NCBI GenBank assembly: GCA_902786855.1
Contig: CADAEH010000005.1
Coordinates: forward strand, 62,001 to 126,000
Direction of reading: 5' to 3'
Length of the DNA stretch: 64,000 bases
From: an uncultured Eubacteriales bacterium
GTDB lineage: Bacteria; Bacillota; Clostridia; Peptostreptococcales; Anaerovoracaceae
Shown: positions 1 through 64,000 of the stretch, piece after piece
Numbering within the stretch: position 1 is the stretch's first letter
Layout: the number at the start of each line of letters is the position of its first letter
Position numbers and translations under genes: made by a program
The notes under the pieces: model-generated
Database searches by the model: none
Told to the model about the DNA's origin: nothing
What the model saw: the letters and a program-made list of their open reading frames with translations, nothing else

Positions 1-1
1 A

Positions 2-535
2 GATATGATAGCCAGGATAGATGATCTTGCCGGAAAATATATTTACAGCTACGATGATGAAGAACTGGATGAGGTGGTTGTCAGGTTGCTCAGGGAGAAA
101 CATCTCACGATCACAGCAGCGGAATCTTGTACGGGAGGGATGTTTGCCTCAGCCATAACCAACGTGGCCGGTGCATCCGATATCCTTAAAGCATCGTTTG
201 TTACATACAGCATCGAAGCAAAGCATAAACTGGTAGGAGTACCTTATGAGATCATAGACTCATACGGAGTTGTCAGTCCGGAGACCGCAGAAGCTATGGC
301 AGCAGGAGCTATGAGCTCATTTGGAGCTGATATAGGGATATCTGTAACAGGGTTTGCCGGACCTGATGCAGATCCCGGACACAATGCGGGCGAAGCATAT
401 ATCGGATATGCTTATAAGGACAGAAGCGGATATGTACCTGTCAATACATCACGTAATATAAGAAACTGGAACAGAAATTATTTCAAACTCAGAATGCTCA
501 GGACTGTATATCAGATACTGAAGGGTGAACTGTAG
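2..535 (+). CDS. cinA: CinA C-terminal domain, nicotinamide-nucleotide amidase (5' partial)
   Basis: This is the C-terminal part of the CinA/PncC family, which deamidates nicotinamide mononucleotide in pyridine nucleotide salvage. The core motif AESCTGGMFASAITNV lies near residue 40 and SVTGFAGPD near residue 114; both are signatures of the amidase domain. The reading frame stays open to the left edge. The residues before the domain (KYIYSYDDEELDE) look like the linker that joins the N-terminal MoaB-like half to the amidase in full-length CinA, so the gene is probably cut by the window and the ATG at 5 is internal. A stand-alone PncC is possible but less likely. It lies just upstream of recA, an order known from other Firmicutes. 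Confidence 0.88.
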   Translation, partial: DMIARIDDLAGKYIYSYDDEELDEVVVRLLREKHLTITAAESCTGGMFASAITNVAGASDILKASFVTYSIEAKHKLVGVPYEIIDSYGVVSPETAEAMAAGAMSSFGADIGISVTGFAGPDADPGHNAGEAYIGYAYKDRSGYVPVNTSRNIRNWNRNYFKLRMLRTVYQILKGEL

Positions 536-664
536 ATCATCAGCAAAAAATACATAAAAAAACTTTTCCTCATGCAGTAAATGCCTGATCTCATGCAATC
601 ACTGTTCGACAAAAAATGGATTTTAAATATAATTAGAACCACCGCGGAATTATGCATTTTTCCG

Positions 665-712
665 TTGACAACAGGGGAAAAGGAAAGTATTATATAAACG
701 AACACATGTTCT
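665..712 (+). promoter_or_regulatory. recA promoter with overlapping LexA box
   Basis: TTGACA (665-670), a 17-base spacer and TATTAT (688-693) form a near-consensus sigma-A promoter. CGAACACATGTTCT (699-712) matches the Bacillus-type LexA box CGAAC-RNRY-GTTYC at 13 of 14 positions. It covers the expected transcription start, so LexA binding would block recA. The match is direct; SOS control is inferred from the consensus. Confidence 0.9.
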
Positions 713-732
713 GTTGATGACCGGGAGGAAAT

Positions 733-1815
733 ATGGCAAACAATAATACAGATAAAGCAGCAAAAGAAAAGGCCCTGAATCAGGCCCTTGAACAGATACA
801 GAAACAATACGGAAAAGGCTCAATAATGAAACTGGGCGATGCCGGTCCTGTTACCAACCTCGACGTAATTTCAACGGGCTCCATAAGCCTTGACCTTGCA
901 ACAGGTGTAGGCGGGTATCCTAAGGGGAGGATCATCGAGATCTACGGCCCGGAATCATCCGGAAAAACAACCCTGACACTTCATGCTATTGCTGAGGCTC
1001 AGAAGAACGGAGGACAGGCAGCTTTTATCGATGCTGAGCATGCTCTCGATCCTGTATACGCAAAGAATCTCGGAGTAAATGTAGATGAACTTCTTGTGTC
1101 CCAGCCTGATACAGGAGAGCAGGCCCTTGAAATATGTGAAATGCTTGCGAGGAGCGGAGCGCTTGATATAATCGTGATCGACTCAGTAGCTGCCCTTGTA
1201 CCTAAAGCTGAGATACAGGGTGACATGGGAGATTCTCATGTAGGTCTTCAGGCAAGGCTTATGTCACAGGCACTTCGTAAGATTGCCGGTGCTGTAAATA
1301 AGTCAAACACATGTGTGATCTTTATCAACCAGCTCAGAGAGAAGATCGGTATCATGTTTGGTAACCCTGAGACTACTACAGGCGGCAGGGCTCTCAAGTT
1401 CTATGCATCTATGAGACTTGATGTAAGAAGAGTTGAGACCATCAAAAAGGGTGAGGAAATGCTCGGTAACAGGACAAGAGTCAAGATCGTCAAGAACAAA
1501 GTGGCTCCTCCATTCAAGAAGTCCGAGTTTGACATCATGTACGGAACAGGTATTTCTCTTGCAGGAGATATACTGGATACTGCTACAGAACTTGGCATTA
1601 TTGATAAAGCAGGCTCCTGGTACAGCTACAATGGCGAGAGGATAGGTCAGGGAAGAGAGAATGTCAAGACCTACCTTGAAGAGCATCGTGATGTCCTTGC
1701 AGAAGTAAGGTCCAAGATCATGGCAAGCTTTGAAGAGGCAAAAAGAGCGAAAGAGCAATCCCAGACACAGAATAGCATCCGCGTAGATGCGGACGGAGTC
1801 GTTATAGAAGACTAG
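733..1815 (+). CDS. recA: Recombinase RecA
   Basis: RecA forms filaments on single-stranded DNA, drives strand exchange and triggers LexA self-cleavage. At 360 residues it has the usual length. Visible motifs are the Walker A loop GPESSGKT (72-79), the catalytic glutamate in AEHALD (E102), Walker B IIVID (146-150) and the DNA-binding L2 loop starting [16 protein letters not shown] (about 211). The ATG follows GGGAGGAA at good spacing. It is transcribed alone from a LexA-boxed promoter. No clear intrinsic terminator is visible before the rplU promoter. The acidic C-terminus (DADGVVIED) is typical and tempers DNA binding in relatives. Confidence 0.99.
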
Positions 1816-1872
1816 GATCGCATCTTTGGTAGAGATATATGCAGATTTCGTACAGATTCATATAAATTTTTC

Positions 1873-1901
1873 TTGACGCGTGTTTTGTCTTTTGTTATAC
1901 T
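1873..1901 (+). promoter_or_regulatory. Promoter of the rplU-rpmA-obg operon
   Basis: TTGACG (1873-1878), a 17-base spacer and TATACT (1896-1901) preceded by TGT, giving an extended -10. The transcript would carry a leader of about 100 bases before rplU, including a small GCGG-TCAA-CCGC hairpin at 1907-1918. The position fits the L21 leader known from Firmicutes, but I could not fold it to that model by eye. Confidence 0.7.
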
Positions 1902-2010
1902 TGAACGCGGTCAACCGCACGTAAAGGGTCTATGTTAAGCATTGCAACACTATGAAATCACAGCGATGCACCCCGGTCGGCGAGTCTGGTTTAAGGAGGA
2001 AATTATAATA

Positions 2011-2493
2011 ATGTACGCAATCATCAGAACAGGCGGCAAGCAGTACAGAGTTCAGGAAAACGATGAGTTCAGAGTAGAAAAGCTTGACGCACAGGTTGGA
2101 GACAAGGTTATCTTTGACGAAGTAGTAGCAGTTGGCGGAGATGAGCTCGTTGTCGGTACACCGCTCGTAAGCGGATATGCTGTTGAGGCAGAAGTACTCG
2201 AGCAGGGTAAGGCAGACAAGGTCATTATCTATAAGTACAAAGCTAAGAAAGACTACAGACGTAAAAACGGCCACAGACAGCCATACACACTTGTGAAGGT
2301 CACAGGTATCGGCGCTGCTAAGGCAGACAATAAGGAATCCGCAGCAAAGGCTGAGGCTCCTGCAACTGAAGCAGCAAAAGCAAATGCATCCATGAAGAAG
2401 GATGAGCTGCTTGCTATCGCTAAGGAAATGGGCATCGAGGTTGCTGCTAAGGCAACTAAGGCTGAAATCCTTGCAGCTATCGAGGCTAAGTAA
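2011..2493 (+). CDS. rplU: Ribosomal protein bL21 with a C-terminal extension
   Basis: This is a large-subunit protein that binds 23S rRNA. Residues 1-103 are canonical bL21 ([14 protein letters not shown] at the start, [16 protein letters not shown] at the end). The usual protein stops there; this one runs to 160 residues. The extra part is an Ala/Lys/Glu-rich linker (104-127) and a helical module (128-160, [17 protein letters not shown]...) resembling SAP/HeH-type nucleic-acid-binding folds. The start is fixed by AAGGAGGAAATT upstream of the ATG at 2011; a longer frame beginning at 1942 lacks such a site and runs through the leader. It is first in the operon with rpmA and obg. Confidence 0.97.
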
Positions 2494-2516
2494 TAAGGAA
2501 CAGGAGGTAAGATTCG

Positions 2517-2777
2517 ATGTCAAGTAAAAAGGGAGTAGGAAGTTCCAAGAACGGTAGAGATTCCGAGTCCAAGAGACTTGGACTTAAGGTAGGCGCCGGT
2601 GAATATGTAAGCGCAGGAAGTATCATCATGAGACAGAGAGGCACAAAGCTTCACCCTGGCAACAATGTTGGAATCGGTGGAGATGATACTCTGTTTGCTA
2701 AGATCGACGGAACAGTCAAGTTCGAGAGATACGACAAGAAGAGAAAGAAAGTAAGCGTTTACAGCAAGGAAGCATAA
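2517..2777 (+). CDS. rpmA: Ribosomal protein bL27, without the Prp-cleaved N-terminal extension
   Basis: This large-subunit protein reaches the peptidyl-transferase centre with its N-terminus. At 86 residues it has the typical length. The protein starts [16 protein letters not shown], which lines up with the mature, processed form of bL27. Many Firmicutes make a precursor with a short leader ending in a phenylalanine-rich cleavage site, removed by the protease Prp, whose gene sits between rplU and rpmA. Here the leader is absent and only 23 bases separate the two genes, so there is no prp in the operon. The ribosome site is AGGAGGTAAGA. Confidence 0.97.
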
Positions 2778-2793
2778 TTCCTGGAACTGCATC

Positions 2794-2820
2794 AGCCCCT
2801 ACTATGTAGGGGCTTTTTTT
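2794..2820 (+). terminator. Intrinsic terminator after rpmA
   Basis: A 9-base-pair stem (AGCCCCTAC / GTAGGGGCT, loop TAT) is followed by seven T. It separates rpmA from obg, so obg must rely on read-through or a weak promoter. Confidence 0.93.
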
Positions 2821-2843
2821 CGCATTAAGACTAGGAGCAAGAT

Positions 2844-4127
2844 ATGTTCGTAGACAGAGCAGAAATAACGATAAAATCCGGAAAGGGCGGCAATGGTGCT
2901 GTTACTTTCAGACGCGATCCATATGTACCTGACGGCGGTCCTGACGGTGGTGACGGCGGTGATGGCGGCAGCGTTATTTTCATTGCTGACCGCAGCCTCA
3001 GGACACTCATGGATCTGAAATATAAAAGAAAATATCAGGCTGAAAACGGTCAGAATGGAATGAAGAGAAACCGTTTCGGTAAGAAAGGACAGGATCTGTA
3101 TATCAAGGTACCGGTTGGCACAATGATAATTGATAAGGAGACCGGGCTTCTGATGAAGGATCTGTGCAACGATGGAGATACTGTTGTTGCCGCAAAAGGC
3201 GGAAAAGGCGGCAGAGGCAATGTCCATTATAAAAGCAGTATCCGTCAGGCTCCGAATTTTGCCGAAGCAGGTGGCTTTGCCAGAGAAAGAGAAGTTATCC
3301 TCGAACTGAAACTTATTGCAGATGTTGGACTGCTTGGTTTTCCAAATGTCGGAAAATCCACGCTTCTTTCAGTCTGCACTAATTCAAAACCCAAAATCGC
3401 AGGGTATCATTTTACGACAATAGACCCTAATCTGGGCGTTGTATATCTGCATGATACGAGTTTTGTCATGGCAGATATAGCCGGAATCATAGAAGGCGCT
3501 TCAAAGGGCGCCGGCCTTGGTTATAAATTCCTGAAGCATATTGAACGCACAAAAGTTCTGATCCATGTCATTGATGTCTCTGGTTCGGAAGGCCGTGACC
3601 CTTCTGATGACTACAGAAAAATCATCGCAGAGCTTAAAGAATACGATCCGAAGCTTTTGCGGAAACCTCAGATAATAGCTGCGAATAAGACGGATATTAT
3701 AACTGATCAGGCTATGTATGATGAATTCATGGACTACATGAATCAGGAAGGTCGTAAAGTATATCCGATAAGTGCAGCAACCGGCAAGGGTATTACTGAA
3801 CTTCTGAACGAAGTCCTGCATGAACTCCAGACATATGAAGAGCCAATGGAAGAGCAAATGCCTATGTATGACTTTGCTGCAGATGATTACGATGCTGACT
3901 ATAAAAAGATCAGTGCTTATATCGATGATGATGGAGCGTTCGTACTTGAGGGCAAGCAGCTTAACAAGATTTTCAATTCTACAAATTTTACAGATGCCGG
4001 TTCCATAAGGTATTTGTACAATTATATAGTAAAGCAGGGTGGTATAAAGCTTCTTCAGCAGCTGGGCCTCAAAGAGGGAGACACGGTCCGCATCCAGAAT
4101 TTTGAATTTGAATATACCGAAGACTAG
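2844..4127 (+). CDS. obg: GTPase Obg/CgtA
   Basis: This essential ribosome-associated GTPase acts in late 50S assembly and stress signalling. At 427 residues it shows all three Obg parts: the glycine-rich N-terminal fold (1-158, with GGPDGGDGGDGG at 31-42), the G domain (P-loop GFPNVGKS at 165-172, DIAGIIEGA at 211-219, NKTD at 281-284) and the C-terminal OCT domain (about 345-424) found in Gram-positive Obg. AGGAGCAAGAT precedes the ATG. It follows rpmA after an intrinsic terminator and ends with its own terminator. Confidence 0.98.
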   Translation: MFVDRAEITIKSGKGGNGAVTFRRDPYVPDGGPDGGDGGDGGSVIFIADRSLRTLMDLKYKRKYQAENGQNGMKRNRFGKKGQDLYIKVPVGTMIIDKETGLLMKDLCNDGDTVVAAKGGKGGRGNVHYKSSIRQAPNFAEAGGFAREREVILELKLIADVGLLGFPNVGKSTLLSVCTNSKPKIAGYHFTTIDPNLGVVYLHDTSFVMADIAGIIEGASKGAGLGYKFLKHIERTKVLIHVIDVSGSEGRDPSDDYRKIIAELKEYDPKLLRKPQIIAANKTDIITDQAMYDEFMDYMNQEGRKVYPISAATGKGITELLNEVLHELQTYEEPMEEQMPMYDFAADDYDADYKKISAYIDDDGAFVLEGKQLNKIFNSTNFTDAGSIRYLYNYIVKQGGIKLLQQLGLKEGDTVRIQNFEFEYTED

Positions 4128-4161
4128 CTGAACTGTTCGTAATTATTGACAAGTGATTAAC

Positions 4162-4190
4162 AAAAGGGAAGAGTATATCTTCCCTTTTTT
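4162..4190 (+). terminator. Intrinsic terminator after obg
   Basis: An 11-base-pair stem (AAAAGGGAAGA / TCTTCCCTTTT) with loop GTATA, followed by further T residues. It ends the obg transcript. The 205 bases from here to comEA hold no other gene or convincing promoter. Confidence 0.9.
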
Positions 4191-4395
4191 GTGCAATTAA
4201 TTCGCCGATTCATACAATATATAGATGCGGTTTTGTGCAAAGGCAGATATTGTGTTGAAAAATCGCTGAACTTCAGATCTTTTAAGCCTGAAAATGTGAG
4301 ATTGTTGTAAGAGCAAGTGCATTTTGCTTAAGACATAGAATATATTATAGTTACAGCGCTACCAGTCAGATTCACTGATCAAGGAGGAAAAAGAT

Positions 4396-5052
4396 ATGGA
4401 TCACGGCGCTGTGAACAAGGTCAGATCATATTTTGAAGATCTGATACATGACAGAGTGAGGCTGATAAAATGCCTTCTGATAATAATGCTGCTGATGTCC
4501 GCTCTTGCGCTCCGCATTCATGAGAACAGCAAGGCAGACATCACACTGGAGGATAATACATCAGATCCAAAATCAGGGAAGATCTGTGTTGACATTGGCG
4601 GTGCAGTAGTAAAACCGGGTGTATACACTGTTAGCGAAAATACCAGGCTTTATGAAGTGATTGAGCTTGCCGGCGGTCTTCTGAGCACTGCAGACACAGA
4701 TTCCATAAATCGTGCAGAGTATGTTGAAGATGGAGAGAAAATAACGATCCCTGTAGTATACATACCGCCTGAGCAGGGAGAAACAGAAGAACCTCTTACA
4801 GAAAATCCGACAATACCTGAAGAAGGAACAACAGAGGGAGAAGGAACTTCATCAGTAAACAGCGGACTTGTTAATATCAACAGTGCATCAAAAGAAGAAC
4901 TGGTCACGCTCAATGGTATAGGAGACGCCAAAGCAGATAAGATAATAGAATACCGAAACGGGAGCAGATTCAGAAAAAAAGAAGATATAAAAGATGTAGA
5001 CGGGATAGGGGATTCAACATACAACAAAATAAAAGACGATATCACAGTTTGA
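4396..5052 (+). CDS. comEA: DNA-uptake receptor ComEA
   Basis: ComEA is a membrane-anchored protein that captures double-stranded DNA outside the cell during transformation. The 218 residues contain one transmembrane helix (about 25-42), an SLBB domain (about 62-120, CVDIGGAVVKPGVYTV), a Pro/Glu/Thr linker (124-153) and a C-terminal pair of helix-hairpin-helix motifs (GIGDAKA at 174-180, GIGDSTY at 203-209). AAGGAGGAAAAAG precedes the ATG. The channel gene comEC, often next in the operon, is absent; a Spo0A-type DNA-binding protein follows instead. Whether the organism is competent cannot be told from here. Confidence 0.93.
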   Translation: MDHGAVNKVRSYFEDLIHDRVRLIKCLLIIMLLMSALALRIHENSKADITLEDNTSDPKSGKICVDIGGAVVKPGVYTVSENTRLYEVIELAGGLLSTADTDSINRAEYVEDGEKITIPVVYIPPEQGETEEPLTENPTIPEEGTTEGEGTSSVNSGLVNINSASKEELVTLNGIGDAKADKIIEYRNGSRFRKKEDIKDVDGIGDSTYNKIKDDITV

Positions 5053-5065
5053 GGAGATGATGAAA

Positions 5066-5554
5066 ATGAAGCAAAAAGAATCTATCAACACTGAAGTCCT
5101 TGTGGAACTGGTCAACAGACTTGCTGAGATAAGCAAATGGATCGCGGGTGAACAACCCGGATTAGACGCTGCATATGAAAAATACCAGGCCTTTTACATT
5201 CCGGTTTCAGCTGCACTTAAAGACTTTGGCATCAGGCTTGAATACAACGGATATGCATATATTCTGGAAGCTGTCAGGATCATAGTTGACCGAAATACCT
5301 TTGATATCAGGCTTAAAACGGATGTATATCCGCATATAGCAGCTAAATACAATATAAGGCAAGCTGCCTGCATAGAGCATAATATAAGAAATGCTATTGG
5401 TGTAGCATACAGGGACAACGAAAAGAATCCCGGCTCCAATATGATGAAGATATTTGATAAAAAGCCTACTAATAAGCAGTTCCTCATGTATGTTGCAGAT
5501 TTCGTCAGGAGTTCAATGTATGGATCCGGGAGTCAGATGAAAAGCGCAAGTTGA
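5066..5554 (+). CDS. Orphan Spo0A-type DNA-binding domain protein
   Basis: Residues 51-151 (numbered from the first in-frame ATG at 5057) follow the C-terminal effector domain of the sporulation regulator Spo0A: LKTDVYPHIAAKYN, then IEHNIRNAIGVAY at the recognition helix, then KKPTNKQFLMYVADFV. The phosphorylatable receiver domain is missing; a short helical stretch of about 50 residues precedes the DNA-binding part. The GAGGAG site overlaps the comEA stop. Three ATGs follow (5057, 5060, 5066); only 5066 is well spaced, giving 162 residues. It is almost certainly co-translated with comEA. It is probably a transcription factor; its targets and signal are unknown. Confidence 0.8.
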   Translation: MKQKESINTEVLVELVNRLAEISKWIAGEQPGLDAAYEKYQAFYIPVSAALKDFGIRLEYNGYAYILEAVRIIVDRNTFDIRLKTDVYPHIAAKYNIRQAACIEHNIRNAIGVAYRDNEKNPGSNMMKIFDKKPTNKQFLMYVADFVRSSMYGSGSQMKSAS

Positions 5555-5635
5555 TTTGTGTGAATGTGTATGTTAGCATGGTGCTGCAGAAAAAAGGTTT
5601 TGCGTTTACGCATCATAACTAAGAGGTAAATACAC

Positions 5636-5815
5636 ATGGAAAAAATAAAGATCGACAGGATCAACGAACTGGCGCACAAATCAAAAGCAGAAGGTCTTAC
5701 AGAAGAGGAAAAGGCAGAGCAGGCTCTGCTCCGTGCAGAATTCATAGCTGAAATCAGAGCTGATGTAAAAGCATCTCTCGAATCGATCGAGATTGTGGAT
5801 GAAATAAGCTCCTAA
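5636..5815 (+). CDS. DUF896 (YnzC-like) small protein
   Basis: This 59-residue protein begins MEKIKIDRINELAHKSK and contains EGLTEEEKAEQALLRAEF and IEIVDE, the hallmarks of the DUF896/UPF0291 family, a two-helix cytoplasmic protein. In Bacillus subtilis the family member YnzC is encoded in the LexA-controlled yneA operon; its function is not known. Here it stands alone between the Spo0A-like gene and alaS, 17 kb from this window's yneA-like gene. AAGAGGT precedes the ATG. No LexA box is visible upstream. Confidence 0.88.
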   Translation: MEKIKIDRINELAHKSKAEGLTEEEKAEQALLRAEFIAEIRADVKASLESIEIVDEISS

Positions 5816-5818
5816 TGG

Positions 5819-5827
5819 TGATATAAT
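5819..5827 (+). promoter_or_regulatory. Extended -10 promoter of alaS
   Basis: TGA-TATAAT forms an extended -10 just after the YnzC-like stop codon, with no good -35. It leaves only about 25 bases of leader before alaS, too short for a T-box riboswitch. Confidence 0.55.
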
Positions 5828-5859
5828 TAATGGAAGTTTTGTAGATAAGGAGATATTTC

Positions 5860-8475
5860 ATGGAAAAACTTGGGGTAAATGAGATTCGTGATATGTTCAG
5901 GGATTTCTTTGTCAGCAAGGGACACTATGCAGGCGGCAGCGCTTCGCTTATCCCACGTAATGACAAGAGCCTTCTGATCATCAATTCCGGCATGGCTCCG
6001 CTCAAGCCATATTTTGCGGGACTTGAAACACCGCCATGTAAGAGAATGACAACATGTCAGAAATGTATCAGAACCAATGATATAGATAATGTCGGAAAGA
6101 CTGCACGCCACGGCACATTCTTTGAGATGCTTGGCAATTTCAGCTTCGGTGATTATTTCAAGAAAGAATCTCTTCAGTGGGGCTGGGAATTCTGCACAGA
6201 ATGGCTTAAGATGCCTAAAGAAAAGCTTTGGGCAACTATATATGAAAACGATGATGAAGCCTTTGAGATCTGGAGAGATATTATCGGAATGCCTGAAGAA
6301 AAGATCGTGAGACTGGGCAAAGAAGATAATTTCTGGGAGATAGGACTTGGTCCATGCGGACCATGTTCAGAGATATATTATGACCGCGGTCCTGAATGGG
6401 GATGCGGCAGACCTGACTGCAAGCCGGGATGTGACTGTGACAGATACCTTGAGTTCTGGAACCATGTATTCACACAGTTTGACAGGCAGGAAGATGGTTC
6501 ATATCCTAGACTTGCTCATCCTAATATCGACACAGGAATGGGTCTCGAAAGACTTGCCTGCATCCTCCAGGATGTTGATTCTATATTCGATGTCGATACA
6601 GTCAAATATATAAGAGATGCCATTACAGAGATGGCAGGAGTAGACTATCAGGCCGGCAATCACAAGGTAGATGTCAGTGTCAGGATAGTTACCGACCATC
6701 TGAGATCAATGACATTTATGATAGCCGATGGTATCCTTCCTAGCAATGAGGGCAGGGGCTACATTCTTAAGAGGATCATCAGAAGAGCTGCCAGACACTG
6801 CAAGCTGCTCGGCATCACACAGGCTAACCCTCTTGTTGAACTTGCTGAGAGCGTAGTAAAGACATCAGGCGGAGCTTATCCTGAACTTGTCGAGAATCAT
6901 GATTATATAATGAAGATCATCAAAATCGAAGAAGACAACTTCGCGAGAACGCTCGACAGGGGAATGGAGATCCTTGAAGGCTATATGGCTGATATGGATG
7001 CAAAGGGTGAATCAGTTCTTGCCGGAGACCTCACTTTCAAGCTTTATGATACTTACGGATTCCCTCTGGAAGTTACTCAGGAGATACTCGAAGAGAATGG
7101 CAAGTCAGCTGATGTCGATGGCTTCAATGAGAAGATGACGGCACAGAAAGAGCTTGCAAGAGCCAACCAGAGAGATACCGAAGGAGATGCATGGAGAGAC
7201 GCATCTGAGTACAGTCATCTCGAGCCGACTGTATTCCTCGGATATACCGAAGAGTCCGCTGATTCAAAGGTTATGTATGTCGGTAATTTTGATGAGAACC
7301 GTAAATTCATCATTGTTGAATCGACACCATTCTATGCAGCAAGCGGCGGTCAGGTATTTGATACCGGTATCGTTACACATGGTGACAATGACCTCAGAGT
7401 TGTAGATGTGGTCAAAGAAAACGGTATTTATCTTCATGTCATTCATCCGGATGATACTGGACTTGCAATGCGTATCAAGAGCGGTGACGATGTCCATCTG
7501 GCTATCAATGCAGTAAGAAGACATAAGATCGCAAGACAGCATTCAGCTACACACCTGCTCCAGCAAGCGTTGAGAGATGTTCTTGGAGATCACTGCATGC
7601 AGGCTGGTTCATATGTCGATGATAATTATCTGAGATTCGATTTCAATCATTTCCAGGCGGTGACACCTGAAGAGATCTCACAGATCGAAGCTATTGTTAA
7701 CGAAAAAGTTGACGAATATCTCCCGATAAAGATGGAAGAGATGCCTATCGAGGATGCCAAAAAGCTCGGAGCTATGGCACTGTTTGGTGAAAAGTACGGT
7801 GATATAGTAAGAGTTGTCAGCATGGGTGACTACAGCGTAGAGTTCTGCGGCGGTACTCACATTGACAATACCGGAAAGGTCGGCGGCTTCAAGATCATCA
7901 GCGAAGGCGGAATTGCTTCTGGTGTCAGACGTATAGAAGCTATAACAGGATCCAATGTAATAAGCTATCTGGCCGGAAAGGAATCCACCATCAACACAGT
8001 TGCTCATACTCTTAAGTCAACTGAGACTGATCTGACACGTAAAGCCGCTCAGGTCATGTCAGATATAAAAGAACTCGAGAATACCATAAAATCATTCAAA
8101 TCGGATGAGATTACAGGTGCACTTGATGATATAATAGGATCAGCAAAGAAAATCGGCGATATAGATCTCATTACAAGGAAGTTCGAAGATACCGAGACAG
8201 ATCAGCTTCGCAGTATATGCGATGCAGTAAGAGAAAAGAAAGACAATACAGTGATGATATTTGCTGCTGTCAACGATGGCAAGGTCACATTCATCACTGC
8301 TGTTACTGAAGACCTTGTCGGCAAGGGATATCATGCAGGCAAGATCATCAAAGAGGTCGCAAAAGCTGCCGGAGGCGGCGGAGGCGGCAAGGCGAACATG
8401 GCACAAGCTGGAGCGAAAGACCCTTCAAAGGTCGATGCAGCATTCGCCGTAGCAGAAGAATTATTAGCTAATTAA
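5860..8475 (+). CDS. alaS: Alanyl-tRNA synthetase
   Basis: AlaS charges tRNA-Ala and edits mischarged serine and glycine. At 871 residues it has the usual bacterial length. The N-terminal class II catalytic core carries TDHLRSMTFMIADG; the editing domain has the metal-binding HSATH (near 559) and CGGTH (near 663); the C-terminal DHHA1 domain has a glycine-rich run followed by KANMAQAGA (from about 836). AAGGAGATATTTC precedes the ATG. It is followed by ireB and ruvX, a gene order conserved in Firmicutes. No T-box leader is present. Confidence 0.98.
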   Translation: MEKLGVNEIRDMFRDFFVSKGHYAGGSASLIPRNDKSLLIINSGMAPLKPYFAGLETPPCKRMTTCQKCIRTNDIDNVGKTARHGTFFEMLGNFSFGDYFKKESLQWGWEFCTEWLKMPKEKLWATIYENDDEAFEIWRDIIGMPEEKIVRLGKEDNFWEIGLGPCGPCSEIYYDRGPEWGCGRPDCKPGCDCDRYLEFWNHVFTQFDRQEDGSYPRLAHPNIDTGMGLERLACILQDVDSIFDVDTVKYIRDAITEMAGVDYQAGNHKVDVSVRIVTDHLRSMTFMIADGILPSNEGRGYILKRIIRRAARHCKLLGITQANPLVELAESVVKTSGGAYPELVENHDYIMKIIKIEEDNFARTLDRGMEILEGYMADMDAKGESVLAGDLTFKLYDTYGFPLEVTQEILEENGKSADVDGFNEKMTAQKELARANQRDTEGDAWRDASEYSHLEPTVFLGYTEESADSKVMYVGNFDENRKFIIVESTPFYAASGGQVFDTGIVTHGDNDLRVVDVVKENGIYLHVIHPDDTGLAMRIKSGDDVHLAINAVRRHKIARQHSATHLLQQALRDVLGDHCMQAGSYVDDNYLRFDFNHFQAVTPEEISQIEAIVNEKVDEYLPIKMEEMPIEDAKKLGAMALFGEKYGDIVRVVSMGDYSVEFCGGTHIDNTGKVGGFKIISEGGIASGVRRIEAITGSNVISYLAGKESTINTVAHTLKSTETDLTRKAAQVMSDIKELENTIKSFKSDEITGALDDIIGSAKKIGDIDLITRKFEDTETDQLRSICDAVREKKDNTVMIFAAVNDGKVTFITAVTEDLVGKGYHAGKIIKEVAKAAGGGGGGKANMAQAGAKDPSKVDAAFAVAEELLAN

Positions 8476-8504
8476 TCGTATTTTATACTAAATGGAGGAC
8501 CGTA

Positions 8505-8759
8505 ATGAGTAAGAACACCATCATGTTCGAAGGATTCAAGGACAGCCAGCTTGATAAGAAGGAAGCTCTTGTTGAGATCTACACCGCGCTTACAGACCGC
8601 GGATACAATGCAGTAGATCAGATCGTAGGTTATCTCACTTCCGGAGATCCTTCATATATCACAAGCCATAATAATGCAAGGAATCTCATCCTCAAGATCG
8701 ACAGGGATGAACTTCTTGAGGAGATCCTTACCAGCTATCTTGGTATTGGAAAGAAGTAA
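8505..8759 (+). CDS. ireB: IreB family regulatory phosphoprotein
   Basis: This 84-residue protein of the DUF965/UPF0297 family contains the signature GYNAVDQIVGYLTSGDPSY and HNNARNLI. In Enterococcus the family member IreB is phosphorylated on N-terminal threonines by the PASTA kinase IreK and modulates cephalosporin resistance; T5 here is a candidate site. GGAGGACCGTA precedes the ATG. Its stop codon shares one base with the ruvX start (TAATG), so the two are translationally coupled. Confidence 0.92.
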   Translation: MSKNTIMFEGFKDSQLDKKEALVEIYTALTDRGYNAVDQIVGYLTSGDPSYITSHNNARNLILKIDRDELLEEILTSYLGIGKK

Positions 8760-9205
8760 TGCGTATACTAGGGCTTGATGTAGGAGACAAAACAGTGGGG
8801 GTCGCAGTAAGCGACCCTCTTGGTATTATTGCGACCGGTGTAACTACCATTGAAAGGGTGGGTATCCGTAAAGATACCGGTAAAGTCATAGATTATATCA
8901 GAGAATATGACTGTCCGCTCGTGGTTATTGGATTGCCCCTCAATCTTGATGATACTGACTCTGTTCAGACAGAAAAGGTCAGAGCTTTCAGAGAAATGCT
9001 TGAAAATAAACTGAGAAGTTCCGGACCGCTCTCCAAGGTCAGGATCGAATGGCAGGATGAGAGATATTCAACTGCTGAGGCAGAGGAAGTTCTGATCGAT
9101 GCAAATATGAGTCGTGAAGACAGGAAAAAGATCATAGACCGACAGGCCGCAATAGTGATACTGCAGCGTTATCTTGACAGAATGCCCGCAGAGGACAAGA
9201 GATGA
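8759..9205 (+). CDS. ruvX: RuvX/YqgF RNase H-like nuclease
   Basis: This 148-residue protein has an RNase H fold, with LGLDVGDKTVGVAVSDP at the start, VVIGLPLNLD in the middle and WQDERYSTAEAE before the final acidic residue. Members are described as putative Holliday-junction resolvases and as nucleases in pre-16S rRNA 5' processing; the second role is better supported in E. coli. It is coupled to ireB upstream and overlaps the LysR start by four bases (ATGA). Confidence 0.93.
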   Translation: MRILGLDVGDKTVGVAVSDPLGIIATGVTTIERVGIRKDTGKVIDYIREYDCPLVVIGLPLNLDDTDSVQTEKVRAFREMLENKLRSSGPLSKVRIEWQDERYSTAEAEEVLIDANMSREDRKKIIDRQAAIVILQRYLDRMPAEDKR

Positions 9206-10113
9206 ATGACCTTCAGATAGATTATTTCATGGCCGTAGCGACCAATCTGAGCTTTACTAAGACATCAGAAGAGATGTTTGTATCTCAGCCTGCGATATCC
9301 AGACAGATATCTCAGCTGGAAAAAGAGCTTGGCGCAAGATTGTTCAAGCGCAACAATCAGAGAACTGAGCTTACAGAAGTAGGCAAGCTTTATTTTGATC
9401 TCTTCAGCAGATATAAAGCAGATCTGATCAATACTAAAATAGAGGCTGATCGTATACTGGGAAATAAAAAAGGAATAATACGGGTCGGATTTCTTGAAGG
9501 GTGGGATCTCTTCAATATAATTCCGAAGATGATTGAACGGTTCAATGCTGAGTATCCTGATACAGAGGTCGTGATAAACTGCTGTGGAGTAAAAGAACTG
9601 ACAACATCACTTCTGAATGATTCTCTTGATCTGATTGTGACAATGAACAATTCAGTAGCGATGTTCAGAGAGTTTGAATGCACGGAAGTCGCTGAGATCG
9701 GGAAAATATTGATTTATTCAGTATCTCATCCTCTTGCCGGAAAGAAAGAGCTTACTCTCAATGATTTTCGCGATGATGTCTTCATAGCACCTTGGGAAAT
9801 AGTTGACAAAATGGTAGTTGAGGCGATTACTTCATACACAAGACCTTATGGTTTTGTTCCAAGGCTCAGATTCGTAAAGAATCATGAATCGACTATTACA
9901 TGTGTCAGAAACAACATGGGGGTTGCAATAGTCGATGAATGGGTGTGGGCAAAAGACGCTGCAGACATAAAATGGATCCCTTTTAAAGCGATAGATATTG
10001 TATCCATTGCAAGGGCGAAAGCAAGAGAAACTGATCAGGAAATAAGGATGCAGCAGATACTCGCCGATATTATAGTGGAGCAGGAAGCAGAAAGAAGAAA
10101 AGAAAATAAATAG
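9202..10113 (+). CDS. LysR-type transcriptional regulator
   Basis: This is a 303-residue LTTR. The N-terminal winged helix-turn-helix (1-60) contains FTKTSEEMFVSQPAISRQIS, and a LysR substrate-binding domain (about 88-295) follows. The start codon overlaps the ruvX stop (ATGA), so expression may be tied to the alaS operon. The gene reads toward, and probably controls, the redox cluster at 10275-14753; this is inferred from adjacency and from the palindrome and dyad downstream. The effector is unknown. Confidence 0.93.
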   Translation: MNDLQIDYFMAVATNLSFTKTSEEMFVSQPAISRQISQLEKELGARLFKRNNQRTELTEVGKLYFDLFSRYKADLINTKIEADRILGNKKGIIRVGFLEGWDLFNIIPKMIERFNAEYPDTEVVINCCGVKELTTSLLNDSLDLIVTMNNSVAMFREFECTEVAEIGKILIYSVSHPLAGKKELTLNDFRDDVFIAPWEIVDKMVVEAITSYTRPYGFVPRLRFVKNHESTITCVRNNMGVAIVDEWVWAKDAADIKWIPFKAIDIVSIARAKARETDQEIRMQQILADIIVEQEAERRKENK

Positions 10114-10117
10114 AAGC

Positions 10118-10155
10118 TTGCTTCGTTCATAACAATATTGTTATGAACGAAGCAA
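10118..10155. repeat. 38-bp perfect palindrome after the LysR gene
   Basis: Two 19-base arms are perfectly complementary with no spacer; the centre is AACAATATTGTT. It starts four bases after the LysR stop. The plus strand lacks a T run after the right arm, so it is not a classic terminator. It may be an operator, an RNA-stabilising hairpin or a terminator without a U tract. Confidence 0.85.
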
Positions 10156-10172
10156 AATTAATCAATTATACA

Positions 10173-10222
10173 AAACAGGTTATCTGAGTTACAATGTAGT
10201 CAAGACAACCTGTTTGTTTTTT
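10173..10222 (+). terminator. Probable intrinsic terminator after the LysR gene
   Basis: AAACAGGTT (10173-10181) and AACCTGTTT (10207-10215) pair across a 25-base loop and are followed by G and a run of six T. The long loop makes it weaker than the others in this window. Confidence 0.65.
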
Positions 10223-10274
10223 AACGAAGTATAATATTAACAATAATAAAGTAGATATTGAAGGGAGAATAATC

Positions 10275-10775
10275 ATGCAGAAAAGCGCAAAATTGACAGC
10301 AGTGTACGCACTCATCATGGACCTGCCACTGAGCCTTGTTATCACTCTTGTTGCTCTGGCATTATCTAATATCGATGCACCGGGCAGCCTTAACGGACCT
10401 AATTATATAAGGATGGCGATCCTTGCTTATATCGTTACATTCTTCGTAAACTTCCTCCACGCTGAGAGGTGGGGATTCGCAGTTGCTGCAAAGCATTCTC
10501 AGCCTGGAACATTCAAGTTCGGACTTCTTCTGAATCTGGTAGTTGCTGCTGTATTCTGTGTCATTCTCGACCTGATCATGACAGCTGTAGGCATGATCGC
10601 AGGTGGAGCATTCAGTTTCGGACCATATATCGCAGCTGTTCTTAAAGGCTTCATTCCTTGCTATATCCCAACACTGATCATTGCAATGTTCTGGAATCAG
10701 TTTGCTGACAAGTGGTCGAGAGCGATCTGCAATGAGCCGGCACCACAGATGCCTGGAGCACCTGACCACAAGTAA
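10275..10775 (+). CDS. Four-helix membrane protein, possible tandem DUF2798-like repeat
   Basis: These 166 residues contain four hydrophobic segments (about 7-29, 43-62, 82-108, 117-142). The two halves look alike: each has a helix with an acidic residue (LIMDLPLSLVITLV and VILDLIMTAVGMI), then a helix ending in an aromatic/charged cap (FFVNFLHAERWG and AMFWNQFADKW). This pattern recalls the two-helix DUF2798 family duplicated in tandem; the family call is my inference. GAAGGGAGAATAATC precedes the ATG. A -10-like TATAAT lies at 10230-10235 without a clear -35. The cluster context suggests transport or membrane sensing of the cluster's substrate. Confidence 0.75.
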   Translation: MQKSAKLTAVYALIMDLPLSLVITLVALALSNIDAPGSLNGPNYIRMAILAYIVTFFVNFLHAERWGFAVAAKHSQPGTFKFGLLLNLVVAAVFCVILDLIMTAVGMIAGGAFSFGPYIAAVLKGFIPCYIPTLIIAMFWNQFADKWSRAICNEPAPQMPGAPDHK

Positions 10776-10811
10776 AAAACACGAATTCTTTAAATAAAAA
10801 TGGATTCATCT

Positions 10812-10863
10812 TGTTATAATCGAATCAACAGCAGTAAGTTATACCTAATAATTAAATAACTTA
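10812..10863 (+). promoter_or_regulatory. Extended -10 promoter and dyad before the flavoprotein gene
   Basis: TGT-TATAAT (10812-10820) is an extended -10 without a good -35. Just past the expected start, TAAGTTAT (10835-10842) and ATAACTTA (10856-10863) form an 8-base inverted repeat with a 13-base spacer. It could be an operator, and it shares the GTTAT/ATAAC core with the palindrome at 10118. Confidence 0.5.
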
Positions 10864-10893
10864 GTAGAAACATATTGCAGGAGGGAAAACAAT

Positions 10894-11871
10894 ATGAAGA
10901 TTCTGGGAATTTCTTTCGGAACCAAAAACGGTAACAATGACACTATGTGCAGATTAGCACTTGAAGAGTGCCAGAAGCTCGGAGCTGAGATCGAATTTAT
11001 CCATGCATTTGACTGGGATCTCCAGACATGTACAGGCTGCGTAGCATGCTCAAGAGGTCTCGTAATGGGCAAGGGCATGATCTGCACAAGAAAAGATGAC
11101 TTCAGTGCACTCTATGAAAAGATGGTAGAGGCAGACGGCGTATTCATCGTTGACCCTATCTATGAATCCGGCGGATCCGGACTCTTCCATATCTGCTGTG
11201 ATCGTATGGGACCTGGACATGACACAGGAATGCTCCTCGGACTGAACGAGAAGCTCAAAGAGCAGGGCAAGGAGCCTCTTGATATGAAGTACTTCAGACA
11301 GAAGGCTATCTCATTCCTCGCTATAGGCGGATCTGACTGGGCTGTAAGAACAGAGACTGATCACGCAATGCTCGCAATGAGTCCTGGCTGGAAGGTCGTC
11401 GACAATGATTACTTCTCATGGTGCAAGGACGTCATCATGCAGGATGACAAGATCGAGAGAACAAAAGAGATGGCAAGAAACCTCGTAGAGGCAGCTCAGT
11501 ACATCATCGATAACAATATCATGATCATGGGATCTGAGAACATTGACCTCTGGAAGGGCAAGAAGGGTGCATGCCCACACTGCCACGGCAATGCCTTCTA
11601 TATTTTCCCGGGAACAACAACTGCTGAATGCGAACTCTGCGGACTTCGCGGCGAGCTGGTAGTTGAAGACGGAGCTATGGTATTCAAGTTTGATCCTGCA
11701 ACAGAACATCATGCTCATGACATCCTGTCGGGCAAGGCTCTGCACGGACAGGACATCTTCCAGAATGAGGGAAGACTCATGAACCTCTTCAAGGACCCTG
11801 AATTCAAGGCACGCAAAGAGCATTACACCAACGTTATCGCTCCTACACCATCCCCATCCAAGAGCAAATAA
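10894..11871 (+). CDS. Flavodoxin-fold Fe-S-type flavoprotein with zinc-ribbon C-terminus
   Basis: This 325-residue protein of the NADPH-dependent FMN reductase/iron-sulfur flavoprotein superfamily starts MKILGISFGTKNGNN, a flavodoxin-type phosphate loop. Cysteines 46, 49, 52 and 64 (TCTGCVACS...MICTRKDDF) match the spacing that holds a 4Fe-4S cluster in Isf-type proteins, or the conserved cysteines of related FMN reductases. A second set, C227/C230 and C246/C249, forms a zinc-ribbon or rubredoxin-like module not found in simple FMN reductases. AGGAGGGAAAACAAT precedes the ATG. Isoleucine is written almost only as ATC or ATT, as in the ribosomal genes, suggesting high expression. The substrate is unknown. 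Confidence 0.82.
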   Translation: MKILGISFGTKNGNNDTMCRLALEECQKLGAEIEFIHAFDWDLQTCTGCVACSRGLVMGKGMICTRKDDFSALYEKMVEADGVFIVDPIYESGGSGLFHICCDRMGPGHDTGMLLGLNEKLKEQGKEPLDMKYFRQKAISFLAIGGSDWAVRTETDHAMLAMSPGWKVVDNDYFSWCKDVIMQDDKIERTKEMARNLVEAAQYIIDNNIMIMGSENIDLWKGKKGACPHCHGNAFYIFPGTTTAECELCGLRGELVVEDGAMVFKFDPATEHHAHDILSGKALHGQDIFQNEGRLMNLFKDPEFKARKEHYTNVIAPTPSPSKSK

Positions 11872-11888
11872 TATAGAATAGATAAACA

Positions 11889-11919
11889 CAGGCAGGGGAT
11901 AATACCCCTGCCTGCTTTT
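11889..11919 (+). terminator. Intrinsic terminator after the flavoprotein gene
   Basis: A 10-base-pair stem (CAGGCAGGGG / CCCCTGCCTG) with loop ATAATA is followed by CTTTT. It would limit transcription into the next gene. Confidence 0.85.
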
Positions 11920-11936
11920 ATACCAAAAGAAAGTAA

Positions 11937-11946
11937 CCCCCGGGGG
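11937..11946. repeat. GC palindrome before the EthD-like gene
   Basis: CCCCCGGGGG, flanked by AAAGTAA on the left and ACTTT on the right, lies between the terminator and the ribosome site of the next gene. In this AT-rich region it is conspicuous. It could be an operator or a hairpin shielding the 5' end of the downstream mRNA. Confidence 0.6.
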
Positions 11947-11973
11947 ACTTTAAAATGAAAGGAGAAGCATTCA

Positions 11974-12849
11974 ATGAACAGACCTGAATTTTATCCTGTA
12001 AGAAGCATTATCCTTGTAGACCTTGCTCATGAGGACTACAGGATCAAGCTCGAAAACTGGCTCTACAGATATCATGTGCCAGACAGCATTTCACAGTTTG
12101 GCCCATATGTAAGCAAGTATGCTTTCTATCCAGCACTTCCGACACCTCCTGGCGGAGCAAGATTCGGAACAGTAAGGATGCAGATGACAGAGCACTACTG
12201 GCTTGCTAACCCTAACGATATCGGCTTTGCAAAAGACCATCACAAGGTGCTTACTGAGTATTTCCCTACAGACGTACTTGTATGGCAGAACAACATTCCT
12301 GATATGGGGCATTCACATGGTATAGACAAGTCCGAAGAAGTCAATCTTGAAGGCGATGACGCAAGAGCTACCAAGGGTGACGAAGCCGCAGGAACAGTTC
12401 CTTTCATCTTTGCATTCGTACCTGTATGGTGGGAAGAGGACTTCAAGGGAGAAGGCCGCACTGTTGAAGACGGTCCTAACTACAGGTGGATGTTCATGGT
12501 CAAGTATCCGGAAGGCGTCAGTGCTGAAGAAGGTGACAAGTGGCTCAAGGAAGAATTCATTCCTGCATGGACTGCACACGAAGGCTGCACACGCTGTGTA
12601 TCAAGCAAGATCAAGAAAGAAGTCAACAACTGTGACTTCGACCGCATTGTGGAGATGTGGTTCGAGTGCCAGAGTGCATGGGTAGATGCAGCAGCTGCAG
12701 CAGCAGAGAAGTGCGCTAAGCCTGCATGGGCTGAGACTGAAGATTTCCCTTATCTCAAGAAGTCATACGGCATCAGCGGCATCTTCCTGTCAGACTATGC
12801 AAGATCAGATAATCTGACACAGTACCGTGGATACATTACGATGAGATAG
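11974..12849 (+). CDS. EthD-like protein with two alpha/beta-barrel repeats
   Basis: These 291 residues have no signal peptide. Two segments look like ferredoxin-like dimeric alpha/beta-barrel domains of the EthD type: about 10-105 (SIILVDLAHEDYRIKLENWL) and about 170-285 (YRWMFMVKYPEGVSAEEGDK). Small barrels of this class act as oxygenase helpers, isomerases or dehydratases on hydrophobic or aromatic ligands. Histidines cluster at 74, 89, 90, 113 and 115. The family call is inferred from pattern, not from a search. AAAGGAGAAGCATTCA precedes the ATG. The next gene begins two bases after the stop, so they are an operon. Codon use is strongly biased, as for highly expressed genes. Confidence 0.6.
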   Translation: MNRPEFYPVRSIILVDLAHEDYRIKLENWLYRYHVPDSISQFGPYVSKYAFYPALPTPPGGARFGTVRMQMTEHYWLANPNDIGFAKDHHKVLTEYFPTDVLVWQNNIPDMGHSHGIDKSEEVNLEGDDARATKGDEAAGTVPFIFAFVPVWWEEDFKGEGRTVEDGPNYRWMFMVKYPEGVSAEEGDKWLKEEFIPAWTAHEGCTRCVSSKIKKEVNNCDFDRIVEMWFECQSAWVDAAAAAAEKCAKPAWAETEDFPYLKKSYGISGIFLSDYARSDNLTQYRGYITMR

Positions 12850-12851
12850 CA

Positions 12852-13337
12852 ATGAGCAGAAAAGAAATACTGACACTTGCTTTACTTATTGCGGTCATGC
12901 CGCCTGCCTGGGCTGTGATCAGTCCATATCTTGGCAATACGGTCGGTCCCGTTGCCCTTATAACAGCAGGTATTTACGGAGCTAACGGCAATAAATGGGA
13001 AGATGCTCACAAGATGGCTCTTGGCTTTCTTGCCGGAGATATCTGGGCATATGCAGTTACGGTGATAATGTCCGTAACACCGTTTAATGCCGATCTGACG
13101 CTGTTTGCAGTTCTGGCAGTATTTGGCTTCCTTGCAGTAGTTATATCGCAGAGTCTGCCATCGTTTTTCAATATGCCTGCATGGCTTGCCGGATGGGCTA
13201 TCGGCATGCTGGCTATGAATCTTGATAAAGTGACTCCGCTAATGAGCCTGACGGCACAGATCGGAGCAGCTATGCTCGTCGGCGTATACTATGTAGGAGC
13301 TTTGATAGATAAGATCCATCATATAATTAACAAGTAA
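12852..13337 (+). CDS. DUF1097-like six-helix membrane protein
   Basis: This 161-residue very hydrophobic protein has about six transmembrane segments (6-24, 30-46, 54-76, 81-100, 108-125, 133-155). The pattern PPAWAVISPYLG near the start and PAWLAGWAIGMLAMNLDKV in the fifth segment resembles the DUF1097 family (E. coli YcdZ-like), whose function is unknown. The start is two bases after the EthD-like stop, with no room for its own promoter, so it is co-translated. In context it is a candidate uptake or efflux component for the compound handled by the neighbouring soluble proteins. Confidence 0.72.
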   Translation: MSRKEILTLALLIAVMPPAWAVISPYLGNTVGPVALITAGIYGANGNKWEDAHKMALGFLAGDIWAYAVTVIMSVTPFNADLTLFAVLAVFGFLAVVISQSLPSFFNMPAWLAGWAIGMLAMNLDKVTPLMSLTAQIGAAMLVGVYYVGALIDKIHHIINK

Positions 13338-13361
13338 GAAACTGTTCATAAGGAGGAATTT

Positions 13362-14753
13362 ATGGGCAAAGGCAAATATTTCTATTCAAAGGGTGAGGGA
13401 AATGACGGATATATAAAGAATCTTGAAGTTCTCTCATACTGCGACATGGACGGCACATGCGGAATGTTCCAGATGGCCCTCTACAGGACGGAATCGGGAA
13501 GATATCTGCTGTATGGTGCATGTTTTGCGGCAGGTCCTGATGGAGTAGGTATCATGATCAGTGATGTAACTGATCCAAGAAATCCTGTATTCATTAAAAA
13601 ATGGCTGCCGTTCGATATTGACGAGTATCCTACAACTTCTATACCTAAACTGCAGATAGCAGATGACAAGCTCATCTTTGCTCTCACTTCAGGTTCAGGA
13701 CCTAGTGTTCTGGTAGGAGACCGCGCTAAGATGAAGAGCCTTCAGGGCATCATGATCTATGATCTTAAGAAGGATCCTGAAAACCCTGAATACCTCGGAT
13801 ACTGGGACTGCGGAGTTCCGTATTCGATGGGAGTGCACAGATTCATGTATAACGGCGGTGACTATGTACATCTCTCATCAGAAGCAGATGAATTCGAAGG
13901 TCTGATCTACAGGATCGTCAGCATTGCTGATCCGGCCAACCCTGTCGAAGTGGGCCGCTGGTGGGCGCCTCATCAGTATATCTACGGAGTACCTGGCCGC
14001 GAGGTCGATCACTCAGCACCGCATAATCCTGACTTTATGGATAAAGGCTGGCTGCACGGGCCTCCGTTCGTTGTGGGAGACAAAGTATACTGCGGTTACT
14101 GCGGTGACGGTCTTTATGTTCTGGATATTTCCGATATCAGACATCCTAAGGCTCTCGGTAATCTGAAATTCATGCCTGCATTCTCAAGCAGACTTGCAGG
14201 AGCAAGGACTCATACAGCGCTTCCGCTGGTTGGAAGAGACCTCGTTGTTGTAACCAATGAAGGAGAGAGATTCGGATTTATAAAGGACGGTGTCGTAAAG
14301 CAGGCACAGGCTATGAACAATCTGCACATGGTCGATGTAAGCGATCCGACTAATCCGGTCCTCATAGCAGAATTCCCGTATCCGGAAGTTCCGGAGGATT
14401 TCCCTGCACCTAACTTCAACACTTACATGCTTGCAGAAGGTTCAAAGGGCGGACCGTTCGGACCTCACAATGTTCATGAACCAATGAGCAACAAGCCATG
14501 GCTCGAACAGAGGACCGATGTTGTTTATGATTGCTACTTTGCAGCAGGACTCAGAGTCTATGATGTATCAGATCCTTTCTACATCAAGGAAAAGGCATAT
14601 TTCATACCTCCGAATCCGACGAAGAAATGCTTCCCGTTCCCTGGTCCTATGATGGCCATGACGGAAGATGTCGTAGTAGACGACAGAGGTAACATCATTA
14701 TCGATGCTAACAGCGACGGATTCTATATTCTGAGAAAGACATACGAAGACTGA
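13362..14753 (+). CDS. LVIVD-repeat beta-propeller protein, candidate metalloprotein
   Basis: This 463-residue cytoplasmic-looking protein has no signal peptide. Six blade signatures of the LVIVD type are visible: SDVTDPRNPV (67-76), YDLKKDPENPEYLG (133-146), IADPANPVEVG (188-198), LDISDIRHPKALG (254-266), VDVSDPTNPVLIA (324-336) and YDVSDPFYIKEKA (400-412). Unusually many histidines sit in conserved-looking loops: H159, H170, H204, H217, H221, H232, H284, H369 and H372 (GPHNVHEP). This recalls metal-binding propellers such as selenium-binding protein/methanethiol oxidase, though homology is not shown. AAGGAGGAATTT precedes the ATG. It is last in the operon with the EthD-like and DUF1097-like genes and ends at a strong terminator. 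Confidence 0.75.
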   Translation: MGKGKYFYSKGEGNDGYIKNLEVLSYCDMDGTCGMFQMALYRTESGRYLLYGACFAAGPDGVGIMISDVTDPRNPVFIKKWLPFDIDEYPTTSIPKLQIADDKLIFALTSGSGPSVLVGDRAKMKSLQGIMIYDLKKDPENPEYLGYWDCGVPYSMGVHRFMYNGGDYVHLSSEADEFEGLIYRIVSIADPANPVEVGRWWAPHQYIYGVPGREVDHSAPHNPDFMDKGWLHGPPFVVGDKVYCGYCGDGLYVLDISDIRHPKALGNLKFMPAFSSRLAGARTHTALPLVGRDLVVVTNEGERFGFIKDGVVKQAQAMNNLHMVDVSDPTNPVLIAEFPYPEVPEDFPAPNFNTYMLAEGSKGGPFGPHNVHEPMSNKPWLEQRTDVVYDCYFAAGLRVYDVSDPFYIKEKAYFIPPNPTKKCFPFPGPMMAMTEDVVVDDRGNIIIDANSDGFYILRKTYED

Positions 14754-14790
14754 TCTCAGGCTTCTGTTCATCAGCATAATAATTAAAAAG

Positions 14791-14824
14791 ATGCGGCAGC
14801 TTTCAGGCATGCCGCATTCTTTTT
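14791..14824 (+). terminator. Intrinsic terminator of the redox cluster
   Basis: ATGCGGCA (14791-14798) pairs with TGCCGCAT (14810-14817) across an 11-base loop, followed by TCTTTTT. It marks the end of the accessory cluster. Confidence 0.85.
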
Positions 14825-14897
14825 GACTTGTATAAAACAGCATCTGCTGACAGCACTGATAACGCCCTGCCGGAGTTTCGCTTCTGCCCGGCGCATG

Positions 14898-14906
14898 TGT
14901 TATAAT
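14898..14906 (+). promoter_or_regulatory. Extended -10 promoter of the PfkB gene
   Basis: TGT-TATAAT (14898-14906), with only a weak -35. The predicted start of transcription is about 14913, which rules out the in-frame ATG at 14912 as a translation start. Confidence 0.6.
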
Positions 14907-14950
14907 CAAACATGGTAAGTAAATCGGAAAGAGTCTTTCAGAGGAAAATC

Positions 14951-15916
14951 ATGAATGATAGAAAATACGATCTGATCTGTATCGGTATGGCTATTATGGA
15001 CTCAATAATAAAAGGGTTCGACCCAGTCCCGCTTACAGCGACCGGATTCAGAGCTGAATCCGGCTCGCTCAAAGTAGGAGGTGACGCTGTTAATGAGTCT
15101 ATAGCTGCATCAAAACTTGGACTCAGGACAGGGATACTCTGCAATCTCGGCAACGATCCGGCCGGAAATGCTATAGAAAATGAGCTGAGATATAATGGGG
15201 TAGATACAGAACTGATCGTAAGATCCGACGAGCACCAGACTCCTGTAACTACTATTTTTGTGCAGGAGGATGGCAACAGGAAGTCTATTACAAATAGTGC
15301 ACACCGCTATAATTTCCATCCTGAGAGGCATAAAGACAGGTTTACAGACGCAAGGGCCATAATACTCGGATCGCTTTTCAGAGCCCCGTTTAACGATCCT
15401 GAAGTGATTCGTTCAGTCCTTACATGCGCAAGGGATAATGGTATAACTGTTTTTGCTGATACAAAGCTTCCTAATTTCAGGATCCTTACTCTTGATGACA
15501 TCAGAGACTCACTCAGCATGATAGACTACATTACGCCTAACGAGGACGAAGCTCGTTATTATTCAGGAAAAGATACGCCGGAGGAAATGGCTGAGGCATT
15601 TCTTGATGCAGGCGCAAAGAATGTGATAATAAAGCTGGGAGCAAGAGGAAGTTACTTCAGAAACAGAGATGTTTCGCTGATGATCCCGGCTTTCAAGACA
15701 GAAACGGTGGATGCCACAGGAGCAGGAGATAACTTTATCGCAGGTTTTGTATCAGAGAAGCTCAAAGGAAACAGCGATGAAGATGCACTCGTTTTTGCAA
15801 ATGCATGCGGTGCGATATGCAGTACAGCCGTCGGCGCAGGATCAGCACTTAAAAACCGCAGTCAGGTATTGGAACTGATCAAAAGCAGCACAGCTGATCA
15901 AGTGAATCATATATAG
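14951..15916 (+). CDS. PfkB-family carbohydrate kinase
   Basis: This 321-residue sugar or nucleoside kinase of the ribokinase superfamily shows the N-terminal substrate motif GGDAVNESIAASKLG and the C-terminal signature TVDATGAGDNFIAGF, whose last aspartate is the catalytic base. The substrate cannot be read from sequence; ribokinase, fructokinase and 2-keto-3-deoxygluconate kinase are all possible. The ATG at 14951 has AGAGGAAAATC upstream, while the earlier ATG at 14912 sits on the transcription start. Downstream genes encode exported proteins, with no sugar transporter in sight, so the link to them is unclear. Confidence 0.9.
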   Translation: MNDRKYDLICIGMAIMDSIIKGFDPVPLTATGFRAESGSLKVGGDAVNESIAASKLGLRTGILCNLGNDPAGNAIENELRYNGVDTELIVRSDEHQTPVTTIFVQEDGNRKSITNSAHRYNFHPERHKDRFTDARAIILGSLFRAPFNDPEVIRSVLTCARDNGITVFADTKLPNFRILTLDDIRDSLSMIDYITPNEDEARYYSGKDTPEEMAEAFLDAGAKNVIIKLGARGSYFRNRDVSLMIPAFKTETVDATGAGDNFIAGFVSEKLKGNSDEDALVFANACGAICSTAVGAGSALKNRSQVLELIKSSTADQVNHI

Positions 15917-15940
15917 CATCAGCCGGTGATAAAACAGAAA

Positions 15941-17104
15941 ATGAATAAAGACAAAAGAAATTTGCTGATAGTACTAATAATGGTATCTGTGATGTTCATG
16001 CTGTCTTCAGCTTTTTTTGTGTATGCTGCTCCACAGATACCTGACGTCAAACCAGATATTAACATTCAGGTATCACCGGAAATTAACATTCAGGTGCCAC
16101 CGGAAATTAACTACAATTCATCGTTTGATTACAAGCTATACCATGATCATTCACGGTACAAAAGCGTTCTCAGGATCCGCATGAATAGTGTATATTCTGT
16201 ACTCTCAAATTACATGGACGACAGCGCCACTCTGCCGATACCCGGCCTGATCGAAACATGTACGCTGCACAATGGGAACAATAATCTGTCGGCAGATTAT
16301 ATTCCACAGGGACTGTGTCAGGCAGGAAAGTACTGGCTGATCACCGCATATGATGCAAAAAAAGAAAACAACTCTGCGATTTATGTGATAGATAAAACTA
16401 AATCCAGCCTTATATCCACTCTGACAGTACCTAATACGTATCACTTAGGTGGAATAGCCTTTGACGGGGAGAACATCTGGCTCACGGGTGACACATCTGA
16501 CCGGTATAAAGGAGAACCTTTTGTCCAGTACATAACTTTCACAGATTTTAACAATATGATCTCAGAACCTCTGCATGAAATAACCAATAATGAGATCTCT
16601 GAATATGTATATATCAAGAATAAACCTTCATTTCTGGAGTGCGATAACGGGACCCTTTGGGTCGGAACATATATGGGCAGGAAAGATACCGCTGAAAGCT
16701 ATATGAATGGCTACAGAATAACAGAGGAAGAGGGGAGAAAAAAGCTTAATACCACAGTGTATTCATTGATAAGCGGTCTGGATTCAAGTGCTCAGGGAGC
16801 AGATATCGAAGGTAATTTTCTGTATGTCTCGAGCTCATTCAAAGGCTCTGCGGTAGGAGTAAAGTCATCATTTATTACAAAGTATGATATAACGCCGATA
16901 AGAAAAGGCAGCAAAATACTTAATATCGAGAAACGTGAATCAAGCAGGATAGAAGTCCCTAAGATGAATGAGGAGATTGCTGTAGAAAATGGAAGGATCT
17001 ATATCAACTTCGAATCCGGAGCGCAAATCTGGAAAAACCCGGTGATAAGAACTGATCGTTTGCTGGCAGTCAAAAAAACACTGTGGGGGGAGATGAAACC
17101 ATGA
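15941..17104 (+). CDS. Exported propeller-like protein of unknown function
   Basis: About 387 residues. The N-terminus is a signal peptide (LLIVLIMVSVMFMLSSAFF...YAA) with likely cleavage near PQIPD. A short repeat, PDINIQV / PEINIQV / PEIN, follows. The body has repeated beta-strand segments (YWLITAYD, IYVIDKTKSSLIS, IAFDGENIWLTG, NGTLWVGTYMG, GNFLYVSSS), typical of a beta-propeller. I do not recognise the family. The start is uncertain: GTG at 15926 lacks a ribosome site; ATG at 15941 has GGTGAT at a usable distance. The stop overlaps the next start by four bases (ATGA), so they form a translational pair. ATA isoleucine codons are common, unlike the redox cluster. Confidence 0.75.
   Translation: MNKDKRNLLIVLIMVSVMFMLSSAFFVYAAPQIPDVKPDINIQVSPEINIQVPPEINYNSSFDYKLYHDHSRYKSVLRIRMNSVYSVLSNYMDDSATLPIPGLIETCTLHNGNNNLSADYIPQGLCQAGKYWLITAYDAKKENNSAIYVIDKTKSSLISTLTVPNTYHLGGIAFDGENIWLTGDTSDRYKGEPFVQYITFTDFNNMISEPLHEITNNEISEYVYIKNKPSFLECDNGTLWVGTYMGRKDTAESYMNGYRITEEEGRKKLNTTVYSLISGLDSSAQGADIEGNFLYVSSSFKGSAVGVKSSFITKYDITPIRKGSKILNIEKRESSRIEVPKMNEEIAVENGRIYINFESGAQIWKNPVIRTDRLLAVKKTLWGEMKP
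16052..16111 (+). repeat. 24-bp tandem repeat inside the exported propeller gene
   Basis: Two full copies (16052-16075 and 16076-16099) and half a third encode P-(D/E)-I-N-I-Q-V-(S/P). The period is eight codons, so copy number can change without a frameshift. It lies just after the signal peptide, where it may act as a spacer. Confidence 0.85.
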
Positions 17105-18357
17105 AAAAGATCTTGCTGGGTGTACTGTTCTGCAGTTTGATTTTTGCGGCAGCTGTGGTTTTAGAAAAACTGCTGGATGATCCTAATTTTATGCTGAAAC
17201 AGTTTTCCGAAAATATATCAGTAGATGAAACTCAGGACATTTCATTTGACAATGGTGTCGGGGTGTTTTCCTTCAGAAAAAAGCTGCCTGTTTATACATT
17301 CACACCGGATGAGAGCACAGAGTATACGTTTACAGTAACTGATCTGACTGTAAACAATGACGGCATTCTTTCGTTGCTGGTTATGGATGAGACTTTAGAG
17401 GATTATTTTGATGTAAACAGTGCTGATAATAAAACTGAATCCGATGATGCGGCAGGAACAGGAGACAGTTTTTCAGGCACAGTACTTCTTACTGAAGGGG
17501 AAACATACTATGTTGGATTTGGTATGATCCCCGGTGATGAATATGATTATGACTTTGACAAACTTGCAGGAACTTTCAAGCTGACGATCACAAAAGCTGT
17601 GCAGGAAACTGCTCCGGCAGAACTGGAAACAGACGGAACTGTAAAACTGACAGTAAGTGAGGGTGGACAGGCCGGTGCATTATTCAGACCTGAATCGAAT
17701 GGCTTTTATAAGTTTACAACTCGTATCTCATCAAAGAACAAAACATCGGGATATTCATCTGTAACATCAATAACATCTGCAGAGAAGAAAAAAGTACAGC
17801 TGGTTGACGGGATATGCTATCTTGAAACCGGAACTGATTATTATGTATGGGTCAGTGTCTATGAACTGAACGATAAGTCAGCAGAAGTGATTCTTAGCTG
17901 TAATGCCGTAGATTTCATAAAGGCAGACGAAACTTATGACTTTGATATATCCAGGGATACGATCATTGAATACAGATCAGAAACTGATCAGGATATAGCC
18001 GTTTATTCTGATTCCGATGGGGATCCGAAAGCAACAGTTTATGACAGCAGCGGTTTCCCGGTTGCTTCAGATGACAGTTCCGGCGGTTCATTCAGTGAAA
18101 ATGATAAGGGGTTTGCTCTCGTGCTGATTGCACAGGCAAAGGAATCTTACTGGATATATGTGAGCGGTGATTTCGAAACATGTAAGGTCAGGTTAGCAAA
18201 ATACACAGGTGATGGAACATCGCTTGGCCCGGATGATATTTCACCGCTTGGCCCGGATGATGCAGTATCATCTGAAAAGGATGAGAATGCAGACATGACT
18301 GCAGATGATGGAGCTGCAGGTGATGCTGTCGCGGAAGAGAGCGATACTGTAAACTGA
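17101..18357 (+). CDS. Exported protein with PPC-like beta domains and acidic tail
   Basis: About 418 residues. The N-terminus MKKILLGVLFCSLIFAAAVV is a signal peptide or membrane anchor. Three beta-rich segments follow (about 40-170, 180-275, 280-380) with motifs such as VYTFTPDESTEYTFTV and GFYKFTTRIS, resembling bacterial pre-peptidase C-terminal (PPC) domains; this is a pattern call. The last 45 residues are acidic and include two LGPDD units. The ATG overlaps the previous stop (ATGA) and has GGGGGGAGATG upstream, making it a better start than the GTG at 17083. It was probably made together with the upstream propeller, perhaps as a surface complex. Confidence 0.7.
   Translation: MKKILLGVLFCSLIFAAAVVLEKLLDDPNFMLKQFSENISVDETQDISFDNGVGVFSFRKKLPVYTFTPDESTEYTFTVTDLTVNNDGILSLLVMDETLEDYFDVNSADNKTESDDAAGTGDSFSGTVLLTEGETYYVGFGMIPGDEYDYDFDKLAGTFKLTITKAVQETAPAELETDGTVKLTVSEGGQAGALFRPESNGFYKFTTRISSKNKTSGYSSVTSITSAEKKKVQLVDGICYLETGTDYYVWVSVYELNDKSAEVILSCNAVDFIKADETYDFDISRDTIIEYRSETDQDIAVYSDSDGDPKATVYDSSGFPVASDDSSGGSFSENDKGFALVLIAQAKESYWIYVSGDFETCKVRLAKYTGDGTSLGPDDISPLGPDDAVSSEKDENADMTADDGAAGDAVAEESDTVN
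18221..18261 (+). repeat. 17-bp direct repeat encoding LGPDD
   Basis: CGCTTGGCCCGGATGAT occurs exactly at 18221-18237 and 18245-18261, a 24-base period in frame. Identical bases at synonymous positions point to a recent duplication in the acidic tail. Confidence 0.9.
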
Positions 18358-18391
18358 CTGATTTGCAACGAAAAAATACTTGGTGTATTAT

Positions 18392-18415
18392 AATAGAGCC
18401 GAAAGGCTCTATTTT
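18392..18415 (+). terminator. Intrinsic terminator overlapping promoter-like sequence
   Basis: AATAGAGCC-GAAA-GGCTCTATT is a 9-base-pair stem with a GNRA tetraloop, followed by TTC. It overlaps a promoter-like TTGCAA (18363-18368), 17-base spacer and TATTAT (18386-18391), so a transcript starting there would begin within the hairpin. Confidence 0.7.
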
Positions 18416-18442
18416 CATTACAGGTTGACCGATAATACTTAT

Positions 18443-19612
18443 ATGAAAAACAAAAGATATACATCTTCAAATCCCGGTTCTTTACTCTGGAGAGAGAAAC
18501 TGAACACTCTGATCGAAAGAGATATTCTTTTCACAGCACTTCTGATGGCTTCCGGACTGATCTATTCAGAAGGAGGGTTTGTGAGAGGACTGCCTTTTCC
18601 GTGGTTTATAACAGGACCCGGGATACCTACGCATTACAGACCTGACACTTTTCTCGCATCACTAGTTGTATGCGCTTTGATCGTTGTCTTCCTGGAATTC
18701 ATAAATGCTGTGATCCGGGCTGCAACGGAACCGAAAGCTTTCAGCAATATATCCCGTCAATCTGGCGTATACGCGAATATATACGATGATAACGATGAAA
18801 TACAGTACGGATCTTCGGATCAGGAAAAATACCAGTATACTGCCACCGGTGATCATACATCCTTTGATTTCAAAGATACATCCAATTATAAAAAAGCACT
18901 GAGGAAAAATGAACGCGCGATAAAGAAGGCAGTCACTTCGATTCCGGTAAAAGCAGAAATACGCAAACAGAACAAAAGCCCTGGTACCGGATCGAAGGGA
19001 AATCCTTTATCAACATTTATTCTTATCTTTATCATTTCAACAATAATCATCATCTTTTCATTTGCCGCCACAATGATCAACTTTACTGATATATTTGATG
19101 ATCAATACGATGACGACACAGACACCGGAAATGGTAAAGTATACGATACCATTTTTGATTCACCGTTTTACAATGAAGAAGGGTATCTTGAGTATGAGTG
19201 TGATAATGTGATAACGATGCTGACGGATGAAGATGAAGAAGGGATATCAGCAATAGGGGATGGTGATGCCTCAGCTATACTCAATGCAATGGATTGGGAA
19301 AATATAGTATATATAGAAGATATACGCAGTATAAGAGAAACAGAACCTCAGGAAGCATTCATTCGTTACAAAGTTACTGAAGACGGAAAAGATTACATGT
19401 TCGCAATCAAGTTCACCGGAGATGATATCGCAGAAAATCCTGAGAATGCTGTAGTTACAGGAATATCTCTTTGCCCGTATGATCCATGGGAAAAATACTA
19501 TGCAGGAGATGGATCTGATTATACATGGTCTGACTTTAAGGACGAAGTTGAAGAAAACGCAGTTTCAGTGGGGGATGACAGATATTTCAGCTATTCCATA
19601 CTGACCTGGTAA
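18443..19612 (+). CDS. Membrane protein of unknown function
   Basis: About 389 residues from the ATG at 18443; an upstream in-frame TTG at 18380 lies in the promoter/terminator region and is unlikely. Two or three N-terminal hydrophobic segments (ILFTALLMASGLIYS, FLASLVVCALIVVFLEFI) are followed by a charged cytoplasmic-type region with many Lys/Arg. A strong helix (STFILIFIISTIIIIFSFAA) comes next, then an acidic outer domain of about 165 residues. I recognise no family. No strong ribosome site precedes the ATG. The following gene starts seven bases after the stop. Confidence 0.68.
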   Translation: MKNKRYTSSNPGSLLWREKLNTLIERDILFTALLMASGLIYSEGGFVRGLPFPWFITGPGIPTHYRPDTFLASLVVCALIVVFLEFINAVIRAATEPKAFSNISRQSGVYANIYDDNDEIQYGSSDQEKYQYTATGDHTSFDFKDTSNYKKALRKNERAIKKAVTSIPVKAEIRKQNKSPGTGSKGNPLSTFILIFIISTIIIIFSFAATMINFTDIFDDQYDDDTDTGNGKVYDTIFDSPFYNEEGYLEYECDNVITMLTDEDEEGISAIGDGDASAILNAMDWENIVYIEDIRSIRETEPQEAFIRYKVTEDGKDYMFAIKFTGDDIAENPENAVVTGISLCPYDPWEKYYAGDGSDYTWSDFKDEVEENAVSVGDDRYFSYSILTW

Positions 19613-19619
19613 AAGAAAA

Positions 19620-20162
19620 ATGAAACGTAAGAGAAGACGCAGGCTGCCAAATGACTTCCTGATCCTCATAATTATAGGGGAGCTGTTTGCTGTGTCTTTT
19701 TCATCTCTGGAGATCGTAAATGAGTCTACGGTAAGGACGATTGACAGGAGGACCGCTGCCATAGCAGAAACAAGTGTTTCATATCTCTATGATCCGACTG
19801 ATTCTGTCAATAAGGGTGTAGAAGCATATGAGGAATGGTGGGAAGAAGAACACCGCTGGAAAGGTCCGGTTCTGTCTAAAGGCCGAGGTGTTGTTTATGG
19901 ACCGTCAGGAAAGGAAACATATTACAACCTCAATATGAACGGGGTAGTACGCATCATGCGAAACATGGGCAATACAGATGAATACTGGGTGCGTGATGAC
20001 GGCTGCAAGATGCTTGGAGATTATATTATGGTAGCAGCCAACCTGAAATTAAGACCGCGCGGGTCCATCGTAGAAACATCTTTGGGTGAAGGAATCGTAT
20101 GCGATACCGGAGGTTTTGCTAAACGCAATCCGTATCAGATAGATGTAGCAGTTACGTGGTAA
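19620..20162 (+). CDS. Exported 3D-domain protein
   Basis: These 180 residues start with a basic MKRKRRRRLPND and one hydrophobic helix (13-30), a signal anchor. The C-terminal third resembles the 3D double-psi beta-barrel domain of cell-wall lytic proteins: GDYIMVAANLKLRPRGSIV, then GEGIVCDTGGFAKRN and IDVAV, with the conserved DTGG and aspartates. Such domains are found in wall-remodelling enzymes like lytic transglycosylases. It pairs with the upstream membrane protein (seven-base gap) and lies near a GH25 lysozyme gene, consistent with a cell-wall role. The catalytic role is inferred. Confidence 0.72.
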   Translation: MKRKRRRRLPNDFLILIIIGELFAVSFSSLEIVNESTVRTIDRRTAAIAETSVSYLYDPTDSVNKGVEAYEEWWEEEHRWKGPVLSKGRGVVYGPSGKETYYNLNMNGVVRIMRNMGNTDEYWVRDDGCKMLGDYIMVAANLKLRPRGSIVETSLGEGIVCDTGGFAKRNPYQIDVAVTW

Positions 20163-20293
20163 AGAAGGCAATGTTCCGCTGTAAACTGTATTTACCGACA
20201 AAATTATTAAGTAATAAAAATTGGACGAAATAATGGCAAATGAAATCGTTGATAAACTGTGGTTTCGTTAGCCGGGAATGACAGGGGATGTTA

Positions 20294-20322
20294 TTGACAA
20301 ATACCACTATATCAGATAATAT
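20294..20322 (+). promoter_or_regulatory. Promoter in the 324-base gap before the GH25 lysozyme
   Basis: TTGACA (20294-20299), a 17-base spacer and TAATAT (20317-20322) make a good sigma-A promoter. The gap 20163-20486 otherwise holds no gene. The leader of about 160 bases contains an imperfect hairpin near 20334-20360 followed by five T, a possible attenuator. I recognise no known riboswitch in it. Confidence 0.65.
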
Positions 20323-20489
20323 ATGAAACTTGGGTGACAGTCGAAGAACTGCCGCTTTTTATTGTGCATTTCGCGAACCACATAATATCCACATAAAACG
20401 GATATACTGACTTAACAAAACAGGCGTTAAATAAAGGAGACATCTGCTTTCACTTTGTCGGCTGATATATATGAACTTAGAGGAGAATG

Positions 20490-21821
20490 ATGAAGAAGAC
20501 CATTACAGTTATGCTGCTGATAATACTTGCGATCTCTGCTGCCGGCTTTAATGTGTCAGCAGCGTCTGAGGATCGTAGTGAATATCGTGATCATGACGCC
20601 AGGTTTTACAATTCTCTCATCGTGGACGGTGTCGATGTATCGATATATCAGGACGATGATATCGACTGGAATGCTGCAAAGGAATCAGGAATAGATTTTG
20701 CTATAATGAGAATTTCACTGACACGTAATATAACGGGTACTCTTGAGACTGACAGCATGTTCAGGGAACACTATAAAAATGCTAAAGATGCCGGGATGAT
20801 GTGTGGTGTCTATGCATTCTCACAGGCAGCAAGCGCTGAAGACGGGGCAAGGGAAGCCAGGTTTGCTGTATCAAGACTGAAGAAACTCGGAATAGGACCG
20901 GAAGATCTCATGTTGCCTGTTTACATGGATTACGAGTTCCTTAACAAGAATGGGAGCAAACTCAGGAATCTCACCGAAGAAGACGCAATAGCAGCAGCGA
21001 AGGCCTTTTGCAAAACTGTCCAGTCATATGGATATGACGCGGGTATCTATGCAAATTCATTCTTCTTTGCAAATTATCTGAACAATGGTGCAGATTTCAA
21101 TGATGACGTAGATCTCTGGATCGCGCAATACAGCGATTCTATTGGTTCAAAATGCCGGTATACAAAATGGCAGTACAGCAGCTCTGCAAGAGTTGCTGAT
21201 ACCAATTCATCATCAGCTGACAGAGTCGATATCAATTACTGGTACATAGATAAGGAGACCGAAGAGTCAGCAATTAATATAAGCGGGAGTACCAACGTAG
21301 AATATACGGGCAAACCTGTTCTTCCGGACTTCAGGATCCATGATGGACAAAAGTATATGAGAGAAGGTGTGGATTACATTATTGGAGGTATAGGAAATAT
21401 AGGCAAAGACTCGGAATCATATGCATATATAAAAGGCATAGGTGATTACGAAGGATATGCACTTGTGCCGATCAATATCAAAAGTGAAGAATATGATAAG
21501 GTCAACCTACCGTCAAAAGTCATAACAGACACCAATTTTAAAAATTCAGGTTACATATTATATTCTGATACAGGCAGAACTAATATAGGTATCATACCTG
21601 AGGGAACAACAGCAGGTGAGTTGCTGGCTAATATAGAGATTTCCAGTGAGGACTATTACACAGGCATTATAGACTCACATGGCAACAGACTGGAAGAAAA
21701 GGAAAAAGTTGTCTTCAGCGACATGATCGGCATTTATAGAGATCAGGACGACACTCTTATCGGAACTATCGATATTGAGACAGAAACCGAAAAAGGAATA
21801 AATCACTTAAGACATAAATAA
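20490..21821 (+). CDS. Secreted GH25 lysozyme
   Basis: This is a glycoside hydrolase family 25 muramidase that cuts peptidoglycan. Numbered from the first Met at 20487, a signal peptide covers residues 1-26 (ending NVSAA). The GH25 domain spans about 44-255, with the conserved VDGVDVSIYQ (D50), MDYE (D148, E150), an aromatic-rich WIAQYSD and the late VDIN (D248). The C-terminal 180 residues are beta-rich (NVEYTGKPVLPDFRIHDG) and resemble Ig-like wall-binding modules seen in other clostridial lysozymes. AGAGGAG upstream favours the second of two adjacent ATGs (20490). It has its own promoter and ends at a terminator. Confidence 0.92.
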   Translation: MKKTITVMLLIILAISAAGFNVSAASEDRSEYRDHDARFYNSLIVDGVDVSIYQDDDIDWNAAKESGIDFAIMRISLTRNITGTLETDSMFREHYKNAKDAGMMCGVYAFSQAASAEDGAREARFAVSRLKKLGIGPEDLMLPVYMDYEFLNKNGSKLRNLTEEDAIAAAKAFCKTVQSYGYDAGIYANSFFFANYLNNGADFNDDVDLWIAQYSDSIGSKCRYTKWQYSSSARVADTNSSSADRVDINYWYIDKETEESAINISGSTNVEYTGKPVLPDFRIHDGQKYMREGVDYIIGGIGNIGKDSESYAYIKGIGDYEGYALVPINIKSEEYDKVNLPSKVITDTNFKNSGYILYSDTGRTNIGIIPEGTTAGELLANIEISSEDYYTGIIDSHGNRLEEKEKVVFSDMIGIYRDQDDTLIGTIDIETETEKGINHLRHK

Positions 21822-21891
21822 GAAGATGGATATTTTCCATATTGTCTGTCATGTGGTTGATAATGCCTGAAACATTGATTTTTCAAGGAAT

Positions 21892-21914
21892 AGGGGCCGA
21901 ATGGCCCTTTTTTC
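21892..21914 (+). terminator. Intrinsic terminator after the GH25 gene
   Basis: GGGCC-GAAT-GGCCC, extended by a G-T and an A-T pair, is followed by six T. Confidence 0.85.
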
Positions 21915-21922
21915 AGATCGAC

Positions 21923-21956
21923 AACTATTCCTAAAATCATAATTTTCGGAATAGTT
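21923..21956. repeat. Inverted repeat at the convergence point, first
   Basis: AACTATTCC and GGAATAGTT (9 pairs), then one mismatch and AAAAT/ATTTT (5 pairs), close on a CATA loop. No T run follows on either strand. It lies in the 336-base stretch 21822-22157, which has no gene, between converging transcripts. Confidence 0.75.
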
Positions 21957-21983
21957 ATATACCCCCGAAAGAGATTCCTGTGC

Positions 21984-22041
21984 AATTGAAGATCCGGTAC
22001 TTAAGCCGGGATGCATTTGCTTTCAGTACCGGATCTCAATT
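21984..22041. repeat. Inverted repeat at the convergence point, second
   Basis: GATCCGGTAC (21991-22000) pairs perfectly with GTACCGGATC (22026-22035) and extends through AATTG/CAATT with a one-base bulge. The 25-base loop is GC-mixed. There is no T run, so it is not an ordinary terminator; it could be a structured RNA or a transcription barrier. Confidence 0.75.
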
Positions 22042-22157
22042 AAAACACACTATCCTAGAAATATATACCGCGGAGGTACATATATTGCTAGCCTATTCTC
22101 CTGTGCAGATAATTAAGAAAATATATTAATTAACTATCTGCTGAACTTCATACTTAT

Positions 22158-22463
22158 TCAATATACAGGTATGAATAATATGTCTCCCGGATGTATATCA
22201 CCGGACTCTATATCATTGGTCTCGCAGATGTCATGGATGATCTTCTGATAGCTGACCTTGACATCAGGATTATAAGTCTCAGCCAGATCCCAGAGAGTAT
22301 CATTTTCCTGTACTATTACACGTTCATATGTATTGACTGTGGCAGCCTGTGCCTTGCCGATGTTCAGAATACCATATCCTGCGAATATAATGACCATGAT
22401 GCTGATCAGAATAAATATGAAGAACCTTATTGGTTTAACAACTCTATAATGACGATTACTCAT
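22158..22463 (-). CDS. yneA: YneA-like SOS cell-division inhibitor
   Basis: This 101-residue protein has a basic N-terminus, one transmembrane helix (about 13-32, FFIFILISIMVIIFAGYGIL) and a LysM domain (about 46-101: VIVQENDTLWDLAETY...IHPGDILFIPVY). This is the architecture of Bacillus YneA, which blocks septation after DNA damage. The start is fixed by AGGTGA before the ATG at 22463; the frame extends further upstream but would run through the promoter. A consensus promoter and two to three LexA boxes lie upstream, supporting the assignment. In B. subtilis yneA is divergent from lexA; here lexA is not next to it. Confidence 0.88.
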   Translation of the reverse strand: MSNRHYRVVKPIRFFIFILISIMVIIFAGYGILNIGKAQAATVNTYERVIVQENDTLWDLAETYNPDVKVSYQKIIHDICETNDIESGDIHPGDILFIPVY

Positions 22464-22508
22464 TGATTTCACCTGACTTTCTATAGGAATATCCGCATTT
22501 CGCGAATT

Positions 22509-22587
22509 AAAACACTTGTTCGTTTGGTATACGAGTATTATAAACATATGTTCGCAATATGTCAATAGAAAAATAAACAAAAGTTCG
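22509..22587 (-). promoter_or_regulatory. yneA promoter with multiple LexA boxes
   Basis: On the minus strand TTGACA (22565-22560), exactly 17 bases and TATAAT (22542-22537) give a full-consensus promoter. CGAACATATGTTTA (22554-22541) lies within the spacer and reaches the -10; CGAACAAGTGTTTT (22522-22509) lies just downstream. Each matches the Bacillus LexA consensus at 13 of 14 bases. A weaker site, CGAACTTTTGTTTA (22587-22574), sits upstream (11 of 14). A very strong promoter under tight LexA control is inferred. Confidence 0.9.
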
Positions 22588-22611
22588 GAAAATTTGTTTG
22601 CGTTTTAACGG

Positions 22612-22670
22612 GCATAAAAAAAGGCCTGCTGCATCAAAAAATGTATAAGATGCAAAGTATGCAGAACCTT
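22612..22670 (-). terminator. Possible terminator after ybaK
   Basis: On the minus strand CTGCAT and ATGCAG pair around a long loop that holds an inner GCATC/GATGC pair, followed a few bases later by eight T. It would insulate yneA from ybaK transcription. Confidence 0.5.
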
Positions 22671-22714
22671 GATATTTTAAGAAGAATTCAGGATAAAATC
22701 GAGGGCCGGCAATA

Positions 22715-23206
22715 TCAGTCTCTGGTAAGGTCGGCAAAGTCAGCATTGATGAATTCTGCGAGGATCTCAGGCGACAGGATTATCTGGACTCCCCTCTTCC
22801 CTGCCGAAAAGTATATGCGGTCGAACAGAACAGCTGTTTCATCTATGTACGTAGGATATTGTTTCTTCATTCCTATAGGAGAACAGCCGCCGCGGATGTA
22901 TCCGGTGAGGTCGAAGATCTCTTTTACGTGTATCATGTCTATCTTTTTATTGCCGGAGACCTGTGCTGCTTTCTTCAGATCGAGTGTTGCGCCTGATGGA
23001 ATGACAAATACGAATAAACAATTATCGTCACCTCTGGTAACGAGAGTCTTGAAGACTTCATCTTCAGATACACCGAGAGCCTCTGCAGCATGAACTCCGG
23101 AGAGATCACTCTCATCATATTCATATTCACCCATTTCATAAACAATGCCGGCACTGTCGAGCTGTCTCATGGCATTGGTTTTGTCGATCTTTTGTTTCTT
23201 AGCCAT
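22715..23206 (-). CDS. ybaK: YbaK/EbsC-type aminoacyl-tRNA deacylase
   Basis: These 163 residues belong to the YbaK family, free-standing editing proteins that hydrolyse Cys-tRNA-Pro and related mischarged tRNAs. Typical segments are DKTNAMRQLDSAGIVYE at the start, EDEVFKTLVTRGDD, FVIPSGATLDLKKAAQ with the lysine pair near the active site, and GYIRGGCSPIGMKKQYPTY with the conserved GGxSP-type loop. It is flanked by the VTT-domain gene upstream and yneA downstream, with no obvious functional link to either. Confidence 0.93.
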   Translation of the reverse strand: MAKKQKIDKTNAMRQLDSAGIVYEMGEYEYDESDLSGVHAAEALGVSEDEVFKTLVTRGDDNCLFVFVIPSGATLDLKKAAQVSGNKKIDMIHVKEIFDLTGYIRGGCSPIGMKKQYPTYIDETAVLFDRIYFSAGKRGVQIILSPEILAEFINADFADLTRD

Positions 23207-23238
23207 AAATCTTGATGATTATCCCATCGGGATCATAT

Positions 23239-23952
23239 TTACGGATGCAGTTCTTCATCCTTTTTTTCAATATTGTCCAGCAGAGCTACCATATCCTTTC
23301 TTTTTATGAAAAATATGATAAGCAATATTACAGTAATTACAGCAAGTGCTGCAACAGCCTTGTAGTTGCCGCGGCTGAAAAAATGTCCGATCAGAAGGCT
23401 TCCAAGCATGGCAGGAGAGCGTCCGATCGTAGATACGAGGAGAAAAGGCCTTATGCGCATATCTGATATGCCGGCAGCATACGCTGTGAGATCCTTAGGG
23501 ATCCCCGGTATCAGATAGATGAGCAGGACTGCCATCAGTCCTCTTCCCGAGTTTAGTTTTCTGCGGTAGTCTTCAACCTTTTCTCTGCCGAAAAGAGTGC
23601 ACACAGCATCTTTTCCGAGAAGACCGGATATATAAAAAGCGATAAAGGCTCCAATGACTGCTCCGGTTACAGAAATAAGGTATCCTTTTGTGATCCCGAA
23701 CATATAGCTTGCAGCAAACTGTATCGGCTGACCGGGAACGATGCATATGATCACCTGCAGTATCTGCAGAGCGATAAGTATGAATGCAGCCTGACGCCTG
23801 TACCGGCTCAGCAATACTGGAAGCTGACTGAGCCAGTCTGCATTGAACAGAGTGTCTCTGTAATTGAAAAACAGCACAGCAGGCACTCCGATAATGATAA
23901 GTGCAAGCACAGACAGTCTGATGACAGCATAAGCACGTTTCTTTTTATCCAT
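23239..23952 (-). CDS. TVP38/TMEM64 family membrane protein (VTT domain)
   Basis: This 237-residue integral membrane protein has about five or six hydrophobic segments. The VTT/SNARE-associated core is visible: VPGQPIQFAASYMFG, then GAVIGAFIAFYISGLLGKD, then LIYLIPGIPKDLTAYAAG, including the conserved proline-rich re-entrant motifs. Related DedA-superfamily proteins move lipids between membrane leaflets. The start is five bases downstream of the stop of the PLP-enzyme gene, so the two are probably co-transcribed; the functional link is unknown. Confidence 0.9.
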   Translation of the reverse strand: MDKKKRAYAVIRLSVLALIIIGVPAVLFFNYRDTLFNADWLSQLPVLLSRYRRQAAFILIALQILQVIICIVPGQPIQFAASYMFGITKGYLISVTGAVIGAFIAFYISGLLGKDAVCTLFGREKVEDYRRKLNSGRGLMAVLLIYLIPGIPKDLTAYAAGISDMRIRPFLLVSTIGRSPAMLGSLLIGHFFSRGNYKAVAALAVITVILLIIFFIKRKDMVALLDNIEKKDEELHP

Positions 23953-23957
23953 ACTTT

Positions 23958-25262
23958 TTACCTGTCAGGCAGAAGACCTTGCTTCGTCAGTGTATCAAGA
24001 CTCTTTATGATGCCGAATCTTGAATGCTCGTATGTAAGGCCACCCTGGAAATAAGCGATATAAGGCTCTCTGAGCGGCCCGTCAGCTGAAAGCTCTATGG
24101 ATGAGCCCTGTACAAAAGCACCGGCGGCCATAACTACCTGATCCTGATATCCCGGCATATCCCATGGAACCGGAGAAACATATGAATCTACCGGAGCAGC
24201 GGACTGTATGGCCTGACAGAAAGCGACTGTCCTGTCAGGATCCAGAAACTTTATTGCCTGTATGATATCGCCTCTCGGTGCCATTGCAGGAGGCATTACT
24301 TCAAAGCCGAGCTCATCATATACAACACCTGCGAGCATAGCACCTTTTACAGCAGCATTCACGACTTTTGGTGCAAGGAAAAGACCCTGCAGCACATGTC
24401 TGTTCTGACCGAACGTTAGACCGCATTCTGCTCCTATGCCCGGACATGTAAGACGATAGGATACTTTTTCTATGAGATCTTCTCTGCCGACTATATATCC
24501 TCCGGAAAGCGCTAAACCGCCGCCCGGGTTTTTGATCAGAGAACCTGCCATGATATCGGCACCGAGGTCAGTAGGTTCAACAGTATCTACGAACTCTCCG
24601 TAGCAGTTGTCCAGCATAACAATGATCGAAGGATCTATTTCATGGACCATCTCTGTGACCTTGCGTATGCTCTCAAGAGAAATCGCCGGGCGCCAGTCGT
24701 ACCCGGTCGATCTCTGCATTGCAACTACTTTTGTTTTATCTGTTATGGCTGCCTTTATGGCCTCAAGATCAACATCCAGATCCGGATTAAGAGGTACTTC
24801 ATTATAAAGTATGCCGTAGTCGAGGAGTGTTCCCTTGAAATCTCCGTCAGAATACTTGCCGATCACTGTCTCAAGAGTGTCATAAGGGGCACCTGTGGCC
24901 TCGAGCAGCTCATCTCCCGGCCTGAGTATACCGAAAAGAGTAGCTGCAATGGCATGAGTACCATTGACTATATTAGGTCTTACAAGGGCTGCTTCAGTAT
25001 TGAAAACAGATGCATATACCTTTTCTACCGCTGCACGGCCCGGGTCATCATAACCGTAACCAGTGTTCCAGTCAAAATGTGTAGCATTGATATGATTGTC
25101 CTGGAATGCTTTGAGGACTTTCATCTGGCATACTGCACAGATATCATCAAGCTCAGCAAATCTGTCAGTGAGTTGTTTTTCAGCTTTTTCAGTGATCTCC
25201 AATACCTGAGGATCGATATCAAATTCATTTATCAGATAATCTTTATACTTATAATTTACCAT
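23958..25262 (-). CDS. Methionine gamma-lyase-like PLP enzyme (aluminium-resistance family)
   Basis: About 434 residues of the PLP-dependent fold-type I family annotated as aluminium resistance or methionine gamma-lyase-like (Bacillus YnbB). Visible features are FDWNTGYGYDDPGRAAVEKV, IVNGTHAIAATLFGILRPGD, MLDNCYGEFVD with the PLP aspartate, and AGSLIKNPGGGLALSGG with the probable PLP lysine. No true activity is established for the family. The ATG at 25262 is chosen over an in-frame TTG at 25274; neither has a strong ribosome site. The recombinase gene lies just upstream. Confidence 0.88.
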   Translation of the reverse strand: MVNYKYKDYLINEFDIDPQVLEITEKAEKQLTDRFAELDDICAVCQMKVLKAFQDNHINATHFDWNTGYGYDDPGRAAVEKVYASVFNTEAALVRPNIVNGTHAIAATLFGILRPGDELLEATGAPYDTLETVIGKYSDGDFKGTLLDYGILYNEVPLNPDLDVDLEAIKAAITDKTKVVAMQRSTGYDWRPAISLESIRKVTEMVHEIDPSIIVMLDNCYGEFVDTVEPTDLGADIMAGSLIKNPGGGLALSGGYIVGREDLIEKVSYRLTCPGIGAECGLTFGQNRHVLQGLFLAPKVVNAAVKGAMLAGVVYDELGFEVMPPAMAPRGDIIQAIKFLDPDRTVAFCQAIQSAAPVDSYVSPVPWDMPGYQDQVVMAAGAFVQGSSIELSADGPLREPYIAYFQGGLTYEHSRFGIIKSLDTLTKQGLLPDR

Positions 25263-25307
25263 GATGCTAATCAAAAGAAGTATATGGCAGAACGCTTACC
25301 TGCCTCA

Positions 25308-26450
25308 TCAGTTGTCATCTCTCCGCTCTATCTCCCATTCCATGTCATTGACAAGATCACGCTTCACATTCATCTTGTGCTGTGCATAGAGCTGGGTGGT
25401 CGTGACCTGTTCATGGTCGAGAAGAGCGGCTACGTCATATATGGAATTGCCGCGTCCGATAAGTGAGGTAGCGGCAGTCGCCCTTAGCTTGTGCGGACTG
25501 TATCCGGAGTCCCGGGAAGTCCCGAGAGCGATCGATGTGTATTTCTTGACGAGCTCCCGGATCGCTCTCTCTGTGATGCGCTTGCCCTGAAGTGACAGGA
25601 ACAGAGCATCTTCTGCGGCGTTATTCTGCGCTGTAATGGTTTTTCTCTCGCTTGTCATGTAATCAGTCAATACCATTATTACAGAGCGGTTGAGAGGCAT
25701 TACAGACTCCTTTCCTCTCTTGCGATAGATGATGAACTCCCCTCTCGAGAAATTGAATGAAGAGACATTGAGCTGCTGCAGTTCGGAAAGACGCAATCCA
25801 TATGTAACAAAAAGCATGAGTATCGCTTTATCACGAAGCTTGGTCCTTTCCCAGTATCTACGCTCGTGATCGGTCAGCCCCGTACCGTTGGTAACGGCAT
25901 CGAGCATGATCATCACCTCATCATCCTGCAGTGCTTTTATTTCCCTTTCACCTGGCTTAGGCACCCTGATGGGATCAAAACCGTCCGTTATGTTCCGCTC
26001 GATGAGTCCGTCTCTGTAGAGCTGCTTGAAAAGGACTGATACTGAAGATTTTTTTCTCGCAAGTGACTTGTTGCTGTTCTCATATACAGTAACAGTCTCA
26101 CCGTCATCTACGATGTATTTACGGCAGTAATCGATGAAGAGGTTGATATCCTGAGCCTCTATCGCGTTCATTTCTTCAGATTTTATATCTTTAGTACATT
26201 CCGCTTTGGTAAGATCGGTCTCATTGATAAGATAGTTCAGGAAAAATCTGACATCATGAAGATAGGCAAGCCTTGTCATAGGAAGAACGTTACCCTTGAG
26301 ATATGAAAAATAGGAACGCATGAATGAAGGAAGCTCCTTCTGTATACTTTCGCATTCCATATAGATATCGTTCTCTTTTTCTACGATATTATCAGGCTTG
26401 CCGCTTTTGTTGTGAGACTTAAATGTTTTGCTGTCGATTTTTGTTTTCAT
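25308..26450 (-). CDS. Tyrosine recombinase (XerC/XerD-like)
   Basis: About 380 residues. An N-terminal SAM-like core-binding domain (about 42-165) is followed by a catalytic domain (about 170-375). All catalytic residues are present (numbered from a TTG three codons upstream): R223 in GLRLSEL, K250 in the beta hairpin, H323 and R326 in SPHKLR, H349 in LLDHEQ and nucleophile Y358 in TTQLYAQH. There are no other mobile genes or visible repeats around it, and it sits in a housekeeping stretch between miaA and the PLP enzyme, so it looks like a resident Xer-type enzyme rather than a phage integrase. ATG 26450 is preferred over the TTG at 26459. Confidence 0.9.
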   Translation of the reverse strand: MKTKIDSKTFKSHNKSGKPDNIVEKENDIYMECESIQKELPSFMRSYFSYLKGNVLPMTRLAYLHDVRFFLNYLINETDLTKAECTKDIKSEEMNAIEAQDINLFIDYCRKYIVDDGETVTVYENSNKSLARKKSSVSVLFKQLYRDGLIERNITDGFDPIRVPKPGEREIKALQDDEVMIMLDAVTNGTGLTDHERRYWERTKLRDKAILMLFVTYGLRLSELQQLNVSSFNFSRGEFIIYRKRGKESVMPLNRSVIMVLTDYMTSERKTITAQNNAAEDALFLSLQGKRITERAIRELVKKYTSIALGTSRDSGYSPHKLRATAATSLIGRGNSIYDVAALLDHEQVTTTQLYAQHKMNVKRDLVNDMEWEIERRDDN

Positions 26451-26461
26451 GATATACAAGA

Positions 26462-27379
26462 TCAGTCAGCTGCCTGGAGGATCCTGTCGACAATACCTCC
26501 GACTGTTTCACCTTTATGTATCTCTATCCAGTTGACAAAATCATACCGTCTTAACCATGTAAGCTGACGTTTTGCATAGTGGCGTGTATTCTTGCTTATC
26601 TCATCTACTGCAGTATCAAGGTCATATACGCCCTTGATGCATGGGATCATCTCTTTATAGCCTATGGCCTTCATCGCCGGAGTAGAAGCACTGTAACCGC
26701 GTTTTAACAGTCCGGATACTTCCTCAACAAGACCGTTATCGATAAGCTTAAGGACACGTCGGTTGATCCTCTCATACAGCCATTCACGGTCCATGGTCAG
26801 AGCAAAGAACCTGAAGTCATATCTTGGATTGAGCTTCAGTTCAGACATTGATCCGATACCGTCACCCTCTTCGTATGCTTCGATGGCTCTTACGATCTTG
26901 CGTGTATTGTTCGGGTGTATTCTTGCAGCTGACTCAGGGTCAAGCGCAGCCAGAAACTGATGCATGTAATCGTTGCCGTTCTGTTCGGCCATGCGTTCAA
27001 GCTCAGCTCTTCTGTCAGAGCGTCCCCTGCTGCCGGCAAAGTCCATATTATACAGGACCGAATTCAGATAAAGACCGGTACCTCCGCATATGATCGGGGT
27101 CTTGCCGCGTGACAGGATATCATCAATGACCGCAAAAGCAAGCTTCTGATAAGTTGCCACGGTCATGCTGTAATCAGGTTCGACAATAGAATACAGATGG
27201 TGACGGATCTTGCGCATTACCTCTTCCGCAGGCTTGGCGCTGCCGACATCCATATATTTGTAAAGCTGGACAGAATCACAGTTTACGATCTCACCTTTAA
27301 TTCGTTTTGCCAGATAAAAAGCAACCAGGCTCTTGCCCACTGCTGTAGGTCCGGAAATTACATATACTCTGTTATTCAT
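26462..27379 (-). CDS. miaA: tRNA dimethylallyltransferase MiaA
   Basis: This 305-residue enzyme transfers the dimethylallyl group from DMAPP to A37 of tRNAs reading UNN codons. The P-loop GPTAVGKS is near the N-terminus, followed by NCDSVQLYKYMDVGSAKP with the catalytic aspartate, then GGTGLYLNSVLY. The start is placed at the ATG at 27379, which has GGAGAATTCTTTG upstream; the open frame extends 21 codons further without support. It is transcribed after mutL. hfq, which often follows miaA, is not here. The DMAPP donor links it loosely to the isoprenoid genes dxs and ispA. Confidence 0.97.
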   Translation of the reverse strand: MNNRVYVISGPTAVGKSLVAFYLAKRIKGEIVNCDSVQLYKYMDVGSAKPAEEVMRKIRHHLYSIVEPDYSMTVATYQKLAFAVIDDILSRGKTPIICGGTGLYLNSVLYNMDFAGSRGRSDRRAELERMAEQNGNDYMHQFLAALDPESAARIHPNNTRKIVRAIEAYEEGDGIGSMSELKLNPRYDFRFFALTMDREWLYERINRRVLKLIDNGLVEEVSGLLKRGYSASTPAMKAIGYKEMIPCIKGVYDLDTAVDEISKNTRHYAKRQLTWLRRYDFVNWIEIHKGETVGGIVDRILQAAD

Positions 27380-27410
27380 CAAAGAATTCTCCGTTATAAA
27401 AATGTGTGGA

Positions 27411-29261
27411 TCACTTGCGCTTGAATGACCTTTCGATCTCATATTTTGTATATCTTATGAAAACCGGTCTGCCGTGAGGACAGCAGTATGGATTTTTGCA
27501 TTCAGCAAGTGAATCAATAAGATCTTTTATCTCAGGTTCGGAAAGATGCTCTCCGGCTTTGACGGCTGACTTGCATGATCTCATGATCAGCTTGTCTATA
27601 ACTATGTCATTTAAGCCGGACGCCTCTTCGAGTGCCTCAAGGTATGACTGAGCGAAAGATACTGCCTCGGACAGATCCATATATGAAGGAATACCTCTTA
27701 TTATGAATGTATCTGCACCAAAATCTTCTATGTCGTATCCTGCCCTTTCAAGAGGCGCCAGCCATTCCCTGCTCATATAGTATACATCAGCACTCACACT
27801 TATTGTAATAGGTGTAAGTATTGGTTGAGTAAATTTTTCCCCTTTTAAGTAATGCTCTGTAAATCTTTCGTAAAAGATCCTTTCATGGGCAGCATGCTGA
27901 TCGAAGAGATAAACAGTATCCGCAGATTGCATAACGATATATGCATCAAAGAGATACCCACGGTATACAAGCTCATCAAAACTGAAAGGTCTTTCCGAAG
28001 GAGCAGTAACAGACGGGACCCATTCATGTAGTGTATCATCACTGTCCGGAACTGTACTCTGTGGCTCTTCCTGTGAAACTGCGTCCTGACCGGAGCTGCT
28101 GAGAGTGTTTCTTTTCAGGCTTCCGAGATAATCCCTGATGGAAGACTGTTCACCCGTATACATCGGAGCGGTACTGTATGAAGCAGACGGATCCTGTGTT
28201 TCGGGTCCGGAAGACACAGGAATTGCCTGAGGAACAGGTTTTTCCGGTTCTTCAGAATAAGAAGAATGCGGCATGATCCCGGAAGGGACAGATTCACGTG
28301 ACATGAGAGCATTACTGACAGCAGAAGTGATATCAGAGGAAACATCCTGTGCTTTCAGAAATCTTATCTCTCTCTTGCCCGGATGGATATTTACATCGAT
28401 ATCGGAAGGATCCGCATCGATGAAGAGGATCGCTACAGGATAACCTGAAAATACCCGCCTGCCGTAACCGGCTGACAGTCCTTTTTCAATAATCTTGCTG
28501 TCGACAAGCCTGCCATTCACGAAAAAGAGCTGACCACGCCTTGTGGACTTGACCGTACCGGAATCAGATATGAATCCGCTGACATGAGCGCCACTGACGG
28601 ATATGAGACCTGCATGATCCGTATCCGGATATATAGACTGAATGGTCTGAAGCGTATTGCCGTCTCCGCGCGTGGTAAAGACAGTATCGCCGTTACGGAT
28701 GACCATGAACTTCACATAAGGATAGCATACAGCATATTGTTGTAAGAGTTCAATGACAGCACTGCCCTCCCTTGCATCAGACCCCATGAATTTTCTGCGG
28801 GCCGGAGTGTTGTAAAAAAGGTCTTCAGCAACTATCGTAGTGCCCCTGTTGGCACCGGCAGTTTCCCTGGAAAGGACCCTTCCGCCATGCATCATGAGCC
28901 TGACACCTGCATTTCTGTCAGGTGTCCTTGTAACGATAGTTATCTTGCTGACTGCTGCAATGCTTGCCAATGCCTCGCCTCTGAAACCAAGAGAACGTAT
29001 GTTGTCAAGGTCAGAAATGCTTTCGATCTTGCTTGTTGCATGCCTGAGAAACGCTGTTTCAACTTCTTCAGGAGTAATCCCGCATCCGTCGTCAGTAACT
29101 CTTATATATGATTTTCCCCCGCCCCGGATCTCGACGATTATCGAGCCTGCTCCTGCATCAATGGAGTTCTCTACAAGCTCCTTGACAGCGGAAACAGGCC
29201 TCTCGATGACCTCACCGGCTGCGATCTTATCAGCGATATGTTTGTCAAGTACCCTGATCAC
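27411..29261 (-). CDS. mutL: DNA mismatch repair protein MutL
   Basis: A 616-residue GHKL ATPase that links MutS mismatch recognition to strand removal. N-terminal motifs: ELVENSIDAGAGS, DDGCGI and SLGFRGEALASI. The C-terminal domain carries the endonuclease motif DQHAAHERIFYERF and CPHGRPV, so this MutL probably nicks DNA itself, as expected in bacteria without MutH. The linker (about 330-410) is Ser/Pro-rich. The start is GTG, overlapping the mutS stop (GTGA), a sign of coupling. Confidence 0.97.
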   Translation of the reverse strand: MIRVLDKHIADKIAAGEVIERPVSAVKELVENSIDAGAGSIIVEIRGGGKSYIRVTDDGCGITPEEVETAFLRHATSKIESISDLDNIRSLGFRGEALASIAAVSKITIVTRTPDRNAGVRLMMHGGRVLSRETAGANRGTTIVAEDLFYNTPARRKFMGSDAREGSAVIELLQQYAVCYPYVKFMVIRNGDTVFTTRGDGNTLQTIQSIYPDTDHAGLISVSGAHVSGFISDSGTVKSTRRGQLFFVNGRLVDSKIIEKGLSAGYGRRVFSGYPVAILFIDADPSDIDVNIHPGKREIRFLKAQDVSSDITSAVSNALMSRESVPSGIMPHSSYSEEPEKPVPQAIPVSSGPETQDPSASYSTAPMYTGEQSSIRDYLGSLKRNTLSSSGQDAVSQEEPQSTVPDSDDTLHEWVPSVTAPSERPFSFDELVYRGYLFDAYIVMQSADTVYLFDQHAAHERIFYERFTEHYLKGEKFTQPILTPITISVSADVYYMSREWLAPLERAGYDIEDFGADTFIIRGIPSYMDLSEAVSFAQSYLEALEEASGLNDIVIDKLIMRSCKSAVKAGEHLSEPEIKDLIDSLAECKNPYCCPHGRPVFIRYTKYEIERSFKRK

Positions 29262-31909
29262 CTGTCGCTTCCTCCTGCATCGTTGATTTCATCGATAAGG
29301 TCCTGAAGTGTGTTGAGAGCAGACAGAGGTGTCATGACATTGATATCCAGATTCCTTATCCTGTCAATGACCTGACCGTATCTGTCGGGCTCTTCACGCA
29401 GATCAGCCATACTGAAGCCTTCGGGTATGAAAGACAGTTGCTGTCCGGATGATAATGCGGATGATTTTGAAGAAGTCTCACCGGATTCAAGTTCTCTGAG
29501 CTTGATGCGTGCAGCCTTGCGTATTTCTTCAGGTACACCGGCTATCCGCGCAACATGGATACCATAGCTTTTGCTGGCCGGTCCATCGACTATATTGTGA
29601 AGGAAAACGACATCGGAGCCATCCTCACTTACAGCAACGGAAAGGTTGCGTATGTTATCATGCGAATCTGCCAGCTCCGTCAGTTCATGATAATGGGTCG
29701 CAAACATGGTCCTCACCCTGTGAGACGGTTCAGACAGATATTCGACCGTTGACCATGCGATGGAAAGACCGTCAAACGTGCTTGTACCTCTTCCTATCTC
29801 GTCAAGTATGATAAGACTTCTCGGCGTAGCATTTCTTAGAATACCGGCAAGCTCGCTCATTTCAATATAGAAAGTTGACTGCCCGTATGAGAGGTTGTCA
29901 GATGCACCTATCCTGGTGAAGATCCTGTCGACAACTCCTATGACAGCAGACTCGGCAGGTACAAAACACCCGATCTGGGCCATCAGTACAATGACTGCAG
30001 TCTGTCTCATATATGTGGACTTACCGGACATGTTCGGCCCGGTGATTATGAGCATGCTCCTGTTTGAGAGATCGATCAGAGTATCATTGGAAACGAACAT
30101 GCCTGCTCCGAGTAACTGCTCGACGGCAGGATGTCTTCCTTTTCTGATGTCGATGACATCTCCATCATTGACGACAGGTCTGACGTAGCCGTTATCGGAA
30201 GCTGTACGCGCAAAAGCGATCAGGACATCAAGTGCAGCTACGGCAGCAGATGCTTTCTGCAGATCAGCGATATACGGGTCGATGGATGATCTTATTTTCC
30301 TGAATTCTTCGTACTCAAGCTTGTTGATCTTAGTCTCAGCACTGAATACGAGATTTTCTTTTTCTTTTAGCTCAGGAGTGATATATCTTTCATTATTTAC
30401 AAGGGTCTGCTTTCTGATGTAATCATCAGGGACCTTATCCGACATACCCTTGCTTACATCTATATAGTAGCCGAACACTTTATTGTATCCGACCTTAAGA
30501 GTCCTGATGCCCGTCCTTTCCTTTTCACTGTTTTCGAGTCCTGCGATCCAGGCCTTGGCATCAGCGATGGAGTCCTTCAGAGCATCAAGTTCATCTGAAT
30601 ATCCTTGTTTAATAAGCCCGCCCTCTGTTATGACATGAGGAGGTTCTTCGCATATGGATCTGTCGATCATAAGATACAGATCCTCAAAATCAGAGATATC
30701 TGCAGATATTTCTGAAAGCAGCGGTGCATCCAGATATTCGAGCTGATCTGTTATATCCGGAAGTTGCTGCAGGGAGTTTTTAAGAGCTATGAGGTCACGG
30801 CCGTTTGCGCGACCTGATGCTACAGCAGCTGCAAGGCGCTGGAAATCATAAATTGACTTCAGCGAGTTCGAAATGTTATTCGCAGCCAGAGGAGTGTCTT
30901 TAAGGGCTTGTACCGCATCGAGCCTCATATTGATCCGGGAAGAATCGCGCAAAGGCTGTCTCAGCCATTGCTTGAGGAGTCTGCCGCCCATTGCAGTCCT
31001 GGTCCTGCCCAGCACACCGAGCAGTGACCCTTTCAGCTCATGGTCATAGATGGTCTCCAGAAGCTCAAGATTGCGAAGCGTAGTGCGGTCAAGCTGCATA
31101 TGACTTCCGCGTTCTTTTATAGTTAAAGTGCGGATCTGACCCGGATCGCTTTTCTGCATATCCATGAGATACATGAGAAGAGAACCGACAGCACATATCA
31201 TTGCAGTCTTCCCCTCAAGGTCGAGAGGAACAAGAGAGGCCATCCCGAAATGGCTCAGAATGGTTTTTCTGCAGGAGTCTTCGCGGTAGTATGACGGATC
31301 TGCTGAATCAGCATAAGGAGTGATAGAATGTCTGCTGAGAACAGAAGTGACCTGGTCACAGATCTCTTCACTTATAACTATTTCGCGGATGCTGTTAACA
31401 GACAGCTCATTGGCGAGGATGCTCATGTCTTCATCATCATCGAATTCATCTGCGGTCAGTTCCCCTGTTGAGATGTCAGCTACTGCAAGAGCTGTATGAC
31501 CGTCTCTGATGCAGAGGGACGCTATGAAGATATTATCCTCTTTCGACGATGAGTCGCTCAGGTCAAGAGTACCTGGTGTATATATCCTTGTTATGTCACG
31601 TCTGACAATGCCCTTTGCCTCAGAAGGGTCTTCCATCTGTTCACATATAGCTACCTTATGGCCATTCTTAACAAGTCTTACGATGTATGACTCTGCTGAA
31701 TGATGAGGCACACCGCACATAGGAGCTCTTTCTTCCAGACCGCAGTTCCGTCCGGTCAGTGTCAGTTCAAGTTCACGTGAGACGAGTATGGCATCATCAA
31801 AAAACATCTCATAAAAATCACCAAGTCGGAACATCAGGATCGCATCCTGATATTCTTCCTTGATTTTGAGATACTGCTGCATCATAGGAGACAGTTTTTC
31901 CTGTGCCAA
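29258..31909 (-). CDS. mutS: DNA mismatch repair protein MutS
   Basis: This 883-residue mismatch sensor carries the mismatch-reading motif GDFYEMFFDDA (about residues 25-35), the Walker A loop GPNMSGKST, the ABC-type signature around IEMSELAGILRNAT, and DEIGRGTSTFDGLSIAW. The start is a TTG (MAQEKLSPMMQQYLKIK), supported by AAGGCG upstream and by agreement with other MutS N-termini; ATGs eight codons in are the alternative. A terminator for the upstream aminotransferase gene lies at 31934-31964, so mutSL-miaA probably has its own promoter in the short gap. Confidence 0.98.
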   Translation of the reverse strand: MAQEKLSPMMQQYLKIKEEYQDAILMFRLGDFYEMFFDDAILVSRELELTLTGRNCGLEERAPMCGVPHHSAESYIVRLVKNGHKVAICEQMEDPSEAKGIVRRDITRIYTPGTLDLSDSSSKEDNIFIASLCIRDGHTALAVADISTGELTADEFDDDEDMSILANELSVNSIREIVISEEICDQVTSVLSRHSITPYADSADPSYYREDSCRKTILSHFGMASLVPLDLEGKTAMICAVGSLLMYLMDMQKSDPGQIRTLTIKERGSHMQLDRTTLRNLELLETIYDHELKGSLLGVLGRTRTAMGGRLLKQWLRQPLRDSSRINMRLDAVQALKDTPLAANNISNSLKSIYDFQRLAAAVASGRANGRDLIALKNSLQQLPDITDQLEYLDAPLLSEISADISDFEDLYLMIDRSICEEPPHVITEGGLIKQGYSDELDALKDSIADAKAWIAGLENSEKERTGIRTLKVGYNKVFGYYIDVSKGMSDKVPDDYIRKQTLVNNERYITPELKEKENLVFSAETKINKLEYEEFRKIRSSIDPYIADLQKASAAVAALDVLIAFARTASDNGYVRPVVNDGDVIDIRKGRHPAVEQLLGAGMFVSNDTLIDLSNRSMLIITGPNMSGKSTYMRQTAVIVLMAQIGCFVPAESAVIGVVDRIFTRIGASDNLSYGQSTFYIEMSELAGILRNATPRSLIILDEIGRGTSTFDGLSIAWSTVEYLSEPSHRVRTMFATHYHELTELADSHDNIRNLSVAVSEDGSDVVFLHNIVDGPASKSYGIHVARIAGVPEEIRKAARIKLRELESGETSSKSSALSSGQQLSFIPEGFSMADLREEPDRYGQVIDRIRNLDINVMTPLSALNTLQDLIDEINDAGGSDR

Positions 31910-31933
31910 TTTTCGCCTTCTTTCTCAATACCC

Positions 31934-31964
31934 AAAAACTGTAGGGGGATGTGACTCCCCCTAC
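31934..31964 (-). terminator. Intrinsic terminator after the aminotransferase gene
   Basis: On the minus strand GTAGGGGGA and TCCCCCTAC pair (9 base pairs, 6-base loop), followed by AGTTTTT. It separates the long upstream chain from mutS. Confidence 0.88.
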
Positions 31965-31997
31965 CGTCCTGTCAATAACGGATCTTTCAGATCTTGA

Positions 31998-33194
31998 TTA
32001 TTTTGCGTTGTAAGCTTCAACGCCCATCTTGATGAGTTCGCATGCTCTTCTCATCTTGTCAGGTGTCAGAACGTATGCGATACGCATCTCATTGCCGCCG
32101 AGTCCCTTGGTTGCATAGAATCCAGGAGCTGGTGCGAACATAGCTGTCTCACCATTGTCATCGAATTCCTTAAGCATGAACATCAGGAAGGACTCAATGT
32201 CATCTACAGGCAGCTTGCATGTCATGTAGAATGCACCTGCTGGCTTCTGGCAGACTATGCCAGGGATCTTGGAGAGCTCATCATAAGCAGCGTCTCTTCT
32301 TGCCTCATACTCAGCCTTAGCTTCATCATAGTAGCTCTTGTCCATTCTGTAGAGAGCTGCTGCACCAACCTGCTCGAGTGTAGGTACGCAGAGTCTGCCC
32401 TGTGCGAGCTTGAGAAGTGCGCTCATGAACTCTTCATTCTTGGAGATAGCAGCACCGACTCTTGCTCCGCATGCAGACCATCTCTTTGATACGGAGTCAA
32501 CGATAACGACTCTGTCTGCGATATCATCGAGCTGACCGAATGAGTGAGCTTCTGCTCCATCATATACGAACTCTCTGTATACTTCGTCGGAGATGATCCA
32601 GAGGTCGTGCTCTTTAGCGATGTCGCCGATGAGCTTCATGTCTTCAAGTGTCAGTACTCTTCCTGTAGGGTTACCAGGTGAGAGGCAGCAGATAGCCTTG
32701 GTCTTAGGGGTGATAGCAGCCTCAATGAGGTCTCTCTTTGCCCAGTTATAGCCGTCCTCTGCGGAAGTTGTAAGCGGTACGAGAACACCGGATACCTCGT
32801 TGCAGAATGTGTTGTAGTTTGTGTAGAAAGGCTCAGCGATCAGAGCTTCATCTCCAGGATTGAGAAGAGCTGTGAAAGCAAGGATAAGAGCTTCGGATCC
32901 ACCGTTTGTAATGAGGATGTCCTTTCTCTCATACTCCATGTTGAAGTCTCTCTTCATGTAGTAGATCATTGCGTCGCGCAGTTCATCGATACCCTGGGAT
33001 TCAGCATATGCGATGACCTTCTTGTCGAAATTTCTGATTGCTTCCATGAAGCAAGGAGGAGTCTCGATGTCAGGCTGACCGATGTTGAGACGATAGACTT
33101 TTTTGCCATGTTCTCTTTCGGCCTCAAAAGCGAATACGTTGAATCTTCTGATTGGTGAGAACTGCATTGCTGCACATCTTTTTGAAACTTCCAT
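31998..33194 (-). CDS. PLP-dependent aminotransferase, class I
   Basis: This 398-residue aspartate aminotransferase-family enzyme starts MEVSKRCAAMQFSPIRRF and shows LNIGQPDIETPP, NGGSEALILAF, SPGNPTGRVL, SDEVYREFVYDG and the PLP lysine in DSVSKRWSACGARVG. The arginine in EMRIAYVL would bind the substrate carboxylate. The exact substrate pair (aspartate, alanine, aromatic) cannot be told. AAGGAGATTCAA precedes the ATG. Codon use is strongly biased toward that of highly expressed genes. Confidence 0.93.
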   Translation of the reverse strand: MEVSKRCAAMQFSPIRRFNVFAFEAEREHGKKVYRLNIGQPDIETPPCFMEAIRNFDKKVIAYAESQGIDELRDAMIYYMKRDFNMEYERKDILITNGGSEALILAFTALLNPGDEALIAEPFYTNYNTFCNEVSGVLVPLTTSAEDGYNWAKRDLIEAAITPKTKAICCLSPGNPTGRVLTLEDMKLIGDIAKEHDLWIISDEVYREFVYDGAEAHSFGQLDDIADRVVIVDSVSKRWSACGARVGAAISKNEEFMSALLKLAQGRLCVPTLEQVGAAALYRMDKSYYDEAKAEYEARRDAAYDELSKIPGIVCQKPAGAFYMTCKLPVDDIESFLMFMLKEFDDNGETAMFAPAPGFYATKGLGGNEMRIAYVLTPDKMRRACELIKMGVEAYNAK

Positions 33195-33239
33195 TTGAAT
33201 CTCCTTACATAGTAATTGTGTGGTAGCTTTAGGGTTAAT

Positions 33240-34034
33240 TTATTTTTTAAGATCGGAATGGGCTTCATTTACAATAATGCCCACACCTATCTTATTATCG
33301 CACTTTTTACGTGAAAGTAAAAGCAAATATTCTATGTTTCCTTTTGTTCCTTTTATTGGTGAAAAAGTTAACGAAGTCGGAAACAACCCGTTTTCTTCTG
33401 CATAACCCATCACCTTTTTTATAACTTCCTCGTGAACAGCAGGATCTCTGACGATACCGCCCTTTCCGACCTGCTCTCTGCCGGCTTCGAACTGCGGTTT
33501 GACCAGACACAGCACCTGCCCTTCCGGAGCGAGTACTTTTGCTGCCACAGGAAACATATGGCTGAGAGAGATAAAACTGACATCTATGGATATCAGATCA
33601 ACCGGCTCAGTTATAAGATCTGTGTCCAGATAACGGATATTGGTCTTTTCCATATTGATGACCCGTGGATCTGTTCTCAGCTTGTAATCAAGCTGCCCGT
33701 ATCCGACATCAATGGCATATACTTTTACAGCACCGTGCTGAAGCATGCAGTCAGTAAAGCCCCCGGTCGATGCTCCCATGTCGATGCATACCGCATTTTC
33801 ACATGAGACTCCCCACTCATTGATGGCTTTTTCGAGTTTGAGACCTCCTCTGCTTACATAAGGGCATTCTTTGCCTGCAACCTGAACATCCGCATCAATA
33901 TCAAAACGCGAACCGGGTTTGTCCTCAAGTCTTCCGTCAACTGTGACAAGTCCTGCCATTATGGTGCGTTTTGCCTTCTCACGTGATTCGGCAAAACCGT
34001 TATTGACTAACAGTACATCCAGTCTTTCTTTCAT
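33240..34034 (-). CDS. tlyA: TlyA-family rRNA methyltransferase
   Basis: 264 residues. An N-terminal S4 RNA-binding domain (1-60, ERLDVLLVNNGFAESREKAK) precedes an FtsJ-like SAM methyltransferase domain with DMGASTGGFTDCMLQHGA as motif I and SIDVSFISL as motif IV. TlyA enzymes 2'-O-methylate rRNA and set susceptibility to capreomycin in mycobacteria. It is next to dxs, as in many Firmicutes (yqxC). A 39-base gap from dxs and no terminator suggest co-transcription. Confidence 0.94.
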   Translation of the reverse strand: MKERLDVLLVNNGFAESREKAKRTIMAGLVTVDGRLEDKPGSRFDIDADVQVAGKECPYVSRGGLKLEKAINEWGVSCENAVCIDMGASTGGFTDCMLQHGAVKVYAIDVGYGQLDYKLRTDPRVINMEKTNIRYLDTDLITEPVDLISIDVSFISLSHMFPVAAKVLAPEGQVLCLVKPQFEAGREQVGKGGIVRDPAVHEEVIKKVMGYAEENGLFPTSLTFSPIKGTKGNIEYLLLLSRKKCDNKIGVGIIVNEAHSDLKK

Positions 34035-34073
34035 ATCAAAATAAACAGATAAATGAGCGGTAAATCTCCATCT

Positions 34074-35921
34074 TTATTTCAGAAAAGCCATGACTCTCGT
34101 ACAAATAGAGTCAGCATCTATGCCGCATTCTTTACGTAAAGATGCTATGTCTCCGTGCTCGATAAACCTGTCAGGTATACCGATATTCAGAATTTTGTAC
34201 GATGCATTGACATTTTCTGCGGCAAAGCCCTCTCCGAATCCCCCTCGAAGCACATTATCTTCAACAGTAACCACAAGCCTGGTATCCAGCTCTGACCATG
34301 TTGAGTCGATCGGTTTTACAACTGCAACGTTGGTAACACCTGCATCAATACCGTTTGCCCTGAGCTTTTCTGCTGCTGCAATACATTCATCGAGCATGGC
34401 ACCGACAGCCAGAATTGTGACATCCTTTCCTTCACTGATAACGCTGTTGCTTCCTCTGAATCTCTTGAGCCTGAGATGCTTTGCTGCACAGGAACCTCTC
34501 GGATATCTGATCGCTACAGGTCCGTCCATACCCATAGCGAATTCAAGCATCTCAGCAAGCTGATTGCCGTCAGCCGGTGCGAGGACTGTCATGCCGGGGA
34601 TCATGGAAAAGTATGAAAGATCGAATACCCCGTGATGTGTCTCGCCATCAGCCCCTACAAGACCGGCTCTGTCAACTGCGAATACGACATGAAGCCCCTG
34701 GAGCGCTATATCTTCAATAAGATAATCTATCGATCTCTGCAGGAACGTTGAATAGATAGCAACGACCGGTTTATAGCCTGATTTTGCAAGTCCTGCTGCA
34801 AAGACAACAGCATGCTCTTCTGCTATGCCTACATCGAAATATCTGTCCGTATGAGCTTCATAAAAAGGTATCAGTCCGGTCGCAGTGCCCATTGCCGCTG
34901 CGATAGCAATGATCTTTTTGTCTTTGGCTGCAAGAGTCGTCAGGGTCTCTCCGAATACATGGGAATATGATAATCCGCCGTTGCCGGAAGCCTGACCAGT
35001 CTGAGTATCAAAGGGACCGATCCCGTGGAATTTCCGCGGATATTTTTCAGACCATTCGTATCCTTTGCCTTTGGTCGTAAGCACATGGATAAGTGTCGGA
35101 CCGTTGTATTCTGATGCTGCCTTAAAGATCTCGCTCATCTGTTTTATATCGTATCCGTCAACAGGACCAAAATATTTGATGCCGAGGTCTTCGATCAGAT
35201 GACCTTCCTCCCCTATTACGGAATATTTGATCTTTTGTTTGGAGGAACGAAGTCCTCTTGAAAGCGGTCCGCCAAGAAGAGGAACATTGCCGAGAGCTGA
35301 TTTGACCGATACTTTGGCCTGATCATATTTCTGAGATGATCTGACAACATTGAGATACTTGGACAGAGCACCGACATTACGGGATATGGACATGCCGTTA
35401 TCATTGAGTATGGTTATGACATTCGTCTGGTTGTCTCCGATATTATTGAGAGCTTCAAAAACAGTACCATTAGTAAATGAACCGTCACCTATCACTGCAA
35501 TAACATTGTAATCATCACCGCTGATGTCACGAGCGACAGCCATTCCGTAAGCAGCACTTACAGAAGTGCTTGAATGACCGGTATCATAGGCATCATGGAT
35601 GCTCTCGCGTCCTTTCGGGAATCCGGACATACCCTTATACTGTCTGAGGGTATCAAAACCAGCCGCCCGTCCGGTCAGTATCTTGTGAACATAGGACTGA
35701 TGACCGACATCATAGATAATGCGGTCACGCGGGCTGTCAAATACCCGCATGAGAGCAACACTGAGTTCAACGATACCGAGATTTGAAGCAAGATGCCCGC
35801 CGGTTTTGGAAACTTTCTCAACGAGAAAAACCCTGATCTCTTCGCAGAGTTCATCAAGGTCAGAAATGGGAGCAGTCTTGCATATATTTATAAGATCATC
35901 ATTAATAAGGTCGTACTTCAT
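34074..35921 (-). CDS. dxs: 1-deoxy-D-xylulose-5-phosphate synthase
   Basis: This 615-residue thiamine diphosphate enzyme condenses pyruvate and glyceraldehyde 3-phosphate, the first step of the MEP isoprenoid pathway. Motifs: GHQSYVHKILTGR, the ThDP-binding GDGSFTNGTVFEALN, GIAEEHAVVFAAGLA with the catalytic glutamate, and DRAGLVGADGETHHG. The length is typical. It follows ispA by four bases in an operon with xseA-xseB-ispA, an order common in bacteria. Confidence 0.98.
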   Translation of the reverse strand: MKYDLINDDLINICKTAPISDLDELCEEIRVFLVEKVSKTGGHLASNLGIVELSVALMRVFDSPRDRIIYDVGHQSYVHKILTGRAAGFDTLRQYKGMSGFPKGRESIHDAYDTGHSSTSVSAAYGMAVARDISGDDYNVIAVIGDGSFTNGTVFEALNNIGDNQTNVITILNDNGMSISRNVGALSKYLNVVRSSQKYDQAKVSVKSALGNVPLLGGPLSRGLRSSKQKIKYSVIGEEGHLIEDLGIKYFGPVDGYDIKQMSEIFKAASEYNGPTLIHVLTTKGKGYEWSEKYPRKFHGIGPFDTQTGQASGNGGLSYSHVFGETLTTLAAKDKKIIAIAAAMGTATGLIPFYEAHTDRYFDVGIAEEHAVVFAAGLAKSGYKPVVAIYSTFLQRSIDYLIEDIALQGLHVVFAVDRAGLVGADGETHHGVFDLSYFSMIPGMTVLAPADGNQLAEMLEFAMGMDGPVAIRYPRGSCAAKHLRLKRFRGSNSVISEGKDVTILAVGAMLDECIAAAEKLRANGIDAGVTNVAVVKPIDSTWSELDTRLVVTVEDNVLRGGFGEGFAAENVNASYKILNIGIPDRFIEHGDIASLRKECGIDADSICTRVMAFLK

Positions 35922-35925
35922 TTAT

Positions 35926-36816
35926 TTAATATTTCCGTATCTCAAGCATACCGGCCAGTTCGATAAAGAAATCAGCGTCAGATCCATACCGGCTAAGGGA
36001 AGCCTTTGCATCTGATGTCAATCTGTGCAGCTCTGCCCTTGCAGCGTCCAGCCCGTGAACACATACATAATTGCACTTACCGAGATCCTTATCTTTTCCG
36101 ACTTCTTTTCCGATCAGTTCAGCATCTCCTTCAAAGTCAAGGATGTCATCCAGTATCTGGAAAGCCACTCCTGTATCAAGAGCGTATGAAGTAAATGCCT
36201 CAAGCATCTCATCATCAGCACCTCCGAGCATGAGTCCGGCGCGGACCGGAGCAGTGATAAGATCTGCTGTCTTATGCAGTTCTATATATTTTACAAGATC
36301 TGCATCAGCTTCCATATATTCACCCTTGACATCAGCTGTCTGACCGCCGATCATACCCCGGATCCCGGCTCTTGACATGATCTCATGAGCAGCCCTTGCA
36401 TGCCTTTCCATCAGATGAGGATGACCGGCATACTTAATAACTTCTCCTGTCATGACTTCAGCAGCGGTATTAAGAAGACCATCACCTGCAAGGATCGCAA
36501 TGTCATCCCCGTAGACCTTGTGATTGGTAGGCTTCCCCCGTCTCAGATCATCATTGTCCATAGCAGGAAGATCATCATGAATGAGCGAATATGTGTGTAT
36601 GTATTCCAGACTGCATGCATATGGCAGAGCCTGGTCTATATCGCCTCCGGCAAAATCACAGGCAGCGAGCAGGAGCACCGGACGCAGACGTTTACCGCCG
36701 ATGGTCAGGCTGTATTCCATACTCTCTCTCAGTACGGCAGCCTTGCAGTCAGTTTCCGGAATGAAATCTGTCAGATGCTTGTTTATCAAAGATTTGTATT
36801 CATCAAAACTAAGCAT
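35926..36816 (-). CDS. ispA: Polyprenyl synthetase, farnesyl diphosphate synthase type
   Basis: This 296-residue trans-prenyl transferase joins IPP to allylic diphosphates to make farnesyl or geranylgeranyl diphosphate for undecaprenyl and quinone synthesis. It has both aspartate-rich motifs: DDLPAMDNDDLRRGKPTNHK (first) and DDILDFEGD (second). Product length cannot be read with certainty. AAGGAGGCTTCCG precedes the ATG; the start overlaps the xseB stop by eight bases. Confidence 0.96.
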   Translation of the reverse strand: MLSFDEYKSLINKHLTDFIPETDCKAAVLRESMEYSLTIGGKRLRPVLLLAACDFAGGDIDQALPYACSLEYIHTYSLIHDDLPAMDNDDLRRGKPTNHKVYGDDIAILAGDGLLNTAAEVMTGEVIKYAGHPHLMERHARAAHEIMSRAGIRGMIGGQTADVKGEYMEADADLVKYIELHKTADLITAPVRAGLMLGGADDEMLEAFTSYALDTGVAFQILDDILDFEGDAELIGKEVGKDKDLGKCNYVCVHGLDAARAELHRLTSDAKASLSRYGSDADFFIELAGMLEIRKY

Positions 36817-37006
36817 CGGAAGCCTCCTTCTCGTATACCGTTATCTTCTGATCGGCTTCGTCGAGTATCTTTCTGCAGAATTCGGCTTCCTTCATACCCA
36901 GCTCGAAGAGCTTAAGAGAATCCTCGAGCGTAGTGGCCTGCTTCCCTATTTCTGAAGCTGCGTTCTGCAGGTCATTCAGTGCCTGTGTAAAAGTCTTATC
37001 TGCCAT
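36809..37006 (-). CDS. xseB: Exodeoxyribonuclease VII small subunit
   Basis: This 65-residue helical small subunit assembles on XseA. Its sequence MADKTFTQALNDLQNA...EDSLKLFELGMKEAEFCRKI is typical, with the conserved leucine-rich helices. The ATG at 37006 has AAAGGGG at good spacing; the in-frame TTG at 37027 lacks one. It overlaps both xseA and ispA, as in compact operons elsewhere. Confidence 0.95.
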   Translation of the reverse strand: MADKTFTQALNDLQNAASEIGKQATTLEDSLKLFELGMKEAEFCRKILDEADQKITVYEKEASDA

Positions 37007-38156
37007 CTGAAGGCCCCTTTCTGTCAATATCTGTGACTGACGCAGTGAACACTCCGTCTCTCATACGAATGTCATAACTGTTCCCGATAATAAGGCCGGA
37101 AGTATCCGGAATGATATGTCCGTTGTCATCAGTCACTGCAGCGTAACCTTTGGCGAAAATGTTGCGAGGGTCATTCTCGCGGATCATTATCATGGCTTTT
37201 TCTACCGTGCTTCGAGCATTATTGACTTTGCCCCGAATATTCGAATACAGCAGATCTTCTGTAGATGTCAGGAGTCTTTTTTCAGATTCGATCTTCTGCC
37301 TGATAGCTCTGAGGAGCATCAGCTGATAAGAATCCACTGCATCTCTGAGTTCAAAAGTGTTCATTACTGCCATCTCTGCAGCAGCTGTAGGTGTTTCTGC
37401 CCGTACATCAGCAACGAAATCACTTATTGAGAAATCTGACTCATGACCGACTGCGCTGATGACCGGTATGGCGGATGCGAATATAGCTCTTGCCACTCCC
37501 TCATCATTGAAAGCTGCAAGATCTTCAGGTGATCCTCCGCCTCTTCCGACGATAAGAGTATCGATGTGAAGACCGCTTTCTGACAGCTCATTTGCAAGCT
37601 TTATACCTGAAATGATGCTGGCAGGAGCGCCTATACCCTGTACCTGTGCGGGAATAATAAGGATATCGGTCAGATCATTTTTTGAAGTGATGATTTTCTT
37701 GATATCTTCGATAGCTGCTCCTGTGGAGGAAGTAACGACGGCGACCCGGTAAGGAAAGGCGGGAATCGGTTTTTTCCATTTTTTGTCAAAAAGGCCCTCA
37801 TCTTCCAGAAGTTTTTTTATGCGATTGAACTCAGCCATCAGATCGCCTTCACCGGCATCTTCTAAATGCGTTATGCTGAATGAATAGCTTCCACCCTTGG
37901 GATAAGGACTGATATCGCCTACCGCAACGACTTTCTTGCCATTCTCAAGAAGCTTACGGTCGATCCTGCGTATATTGGAGGCCCAGATGGCACATTTCAG
38001 CATGCTGCCGGCATCTTTCAGCGTCAGATAGATGTGCTGACCGCTCCGGCTGAGAGCCGAGATCTCTCCTTCCACAGGGAGTCCCTTGAGATTGTAATCA
38101 TCTCTGAGTCTCTTGGCAATATATTCATTTACCTGAGTAACAGTTACCGTTCTCAT
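36996..38156 (-). CDS. xseA: Exodeoxyribonuclease VII large subunit
   Basis: 386 residues. An N-terminal OB fold (MRTVTVTQVNEYIAKRL, then VEGEISALSRSGQHIYLTLKD) precedes the XseA catalytic domain (RVAVVTSSTGAAIEDI, LIVGRGGGSPEDLAAFND, PVISAVGHESDFSISDFVAD). The enzyme degrades single-stranded DNA in repair. The start at 38156 is inferred from the usual N-terminus; it overlaps the upstream gene by 32 bases and has only a weak AGGA site. Confidence 0.96.
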   Translation of the reverse strand: MRTVTVTQVNEYIAKRLRDDYNLKGLPVEGEISALSRSGQHIYLTLKDAGSMLKCAIWASNIRRIDRKLLENGKKVVAVGDISPYPKGGSYSFSITHLEDAGEGDLMAEFNRIKKLLEDEGLFDKKWKKPIPAFPYRVAVVTSSTGAAIEDIKKIITSKNDLTDILIIPAQVQGIGAPASIISGIKLANELSESGLHIDTLIVGRGGGSPEDLAAFNDEGVARAIFASAIPVISAVGHESDFSISDFVADVRAETPTAAAEMAVMNTFELRDAVDSYQLMLLRAIRQKIESEKRLLTSTEDLLYSNIRGKVNNARSTVEKAMIMIRENDPRNIFAKGYAAVTDDNGHIIPDTSGLIIGNSYDIRMRDGVFTASVTDIDRKGPSDGR

Positions 38157-39141
38157 ATGTTGTATTGATCCTGTGTGCCAGTCTGGCGATCCCGACTGCG
38201 TTGTCTCCCGAAAGTGAAGGTTCCCCAAAGATGATATCAAGAATATCATCGGAATTATGTTCAATATATGAAAGTTTACCCAAGATCGATCTTCTTAAGA
38301 AAGAACTGGCCGAAACGCCTCCGGCCATATAGACTGTACTGATCCTGTTGTCAGAAGCGAGCTTTGCAGCTGATGCGGCAAGGAGCTCAGCGATCCGGTC
38401 AAAAATACTGTATGCTATGAATGGATACTCCTCAGAAGCTGCAGATTCGATCCATCTGAGCACTTTCGTTTCTATACCTGAAAGATTGAAATGACATCCA
38501 TCCATGTGTATGCGTGGCAGACCAGGCTTTATTCGACAAGTATTACTACCGGAAAAGTATTCTTCTGCCAGAACATCAAGATACATTCCCGATGGAAAGG
38601 AATACCCCATAGCGACACCTGCCCTGTCCACAAGCTGACCGATACTTATGTCTTTTGTTCCACCTGAGATCCTGAGGTCAAAACCATTTTCATCAGGCCG
38701 GCATGTGAGAAACTCAGTAGTGCCTCCGCTCAGGTGAAAAAGAATGGAGCTGCCGGATGAAATGTCATCTATTACTGCAGCAGCATGGCCTTCCTGATGA
38801 GAGAATTCATGCAGAGGTATATCAAGCGCAGCTGAGGTCTCTCTGGCTGCATTTACTCCGGCCAGAAAGCAAGGCATATAAGATCCTTCGATCCGCCTTG
38901 GCCTGGATGAAACGCCTACAGCACGGATATCAGATGCAGATATGGATGAAAAAACATCATCAAAATAATCCGGGAGACGACAGGAATGTCTGAAAAAAGC
39001 TTCAGACTGTCTCATTCCCCTGCTGCCCTCGGGAACTGTGAGATATTCGGATCTTTCGAATACAGTATTGTTATTACTGTCCGTTACAGCAATGGAAGTT
39101 TTGTAATTGGAAGTGTCGATGCCGAGGTACAGTCCTGACAT
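38125..39141 (-). CDS. TsaD/Kae1-like protein (paralogue)
   Basis: 338 residues of the ASKHA/peptidase M22 superfamily. The start LGIDTSNYKTSIAVTD is the phosphate loop; HQEGH (H115, H119) is the HxxxH iron-binding motif of TsaD; FHLSGGTTEFL and VYMAGGVSAS are the second phosphate and adenosine motifs. The sequence departs from genuine TsaD around these motifs, and comparable proteins next to xseA and nusB in Clostridia are annotated as Kae1-like, so I take it as a paralogue rather than the t6A enzyme itself. The function is unknown. Confidence 0.82.
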   Translation of the reverse strand: MSGLYLGIDTSNYKTSIAVTDSNNNTVFERSEYLTVPEGSRGMRQSEAFFRHSCRLPDYFDDVFSSISASDIRAVGVSSRPRRIEGSYMPCFLAGVNAARETSAALDIPLHEFSHQEGHAAAVIDDISSGSSILFHLSGGTTEFLTCRPDENGFDLRISGGTKDISIGQLVDRAGVAMGYSFPSGMYLDVLAEEYFSGSNTCRIKPGLPRIHMDGCHFNLSGIETKVLRWIESAASEEYPFIAYSIFDRIAELLAASAAKLASDNRISTVYMAGGVSASSFLRRSILGKLSYIEHNSDDILDIIFGEPSLSGDNAVGIARLAHRINTTYENGNCYSGK

Positions 39142-39146
39142 TTCAG

Positions 39147-39563
39147 CTATTCTCCATCTTTTTTCAGTGCTTTGAGATATTTGTCTGCCTTACTCAGAAC
39201 TGAATTTACGAATGCATATGATTTCTCTTCACCGAACTTCTTCGACATTCTCACAGCTTCATTTATTGAGACATTGCCGGGAACAGAATCCACGTACATC
39301 ATCTCAGCTACTGCGGTCCTGAGTATAGCGAGATCTGTACGGGCTATACGGTCAAAAGACCATTTGTCAAGATTGGCTTTTATGACATCATCGATCTCTT
39401 CAATATGATCTCTGATTGCCGACAGTACTGCGACAGCCTGATCTTTGCCAAGTATTTTGGCAGTCTCATCTACCGGACTCAGTTTTTCATAGTCAAATTC
39501 ACCTGTGATATCCATCTGGTAGATGAGCTGCATTGTTTTTTCTCTTATTGATTCCCTGTTCAT
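39147..39563 (-). CDS. nusB: Transcription antitermination factor NusB
   Basis: This 138-residue all-helical protein binds boxA RNA with S10 in rRNA antitermination. It shows MNRESIREKTMQLIYQMDI at the start, then IARTDLAILRTAVAEMMY and NEAVRMSKKFGEEKSYAFVNSVL. It lies between the Asp23-like gene and the TsaD paralogue, in the usual yqhY-nusB-xseAB-ispA arrangement of Firmicutes. Confidence 0.97.
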   Translation of the reverse strand: MNRESIREKTMQLIYQMDITGEFDYEKLSPVDETAKILGKDQAVAVLSAIRDHIEEIDDVIKANLDKWSFDRIARTDLAILRTAVAEMMYVDSVPGNVSINEAVRMSKKFGEEKSYAFVNSVLSKADKYLKALKKDGE

Positions 39564-39579
39564 TGATGACTCCTGCGGA

Positions 39580-39900
39580 TTATTTTCTTTCGTCGATACC
39601 TATTACTTCGATATTTACTGCTTTGATCTGCAATCCTGTGACAGACTCGATGTTTTTCTTGACATCAGTTTGGATATCATAGCATAGCTGCGGAATGTTG
39701 ACGCCAAAATAAACTATGATCTCTAACTGTATGGTCAGATTGTCATCATCAGAAGTGATGCGGATCCCGGGATTGATCAGTTCGCGTCCCAAAGCAGCCT
39801 GGATGTTCTCCGTCAGAGAAGCATCTGCAAACCTGCTCACTTCATTGAATGAAAGCACCTCTTTTTCTATCAGCTCAAAGAGCTTGACATCATCATTCAT
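39580..39900 (-). CDS. Asp23/Gls24 family envelope-stress protein
   Basis: 106 residues with the Asp23/Gls24 (DUF322) pattern: FNEVSRFADASL, ITSDDDNLTIQLEIIVYFGVNIPQL in two parts, DIQTDVKKNIESVTGL and VNIEVIGI. Relatives such as B. subtilis YqhY, also encoded beside nusB, affect fatty-acid synthesis control; others sit at the membrane. It overlaps the CNNM gene by eight bases, so they are co-translated. Confidence 0.87.
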   Translation of the reverse strand: MNDDVKLFELIEKEVLSFNEVSRFADASLTENIQAALGRELINPGIRITSDDDNLTIQLEIIVYFGVNIPQLCYDIQTDVKKNIESVTGLQIKAVNIEVIGIDERK

Positions 39901-41194
39901 CGTTGCTGTTTTCCTCTTCTTTTATCTCGATACGCACTTTTTCGATTCTTCTGTCCTTGACCTTGAGAATTGTGAATTCGTAGTCCTCATACTTGATAGG
40001 GTCGTATTTTACTCTGGCTTTAGGGATCACACCCATCAGATCGATAATAAAACCTCCTATGGTCTCGCTGGTCTCTGATTCGAGTTCAACTCCGGTCTCT
40101 TCTTCAAGATCATCAAGATAAACATTACCGTCAACGACGAATGTATTATCGTCAACTTTTTCAATAACGCGGTCTTCTTCATCGAATTCATCATCGATAT
40201 CACCGACTATCTGCTCGATGATATCCTCAATAGATACGATTCCGCTGAATCCGCCGTATTCATCGATCAGAATAGCAAGATGATGCTTGTTTTTCTGCAT
40301 CTCGCGGAAGAGCGAGTCGATATTCTTGGTCTCAGGAACAAAATATGCAGGTCTGAGAAGCCTTTTGATATTGACATTGTCAAACCCCTTCTTAGTGGCG
40401 TTGTACAGATAGTCCTTGATATGAAGTATTCCCACTATGTTGTCTGGATCCCCGTCATAAACAGGTATTCTTGAGTGCGTGAGCTCCATCATCTCATCAA
40501 AATATTCAGCCCGGTCATCATTGAGATCTATCATGAACACATCAGTTCTCGGTGTCATGATCTCGTAAGCAAGAAGATCGTCAAACTCAAATATCGAGTC
40601 GATCATTTTGCGGCCCTGCTCTTTGATCTCACCTGTTTCCTGTCCCCTGTCAAGCATGGACATGACCTTGTCTTCTGAGAAGTTTGAATCATCAACATCG
40701 ACATCTTTGCCCATCATTCGAAGTATCACATTGGCTATGCTTCTGCATATCCACACGAGCGGCAGAGTCACATAATAAATGAACTTCTGAAACCCTATAA
40801 GGGACTTCCCTACAGCCTCGCTGGACTGGGCTGCGATCTTCTTGGGAAGAATATCGGATATTGAAGTATAAAGGATATAGAACCCGATATTGGCAAGAAT
40901 CATCACGGGAATACTGAACTTCCCGTATATGGCAATATTGAACAGCGCAAAAGCAGCAATTATGCTTATGAAGCTTGCTGCATGATTTGAATAATGATAT
41001 TTAGACGGCTTTGAGATAAACTGTGTGACAGCAAACAAAGCCCTGTTATCAGGGTCATCTTCGAGCTCATCTTTTATTATATTGCGGTCGATATAGTCGA
41101 GAGCTCTCTTGGATGCCACGACCAGAGCATTGAAGATCATTATAAGGATGATCAGGATGATCGTTATATATAACGGCCAGGTGTCATCAGGCAT
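39893..41194 (-). CDS. CNNM/CorC-type hemolysin-related membrane protein
   Basis: 433 residues. An N-terminal DUF21 membrane domain (about 1-160, three or four helices) is followed by a CBS pair (about 212-335, MTPRTDVFMIDLND and LLRPAYFVPETKNIDSL...IDEYGGFSGIVS) and a C-terminal CorC_HlyC domain (about 345-425, VDGNVYLDDLEEETGVEL). Relatives export magnesium or sodium in exchange for other cations. The name hemolysin is historical. It is part of the compact chain between the U32 gene and the Asp23-like gene. Confidence 0.93.
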   Translation of the reverse strand: MPDDTWPLYITIILIILIMIFNALVVASKRALDYIDRNIIKDELEDDPDNRALFAVTQFISKPSKYHYSNHAASFISIIAAFALFNIAIYGKFSIPVMILANIGFYILYTSISDILPKKIAAQSSEAVGKSLIGFQKFIYYVTLPLVWICRSIANVILRMMGKDVDVDDSNFSEDKVMSMLDRGQETGEIKEQGRKMIDSIFEFDDLLAYEIMTPRTDVFMIDLNDDRAEYFDEMMELTHSRIPVYDGDPDNIVGILHIKDYLYNATKKGFDNVNIKRLLRPAYFVPETKNIDSLFREMQKNKHHLAILIDEYGGFSGIVSIEDIIEQIVGDIDDEFDEEDRVIEKVDDNTFVVDGNVYLDDLEEETGVELESETSETIGGFIIDLMGVIPKARVKYDPIKYEDYEFTILKVKDRRIEKVRIEIKEEENSNDE

Positions 41195-41221
41195 AGGGTA
41201 GTCCTTTCTCGTTGATATTTA

Positions 41222-42454
41222 TTATTTCTTCTTGCGCATGATGAAGTTTTCTCCCGGAACTCTTTTGAACCTGATCCTGAGTACTTGCTGAGGGTGAGGT
41301 GCGCTGGTTACCGGCTGCCCTTCTTCATCATACATCTCGCTTATGACTTCTTCGTAATATGGTGTACGCGGACCGAAAATCTCTATCGTATCACCGACTG
41401 AAAACTTATTTCTCTGTTCTACTGTTGTAAGACCTGTATTCTCATCATGCTCACGCACAAGACCGACGAATGAATAGTCTCTTATGTAATCACTTGTCAG
41501 ATAGTTCTGATCCTTGTCTGTAGGTTTGTTATAATAGAAACCGTGTGTAAACTCTCTGTGGCTGGCCTTGCAGAGTTCTTCGAAGTCAGCCGGATCATAT
41601 ACATAACCGTCAGGATCTGCCAGAAACTTATCGATCGCGGATCTGTATGCGGAAATGACTGTTGCTACATAATACATGGATTTCATGCGGCCTTCGATCT
41701 TGAGAGAAACTACACCTGCATCTGCCAGGTCCGGAATCCTGTCGATCATGCACAGATCTCTTGAATTCATGATGTAGCTGCCATGCGCATCTTCTTCTAT
41801 CGGATAATATTCACCCGGGCGCTGCTCTTCTACAAGAGAGTATTTCCATCTGCACGGATGAGTACATGCACCTCTGTTGGCATCACGGCCGGCCATGAAA
41901 TTACTGAGAAGACATCTTCCGGAATATGATATGCACATTGCGCCGTGCACAAATGCTTCTATCTCTATGTCTTCAGGAAGCTCAGACCGCATCTCTCTGA
42001 GCTCTTTAAGACTCATTTCTCTGGCAGCAACAATGCGCTTCACCCCCTGACCTGCCCAATACAAAGCAGTCAGATAATTAGTGGTGTTAGCCTGAGTGGA
42101 AAGATGTATCTCAGCATGCGGGATCTGTTCTTTCACAAGCCCCATAATGCCCGGATCAGAGATCAGGAATGCATCGATGGGAATATCTTTGATCTTGCTG
42201 ATATAATCCCTCAGAACCGGAATTTCATCGTTGTGAGGGTATATGTTCAGTGTCATATAACCCTTGCAGTTATGCGAATGGATAAAATCCATAGCCTCTT
42301 TTATTTCAGGAATGCTCAGATTCCCGGCCCCTGCTCTGAGGCTGCCGATCTGACCGCCAAAATAAACGGCATCAGCGCCGTAAAGAATTGCTGTCTTAAG
42401 TTTTTCCATATCTCCCGCAGGAGCCAGGAGTTCGAGTTTGTATTTTTTATTCAT
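41222..42454 (-). CDS. trhP: U32 peptidase-family tRNA hydroxylation protein
   Basis: 410 residues of the U32 family. LLAPAGDMEKLKTAILYGAD opens the barrel; four cysteines C174, C181, C197 and C201 (GAMCISYSGRC...GACTHPC) form the conserved metal or Fe-S site; NSRDLCMIDRIPDL follows. In B. subtilis the homologues YrrN/YrrO (TrhP1/2) hydroxylate U34 of tRNAs, and the neighbour TrmR then methylates it. The same pairing is seen here, so the gene most likely serves mo5U34 synthesis. Only one U32 gene is present instead of two. It overlaps trmR by eight bases. Confidence 0.87.
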   Translation of the reverse strand: MNKKYKLELLAPAGDMEKLKTAILYGADAVYFGGQIGSLRAGAGNLSIPEIKEAMDFIHSHNCKGYMTLNIYPHNDEIPVLRDYISKIKDIPIDAFLISDPGIMGLVKEQIPHAEIHLSTQANTTNYLTALYWAGQGVKRIVAAREMSLKELREMRSELPEDIEIEAFVHGAMCISYSGRCLLSNFMAGRDANRGACTHPCRWKYSLVEEQRPGEYYPIEEDAHGSYIMNSRDLCMIDRIPDLADAGVVSLKIEGRMKSMYYVATVISAYRSAIDKFLADPDGYVYDPADFEELCKASHREFTHGFYYNKPTDKDQNYLTSDYIRDYSFVGLVREHDENTGLTTVEQRNKFSVGDTIEIFGPRTPYYEEVISEMYDEEGQPVTSAPHPQQVLRIRFKRVPGENFIMRKKK

Positions 42455-43121
42455 GAAGTCTGATTACTGCCAGACCGTCTCCGCTGGAAAGCAGCGAGAC
42501 AGTCAGGTCTTCCCTTCTGCTGATATATTCTATGAACTGACGCATATACTTGACATTGGTCCTGTGGCGCCTTGCACCCTCATATGACCTGTCAACTGTC
42601 CAGCCGTGCATCAGTATATTATCGCATACTATAAGAGCACCCGGTGCTGCAAGCTGCTCTGCTCTGTCGAAAAAATCTCTGTAATGACTTTTGCCTGCAT
42701 CAATGAAAATAAAATCGAAAGGCAGCATATTCTGAGATGATGATTTTCTTTCAGATATCATCTCATCAAGCACCTGCTCAGCATCTCCGGTGCGAAAATC
42801 TATCCTGCTGCCTTCCTCCCAGTCTTCGAAATAACTGCTTGCAACAGGGATCATGTGCGGATTACGGTCTATCGTGGTAACAACTGCGTCAGGGACTTTG
42901 CGTGCGAAAAAAAGTGCTGAATACCCGTAGGCAGTGCCTATCTCGAGTATCCGGCGCGGATGAGTCAACTCCAGCAGAAGTGACAGAAAAGATTCTGTTT
43001 CCCTTAGAATAAGGGGCACATTATTCTCTTCATTATATTCCCTGAATGATCCGAGCTGCTCATCAAGAGGTGTGTAGTGTGAACTGATATAATCAGTTAC
43101 CTTCTCGTTGGTAAATCCCAT
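42447..43121 (-). CDS. trmR: tRNA 5-hydroxyuridine methyltransferase-like O-methyltransferase
   Basis: 224 residues of the class I SAM O-methyltransferase (catechol-OMT-like) family. ILEIGTAYGYSALFFA is the SAM motif; TIDRNPHM, FDFIFIDAGKSHY and IVCDNILMHG carry the metal-binding aspartates. The position between mltG and the U32 gene matches B. subtilis yrrL-yrrM-yrrN, where YrrM is TrmR, which converts ho5U34 to mo5U34 in tRNA. The assignment rests on that synteny plus family. Confidence 0.86.
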   Translation of the reverse strand: MGFTNEKVTDYISSHYTPLDEQLGSFREYNEENNVPLILRETESFLSLLLELTHPRRILEIGTAYGYSALFFARKVPDAVVTTIDRNPHMIPVASSYFEDWEEGSRIDFRTGDAEQVLDEMISERKSSSQNMLPFDFIFIDAGKSHYRDFFDRAEQLAAPGALIVCDNILMHGWTVDRSYEGARRHRTNVKYMRQFIEYISRREDLTVSLLSSGDGLAVIRLHE

Positions 43122-43126
43122 AGCAG

Positions 43127-44194
43127 CTATTCCTCTTCTGCTGATTCAGCAGAATCTTCAGTTTCCTCATCTTTGCTGTGTAAAGATGCGTCACGTGCAG
43201 CCTTTGCTTCATTGTAAGCTTCTACCATGGCATTATAAGCTGATTCACTGTTAGTAAACACATGCGTTCCATCCAGCTTATCACTGAGCACATAATATGT
43301 ATTCTCATCTTCGGAAGGATAAAGCGCTGCTTTGATAGACGCTTCACCCGGTGAACAAAGCGGAACATCAGGAAAATCTTCTGATGCGATCATTCCCAGA
43401 TTAAGTCTGTTATGGATCACAGAGGATATCTGAGCTTTCTCATTATCGATACTGGTTTCGCGTTCTATCATAGATGCGATCACAATGATATCCCGGATAC
43501 TCATACCAAGCTCATCTGCTCTGGCTCTGTAATCATCATTGAAGAAATTATCAAAGCTGTCAAGCATCGTGTAGATGATCATAGCTTCATCGGCACCACT
43601 TTCCAGTCTGTAAGTACCGGGCATCAGAAACCCTTCTACCTGCTTGCTTCCGGTGATATCTGTACCGATAAATTCCAGTTCACTCAGGTAAGGATCAGCC
43701 GCTGCTTCCATAAATGCTTTTTCATCACCGAAACCGTCTCTGGCCAATGAATAGAAGGTCTGATCAATGTTGAATCCGTCAGGGATTATGAAACCGTTTG
43801 TCGTGATATTACCTTTACAGAGAGCCTTGGCAATAGAGACAGCATCCATGGATGGGGACAGATAATAAGTCCCGGGCTTGAAGTCATTCGATAAGGTCAT
43901 GAAGGATGTCAACCTGAATATTCGTGAGTTGCTTATTATTCCGGCATGTTCAAGACCTTCAGCGACATCAGCTGTGCCTGCCCCTTCTTCGACAGTAAAA
44001 TTTGAGTATGTGCTCATCGTTTTGTCAAAAGGTCTGATCATGATATTAAAAAGAATCAGCACAGCAAAAACAACCGCTATCATCACGGTTATGATCAGAA
44101 GCGGCTTCTGAAATCTCTTGTGGAAGCCGGGCTTGCCGGCTTCCGCAGTGATTGTTTCTGTCAGGATTTCTTCCTGATTACTTGGATCTTCCAA
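43127..44194 (-). CDS. mltG: Endolytic transglycosylase MltG
   Basis: 355 residues. One transmembrane helix (about 31-54) anchors an outer YceG-like domain with [20 protein letters not shown], the catalytic glutamate in [21 protein letters not shown] (written here across two motifs, the glutamate in MIERE) and [14 protein letters not shown]. It cuts nascent glycan strands and sets their length. The start is a TTG with a perfect AGGAG six bases upstream, inside the last codons of efp; the two genes overlap by 17 bases. The tail is acidic. Confidence 0.94.
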
Positions 44195-44738
44195 GATATT
44201 CTCCTGTTCTGGTATCTATCTGGATCTTCTCTCCTTCATTGATGAAGATCGGTACCTGGATGACTGCACCAGTCTCTACTGTTGCTGCCTTGGTCACATT
44301 GGTAGCAGTATCACCCTTGACACCAGGCTCAGTCTCGATGACCTCAAGGTCAACAAAGTTAGGAGCTTCTACTGTGAAGGCATTGTCTTTGTAGAATTTT
44401 ACTGTTGCAACATCGTTCTCACGGATATACTTGATTGCCTCTTCCACGAGCTCTGCTGTCAGCGGTACCTGATCATATGTGTCCTGATCCATGAAATAGT
44501 AAAGTTCACCATCATTGTACAGATACTGCATCTGCTTGGTCTCGATATGAGCTTTAGGGAATTTGTCGTTAGGGTTGAAAGCTTCTTCCCTTGTAGCACC
44601 TGTAAGGATGTTTCTGTATTTTGTCCTTACGAAAGCAGCTCCCTTGCCAGGCTTGACATGCTGGAAGTCAAGCACGATATGAGGTTCTCCGTTCATCTCA
44701 AAAGTGATGCCTTTTCTGAAATCGCTAGCATAGATCAT
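44178..44738 (-). CDS. efp: Translation elongation factor P
   Basis: 186 residues with the three EF-P beta-barrel domains: [17 protein letters not shown] at the start, the loop [17 protein letters not shown] with the lysine that is post-translationally modified in many bacteria, and the C-terminal [11 protein letters not shown]. It relieves ribosome stalling at polyproline. GAGGAAAGGTATTTATT precedes the ATG. It is followed by mltG with an overlap. Confidence 0.98.
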
Positions 44739-44784
44739 AATAAATACCTTTCCTCTCTTGAAGATCTAATAATAAACTTGTTCA

Positions 44785-45114
44785 TTACTGGAGACCGACT
44801 GCTTCTCCAATTATACCAAAAACGTCATTCATCATGATAGTGAATGCGCCCTGTGCCTGCATGAACCTTGCAGCGACAGGCTTTGTTGCGATCATGGTAC
44901 CCAGACTCTGAAGTCTGTTCATAACATCCTGATCCGGCTCCTGCCCAGTCATCTGTGCAGTCTGGAGCTGGACCTGCAGCTGCTGCATCTCGCCGATCAT
45001 CTTAGATGCATCGGCATCCTGTTCGAGTTCTTTTCTCATTCTGTCGAACTCTTTGAATTCACCTGACTCCTTGATTGCTCTTGCCAGGTTGTGAGCTTCA
45101 TCATATACGTTCAT
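44785..45114 (-). CDS. YlbF/YmcA family protein
   Basis: 109 residues of the DUF964 family: VYDEAHNLARAIKESGEFKEF, then helices rich in Gln/Met, then RFMQAQGAFTIMMNDVFGII. In B. subtilis YlbF, YmcA and YaaT form the Y-complex, which binds Fe-S clusters, steers RNase Y and influences sporulation, competence and biofilms. This gene begins nine bases after the RNase J gene, hinting at an RNA-processing link. No conserved cysteines are present. Confidence 0.87.
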   Translation of the reverse strand: MNVYDEAHNLARAIKESGEFKEFDRMRKELEQDADASKMIGEMQQLQVQLQTAQMTGQEPDQDVMNRLQSLGTMIATKPVAARFMQAQGAFTIMMNDVFGIIGEAVGLQ

Positions 45115-45122
45115 CCTGCCTC

Positions 45123-46868
45123 CTATACATACATTATTATCGGTATAATGACCGGACTTCTCTTGGTCTTCTGATAGATATATTTTTTCATGTCTGATCT
45201 GATGGCTCTTGTCAGAGACTGCTCGTCAAGGCCGCCGATCTCAGTGCTTTTTCCTATTGTATTGTAGACTATACTGAGAGCTTCATCAAGAAGATCCTTG
45301 TGTTCTTGTTCATATACAAGTCCGATAGTACGGATCTCAGGAGCAGCCATCAGTGATCCTGTGCCGCTGTCAAGAGCGACTGCAATGGTCACAAGCCCCG
45401 ACTGTGACAAGTTTTTCCTTTCTCTCAGGATAACATTGCCTACGTCACCTACTCCGTAACCATCAACCATAACATCCTCTCCGGATGTATATCCATTAAT
45501 TACGTGCGCGCGTACGCCCTCAATGTACAGGGCATCTCCGTTTTGCATCACGTAGATATGTCCGGACGGCTGACCAAGCGATTGAGCGAGCCGTGAATGC
45601 TCGACAAGGTGTCTGTATTCACCGTGGGCAGGCATAAAGAATTTCGGTCGTATAAGAGTATGTATCAGTTTAAGCTCTTCTGAAGAAGCATGACCGGATA
45701 CATGTACATCCATTGCACTCGCAAGCACGACTTTGACATTCTTTGCATACAGCTGATTTACAACCTGAGATATGATTTTTTCATTGCCGGGTATCGGTGA
45801 TGACGAGAAAACAACGACATCGTTTTTCTTGAGCTTTACAGACTTATGCTGGTCATAAGCCATTCTGGTAAGCGCAGACATCGGTTCTCCCTGACTGCCT
45901 GTTGTAAGAATGGTCAGATTCCTGTCAGGGATATTGCTGATCTCACTGATTTTAACAAAGAGTGATTCAGGAATATCATTCAGATATCCGAGCTCACGTG
46001 CCAGAGACAGTACGTTTTCCATCGACCTGCCTGACACAGCGATACGCCTGTTGTGCTTCATGGACGACTCCATGAAGTATCTCATTCTGTGTACATTGGA
46101 TGCGAAAGTAGCGATTATTATTCGCTTTTCCGTATTGTCGAATATCTCATCGATCGACTTTCTGACGACAGCTTCGGAAGGGGTATATCCTTCTCTCATA
46201 ACATTAGTGCTGTCACAGATCAGAAGATCGACACCTTCATCTCCCAACTGAGCAAAACGCCTCAGATCGATGACTTTTCCGTCAAGCGGTGCATAATCGA
46301 CCTTGAAATCGCCTGTATGGATCACGTGGCCGCCGGGGAATTTCACTGAGAAAGCCATTGAATCCGCAATGCTGTGATTGGTCTGAATGGCTTCTACCCT
46401 GAATGATCCGACATTGAACGTGTCACCGGCTTTTATAACGTGTGTTTCGCACCATAAACCGTATTCTTCCAGCTTATGATCGATCAGCCCCATTGAAAGC
46501 GGTGAAGCATATACAGGAACATTCAGTTCTCTGAGCAGATACGGAATGCCTCCGATATGGTCTTCATGACCGTGCGTAATGATGAGACCCTTTATCTTTT
46601 CACTGTTTTCCTTTAAATATGTAAAATCAGGAATTACCAGGTCTATACCGAACATCTCATATTCCGGAAAAGCGAGACCGCAGTCGATGATAAGTATCTC
46701 GCCGCCGCATTCAATGAGAGTACAGTTCTTACCGATTTCACTCAGTCCACCGAGAGGTATGACCTTGAATGGCACCGCTTCTTTCACAGATTTTCTGCTG
46801 CGCCTAAGCTCATCACGGCTTATAGTCCTGGCGGTTCTTTTTCTGTAGTTGTTCTTGAGTCTTGCCAT
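45123..46868 (-). CDS. rnj: Ribonuclease J
   Basis: 581 residues of the metallo-beta-lactamase/beta-CASP RNase family. The N-terminus is basic; the zinc motif is HGHEDHIGG, followed by HTGDFKVD, the beta-CASP region (ATFASNVHRM) and HVSGHASSEELK. RNase J has 5'-3' exonuclease and endonuclease activity in mRNA decay and rRNA maturation. It lies between leuS and the YlbF-like gene with short gaps. Confidence 0.96.
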   Translation of the reverse strand: MARLKNNYRKRTARTISRDELRRSRKSVKEAVPFKVIPLGGLSEIGKNCTLIECGGEILIIDCGLAFPEYEMFGIDLVIPDFTYLKENSEKIKGLIITHGHEDHIGGIPYLLRELNVPVYASPLSMGLIDHKLEEYGLWCETHVIKAGDTFNVGSFRVEAIQTNHSIADSMAFSVKFPGGHVIHTGDFKVDYAPLDGKVIDLRRFAQLGDEGVDLLICDSTNVMREGYTPSEAVVRKSIDEIFDNTEKRIIIATFASNVHRMRYFMESSMKHNRRIAVSGRSMENVLSLARELGYLNDIPESLFVKISEISNIPDRNLTILTTGSQGEPMSALTRMAYDQHKSVKLKKNDVVVFSSSPIPGNEKIISQVVNQLYAKNVKVVLASAMDVHVSGHASSEELKLIHTLIRPKFFMPAHGEYRHLVEHSRLAQSLGQPSGHIYVMQNGDALYIEGVRAHVINGYTSGEDVMVDGYGVGDVGNVILRERKNLSQSGLVTIAVALDSGTGSLMAAPEIRTIGLVYEQEHKDLLDEALSIVYNTIGKSTEIGGLDEQSLTRAIRSDMKKYIYQKTKRSPVIIPIIMYV

Positions 46869-46883
46869 ATTTTTTTGTGGCCG

Positions 46884-49385
46884 CTATCTGACTACGAAAT
46901 TGACGATCCTGTTAGGAATGACAATAACTTTAACTATGTTCTTTCCTTCAGTCGCCTCTTTTACTTTTTCGAGTTCTCTGGCGGCTTTTTCAGTATCCTC
47001 CTTGCTTGAATTGTTAGGCATCAGGAATTTATCCTTGAGTTTGCCATTGATCTGAACGATGATCTCGATCTCATCCTTGACGAGAGCAGATTCATCGTAT
47101 ACCGGCCATGACTTAGCATAGAGTCTGTCTTCATGACCGAGCTGATTCCACATCTCTTCTGTGAGGTGCGGAGTGAAAGGATTGAGCACTGTAAGCAGTG
47201 TCTCAATAGCTTTATTGAACAGCGGCAGATTCATTTCTGCATGCTGCTTATATTTATACATTTCATTTACGAGCTCCATGATGCTGGCTATAGCAGTGTT
47301 GAAATTGAATCTGCCGCCTGCATCTTCTTCCACCTTCTTGATGGTGGCGTTGAGCATGTAATTCAAAGATTTATCTGCTTCGTTTGAGCATACAGGCTCA
47401 GCAAATTCTCTTTCATCGCCTCTTATGGATTCTATATACTCAAATACCAGTCTGTAGACTCTGTTAAGGAATCTGTAGCTTCCCTCAACTCCCTCATCAG
47501 ACCAGTCGAGTTCCTTCTCTGGTGGTGCTGCAAAGAGAATAAACAGTCTTGCTGTATCTGATCCGTATTTTGCCTGGATCTCAGCCGGGCTGACAACGTT
47601 TCCGAGCGATTTACTCATCTTAGCCTTGACATAATTGCCTTCGCTATCGGTGTAACCCTTGATGACCATTCCCTGTGTGAGAAGATTTTTGAATGGCTCT
47701 TCAGCTTCACAAAGTCCGAGGTCATGGAGAACCATCTGGAAGAATCTTGCATACATAAGATGCAGGATGGCATGCTCTACACCGCCGATATACTGGTCTA
47801 CATTCATCCAGTAATTGACCTTCGCAGGATCAAATGCCTGCTCTTCATTATGAGCATCGCAGTATCTGAGGAAATACCATGAAGAGTCGAGGAATGTATC
47901 CATGGTATCGATTTCTCTTTCTGCTTCACCGCCGCATTTCGGGCAAGTGCATTTTCTGAATGTTGCGGATGTTGTCAGAGGTGAATCGCCCTTTCCTGTG
48001 AACTCAACGTCTGTCGGAAGCAGAACAGGGAGATTCTTCTCATCTTCCGGTACCCAGCCGCATTTTTCGCAGTATACCATAGGAATAGGTGTTCCCCAGT
48101 ATCTCTGTCTGCTGATGAGCCAGTCTCTGAGCTTGTAGTTGATGGTCTTTTTGCCCTTTCCGGCTGCTTCGAGATCTTCTGTGATCTTCCTGATGGCATC
48201 CTTGTTGTTCATACCGGTGTATTTGCCGGAATTGATCATAATGCCTTCTGCAGCAGCCGCTTCTGTAAGGTTGTCAAGATCTACATCAGGAACATCGACT
48301 ACAGGAATGATATCAAGACCGAAAGCCTTTGCAAATTCAAAGTCTCTCTGGTCATGAGCAGGTACAGCCATAATCGCGCCGGTACCATAGTCCATCATTA
48401 CATAGTCAGAGATATAGATAGGGATCTTCTCACCGTTTACAGGATTGACTGCATATTTGCCTATGAACTCTCCTGTCTTTTCCTTAGTGAGCGATGTTCT
48501 CTCAAGTTCGGATTTATGAGCACATGCATCGACATATGCATTAACTGCAGCCTCATATTCAGTGCCGGCAGTGAGCTCCTTTACATAAGGATGCTCAGGT
48601 GCAAGTACCATATAGGTGACGCCAAAGAGAGTGTCAGGACGTGTTGTGAATACAACAAGATCTTTGCCGCTGCCGTCGATCGTGAATGTCACTTCAGCAC
48701 CTTCTGATCTGCCGATCCAGTTACGCTGCATCGATTTTACCTTATCCGGCCAACCCGGAAGATCATCGAGGTTAGCAAGAAGTCTGTCTGCATAGTCTGT
48801 GATCTTGAGATACCACTGGCTGAGATGCTTCTTGGTGACAGGAGTATGGCATCTCTCACAGCAGCCGTCTACTACCTGCTCATTGGCGAGTACTGTCTGG
48901 CAGTCAGGACACCAGTTGACAGGATTGTCTTTCTTGTAAGCGAGACCTTTTTTATAAAACTGGATGAAGATCCACTGCATCCATCTGTAATAATCAGGCT
49001 TGCATGTGGCGACTTCTCTGTCCCAGTCATAACTGAGACCGAGAGACTTAAGCTGGTCACGCATGTCATTAATGTTGCTGTTGGTCCATGTGAAAGGATG
49101 GATCCCGTGTTTGATCGCAGCATTCTCTGCAGGAAGACCGAATGAATCCCAACCCATCGGATGAAGTACATTGCAGCCCTTCATCTTCTTGAACCTGGCA
49201 ACAACGTCACCTATGGAATAGTTCCTTACATGTCCCATATGAAGCTTTCCCGATGGATACGGGAACATCTCAAGCACATAGTACTTTTCCCTGCTCTGAT
49301 CATCAGTTGTAGTGAATGCGTTTTCTTCTTCCCAGATCTTCTGCCATTTACTCTCAATAGCAGTGAAATCGTATTTGTCTCGCAT
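46884..49385 (-). CDS. leuS: Leucyl-tRNA synthetase
   Basis: This 833-residue class I synthetase has the HIGH motif as HMGH in [14 protein letters not shown], the KMSKS loop in [14 protein letters not shown], a CP1 editing domain with TTRPDTLFG, and a zinc-type cysteine set [16 protein letters not shown]. The C-terminal domain ends [14 protein letters not shown]. It follows rsfS by 19 bases and lacks a T-box leader. Two tRNA-Leu genes lie 12 kb upstream in the same strand chain. Confidence 0.98.
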
Positions 49386-49404
49386 GATTGATACTCCTTA
49401 TTCT

Positions 49405-49746
49405 CTAGCCTACAAGTACGGATTCACAGTCGCTCCAGATTTTTTCGAGCGTGTATTTATCTCTTGTGGCTTCCGTAAACAGATTTACAATAACGTCTCC
49501 GCCGTCAACAAGGATCCAGCCCGTATCAGGACGTCCGTCTTTGCTTTTAGGTGTGATACCGATCTCGGCAAATTTATCTTCGACATCGTCTGCAAGCGCT
49601 CCGAGCTGTCTTTCCGATCCGCCGGTCGCATTGACGAAATAGTCAGCAAAAGATGACTTTTCTGCGATATCGATCAAAACTATATCTTTTGCTTTTTTGC
49701 TGTTTAGAAGATTACCTATTGTCTGTGCAACTTCTTTGCTTTCCAT
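49405..49746 (-). CDS. rsfS: Ribosome silencing factor RsfS
   Basis: These 113 residues match the RsfS/Iojap family: SSFADYFVNATGGSERQLGA, DGRPDTGWILVDGGDVIVNLF, then YTLEKIW. It binds uL14 and blocks subunit joining when nutrients are low. It is encoded after yqeK, the standard nadD-yqeK-rsfS order. Confidence 0.96.
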   Translation of the reverse strand: MESKEVAQTIGNLLNSKKAKDIVLIDIAEKSSFADYFVNATGGSERQLGALADDVEDKFAEIGITPKSKDGRPDTGWILVDGGDVIVNLFTEATRDKYTLEKIWSDCESVLVG

Positions 49747-49755
49747 CTCTGCTCC

Positions 49756-50340
49756 TTACTCTTTATTGTTGTGTTCTATTCTATCTATTATGAATTCTCT
49801 GGCATCTGTAGTATCGTGGTCAGGGATCCTACCCTTCAGTTCCAGTCGTCCGAGCATATAGTCCATTATGAACAGGCATGCTCCGTCCAGATCGGTCATT
49901 GCCTGATCCTGCAACTCTTTGAGACCGGGATAGTTCCGGTTTTCTTCTATTGCATCTGCTACGTATACGATCTCTTCAAGAAGAGTCATATCCGCTCTGC
50001 CGGTTGTGTGGTATCTGACAGCATCAAGGATCTCTTCATCATTAACACCGAATTCATCCTGAAGTATGCCGGCGGCTACTTTTGAATGGGCCAGAGGATT
50101 GTTATCGATGTACATATCATCAAGTCCGAACTTCCTGACATAACTGTTCATTGTCTCATTGTCAAAGCACTTGGCAATATCGTGATATCTTCCGGCAAAA
50201 GCTGCCTTTTCGACATCAGCCCCATGTGCAGCAGCAAGTCTGGCAGACATTTTCTCTACACCCAGAGAATGAGTATACCTTGCCGGCTTGAGATTGTCCT
50301 TCATGAAATTGTCAAGTTCAGCTGTCTTTGTACAGATCAT
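49756..50340 (-). CDS. yqeK: YqeK HD-domain hydrolase (Ap4A type)
   Basis: 194 residues. The HD signature is GRYHDIAKCF, with upstream RYTHSLGVEKMSARLAAAHG and later HSKVAAGIL and RYHTTGRADMTLLEEIVYVAD. Characterised members hydrolyse diadenosine tetraphosphate symmetrically. The start overlaps nadD by 23 bases; an internal ATG at 50304 would avoid the overlap but has no better ribosome site. Confidence 0.94.
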   Translation of the reverse strand: MICTKTAELDNFMKDNLKPARYTHSLGVEKMSARLAAAHGADVEKAAFAGRYHDIAKCFDNETMNSYVRKFGLDDMYIDNNPLAHSKVAAGILQDEFGVNDEEILDAVRYHTTGRADMTLLEEIVYVADAIEENRNYPGLKELQDQAMTDLDGACLFIMDYMLGRLELKGRIPDHDTTDAREFIIDRIEHNNKE

Positions 50341-50929
50341 GACTTATAATGTATTGCTCCACTTCCGGGAGCACCAATCCTTCCAGTGATTCTCCTGATG
50401 CTACTCTCCTTCTTATCTCCGAAGAAGAAGCATCTATAGGTTCCATATCCATAACTGTGATATGTGCATTGTACATATCTCTCAGATAACCGATCTTTTC
50501 CGCGCCGAGACCATAATCCGTATCAGGGCGTCTGGCCGTTATCAGATGATAATTTCTGAGGATCTCTTCACCGTGATACCATGTATCGATCTGAACGACG
50601 GAGTCAAAACCGAGGACAAAACTGAGTTTGCCTCCAAGCAGATGACTCCAGTGCCGGAGAGTTTCTACCGTATATGACGGACCTTGTTTTCGCAGTTCAT
50701 ACCTAGAAACGCAGAATGCCGGATCATACTTAAGTATACATTCCAGCATATGACAACGGTCAATGCCGGGAGTAACTTTCCTGTCCTGCTTGAATGGTGA
50801 AATATGTGCAGGCATGAATATGAGCTTATCGATCCCGCATTCTCTGACTGCATGATGAGCAAGTGTCACATGACCGATATGGACAGGATCAAAAGACCCT
50901 CCGTATATAGCATAATGTCTGCTGCTCAT
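50318..50929 (-). CDS. nadD: Nicotinate-nucleotide adenylyltransferase
   Basis: 203 residues. IYGGSFDPVHIGHVTLA carries the nucleotidyltransferase HxGH motif and SSSEIRRRV the C-terminal signature. It adenylates nicotinate mononucleotide in NAD synthesis. A GTG at 50932 and the ATG at 50929 are adjacent; the ATG shares one base with the aspS stop. cinA at the left edge of the window also belongs to pyridine nucleotide metabolism. Confidence 0.96.
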   Translation of the reverse strand: MSSRHYAIYGGSFDPVHIGHVTLAHHAVRECGIDKLIFMPAHISPFKQDRKVTPGIDRCHMLECILKYDPAFCVSRYELRKQGPSYTVETLRHWSHLLGGKLSFVLGFDSVVQIDTWYHGEEILRNYHLITARRPDTDYGLGAEKIGYLRDMYNAHITVMDMEPIDASSSEIRRRVASGESLEGLVLPEVEQYIISHDLYKDS

Positions 50930-52698
50930 CACTTTTCTTCAGGGAGAGCGAGCGCCAGACCAAGTTCTTCGAGCTGTCCTTCTCCAGCCGGAGCAGGTGC
51001 TTCGCATACCGGACATTCAGCAGCCTGGTTCTTAGGGAATGCTATAACTTCTCTGATACTCTTTTCTCCGAGCAGAAGCATTACCAGCCTGTCCAGACCG
51101 TATGCGAGTCCTGCATGTGGCGGTGCGCCGTATTTGAATGCCTCGATAAGGAATCCGAATTTCTCCTGGCACTCTTCATCGGTAAGACCGAGTACCTGGA
51201 ACATCTTCTTCTGGAGATCCTTATCATGGATTCTGACGCTGCCACCACCGAGCTCGACACCGTTGAGAACGATGTCGTATGCATCAGCATTGAGACCGAA
51301 CAGATCAGTATCCAGCTTGTAGAGTTCGTCAAGTTTAGGCTGCGTGAACGGATGGTGAGTAGCTCTGAGATTTCCTTCCTCATCCTGCTCAAACATCGGG
51401 AAGTCAACGACCCAGAGGAAATTGAACTGGTTATCATCGAGCATTCCGAGCATGCCTGCGACTCTTCTTCTGAGGAATCCAAGAGAGTCATATGTTACTT
51501 TGGCCTTGTCACTTACGATGAATACGATATCACCTGCAGCAGCACCGAATCTGTCCAGAACTGCCTCGAGCTCTTCTTCACTGAAGTTCTTTCCGATCGA
51601 AGAGCTTATACCGCCTTCTTCTTTCTTGATCCAGAAGAGACCTTTTGCACCGTAATGCTTTGCTTCGCCTGCCAGCTTATCGATCTTTTTTCTTGAGAAT
51701 TCTGCAGCTGCACCAGGTACGCAGATGCCTCTGATGTCACCGCCTGCTGCAAGATTATCGGTGAAGAGACTGAAAGAGCATCCCTCGAAGAGATCGTTGA
51801 GCTTCTTAAGCTCTATGCCGACTCTTGTATCAGGCTTGTCTGATCCGTAGCGCTCCATGGCTTCAGCATAAGGCATCCTTGGGAACGGTGTCTCTACATC
51901 GATGCCTTTTACTTCCTTCATAAGTCTCTTGAGGAAACCTTCCTGCACCTCAATAACTTCATCGACGCCGGCAAATGACATCTCCAGATCGATCTGGGTG
52001 AATTCCGGCTGTCTATCAGCTCTTAAGTCCTCATCCCGGAAGCATTTCGCTATCTGAAGATATCTGTCAGTACCTGATACCATCAGAAGCTGCTTGAACA
52101 TCTGAGGAGACTGCGGAAGAGCATAAAAGTATCCGTTGTGGATCCTGCTCGGAACGATGTAGTCTCTTGCTCCTTCCGGTGTAGGTTTGATGAGTATAGG
52201 GGTCTCTACCTCGGTAAAGCCATTCTCATCAAAGTAGTCTCTGCAGACCTTGACGACCTTATGTCTGAAGGAAAGGTTGCGCTGCATCTTGTTCTTTCTG
52301 AGGTCAAGATATCTGTATTTGAGTCTGAGATTCTCATCTACGTTATCATCATCTCTTACATAGATCGGAGGGGTCTCTGACTTGGAATAGATCACGAGAT
52401 CATCTGCAAATACTTCGATATCTCCTGTTGGAAGATTGGCATTTTTAGAGGACCTTTCCTTAACAACTCCTTTAACGCCTATACAGAATTCACTTCTGAG
52501 AGATTTTGCCATTTCAATGATCTCTGCAGGTGCATCTTCATTGAATGTCACCTGTGTTATTCCGGACTTGTCTCTGAGATCTACGAAAACAAGGCTGCCA
52601 AGGCTTCTTGCCTTTGCGACCCATCCGTTGAGTGTGACATGTTTGCCTTCATCAGAGAGCCTGAGCTCTCCGCACATGTGAGTTCTTTTATAAAGCAT
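50929..52698 (-). CDS. aspS: Aspartyl-tRNA synthetase
   Basis: 589 residues, bacterial type. An OB-fold anticodon domain (1-105, [19 protein letters not shown]) precedes the class II core (motif 2 region [19 protein letters not shown], motif 3 [15 protein letters not shown]) interrupted by a GAD domain (about 285-420). Whether it also charges tRNA-Asn cannot be read. GGGAGG lies upstream of the ATG, which overlaps the hisS stop by 11 bases. There is no T-box leader. Confidence 0.98.
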
Positions 52699-53950
52699 TT
52701 GCCAAATCCTCCCTTTTTACTCTGATCTGTTCGCCGGTCTCCATATTCTTGAGGGTTATCTCACCACTCTGGATCTCATCATCGCCAATCACAGCCGTAA
52801 AAGCAGCTTTGACTTTATTGGCGTATTTCATCTGGCCTTTGAGGTTTCTCTCTCTGGTATCGATCTCAGCTCTTATGCCCTGCTTCCTCAGTTCATACAG
52901 CAGCTTGATAGCATAAGACTTGGCGGCATCTCCTATCCAAGCGAGGAACACCTGAGGTGCAGTATCCTCTCCGAAGTCGGATCCGCATGCATCCATCAGG
53001 AGCAGCAGTCTTTCTTTACCGAGTCCAAAACCTACTCCCGGCATATCCGGCCCGCCGACTTCCTCTATAAGATGGTCGTATCTGCCTCCTCCGCATACAG
53101 TACCCTGTGAGCCTATTTTTGTGGTTATAAACTCGAATGCTGTCTTTGTATAGTAGTCGAGGCCTCTGACGATCGACGGATCTATAACGTATTTTATGCC
53201 TATGGTATCGAGCTGGGAAGTCAGATCGTCGAAGGCCTTGCGACAGTCGTCACAGAGATAATCGAGCATCATCGGTGCGCCTTTCACGAGCTCCTGGTCC
53301 TCGGTGGACTTACAGTCGAGTATACGCATAGGGTTTTTGTCAAATCTGGACTTACATGTATCACAGAGACAATCATATTTAGGCCTCAAAAAGTCCTGCA
53401 GAGCTTTTTTATACACAGGCCTGCACTCTCTGCATCCTACGCTGGAAATATGCAGCTCTATATCCTCAATTCCCATTCTTTTGAGAAAATCGTGTCCGAG
53501 AGCTATGATCTCAGCATCAGCAAGCATACTGTGTGTTCCGAAATTTTCTATCCCGAACTGGTGGAACTCTCTGAGCCTGCCGGCCTGCGGCTGCTCGCGC
53601 CTGAAACACGGGATGTCGTAGTAGAGCTTGGTCGGCTGCATCTCGGCATAGAGGTTGTGCTCTATGAAAGCTCTTACCGTAGGCGATGTGCCTTCAGGCT
53701 TCAGTGTAAGACTCTTGCCTTCTCTATCCTTGCCGCCCTTGTCATCGAAGGTATACATTTCCTTCTGAACGACATCAGTCGTATCTCCTATTCCTCTGTT
53801 AAACAGCTCGGTAGCTTCGAATATCGGGGTCCTGATCTCTTTGAAACCGTATTCTCTGCAAATCTTTCTCCACTCCTCCTCAATGTAATGCCACTTATAG
53901 GCATCCTGAGGAAGCATGTCTTTCGTTCCTTTTATAGCTTTGAACGCCAT
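52688..53950 (-). CDS. hisS: Histidyl-tRNA synthetase
   Basis: 420 residues. Class II motifs: [39 protein letters not shown], the histidine-A signature [12 protein letters not shown] and [15 protein letters not shown] cysteine-rich insertion (GCREC, CLCDTC, CDDC) lies between residues 170 and 240 and may bind zinc, as in other clostridial HisS. The C-terminal anticodon domain ends [10 protein letters not shown]. It precedes aspS with overlap, the classic hisS-aspS pair. Confidence 0.97.
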
Positions 53951-53964
53951 ATGATCCTCCGATT

Positions 53965-55341
53965 TTAAATATAATATCCTTTTTTGCGCTCGAGCATCTC
54001 GTCAAAGCGCTCATTATATATCCTGTAATTGCTTACATTCGCTATGCGCTCAAGCCTGTCTTCATCGGGATAGTATACTTTGCCGATGCCGCCCGCTCCG
54101 AGCGCGATTATAGTCTGCTTTTCTTCCATGATACGGATATTGTATATGGAATGATTTCCCGGTATACAGTACCCGACATTCTCAAGAGCACCCATCTGGT
54201 GCTTTTGCCTGTAAATGTAATACGGTACAAAACCCGCTTCACCGAGCTTTTGCCTTGCATAACTTACCATTTCCGAAACCGTGTCGGTATCACGCCTGTA
54301 GTATTCAGGATCGTTTTCTCTCAACCTGGATCCGCGTTTTACGGAAAGCGTATGAACTGTTATGTTGTTGGCACCCAGACTTAGTATCTCATCAAGCGTT
54401 GCCCTGAAATCATCGAGATCTTCGCCGGGTAGACCTGCGATCAGATCTGCATTGATTACCTTGAAATCGTAATCAGCAGCAAGTTTATAGCCTCTTCGTA
54501 TATCATCGGCAGTATGATCTCTGCCAATGCGATCAAGGGTCTCATCTTTCATGGACTGAGGATTGATGCTGATACGATTGACTCCAAGGCTGTGCATTAC
54601 AGAAAGCTTTTCAGCCGTAATGGTGTCAGGCCTTCCTGCTTCGATAGTAAACTCGATCTTTTCAGGATCAACAAGAAATTCTTCTTTTACAGCAGTGATA
54701 AGTCTGCTGAGCTGATCTGCATTGAGAGTGGTCGGTGTGCCGCCTCCTACATAAACACTTTCGATAACTGTACGGTGATCCCTGCACAGCTTGCCTGTAA
54801 ATCGGATCTCTTCAAGAAGATTGCAGAAATATTTTTCTATATCTGACTCCGGCGCAACGTTGGATGCAAAAGCACAGTACTCACATCTTGTCGGGCAGAA
54901 CGGGATGCCTATATACAGTCCGGTCTTTGATGAAGGATCACCGTCCGAATAACTTGTCTGGTAGTCTATGATCTCTCTGAGAAGGCTGATCTTGTCAGAA
55001 GATAAGAGGTATCTTTCTGAAAGCAGCTTTTCCATACCATCGACCCCGCCGGCTTCGTCCAGCATCTCATATGCGAGCTTAAGTGGCCTTACTCCGGTCA
55101 GAGTACCCCAGCCGCTCGATCTTCCGGTGAGAGTAGAGAGAAGATGATAAAATTCTCTTTTTATCGCTTCCCTGTCATCTGAGCCGGATCTGTTGATCAG
55201 ATAGCTTCCATCTCTCAGCTTAAGACTCTTCTCCGGAGTATCGATTCCGATGACTTCAAATTCATCATCAGAGAGAAATACTCTGGCCAGCTCTGCATAA
55301 TGGTAGTCATTGGTTATATTACTTATATAAAACCTATACAA
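53965..55341 (-). CDS. hemZ: Radical SAM coproporphyrinogen dehydrogenase HemZ-like
   Basis: 458 residues. The radical SAM motif is [12 protein letters not shown] (CxxxCxYC), then [15 protein letters not shown] and [11 protein letters not shown]. The N-terminal region of about 140 residues matches HemZ rather than HemW. HemZ-type proteins are thought to convert coproporphyrinogen III in anaerobes, although few other haem genes are visible here. It overlaps the upstream MBL gene by eight bases and is followed by hisS. Confidence 0.9.
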
Positions 55342-55951
55342 AAGGATTTGACCTCTTTTCGTATCCTATCTGAGTCGCCGGACCGTGTCCCGGATAAACG
55401 ATCGTATCGTCGTCCAGAGTGTAGAGTTTCTCCTGTATCGACTTTACCATTGTAGGCCAGTCTCCTGTTTCAAGGGAGGTGTTGCCGACAGAAAGTCTGA
55501 AAAGAGTATCTCCTGTGAAAACTATGTTATCAGTTAAGTAGCATATTCCGCCTTCCGTATGACCCGGTGTTTCTATAACTTGAAATACAGTTTCTCCCAG
55601 TGTTACTGTATCCCCTTCGCTTAAAAGAAGCTGTGCCTCCGGACAGGTCGCTCCTCCGTGTGAAATCGCCATCCACTTATTATCTCTGCCTCCATGAAGC
55701 AGATATGTTTCACCTGAAGGCGCTGCAAAAGTAACATCAGGGTATGTTTCAAGATATATGCCTGCCGAAGCATAATGATCATAATGACCGTGAGTCAATA
55801 GCACGTATCTCAGATCAGTTATTTCAGAAGCAACTTCCGGCCCGTAATAACCCGGATCGATGATCGCTTGCTGCCCTGTCTGCGTATCTGTAACAAGATA
55901 GGTGTTTTCTCCGAGCGGTCCAAGCGGATAGTACTTTACATCTAAACTCAT
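55334..55951 (-). CDS. Metallo-beta-lactamase-fold hydrolase, glyoxalase II-like
   Basis: 205 residues. Zinc ligands are in HGHYDHYASAG, IETPGHTEGGICY, FTGDTLF and YPGHGPATQIGYE, the full glyoxalase II-like set (YqgX/GloB type). Small proteins of this kind hydrolyse thioesters such as S-lactoyl-thiols; the real substrate is open. It is located between relA and hemZ, as in several Firmicutes, where it is uncharacterised. Confidence 0.9.
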   Translation of the reverse strand: MSLDVKYYPLGPLGENTYLVTDTQTGQQAIIDPGYYGPEVASEITDLRYVLLTHGHYDHYASAGIYLETYPDVTFAAPSGETYLLHGGRDNKWMAISHGGATCPEAQLLLSEGDTVTLGETVFQVIETPGHTEGGICYLTDNIVFTGDTLFRLSVGNTSLETGDWPTMVKSIQEKLYTLDDDTIVYPGHGPATQIGYEKRSNPFV

Positions 55952-55957
55952 ATATTA

Positions 55958-58168
55958 TCACCTCGGTCTGTAAACTCTTATGACACCTTCTACTTGTCTA
56001 AGAGCAGTCAAAAGTCTCTGCATCTGATGCATATCAGTTATTTCGATAGTGATCAGCGTATTGGTAGTACCGGGCTCTCCAGGTGTCAGGTTAAGGCCTA
56101 CGACTTCAATATCATAGTCATCACAGACCTTGGAAATATCCTTGAAGATGCCCTTCCTTTCTTCAGATACAACCTGGAGATCAACGTAATATTTACGATC
56201 GGCATCAGGAGTATCCCAGTTTACTTCTATCAGTCTTGGCCTGTCACCTTCTCGGAGATTGGTAACATTCGTACAGTCCGCTCTGTGTACAGTGATGCCT
56301 TTTCCTTTTGAAATATATCCGATGATGGCATCACCGGGCACCGGGTTACAGCAGGTGGCACGCCTTATCAGAAGATTGTCGGCTCCGTTTACTACAATGC
56401 CGGATGCTGATGTCTCGCGCCTCTTTTCAACAGGCTTTTTCTTGACTTCTATCTGATCCTTTTCTTTTTCTTCTTCTTTTTTCTTATTGTCCGCTTCGTA
56501 GTATTCGATAAGTTTCTGACCGAACTTGGAAACGGAGTTGCCGCCTCTTGATATCTGAAGGTAAAGTTCATTGACGTCTGAACAGTTGAAGTCTTTTACA
56601 GCCTTCAGTATATAAGCATTCTTGGCAACGAGAGCAGGATCATAGCCTTTTTTTCTTATATAGTTATTGATATTGGACTTGCCGCGGGTGACGTCACTGT
56701 CTTTTTCTGCCTTGCGCAGCCAGTTCCTTATCTTGTTTCTGGCCTGTGATGTCTTGCATATTTTGAGCCAGTCAATGCTCGGACCAGATGAATTGGCAGA
56801 GGTGACGATCTCCACGATGTCACCGTTATTGAGTTTGTGGTCTATCGTGACCATCTTGCCGTTTACTTTAGCACCGACACACCTTATACCTACATCTGTA
56901 TGGATCTTGAATGCAAAGTCAAGAGGTGTACTGTCAGCAGGCAGTTCCATGACATCGCCGTTCGGTGTGAATACAAAGACCTGATTATCAAAAAGGTCCA
57001 TTTTGAGGGTCTCAAGAAACTCTACAGAATCATCAGCGTCTTTCTGCCACTCGAGAGCCTGCCTGAGCCAGGCAAGCTTCTGCTCACTTTCATCTTCCTT
57101 GCCTGAGATCTTTCCCTCTTTATACTTCCAATGTGCAGCAATACCGTATTCAGCAATGCGGTGCATCTCATAAGTGCGTATCTGTATCTCAAACGGTTCA
57201 CCGTTATCACCTATAACAGTAGTGTGAAGAGATTGATACATGTTAGGTTTAGGCATCGCTATATAGTCTTTGAATCTGCCCGGGATAGGTTTCCAGCGTG
57301 TGTGGACCATTCCGAGAGCTGCGTAACAATCCTTGACACTCGAAACAAGTATCCTTACAGCCAGCAGATCGAATATCTCATCAAGCTGCTTGTGCTGGAT
57401 GACCATCTTGCGGTAAATGCTGTACATGTGCTTTGAACGGCCTTTTACCTCATGCTGAATGCCGGCTTTGTCAAGCTCTGCAGAAATCTCAGCGATCAGT
57501 GACTGGATGTCCTTTTCATATTTTGCCTTCTTGGCAGTTACTGCAGTAGACAGCTTCTTATAATCGATCGGATGCAGGAACTTGAGTGCAAGATCTTCAA
57601 GTTCGAACTTGATGCTGAACATACCGAGTCTGCCTGCCAACGGAGCATAGATCTCAAGAGTCTCAAGAGCCTTGCTCTCCCTCTTGTTGGTCGGCATGTA
57701 TTCAAGAGTTCTCATGTTATGAAGCCTGTCTGCAAGCTTTATGATGAGAACTCTGATGTCCTTCGACATGGCGAGGAACATTTTTCTGAAGTTTTCAGCC
57801 TGTACTTTTTCAGAAGATGTATCAAAAGAGATATTTCCGAGCTTAGTGACACCGTCTACGAGCGCCGCTATCTTCTCATCGAAATCCTGAACGAGCTGTT
57901 CTCTTGTATAATCGGTATCTTCAACTACATCATGAAGCAGACCGGCAATGACAGTTTCATTATCCATGCCAAAACCGGCCAGTATCTTAGCTACGGCTAT
58001 AGGGTGGATTATGTATGGTTCACCACTCTTGCGAAACTGCCCTTCGTGGAGACGAAGAGCAATTTCATAAGCCTTGATAATGGCTGAGTCATCATACTTG
58101 GGATTGATATCTGTGATCTCCCGCATGAAATTTTCAGTTGTAAGATCGAGAACCTTACCTGGTGCCAT
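55958..58168 (-). CDS. relA: Bifunctional (p)ppGpp synthetase/hydrolase RSH
   Basis: 736 residues with the full RSH layout: HD hydrolase (H55, HD at 79-80, LLHDVVEDTDYT), synthetase (about 235-350, RSKHMYSIYRKM and YQSLHTTVIG), TGS (about 395-455, VFVFTPNGDVMELPADSTP), zinc-finger/helical region with CCNPVPGDAI, and ACT (about 660-735). The intact HD motif suggests both making and degrading the alarmone. GAAGGAAAAGAA precedes the ATG. It is the only long RSH in the window. Confidence 0.97.
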   Translation of the reverse strand: MAPGKVLDLTTENFMREITDINPKYDDSAIIKAYEIALRLHEGQFRKSGEPYIIHPIAVAKILAGFGMDNETVIAGLLHDVVEDTDYTREQLVQDFDEKIAALVDGVTKLGNISFDTSSEKVQAENFRKMFLAMSKDIRVLIIKLADRLHNMRTLEYMPTNKRESKALETLEIYAPLAGRLGMFSIKFELEDLALKFLHPIDYKKLSTAVTAKKAKYEKDIQSLIAEISAELDKAGIQHEVKGRSKHMYSIYRKMVIQHKQLDEIFDLLAVRILVSSVKDCYAALGMVHTRWKPIPGRFKDYIAMPKPNMYQSLHTTVIGDNGEPFEIQIRTYEMHRIAEYGIAAHWKYKEGKISGKEDESEQKLAWLRQALEWQKDADDSVEFLETLKMDLFDNQVFVFTPNGDVMELPADSTPLDFAFKIHTDVGIRCVGAKVNGKMVTIDHKLNNGDIVEIVTSANSSGPSIDWLKICKTSQARNKIRNWLRKAEKDSDVTRGKSNINNYIRKKGYDPALVAKNAYILKAVKDFNCSDVNELYLQISRGGNSVSKFGQKLIEYYEADNKKKEEEKEKDQIEVKKKPVEKRRETSASGIVVNGADNLLIRRATCCNPVPGDAIIGYISKGKGITVHRADCTNVTNLREGDRPRLIEVNWDTPDADRKYYVDLQVVSEERKGIFKDISKVCDDYDIEVVGLNLTPGEPGTTNTLITIEITDMHQMQRLLTALRQVEGVIRVYRPR

Positions 58169-58188
58169 TTCTTTTCCTTCAGATCAGT

Positions 58189-60465
58189 TTATTTTACGAT
58201 ACCGTCGTTTTCACGCCTTCTGCTGTTTCTCTTGCGGTCTCTGGAAGCCTTTTCCTGCATCTCAGCATATTTAGAAAGATTCTCTTTCCTTGTCAGCTCA
58301 TAGAAGAGCGGGCTGCAGAGGAATACTGATGAATAAGTACCGACGAATACACCTATCATCAGCGGGATGAGGAATGCTCTGAGTTCTGAGCTTGCCATTA
58401 CGAAGAGAGGGATCATTACAACCAATGTAGTAAGTGATGTCATGATCGATCTTGTAAGAGTCTGGTTAACGCTCGTGTCTATCAGCTCTTCATTTTGCTT
58501 ACGCTTGAAGAACTTGGAGTTCTCTCTGATCCTGTCAAATACAACGATTGTATCGTTGATAGAGTATCCTACTACTGTCAGAATACCAGCGATGAACGGG
58601 TTGTTGATAGTGATACGGAAAATCGCATACAGCGACAGTGTAACCATTACGTCGTGTGCAAGTCCGGCAACAGCTGCAAGTCCGTATTTCCATGTCTTGA
58701 ATCTGAATCTGATGTAGATCAGCATTACTACTGCTGCGATGAGTATGGACTTGATGGCGTTCTGTCTGAGATCCTTTCCTACTGTAGGACCGAATTCTTC
58801 AGATGCCAGTACATCTTTGTCATCGAAACCGTATTTTTCCTGCAGAGTGTTCACTACTGCTGTACGGTCAGCAGATTTCAGATCCTTTATAGTTCTGATG
58901 ATTATCTGAGAGTGGTTATCGGAAGCATATACGATAGTAGGATTGAGGTCATAATCGGCAATCGCGTCTTTTACTTCGTTTATATCCACTTCCTGACCCA
59001 TCTCGATCTGCATCATAGTACCGCCTGTGAAGTCGATACCATAATTGAATCCTCTGAAGAGTGCGAATCCCATGCCTATGATGATAACGCATGCGCTGAT
59101 AGCATAGAATTTCTTTCTGTTCCTGATAAAATGGAATCCGAACTGTTTTCCGAGGATTTTGGCTGTACCGTCTTCTTTAAGACCGAACATAGCCGGTGTT
59201 CCGAATTTTTCACTGTCTGCAAGCAGTCCGACAAACAGCTGTGTGATGAATACAGCTGTTATAACTGACATTACAGTACCTATCATCAGTGTAAGCGCGA
59301 ATCCCTTGACTGATGTAGTACCGAACAGATACAGAACGAATGCGGCAACAAGTGTTGTCGTCTGTGCGTCTACTACAGTTGACAGAGCTGCACGATATCC
59401 CATATCTACAGCTACTCTTACAGATTTACCCTTACCGATCTCTTCTCTGATACGTGTAAAGATGATTACATTGGAGTCTACAGCCATACCTATGGACAGG
59501 ATGATACCTGCGATACCAGGCAGCGTGAGTACAGATCCCATTCCGACCATGATCCAGAGTACGAGCTGGATATAGAGGAGCAGAGCGATATCTGCTACGA
59601 AACCAAGGACACCGTATACTACCAGCATCAGAATGAGTACCAGTGCAAGACCTATAGCACCGGCCTTAACACTCAGTGTAAGAGCATTCGCACCGATAGT
59701 AGCTGTCTGGACTGATGAATTGATCTCTGTCAGATTAGCCGGAAGAGCACCTCCCCTGATAAGTGCTGAGAGACCGGATGCTTCTGTTTCAGAGAAACCG
59801 CCGGGTCTTGTGATCTCACATGATCTTGAGTTGATCTTTTCATGTACTGTAGGAGCTGAGATGACTTCATCATCGAGACAGATGACGATAGCCCTGCTGT
59901 CAACAAGACTGCCATCCTCATCAGTCATCGTAGGCTGGATCTCACCTGTCACTGCCTTACCGGTAGCGTCAGCAAAGAGATCACTGCCTTCAGCTGTAAA
60001 ATCGATAGTGATCTTGTAACCGCCATTGTTGGTATCGGTAGCTATCTGTGAATCACTGATGCCGTCACCGGTCAGAGCAAGTGTACCGTCAGCGAGGAAG
60101 AACTGGAGCTGAGCCGTCCTTCCTATCTGCTCAATAGCTTCTTCCGCGTTTTCTACGCCAGGCATCTCAACTCTTATCCTGTTGGTACCCTCAATAGATA
60201 CTGCCGCTTCGCTGATACCCATTGCATTGACTCTGTTTTCGAGTACACTCTTGGTCTGGTTCATGATCTGTGTAAGATCAGTCCCTGTTTCCTTTGTGTC
60301 AGCCTCGAGCAGCACGTAGACACCTCCGTTGATATCGAGTCCGTACTTAAGCTGCTTACCGAGATTGCCCACTTTGTCTCCGATACCGAAGAGTGAGACG
60401 AACCATGCAGCGATCAGAATTACGATCACCAGAACTGCAAATACTTTCTTTCTTCCTGTTTTCAT
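58189..60465 (-). CDS. secDF: Fused protein-export subunit SecDF
   Basis: About 758 residues joining SecD (1-430) and SecF (450-745), as in Bacillus. Each half has six transmembrane helices; the SecD part has DINGGVYVLLEAD and an outer P1 domain with ENRVNAMGISEAAVSIEG, the SecF part starts NRKKFYAISA and has GIDFTGGTMMQIE. It uses the proton motive force to finish Sec export. An ATG at 60465 with AAAGGT upstream is preferred to the TTG at 60486. The preceding yajC ends in a terminator, so secDF likely has its own promoter. Confidence 0.97.
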   Translation of the reverse strand: MKTGRKKVFAVLVIVILIAAWFVSLFGIGDKVGNLGKQLKYGLDINGGVYVLLEADTKETGTDLTQIMNQTKSVLENRVNAMGISEAAVSIEGTNRIRVEMPGVENAEEAIEQIGRTAQLQFFLADGTLALTGDGISDSQIATDTNNGGYKITIDFTAEGSDLFADATGKAVTGEIQPTMTDEDGSLVDSRAIVICLDDEVISAPTVHEKINSRSCEITRPGGFSETEASGLSALIRGGALPANLTEINSSVQTATIGANALTLSVKAGAIGLALVLILMLVVYGVLGFVADIALLLYIQLVLWIMVGMGSVLTLPGIAGIILSIGMAVDSNVIIFTRIREEIGKGKSVRVAVDMGYRAALSTVVDAQTTTLVAAFVLYLFGTTSVKGFALTLMIGTVMSVITAVFITQLFVGLLADSEKFGTPAMFGLKEDGTAKILGKQFGFHFIRNRKKFYAISACVIIIGMGFALFRGFNYGIDFTGGTMMQIEMGQEVDINEVKDAIADYDLNPTIVYASDNHSQIIIRTIKDLKSADRTAVVNTLQEKYGFDDKDVLASEEFGPTVGKDLRQNAIKSILIAAVVMLIYIRFRFKTWKYGLAAVAGLAHDVMVTLSLYAIFRITINNPFIAGILTVVGYSINDTIVVFDRIRENSKFFKRKQNEELIDTSVNQTLTRSIMTSLTTLVVMIPLFVMASSELRAFLIPLMIGVFVGTYSSVFLCSPLFYELTRKENLSKYAEMQEKASRDRKRNSRRRENDGIVK

Positions 60466-60523
60466 TTTGATATATTGACCTTTCAAATAGAATGCTAAAT
60501 GTTGTTAAACTGTCGAAAATCGC

Positions 60524-60551
60524 ATAGTACGACATTTAAACAATAATTCAA
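60524..60551 (-). promoter_or_regulatory. Possible secDF promoter
   Basis: On the minus strand TTGAAT (60551-60546), 16 bases, TACTAT (60529-60524). It is a moderate match. It lies between the yajC terminator and the secDF start, where a promoter is expected. Confidence 0.4.
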
Positions 60552-60582
60552 TCTATTTTATCCGATTGCAATTGAAATTTCA

Positions 60583-60611
60583 ACAAAAAAGCACCTCGCA
60601 GAGAGGTGCTT
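60583..60611 (-). terminator. Intrinsic terminator after yajC
   Basis: On the minus strand AAGCACCTC-TCTGC-GAGGTGCTT is a 9-base-pair stem followed by further T residues. Confidence 0.92.
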
Positions 60612-60639
60612 GATGTATTAATTTCTATACGAATCCGTA

Positions 60640-61047
60640 CTATTTTTCTTCGGCTTTTTCTTCAGCAGTATCGGACTTCTTGGTCAGCTTTTTAGGAGTT
60701 ACCTTCTTGTCCCTGTCAGGCTTTTTTTCTTCTTCAGGCTCTGAATTAGAAGCTTCCTTCTTAGCCTCTTCCTTTGCAGCGTCACTTCTGACTACACTTG
60801 AAATAGCAGTTTTAAGAAACTCGATCTTATTTCTTGCGGAACCTGTTTCAACAACAACAGTTTTCTCTGTTATCTTGGTAACCTTTCCTACTACGCCGCC
60901 TATAGTGATAATCTCATCACCAACCTGCAGGCTGGCTCTCATCTCTCTGTCTTCCTTGTCTTTTTTTCTCTGCGGTCTGATCATCATGAAGTAGATCATT
61001 GCGATGAATACGACCAGTAAAAGAATGTTAGCAACAGATGACTGCAT
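60640..61047 (-). CDS. yajC: Preprotein translocase accessory protein YajC
   Basis: 135 residues. One N-terminal transmembrane helix (about 5-22, ANILLLVVFIAMIYFMMIRP) precedes the YajC core: RPQRKKDKEDREMRASLQVG, DEIITIGGVVGKVTKI. The C-terminal 45 residues are an unusual Lys/Glu-rich tail. YajC binds SecDF. GAGGAGGGTATT precedes the ATG. It lies 41 bases downstream of two tRNA-Leu genes. Confidence 0.95.
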   Translation of the reverse strand: MQSSVANILLLVVFIAMIYFMMIRPQRKKDKEDREMRASLQVGDEIITIGGVVGKVTKITEKTVVVETGSARNKIEFLKTAISSVVRSDAAKEEAKKEASNSEPEEEKKPDRDKKVTPKKLTKKSDTAEEKAEEK

Positions 61048-61088
61048 AATACCCTCCTCAATTATATCTTAGTATCGCTTTGTCAATA

Positions 61089-61175
61089 TGGTACCGGTGG
61101 TGGGGCTCGAACCCACACGATGTCGCCATCACCGGATTTTGAATCCGGCGCGTCTGCCAATTCCGCCACACCGGC
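61089..61175 (-). tRNA. tRNA-Leu (anticodon CAA)
   Basis: 87 bases including an encoded CCA. The acceptor stem is GCCGGTG/CACCGGT with discriminator A; the anticodon stem CCGGA/TCCGG encloses the loop TTCAAAA, giving anticodon CAA (codon UUG). A long variable arm (TGATGGCGACATC) marks a class II tRNA. The T arm is GTGGG-TTCGAGC-CCCAC. Confidence 0.97.
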
Positions 61176-61210
61176 ATATGGCAGTCCACCATTTTTTTAA
61201 GAAAAAAAAG

Positions 61211-61293
61211 TGGTGTGGATGACTGGACTCGAACCAGCACGGTTGCCCACATGGCCCTCAACCATGCGCGTCTGCCTATTCCGCCACATCCAC
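61211..61293 (-). tRNA. tRNA-Leu (anticodon GAG)
   Basis: 83 bases including CCA. The acceptor stem is GTGGATG/CATCCAC with discriminator A; the anticodon stem CATGG/CCATG encloses TTGAGGG, giving anticodon GAG (codons CUC/CUU). The variable arm TGGGCAACCG is long, as in class II tRNAs. It is transcribed before tRNA-Leu(CAA), from which an A/T-rich spacer separates it. Confidence 0.97.
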
Positions 61294-61306
61294 ACGTCAA
61301 TTATGT

Positions 61307-61335
61307 ATTATAGAGATTTGAATGATGAAAATCAA
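61307..61335 (-). promoter_or_regulatory. Promoter of the tRNA-Leu pair
   Basis: On the minus strand TTGATT (61335-61330), 17 bases, TATAAT (61312-61307). It starts transcription just ahead of the tRNA-Leu(GAG) 5' end at 61293 and may also serve yajC. Confidence 0.88.
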
Positions 61336-61362
61336 GCAAAATTTCAGAAAAAATTGTATTGA

Positions 61363-61412
61363 ATAAAAACCCGGGTATACTTTCAAGGTTATACCCTTAA
61401 AGGTACACCCGG
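61363..61412 (-). terminator. Intrinsic terminator after the URO-D family gene
   Basis: On the minus strand CCGGGTGTAC pairs with GTATACCCGG (one G-T pair), with an inner AAGG/CCTT pair, followed by GTTTTTATT. Confidence 0.88.
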
Positions 61413-61421
61413 AAGTCGTGA

Positions 61422-62528
61422 TCAGTCATCAGCGTTAAGAAGCTCAGTATCAATAGGATATCTGCCGAATATGCGTGCAGCATCCATAAGAGCCTGAAGG
61501 TTCTCTGCAGGAGTATCCATCGGAGTCTGACATCCCGATGTAAGAGTAAACCCATTAGGGGAATCCCACGCTTTGCGTATACACTCTCTTCCTGAACGCA
61601 GGACATCCTGCGGTGTTCCGAGTCTGATGACATCTACAGGAGGCACATTGCCCTGTATAGCCATATGCGGTCCGAGGACCTCTTTTGCCTCTTCCAGGTC
61701 TTCTATGTTGTCAAGACCGAAACATCCGATGCCTGTCTCATTCAGAGTTTCCCATAACTTGCGGCTGCCACCGCAGATATGGAGTCCGCAGCCTCCCCCA
61801 TTCTTCTTGATGAAGTCAACGTTGTGCTGGAAGTAAGGCAGTGAAAACTCCTTATATTGCTTGACCCTGAGAAGAGACGTAGTGCTTACAGGATCAGCAA
61901 AACCGATCCCTATACCCATCTCGAGCATACGAGAGATGTATCTTTCATTGTTTTCTGTAATGACTTCCATGAGTTGCTTGACCTTGTCAGGTTTTTTGAC
62001 CATCCCGATAAGAAGCTTTTCTGTACCGACGACCATAGCTGCTATGGTCAGCGGGCCCGTTACAGTGCCGCTGACAGGAACCTTGTCGCCCAGACTTTTC
62101 TTGACAAGCCTGAGACCTTCGAGAATTATAGGAAGTCTTCCGTCCTTGTCGACATCAACGAGCTTCGCCTTGTCTACTTCATCGAGGCTGGCGAGAGCCG
62201 GTTTCTCAAGTTGAGCAATGTTATGATCAAAATACTTGATCTGCGAGCCCATAGCTTCTGCCATGCCGCGCAGTGTAGTTGAAAGACCGGCACCGTCGGA
62301 ATGGAATGTCTCATAGATATACTCTTCAAGCTCGAGCATTTTCTGAGATGAAAAATAGTAATCACTTACTTTGAAACCAATCATAGGAGCAAGCGTCTCT
62401 CCTGTATCGATGCAGCACATGATACGATCTACAGGTTTACCTTCACTGAGAAGTCTGTCTCTCTCAATTGCAGTCAGCTCATCTTTCGGGATGTTAAGTC
62501 CATGTCCGTATTGATCAATTATACCCAT
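61422..62528 (-). CDS. Uroporphyrinogen decarboxylase-family methyltransferase (MtaA-like)
   Basis: 368 residues of the URO-D superfamily. The zinc-binding set of cobalamin-dependent methyltransferases such as MtaA is present: H250 and C252 in GLHICGGS and C333 in TSGCQTPMDTP; GNVPPVDVIRLGTPQDV is the typical late motif. True HemE enzymes lack this His-Cys-Cys set, so it more likely moves methyl groups between a corrinoid protein and a thiol. No corrinoid protein or activase gene is in the window. AAAGGGGGATAACA precedes the ATG. It follows the antiporter gene after an 87-base gap with a hairpin. Confidence 0.85.
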   Translation of the reverse strand: MGIIDQYGHGLNIPKDELTAIERDRLLSEGKPVDRIMCCIDTGETLAPMIGFKVSDYYFSSQKMLELEEYIYETFHSDGAGLSTTLRGMAEAMGSQIKYFDHNIAQLEKPALASLDEVDKAKLVDVDKDGRLPIILEGLRLVKKSLGDKVPVSGTVTGPLTIAAMVVGTEKLLIGMVKKPDKVKQLMEVITENNERYISRMLEMGIGIGFADPVSTTSLLRVKQYKEFSLPYFQHNVDFIKKNGGGCGLHICGGSRKLWETLNETGIGCFGLDNIEDLEEAKEVLGPHMAIQGNVPPVDVIRLGTPQDVLRSGRECIRKAWDSPNGFTLTSGCQTPMDTPAENLQALMDAARIFGRYPIDTELLNADD

Positions 62529-62555
62529 TGTTATCCCCCTTTAAAGCGCAGTCAT

Positions 62556-62577
62556 GCCGGAACCATACGGCTCCGGC
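62556..62577 (-). other. Intercistronic hairpin without a T run
   Basis: GCCGGAGCC-GTAT-GGTTCCGGC on the minus strand gives nine pairs including one G-T. No T run follows, so it more likely tunes mRNA processing or stability between the antiporter and the methyltransferase gene. Confidence 0.65.
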
Positions 62578-62615
62578 AATTATGCGTATTGGATTTATGA
62601 AGGTTGTTATTTATA

Positions 62616-63974
62616 TTATTTGCTGACAACTTTATTCTCTTTCCAGTCCCACTTTCCCTTAAGTGTGATGTTCTCATACCAAGGAACGAAGTAAGAGAGA
62701 ATAGCGAATCCGGCAAGGAGGAAGAGATACCAGTTGTTAGGAATGATATCCAGAGGGCTTACTCTTCCTTCACACATACTTGCTACTACGAGGAACTGAG
62801 CTCCGTAAGGGATAAGACCCTGCATGATACATGTGAACATGTCGAGGATGGAAGCAGTCTTACGAGGGTCGATATCATACTTCTCGCTGATCTCTCTTGC
62901 CATAGGACCGTCGACGATGATAGCAACGGTGTTATTTGCTGTAGCCATATCAGTGAGTGCAGCAAGTGCGGAGAGTCCGACCTGTGCAGATTTCTTACCT
63001 TTGAAGGTCTTTGACAGCTTCTCGATGAGCCAGTCCAGACCACCGTAATGTTTTGCCATTTCAGCGATACCGCCACAGAGCATGGACAGAAGGAATACTT
63101 CGATCATTCCCTGAAATCCTGCCCAGATGTTTCCGGCAAAATCCATGAATGTGATGTCTCCGTATGCTATTCCGATGATACCTGCTGCAAAGATGCCGAT
63201 GGTCAGAACCAGGAATACGTTCATTCCGATCAGAGCAAGAACGAGAACGAGCAGATAAGGGATGACCTTTACGAATGAGAACGGATCTACTGTGAGAGCC
63301 TGTGCTGAATCTGGTCTTCCGAATATGATCAGAAGGATGATAGTTATAACTGCTGCAGGGCAGGAAATCCAGAAGTTGGTGCGGAACTTATCCTTGAGTT
63401 CAACTTTCTGTGTTCTTGTTGCAGCGATCGTAGTATCAGAGATCATTGACAGATTATCACCGAACATTGCTCCGGAAACTACAGCTGCCATAACGAGTGG
63501 AAGGCTGAGTCCGGCCTTGTCAACAACACCGAGTGCGATAGGAACGAGAGCACCGATAGTACCCATGGATGTTCCTGTTGCTGTACCGAGGAATGCAGCG
63601 ATAACAAAGAGTCCAGCTGTCAGAAGAGATGCAGGGATGATAGAAACTCCCATATTAACTGTTGCATCTACACCGCCCATTGACTTAGCAACTGCTGAAA
63701 AAGCACCTGCAAGAAGGTAGATCATGAGCATTGCCATAACGTCTTCATTGGCAGCGCCTCTGGCAAAAATACTGAAATTAGTGTTGATCCCTTCCTTGTA
63801 GTTCATAGCGAAAGCTACAAGTACTGCGATAAACATAGCTACTACTGCCGGGAACTGGTAGAATGCCATCTCCACACCCTTGCTCTGCAGGATGATACCG
63901 GCACCGAGGTATATGATGATAAATACCGCAAATGGCACCAAAGCAAGTCCACTGCTTTTCTTTTTTGTGTCCAT
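62616..63974 (-). CDS. NhaC-family Na+/H+ antiporter-like transporter
   Basis: This 452-residue protein has about eleven to twelve transmembrane segments. NhaC-family motifs are seen: FLGTATGTSMGTIGALVPIA, VVSGAMFGDNLSMISDTTIAA and ATANNTVAIIVDGPMAREI. Members exchange Na+ for protons, malate-lactate or other organic ions; the substrate here is open, and the neighbouring methyltransferase gene may hint at an organic substrate. AAAGGAGTTATTATT precedes the ATG. The N-terminus lies 26 bases from the right window edge. Confidence 0.9.
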   Translation of the reverse strand: MDTKKKSSGLALVPFAVFIIIYLGAGIILQSKGVEMAFYQFPAVVAMFIAVLVAFAMNYKEGINTNFSIFARGAANEDVMAMLMIYLLAGAFSAVAKSMGGVDATVNMGVSIIPASLLTAGLFVIAAFLGTATGTSMGTIGALVPIALGVVDKAGLSLPLVMAAVVSGAMFGDNLSMISDTTIAATRTQKVELKDKFRTNFWISCPAAVITIILLIIFGRPDSAQALTVDPFSFVKVIPYLLVLVLALIGMNVFLVLTIGIFAAGIIGIAYGDITFMDFAGNIWAGFQGMIEVFLLSMLCGGIAEMAKHYGGLDWLIEKLSKTFKGKKSAQVGLSALAALTDMATANNTVAIIVDGPMAREISEKYDIDPRKTASILDMFTCIMQGLIPYGAQFLVVASMCEGRVSPLDIIPNNWYLFLLAGFAILSYFVPWYENITLKGKWDWKENKVVSK

Positions 63975-64000
63975 AATAATAACTCCTTTTAAATTTCCAT

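Follow-up and report, generated by a model that had tools for sequence, protein, structure and literature searches.

The six genes between positions 9202 and 14753 of the window (the whole 64-kb stretch of DNA analyzed) can be assigned securely, at the level of sequence, to a flavonoid-degradation cluster, because two of their products are relatives of a flavone reductase (FLR) and of a bacterial chalcone isomerase (CHI). We think it somewhat probable that this LysR-regulated cluster serves the anaerobic breakdown of flavonols or flavanonols via a ring-contraction (auronol) route, with the LVIVD propeller acting as the cleaving enzyme. What is new here is this propeller, which may be the missing molecule-splitting enzyme.

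Layout of the locus

All six open reading frames reported in the initial annotation are real and lie at the positions given there. The closest named relatives of the host are ruminant-gut Mogibacterium MAGs. The features of the locus are:

9202..10113, + strand: LysR-type regulator (Pfam HTH_1, 5e-20; LysR_substrate, 4.6e-17)
10129..10144, no strand assigned: candidate operator, core ATAAC-N6-GTTAT inside a longer palindrome (10118-10155)
10275..10775, + strand: four-helix membrane protein, possibly for flavonoid passage (predicted role; Pfam negative)
10894..11871, + strand: flavone reductase (FLR) homologue (PDB 7d38, E 1.7e-77)
11889..11914, no strand assigned: terminator-like hairpin in the FLR/CHI gap (hairpin scan)
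11974..12849, + strand: bacterial chalcone isomerase (CHI) homologue (Pfam Chalcone_N, 6.8e-49; PDB 4d06, E 1.2e-91)
12852..13337, + strand: DUF1097 membrane protein (Pfam, 63.1 bits; cut-off 24.6)
13362..14753, + strand: LVIVD seven-bladed propeller, candidate auronol-cleaving hydrolase (Pfam LVIVD, 35.6 bits; cut-off 20.2)
14791..14824, + strand: likely intrinsic terminator closing the locus, 3' of the LVIVD gene (read from the sequence)

Pfam thus bore out the LysR, DUF1097 and LVIVD assignments made earlier. The locus had also been described as one unit with clear borders. Its downstream border stands: the hairpin at 14791-14824 has the stem ATGCGGCA / TGCCGCAT and is followed by TCTTTTT, its 11-base loop exceeding the limits of the terminator scan, so that it is absent from the scan list. 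The upstream border is not clean, as lysR overlaps ruvX by 4 bases (9202-9205). The hairpin scan returned seven terminator-like sites, versus 3.4 in shuffles, and besides the site in the FLR/CHI gap a second one falls in the gap between lysR and the membrane protein gene. Given these internal hairpins, the unit is one conserved locus rather than a proven single transcript. As a locus it recurs: FLR, CHI and LVIVD are grouped again in relatives and in distant genera, this core being found in Clostridia, Agrilactobacillus, an Enterococcaceae MAG and MAGs labelled as Chloroflexota. The grouping is not due to chance.

A related LysR gene (>60 bits) is present at 24 of the 30 genus-like CHI loci. 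The ATAAC-N6-GTTAT core is invariant in 22/22 aligned gaps between lysR and the membrane protein gene (the window and 21 of the 30 genus-like loci), and it matches only once in the window, with 0.03 matches expected; the surrounding palindrome has a fold z of -11.6. The cluster would be under the control of this LysR protein. The two membrane proteins would handle uptake or release. The product of 10275-10775 matched no Pfam family above cut-off; in Flavonifractor plautii a weakly similar membrane protein (pairwise E 2e-5) is encoded between CHI and LVIVD. The DUF1097 gene occurs at 24/30 genus-like and at 6/47 other CHI loci.

Relatives of characterized flavonoid enzymes

The flavoprotein encoded at 10894-11871, in which Pfam confirmed FMN_red and both previously noted cysteine clusters are present (C46/49/52/64 and C227/230/246/249), is securely placed by its sequence as a flavone reductase relative. 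It aligns over its full length, comprising a flavodoxin-like domain and a C-terminal tail, with the F. plautii enzyme (KGF53654; PDB 7D38-7D3B), residues 1-318 falling on 1-305 of 7d38 with 130/305 aligned residues identical (43%), as for members of one family. All four equivalents of G106, W149, H271 and I275, named for F. plautii FLR because mutants lost most activity (PMC7862272), are identical. The two proteins differ at the FMN contacts Met10, Ser14, Lys92 and Val144 and at Trp72 and Lys282, which belong to the tail or the interface.

The product of 11974-12849 had been taken for a two-repeat EthD-like protein. The EthD family was rejected: at E values up to 1, no EthD model was listed, the only matches being Chalcone_N (164.9 bits; cut-off 25) and a sub-threshold DUF4286. 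Instead, the protein is confidently identified by homology as a bacterial chalcone isomerase relative. The two-domain match to the Eubacterium ramulus enzyme of solved structure (PDB 4D06, 3ZPH, 8B7U) is full length, residues 5-291 aligning with 5-283 of 4d06 and 136/279 residues being identical (49%). After a one-residue chain offset was applied, the equivalents of the catalytic His33 and of Asp36, His73, Glu91 and Gln101, active-site residues named in PMC9694015, were identical in the window protein, while the Asp79 position is aligned with Pro, Arg125 is replaced by Lys and the lid region differs from that of E. ramulus, with insertions present.

F. plautii ATCC 29863 (L072) carries nearly the same set as the window, with LysR, FLR, CHI, four-helix membrane protein and LVIVD genes side by side. 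However, the gene order differs, the LysR gene is divergent from FLR in F. plautii but not in the window, the window has the DUF1097 gene in addition, and phloretin hydrolase was not found in the window genome. In the FLR-Fcr-Phy operon of Clostridium butyricum (PMC11868195), FLR likewise comes first in anaerobic flavonoid breakdown; there, no CHI was found and reductive ring cleavage is followed by phloretin hydrolase, whereas the window has CHI and LVIVD instead. The initial annotation recognized no described pathway, which does not hold for FLR and CHI, relatives of characterized flavonoid enzymes with solved structures (PMC7862272, PMC9694015), and holds for LVIVD. Its idea of LysR-controlled reductive processing of an aromatic compound was a good guess.

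The LVIVD propeller and its association with CHI

While a six-frame whole-genome search with the short LVIVD model missed the window gene, a protein-level search detects it. Using an AF2 model (pLDDT 83.9), the top Foldseek match was 5hrm (E 2.3e-16; next entry 3.4e-9), a propeller hydrolase; the sole clear profile match of the protein is also a propeller hydrolase. With the Sphingobium sp. TCM1 phosphotriesterase (PDB 5HRM, 5IOJ), LVIVD shares 16-19% identity, a likeness of fold and weak profile similarity, and the substrate classes are expected to differ. Four histidines, H159, H232, H284 and H369, are invariant in 23/23 sequences down to 39% identity, and each belongs to one of four consecutive blades, at its first strand or immediately ahead of it. 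The TCM1 phosphotriesterase has a two-metal site; in LVIVD, the histidines of blades 3-6 would form a metal site. Three of the four are also kept in proteobacterial homologues at 31-36% identity, which lie in unrelated neighborhoods, suggesting that the fold is used for other substrates as well.

The co-occurrence proposed earlier as a check proved positive. Of the order's 394 genomes, 42 carry CHI, 40 carry LVIVD and 39 carry both (Fisher p 4e-49, a value inflated by relatedness); in 35 of these 39, the two genes lie within 10 kb of each other. At the genus level, CHI occurs in 11 of 158 genera, and all eight genera with LVIVD are among those 11 (p 2e-11). Both genes are kept even where they are unlinked (G060, G110, G133, G305), and a second CHI copy is present in G166 and G286 only, the same pair of genomes that alone hold a second LVIVD copy. 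In a class-level sample, LVIVD occurred in 3/351 genomes, all CHI-positive, but only one of them (G542) was additional to the order sample. For CHI loci outside the genus, 31 of 32 source genomes contain LVIVD, two of them as fragments. FLR (at least 120 bits) accompanies the pair in 39/39 genomes; two genomes, G203 and G387, have an FLR homologue at this threshold with neither CHI nor LVIVD, which indicates that LVIVD tracks CHI, not FLR.

Phloretin hydrolase (PF18089) was not detected in the window genome (G000, 87% complete) or in the order's 40 LVIVD genomes, 39 of which have CHI, while the F. plautii positive control matched. The model is blind to a small phloretin-hydrolase-like protein, which G009 carries without a match, and these negatives do not cover that protein. 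It is encoded beside CHI in two genomes with a close CHI but no LVIVD (G009 and Alkalibacter mobilis). Outside the order, phloretin hydrolase occurs alongside LVIVD in 13/28 LVIVD genomes.

A proposed auronol route and its alternatives

The alphitonin-cleaving enzyme was still called unknown in 2025 in the pertinent passage of PMC12203004, and an arylpyruvate intermediate is proposed in that of PMC11170127. Weighing against an auronol route through CHI and LVIVD, Catenibacillus decagia degrades alphitonin, yet the relevant passages mention CHI for C. picagaria alone. Our literature search turned up no description of a role for LVIVD or for the membrane proteins, nor of a link to an arylpyruvate-to-arylacetate module. 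According to the text of Yang et al., 14 proteins that STRING connects with chi and phy were expressed and apigenin was altered by FLR alone; the text does not state whether LVIVD belonged to the set, and the route proposed below has a substrate other than apigenin.

In the proposed route, FLR would saturate flavonols at C2-C3, turning quercetin into taxifolin, and CHI would isomerize the resulting flavanonol via an open 1,2-diketone tautomer, so that taxifolin becomes the auronol alphitonin. LVIVD would then hydrolytically detach the phloroglucinol ring from the acyl carbon, yielding phloroglucinol and an arylpyruvate; we give about an even chance to LVIVD being such an auronol (alphitonin)-cleaving hydrolase acting after CHI. 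Genes for a 2-oxoacid:ferredoxin oxidoreductase, a phosphotransacylase (Ptb) and a butyrate kinase (Buk) all lie near CHI at 10/47 non-genus loci, nine of which have LVIVD on the same stretch, and they probably provide a route from arylpyruvate to arylacetate and ATP. Clustered in other genera, they are presumably unlinked in the window genome: at CHI loci of its genus, Ptb and Buk were found at 0/30 and the oxidoreductase at 1/30, several stretches being short. Sequence comparison thus establishes the identities and catalytic residues of FLR and CHI, the LVIVD-CHI association and the downstream module at other loci. Slightly short of an even chance is a joint reading, in which LVIVD would be the founding metal-dependent propeller C-C hydrolase, converting auronol to phloroglucinol and arylpyruvate; FLR, CHI, LVIVD, the 2-oxoacid (indolepyruvate-type) oxidoreductase, phosphotransacylase and butyrate kinase would form a complete ATP-yielding anaerobic flavonol pathway; and a phloretin-hydrolase-like protein would displace LVIVD in some lineages.

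It is also conceivable, although rather unlikely, that an unlinked hydrolase, phloretin-hydrolase-like or other, cleaves after CHI, and that LVIVD performs another step: it might open or tautomerize the auronol, have a lactone as its substrate or split a related polyphenol. The chemistry of the Phy family is suited to acyl-phloroglucinols. In C. puniceum (L180), LVIVD adjoins a phloretin-hydrolase-like protein, an arrangement that would suit a need for both and shows that one does not strictly replace the other; gene distribution is blind to which of successive steps LVIVD carries out, and the comparison of phloretin-hydrolase-like proteins of the L192 type covers the CHI loci. On the other hand, the complete-looking clusters lacking LVIVD (L068/L193 and L192) do hold the phloretin-hydrolase-like protein, in L192 at 5068-5688, whereas L073, L076 and, apart from FLR, L071 have LVIVD and all other genes with no such protein on the stretch.

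We regard as improbable a flavanone branch, in which FLR would yield flavanones, CHI would interconvert flavanone and chalcone, an unlinked Fcr-type enzyme would form the dihydrochalcone and LVIVD would replace phloretin hydrolase. CHI acts on flavanones too (PMC9694015), PF18089 was not found in the window genome, and one of the five OYE-family proteins encoded there, none inside the cluster, could be Fcr; but flavanone cleavage needs no CHI, as in the CHI-less genome of C. butyricum (PMC11868195), LVIVD tracks CHI rather than FLR, and the linked 2-oxoacid oxidoreductases fit an arylpyruvate, not an arylpropionate. Least probable of all is that LVIVD is no enzyme and instead binds or senses hydrophobic flavonoids or acts as a scaffold for them. 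Many propellers do serve as platforms for binding, and WD40 proteins fill most of the top VIA-align rows, yet the conservation of the histidines and the lead of a hydrolase in Foldseek argue for an enzyme.

In sequence records these genes go unrecognized; in that of a Clostridioides plasmid, they carry the labels hypothetical protein, oxidoreductase and DUF1097. Alphitonin can be an intermediate in bacterial quercetin and catechin breakdown, and the auronol reading supplies a specific, expressible candidate for its cleavage, with conserved candidate metal ligands. The predicted product would be an arylpyruvate rather than arylacetate directly, the reading suggests a way in which cells could draw ATP from it, and the locus points to flavonoid degradation within a ruminant-gut bacterial genus.

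Homologues of flavonoid enzymes in the cluster

All six open reading frames of the locus (9202..14753) are present where the initial annotation, which described a LysR-controlled redox cluster, had placed them, and Pfam families were assigned across it (LysR, FMN_red, Chalcone_N, DUF1097 and LVIVD), while the first membrane protein matched no family above cut-off in the Pfam search. The label "EthD-like" had to be replaced, as the protein concerned, here CHI, is a full-length match to the solved E. ramulus chalcone isomerase (E 1.2e-91; identity 136/279 aligned residues). Among the site residues taken from the accessible text of PMC9694015, the alignment to the E. ramulus enzyme shows His33, Asp36, His73, Glu91 and Gln101 to be retained and Asp79 and Arg125 not to be.

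The flavoprotein matches PDB 7d38 (E 1.7e-77; identity 130/305), identified in the available sections of PMC7862272 as the flavone reductase (FLR) of Flavonifractor plautii. Activity was significantly reduced or eliminated in mutants at G106, W149, H271 and I275, according to the same sections; on alignment, all four residues are identical in the window protein, and several FMN contacts differ. The two cysteine clusters proposed for the flavoprotein are indeed there (C46/C49/C52/C64 and C227/C230/C246/C249; ORF 10894-11871) and are common to the aligned F. plautii enzyme. The second is a ribbon-like CxxC pair; the first, a compact motif, falls mostly inside residues 48–67, a stretch disordered in the F. 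plautii crystal, and the FLR electron transfer chain is still to be explored according to the authors (both from the accessible part of PMC7862272). One idea is that the first cluster could ligate an iron-sulfur cluster and provide the missing electron entry of FLR. We regard it as very probable that the cluster is a flavonoid-degradation locus, some parts of which (the FLR and CHI kinds) are already known.

Control elements, borders and host

The lysR and ruvX genes overlap by 4 bases. The gap that separates lysR from the membrane gene contains a palindrome whose core, ATAAC-N6-GTTAT, is unchanged in 22/22 aligned gaps (the window plus 21 of the 30 genus-like loci) and occurs once across the 64 kb window; the surrounding sequence is much less conserved, except for a downstream ATTATAC-like element. 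The palindrome is a plausible LysR operator. In the window, a perfect long palindrome directly follows lysR (10118-10155); as relatives keep its core and not its outer arms, it may double as a hairpin in the window. FLR and CHI are separated by a terminator-like hairpin, and another lies 3' of LVIVD, where the initial annotation had placed a terminator.

Named sequences 96–99% identical to the CHI gene come from Mogibacterium sp. MAGs (goat or sheep gut) or Clostridiales RUG/SIG isolates, RUG standing for rumen. The window genome (2.9 Mb assembly, 87% complete) has one CHI. Since ruvX lies upstream in 21/30 genus-like loci, the locus is fixed in most of the genus; ruvX was not found in three loci (L048, L050 and L058) despite long upstream flanks.

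Co-distribution of LVIVD, CHI and FLR

FLR (at least 150 bits) was found at 61 and LVIVD at 56 of the 77 named CHI loci. Where the flanks are 4 kb or more on each side (n=52), FLR was found at 44 and LVIVD at 42, and the two stand together at 41. F. plautii ATCC 29863 carries LysR, FLR, CHI, a four-helix membrane protein and LVIVD consecutively, its membrane protein being weakly similar to that of the window (E 2e-5).

Among 394 genomes of the order, 42 carry CHI, 40 LVIVD (E 1e-10 or better) and 39 both, with FLR (at least 120 bits) in 39/39 of the latter. CHI occurs without LVIVD in G009, G126 and G130 (distant CHI in the last two), and LVIVD without CHI in G335 alone, an assembly of ~270 contigs in which LVIVD is cut at a contig start. 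The genome-level association (p 4e-49) is inflated by relatedness; at genus level, 8/8 LVIVD genera fall within the 11 CHI genera, of 158 (p 2e-11). Both genes are also present in four genomes in which they are not linked within 10 kb (G060, G110, G133 and G305), and two copies of CHI occur in exactly those two genomes that also have two of LVIVD. In a class-wide sample (351 genomes; LVIVD in 3, CHI in 5), CHI is present in 3/3 LVIVD genomes, 2/3 of which were already part of the order sample. For 32 of the 47 CHI loci from other genera, the source genomes were searched as well, some of them being part of the order sample too: LVIVD was found in 31 of the 32, twice as a fragment, and Alkalibacter mobilis is the sole exception.

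In G110, of the same family, CHI, FLR and LVIVD lie at three separate places (L188, L189 and L190), CHI still being accompanied by LysR, the membrane protein and DUF1097. A Clostridioides difficile plasmid (L194; NZ_CP149720.1 53826-75187) carries LysR, an LVIVD homologue (66% identity), DUF1097, an oxidoreductase gene at the expected FLR place and a hypothetical protein as long as CHI; its annotation links none of them to flavonoids. Clusters in two Leptolinea-labelled MAGs (Chloroflexota; L073 and L076) would reflect either cross-phylum transfer or misbinning. Distant LVIVD homologues with three or four of the invariant histidines (H159, H232, H284 and H369) kept, on plasmids of Sinorhizobium, Rahnella, Caballeronia and Shinella (L195-L198), have unrelated neighbourhoods and probably represent a wider uncharacterised enzyme family.

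Cleavage after the CHI step

Phloretin hydrolase is the C-C hydrolase of the other flavonoid branch, and the DAPG/phloretin hydrolase family cleaves acyl-phloroglucinols. A PF18089 search for phloretin hydrolase was negative in the window genome and in all 40 LVIVD genomes of the order (F. plautii was positive), negatives that do not cover the type of protein found at L192 in G009, which this model misses. Outside the order, phloretin hydrolase and LVIVD occur together in 13/28 LVIVD genomes. CHI converts flavanonols to auronols, e.g. taxifolin to alphitonin (accessible text of PMC9694015), and 3,4-dihydroxyphenylpyruvic acid has been suggested as a hypothetical intermediate (PMC11170127, in part). 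C. butyricum differs: the available portion of PMC11868195 describes an operon-like FLR-Fcr-Phy arrangement, reductive opening of taxifolin and no CHI found in the genome.

If the product is an arylpyruvate, it would have to be oxidatively decarboxylated to arylacetyl-CoA and then converted to arylacetate plus ATP. A gene module at 10 of the 47 named CHI loci from other genera would supply these steps: a 2-oxoacid:ferredoxin oxidoreductase alpha subunit, a phosphate butyryltransferase-type protein (Ptb) and butyrate kinase (Buk) on the same stretch, with LVIVD at 9 of the 10. Among the clearest examples, L071 holds CHI, LVIVD, IorA, IorB, Ptb and Buk, and L073 and L076 hold FLR, CHI, the membrane protein, LVIVD, IorA, IorB, Ptb and Buk in a row. 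Reference proteins of L192 exceed the NCBIfam cut-offs for indolepyruvate:ferredoxin oxidoreductase alpha and beta and butyrate kinase, the transferase passing a broader model only; at 8 loci an oxidoreductase of the VorB/KorA kind takes its place. At the 30 loci of the window genus, several on short stretches, Ptb and Buk were each found in 0/30 and the oxidoreductase in 1/30.

The best clue to what LVIVD may catalyse comes from two genomes with close CHI that lack LVIVD, G009 (L192) and Alkalibacter (L068/L193). Their stretches also hold FLR, IorAB, Ptb and Buk, and near CHI lies a protein of 206 residues with borderline similarity to the DAPG/phloretin hydrolase family (L192, 22.6 bits against a cut-off of 22.7, E 8.6e-5; L193, 18.6 bits); the same protein adjoins CHI on a short contig (L075). 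This hints at possible displacement of one protein by the other, but in C. puniceum (L180) LVIVD and the phloretin-hydrolase-like protein stand side by side, which counts against simple displacement. For the missing auronol-cleaving enzyme, we consider the LVIVD protein the best candidate at present, a proposal that stands an even chance of being right. The value of the cluster is that it makes the missing auronol-cleavage step directly testable.
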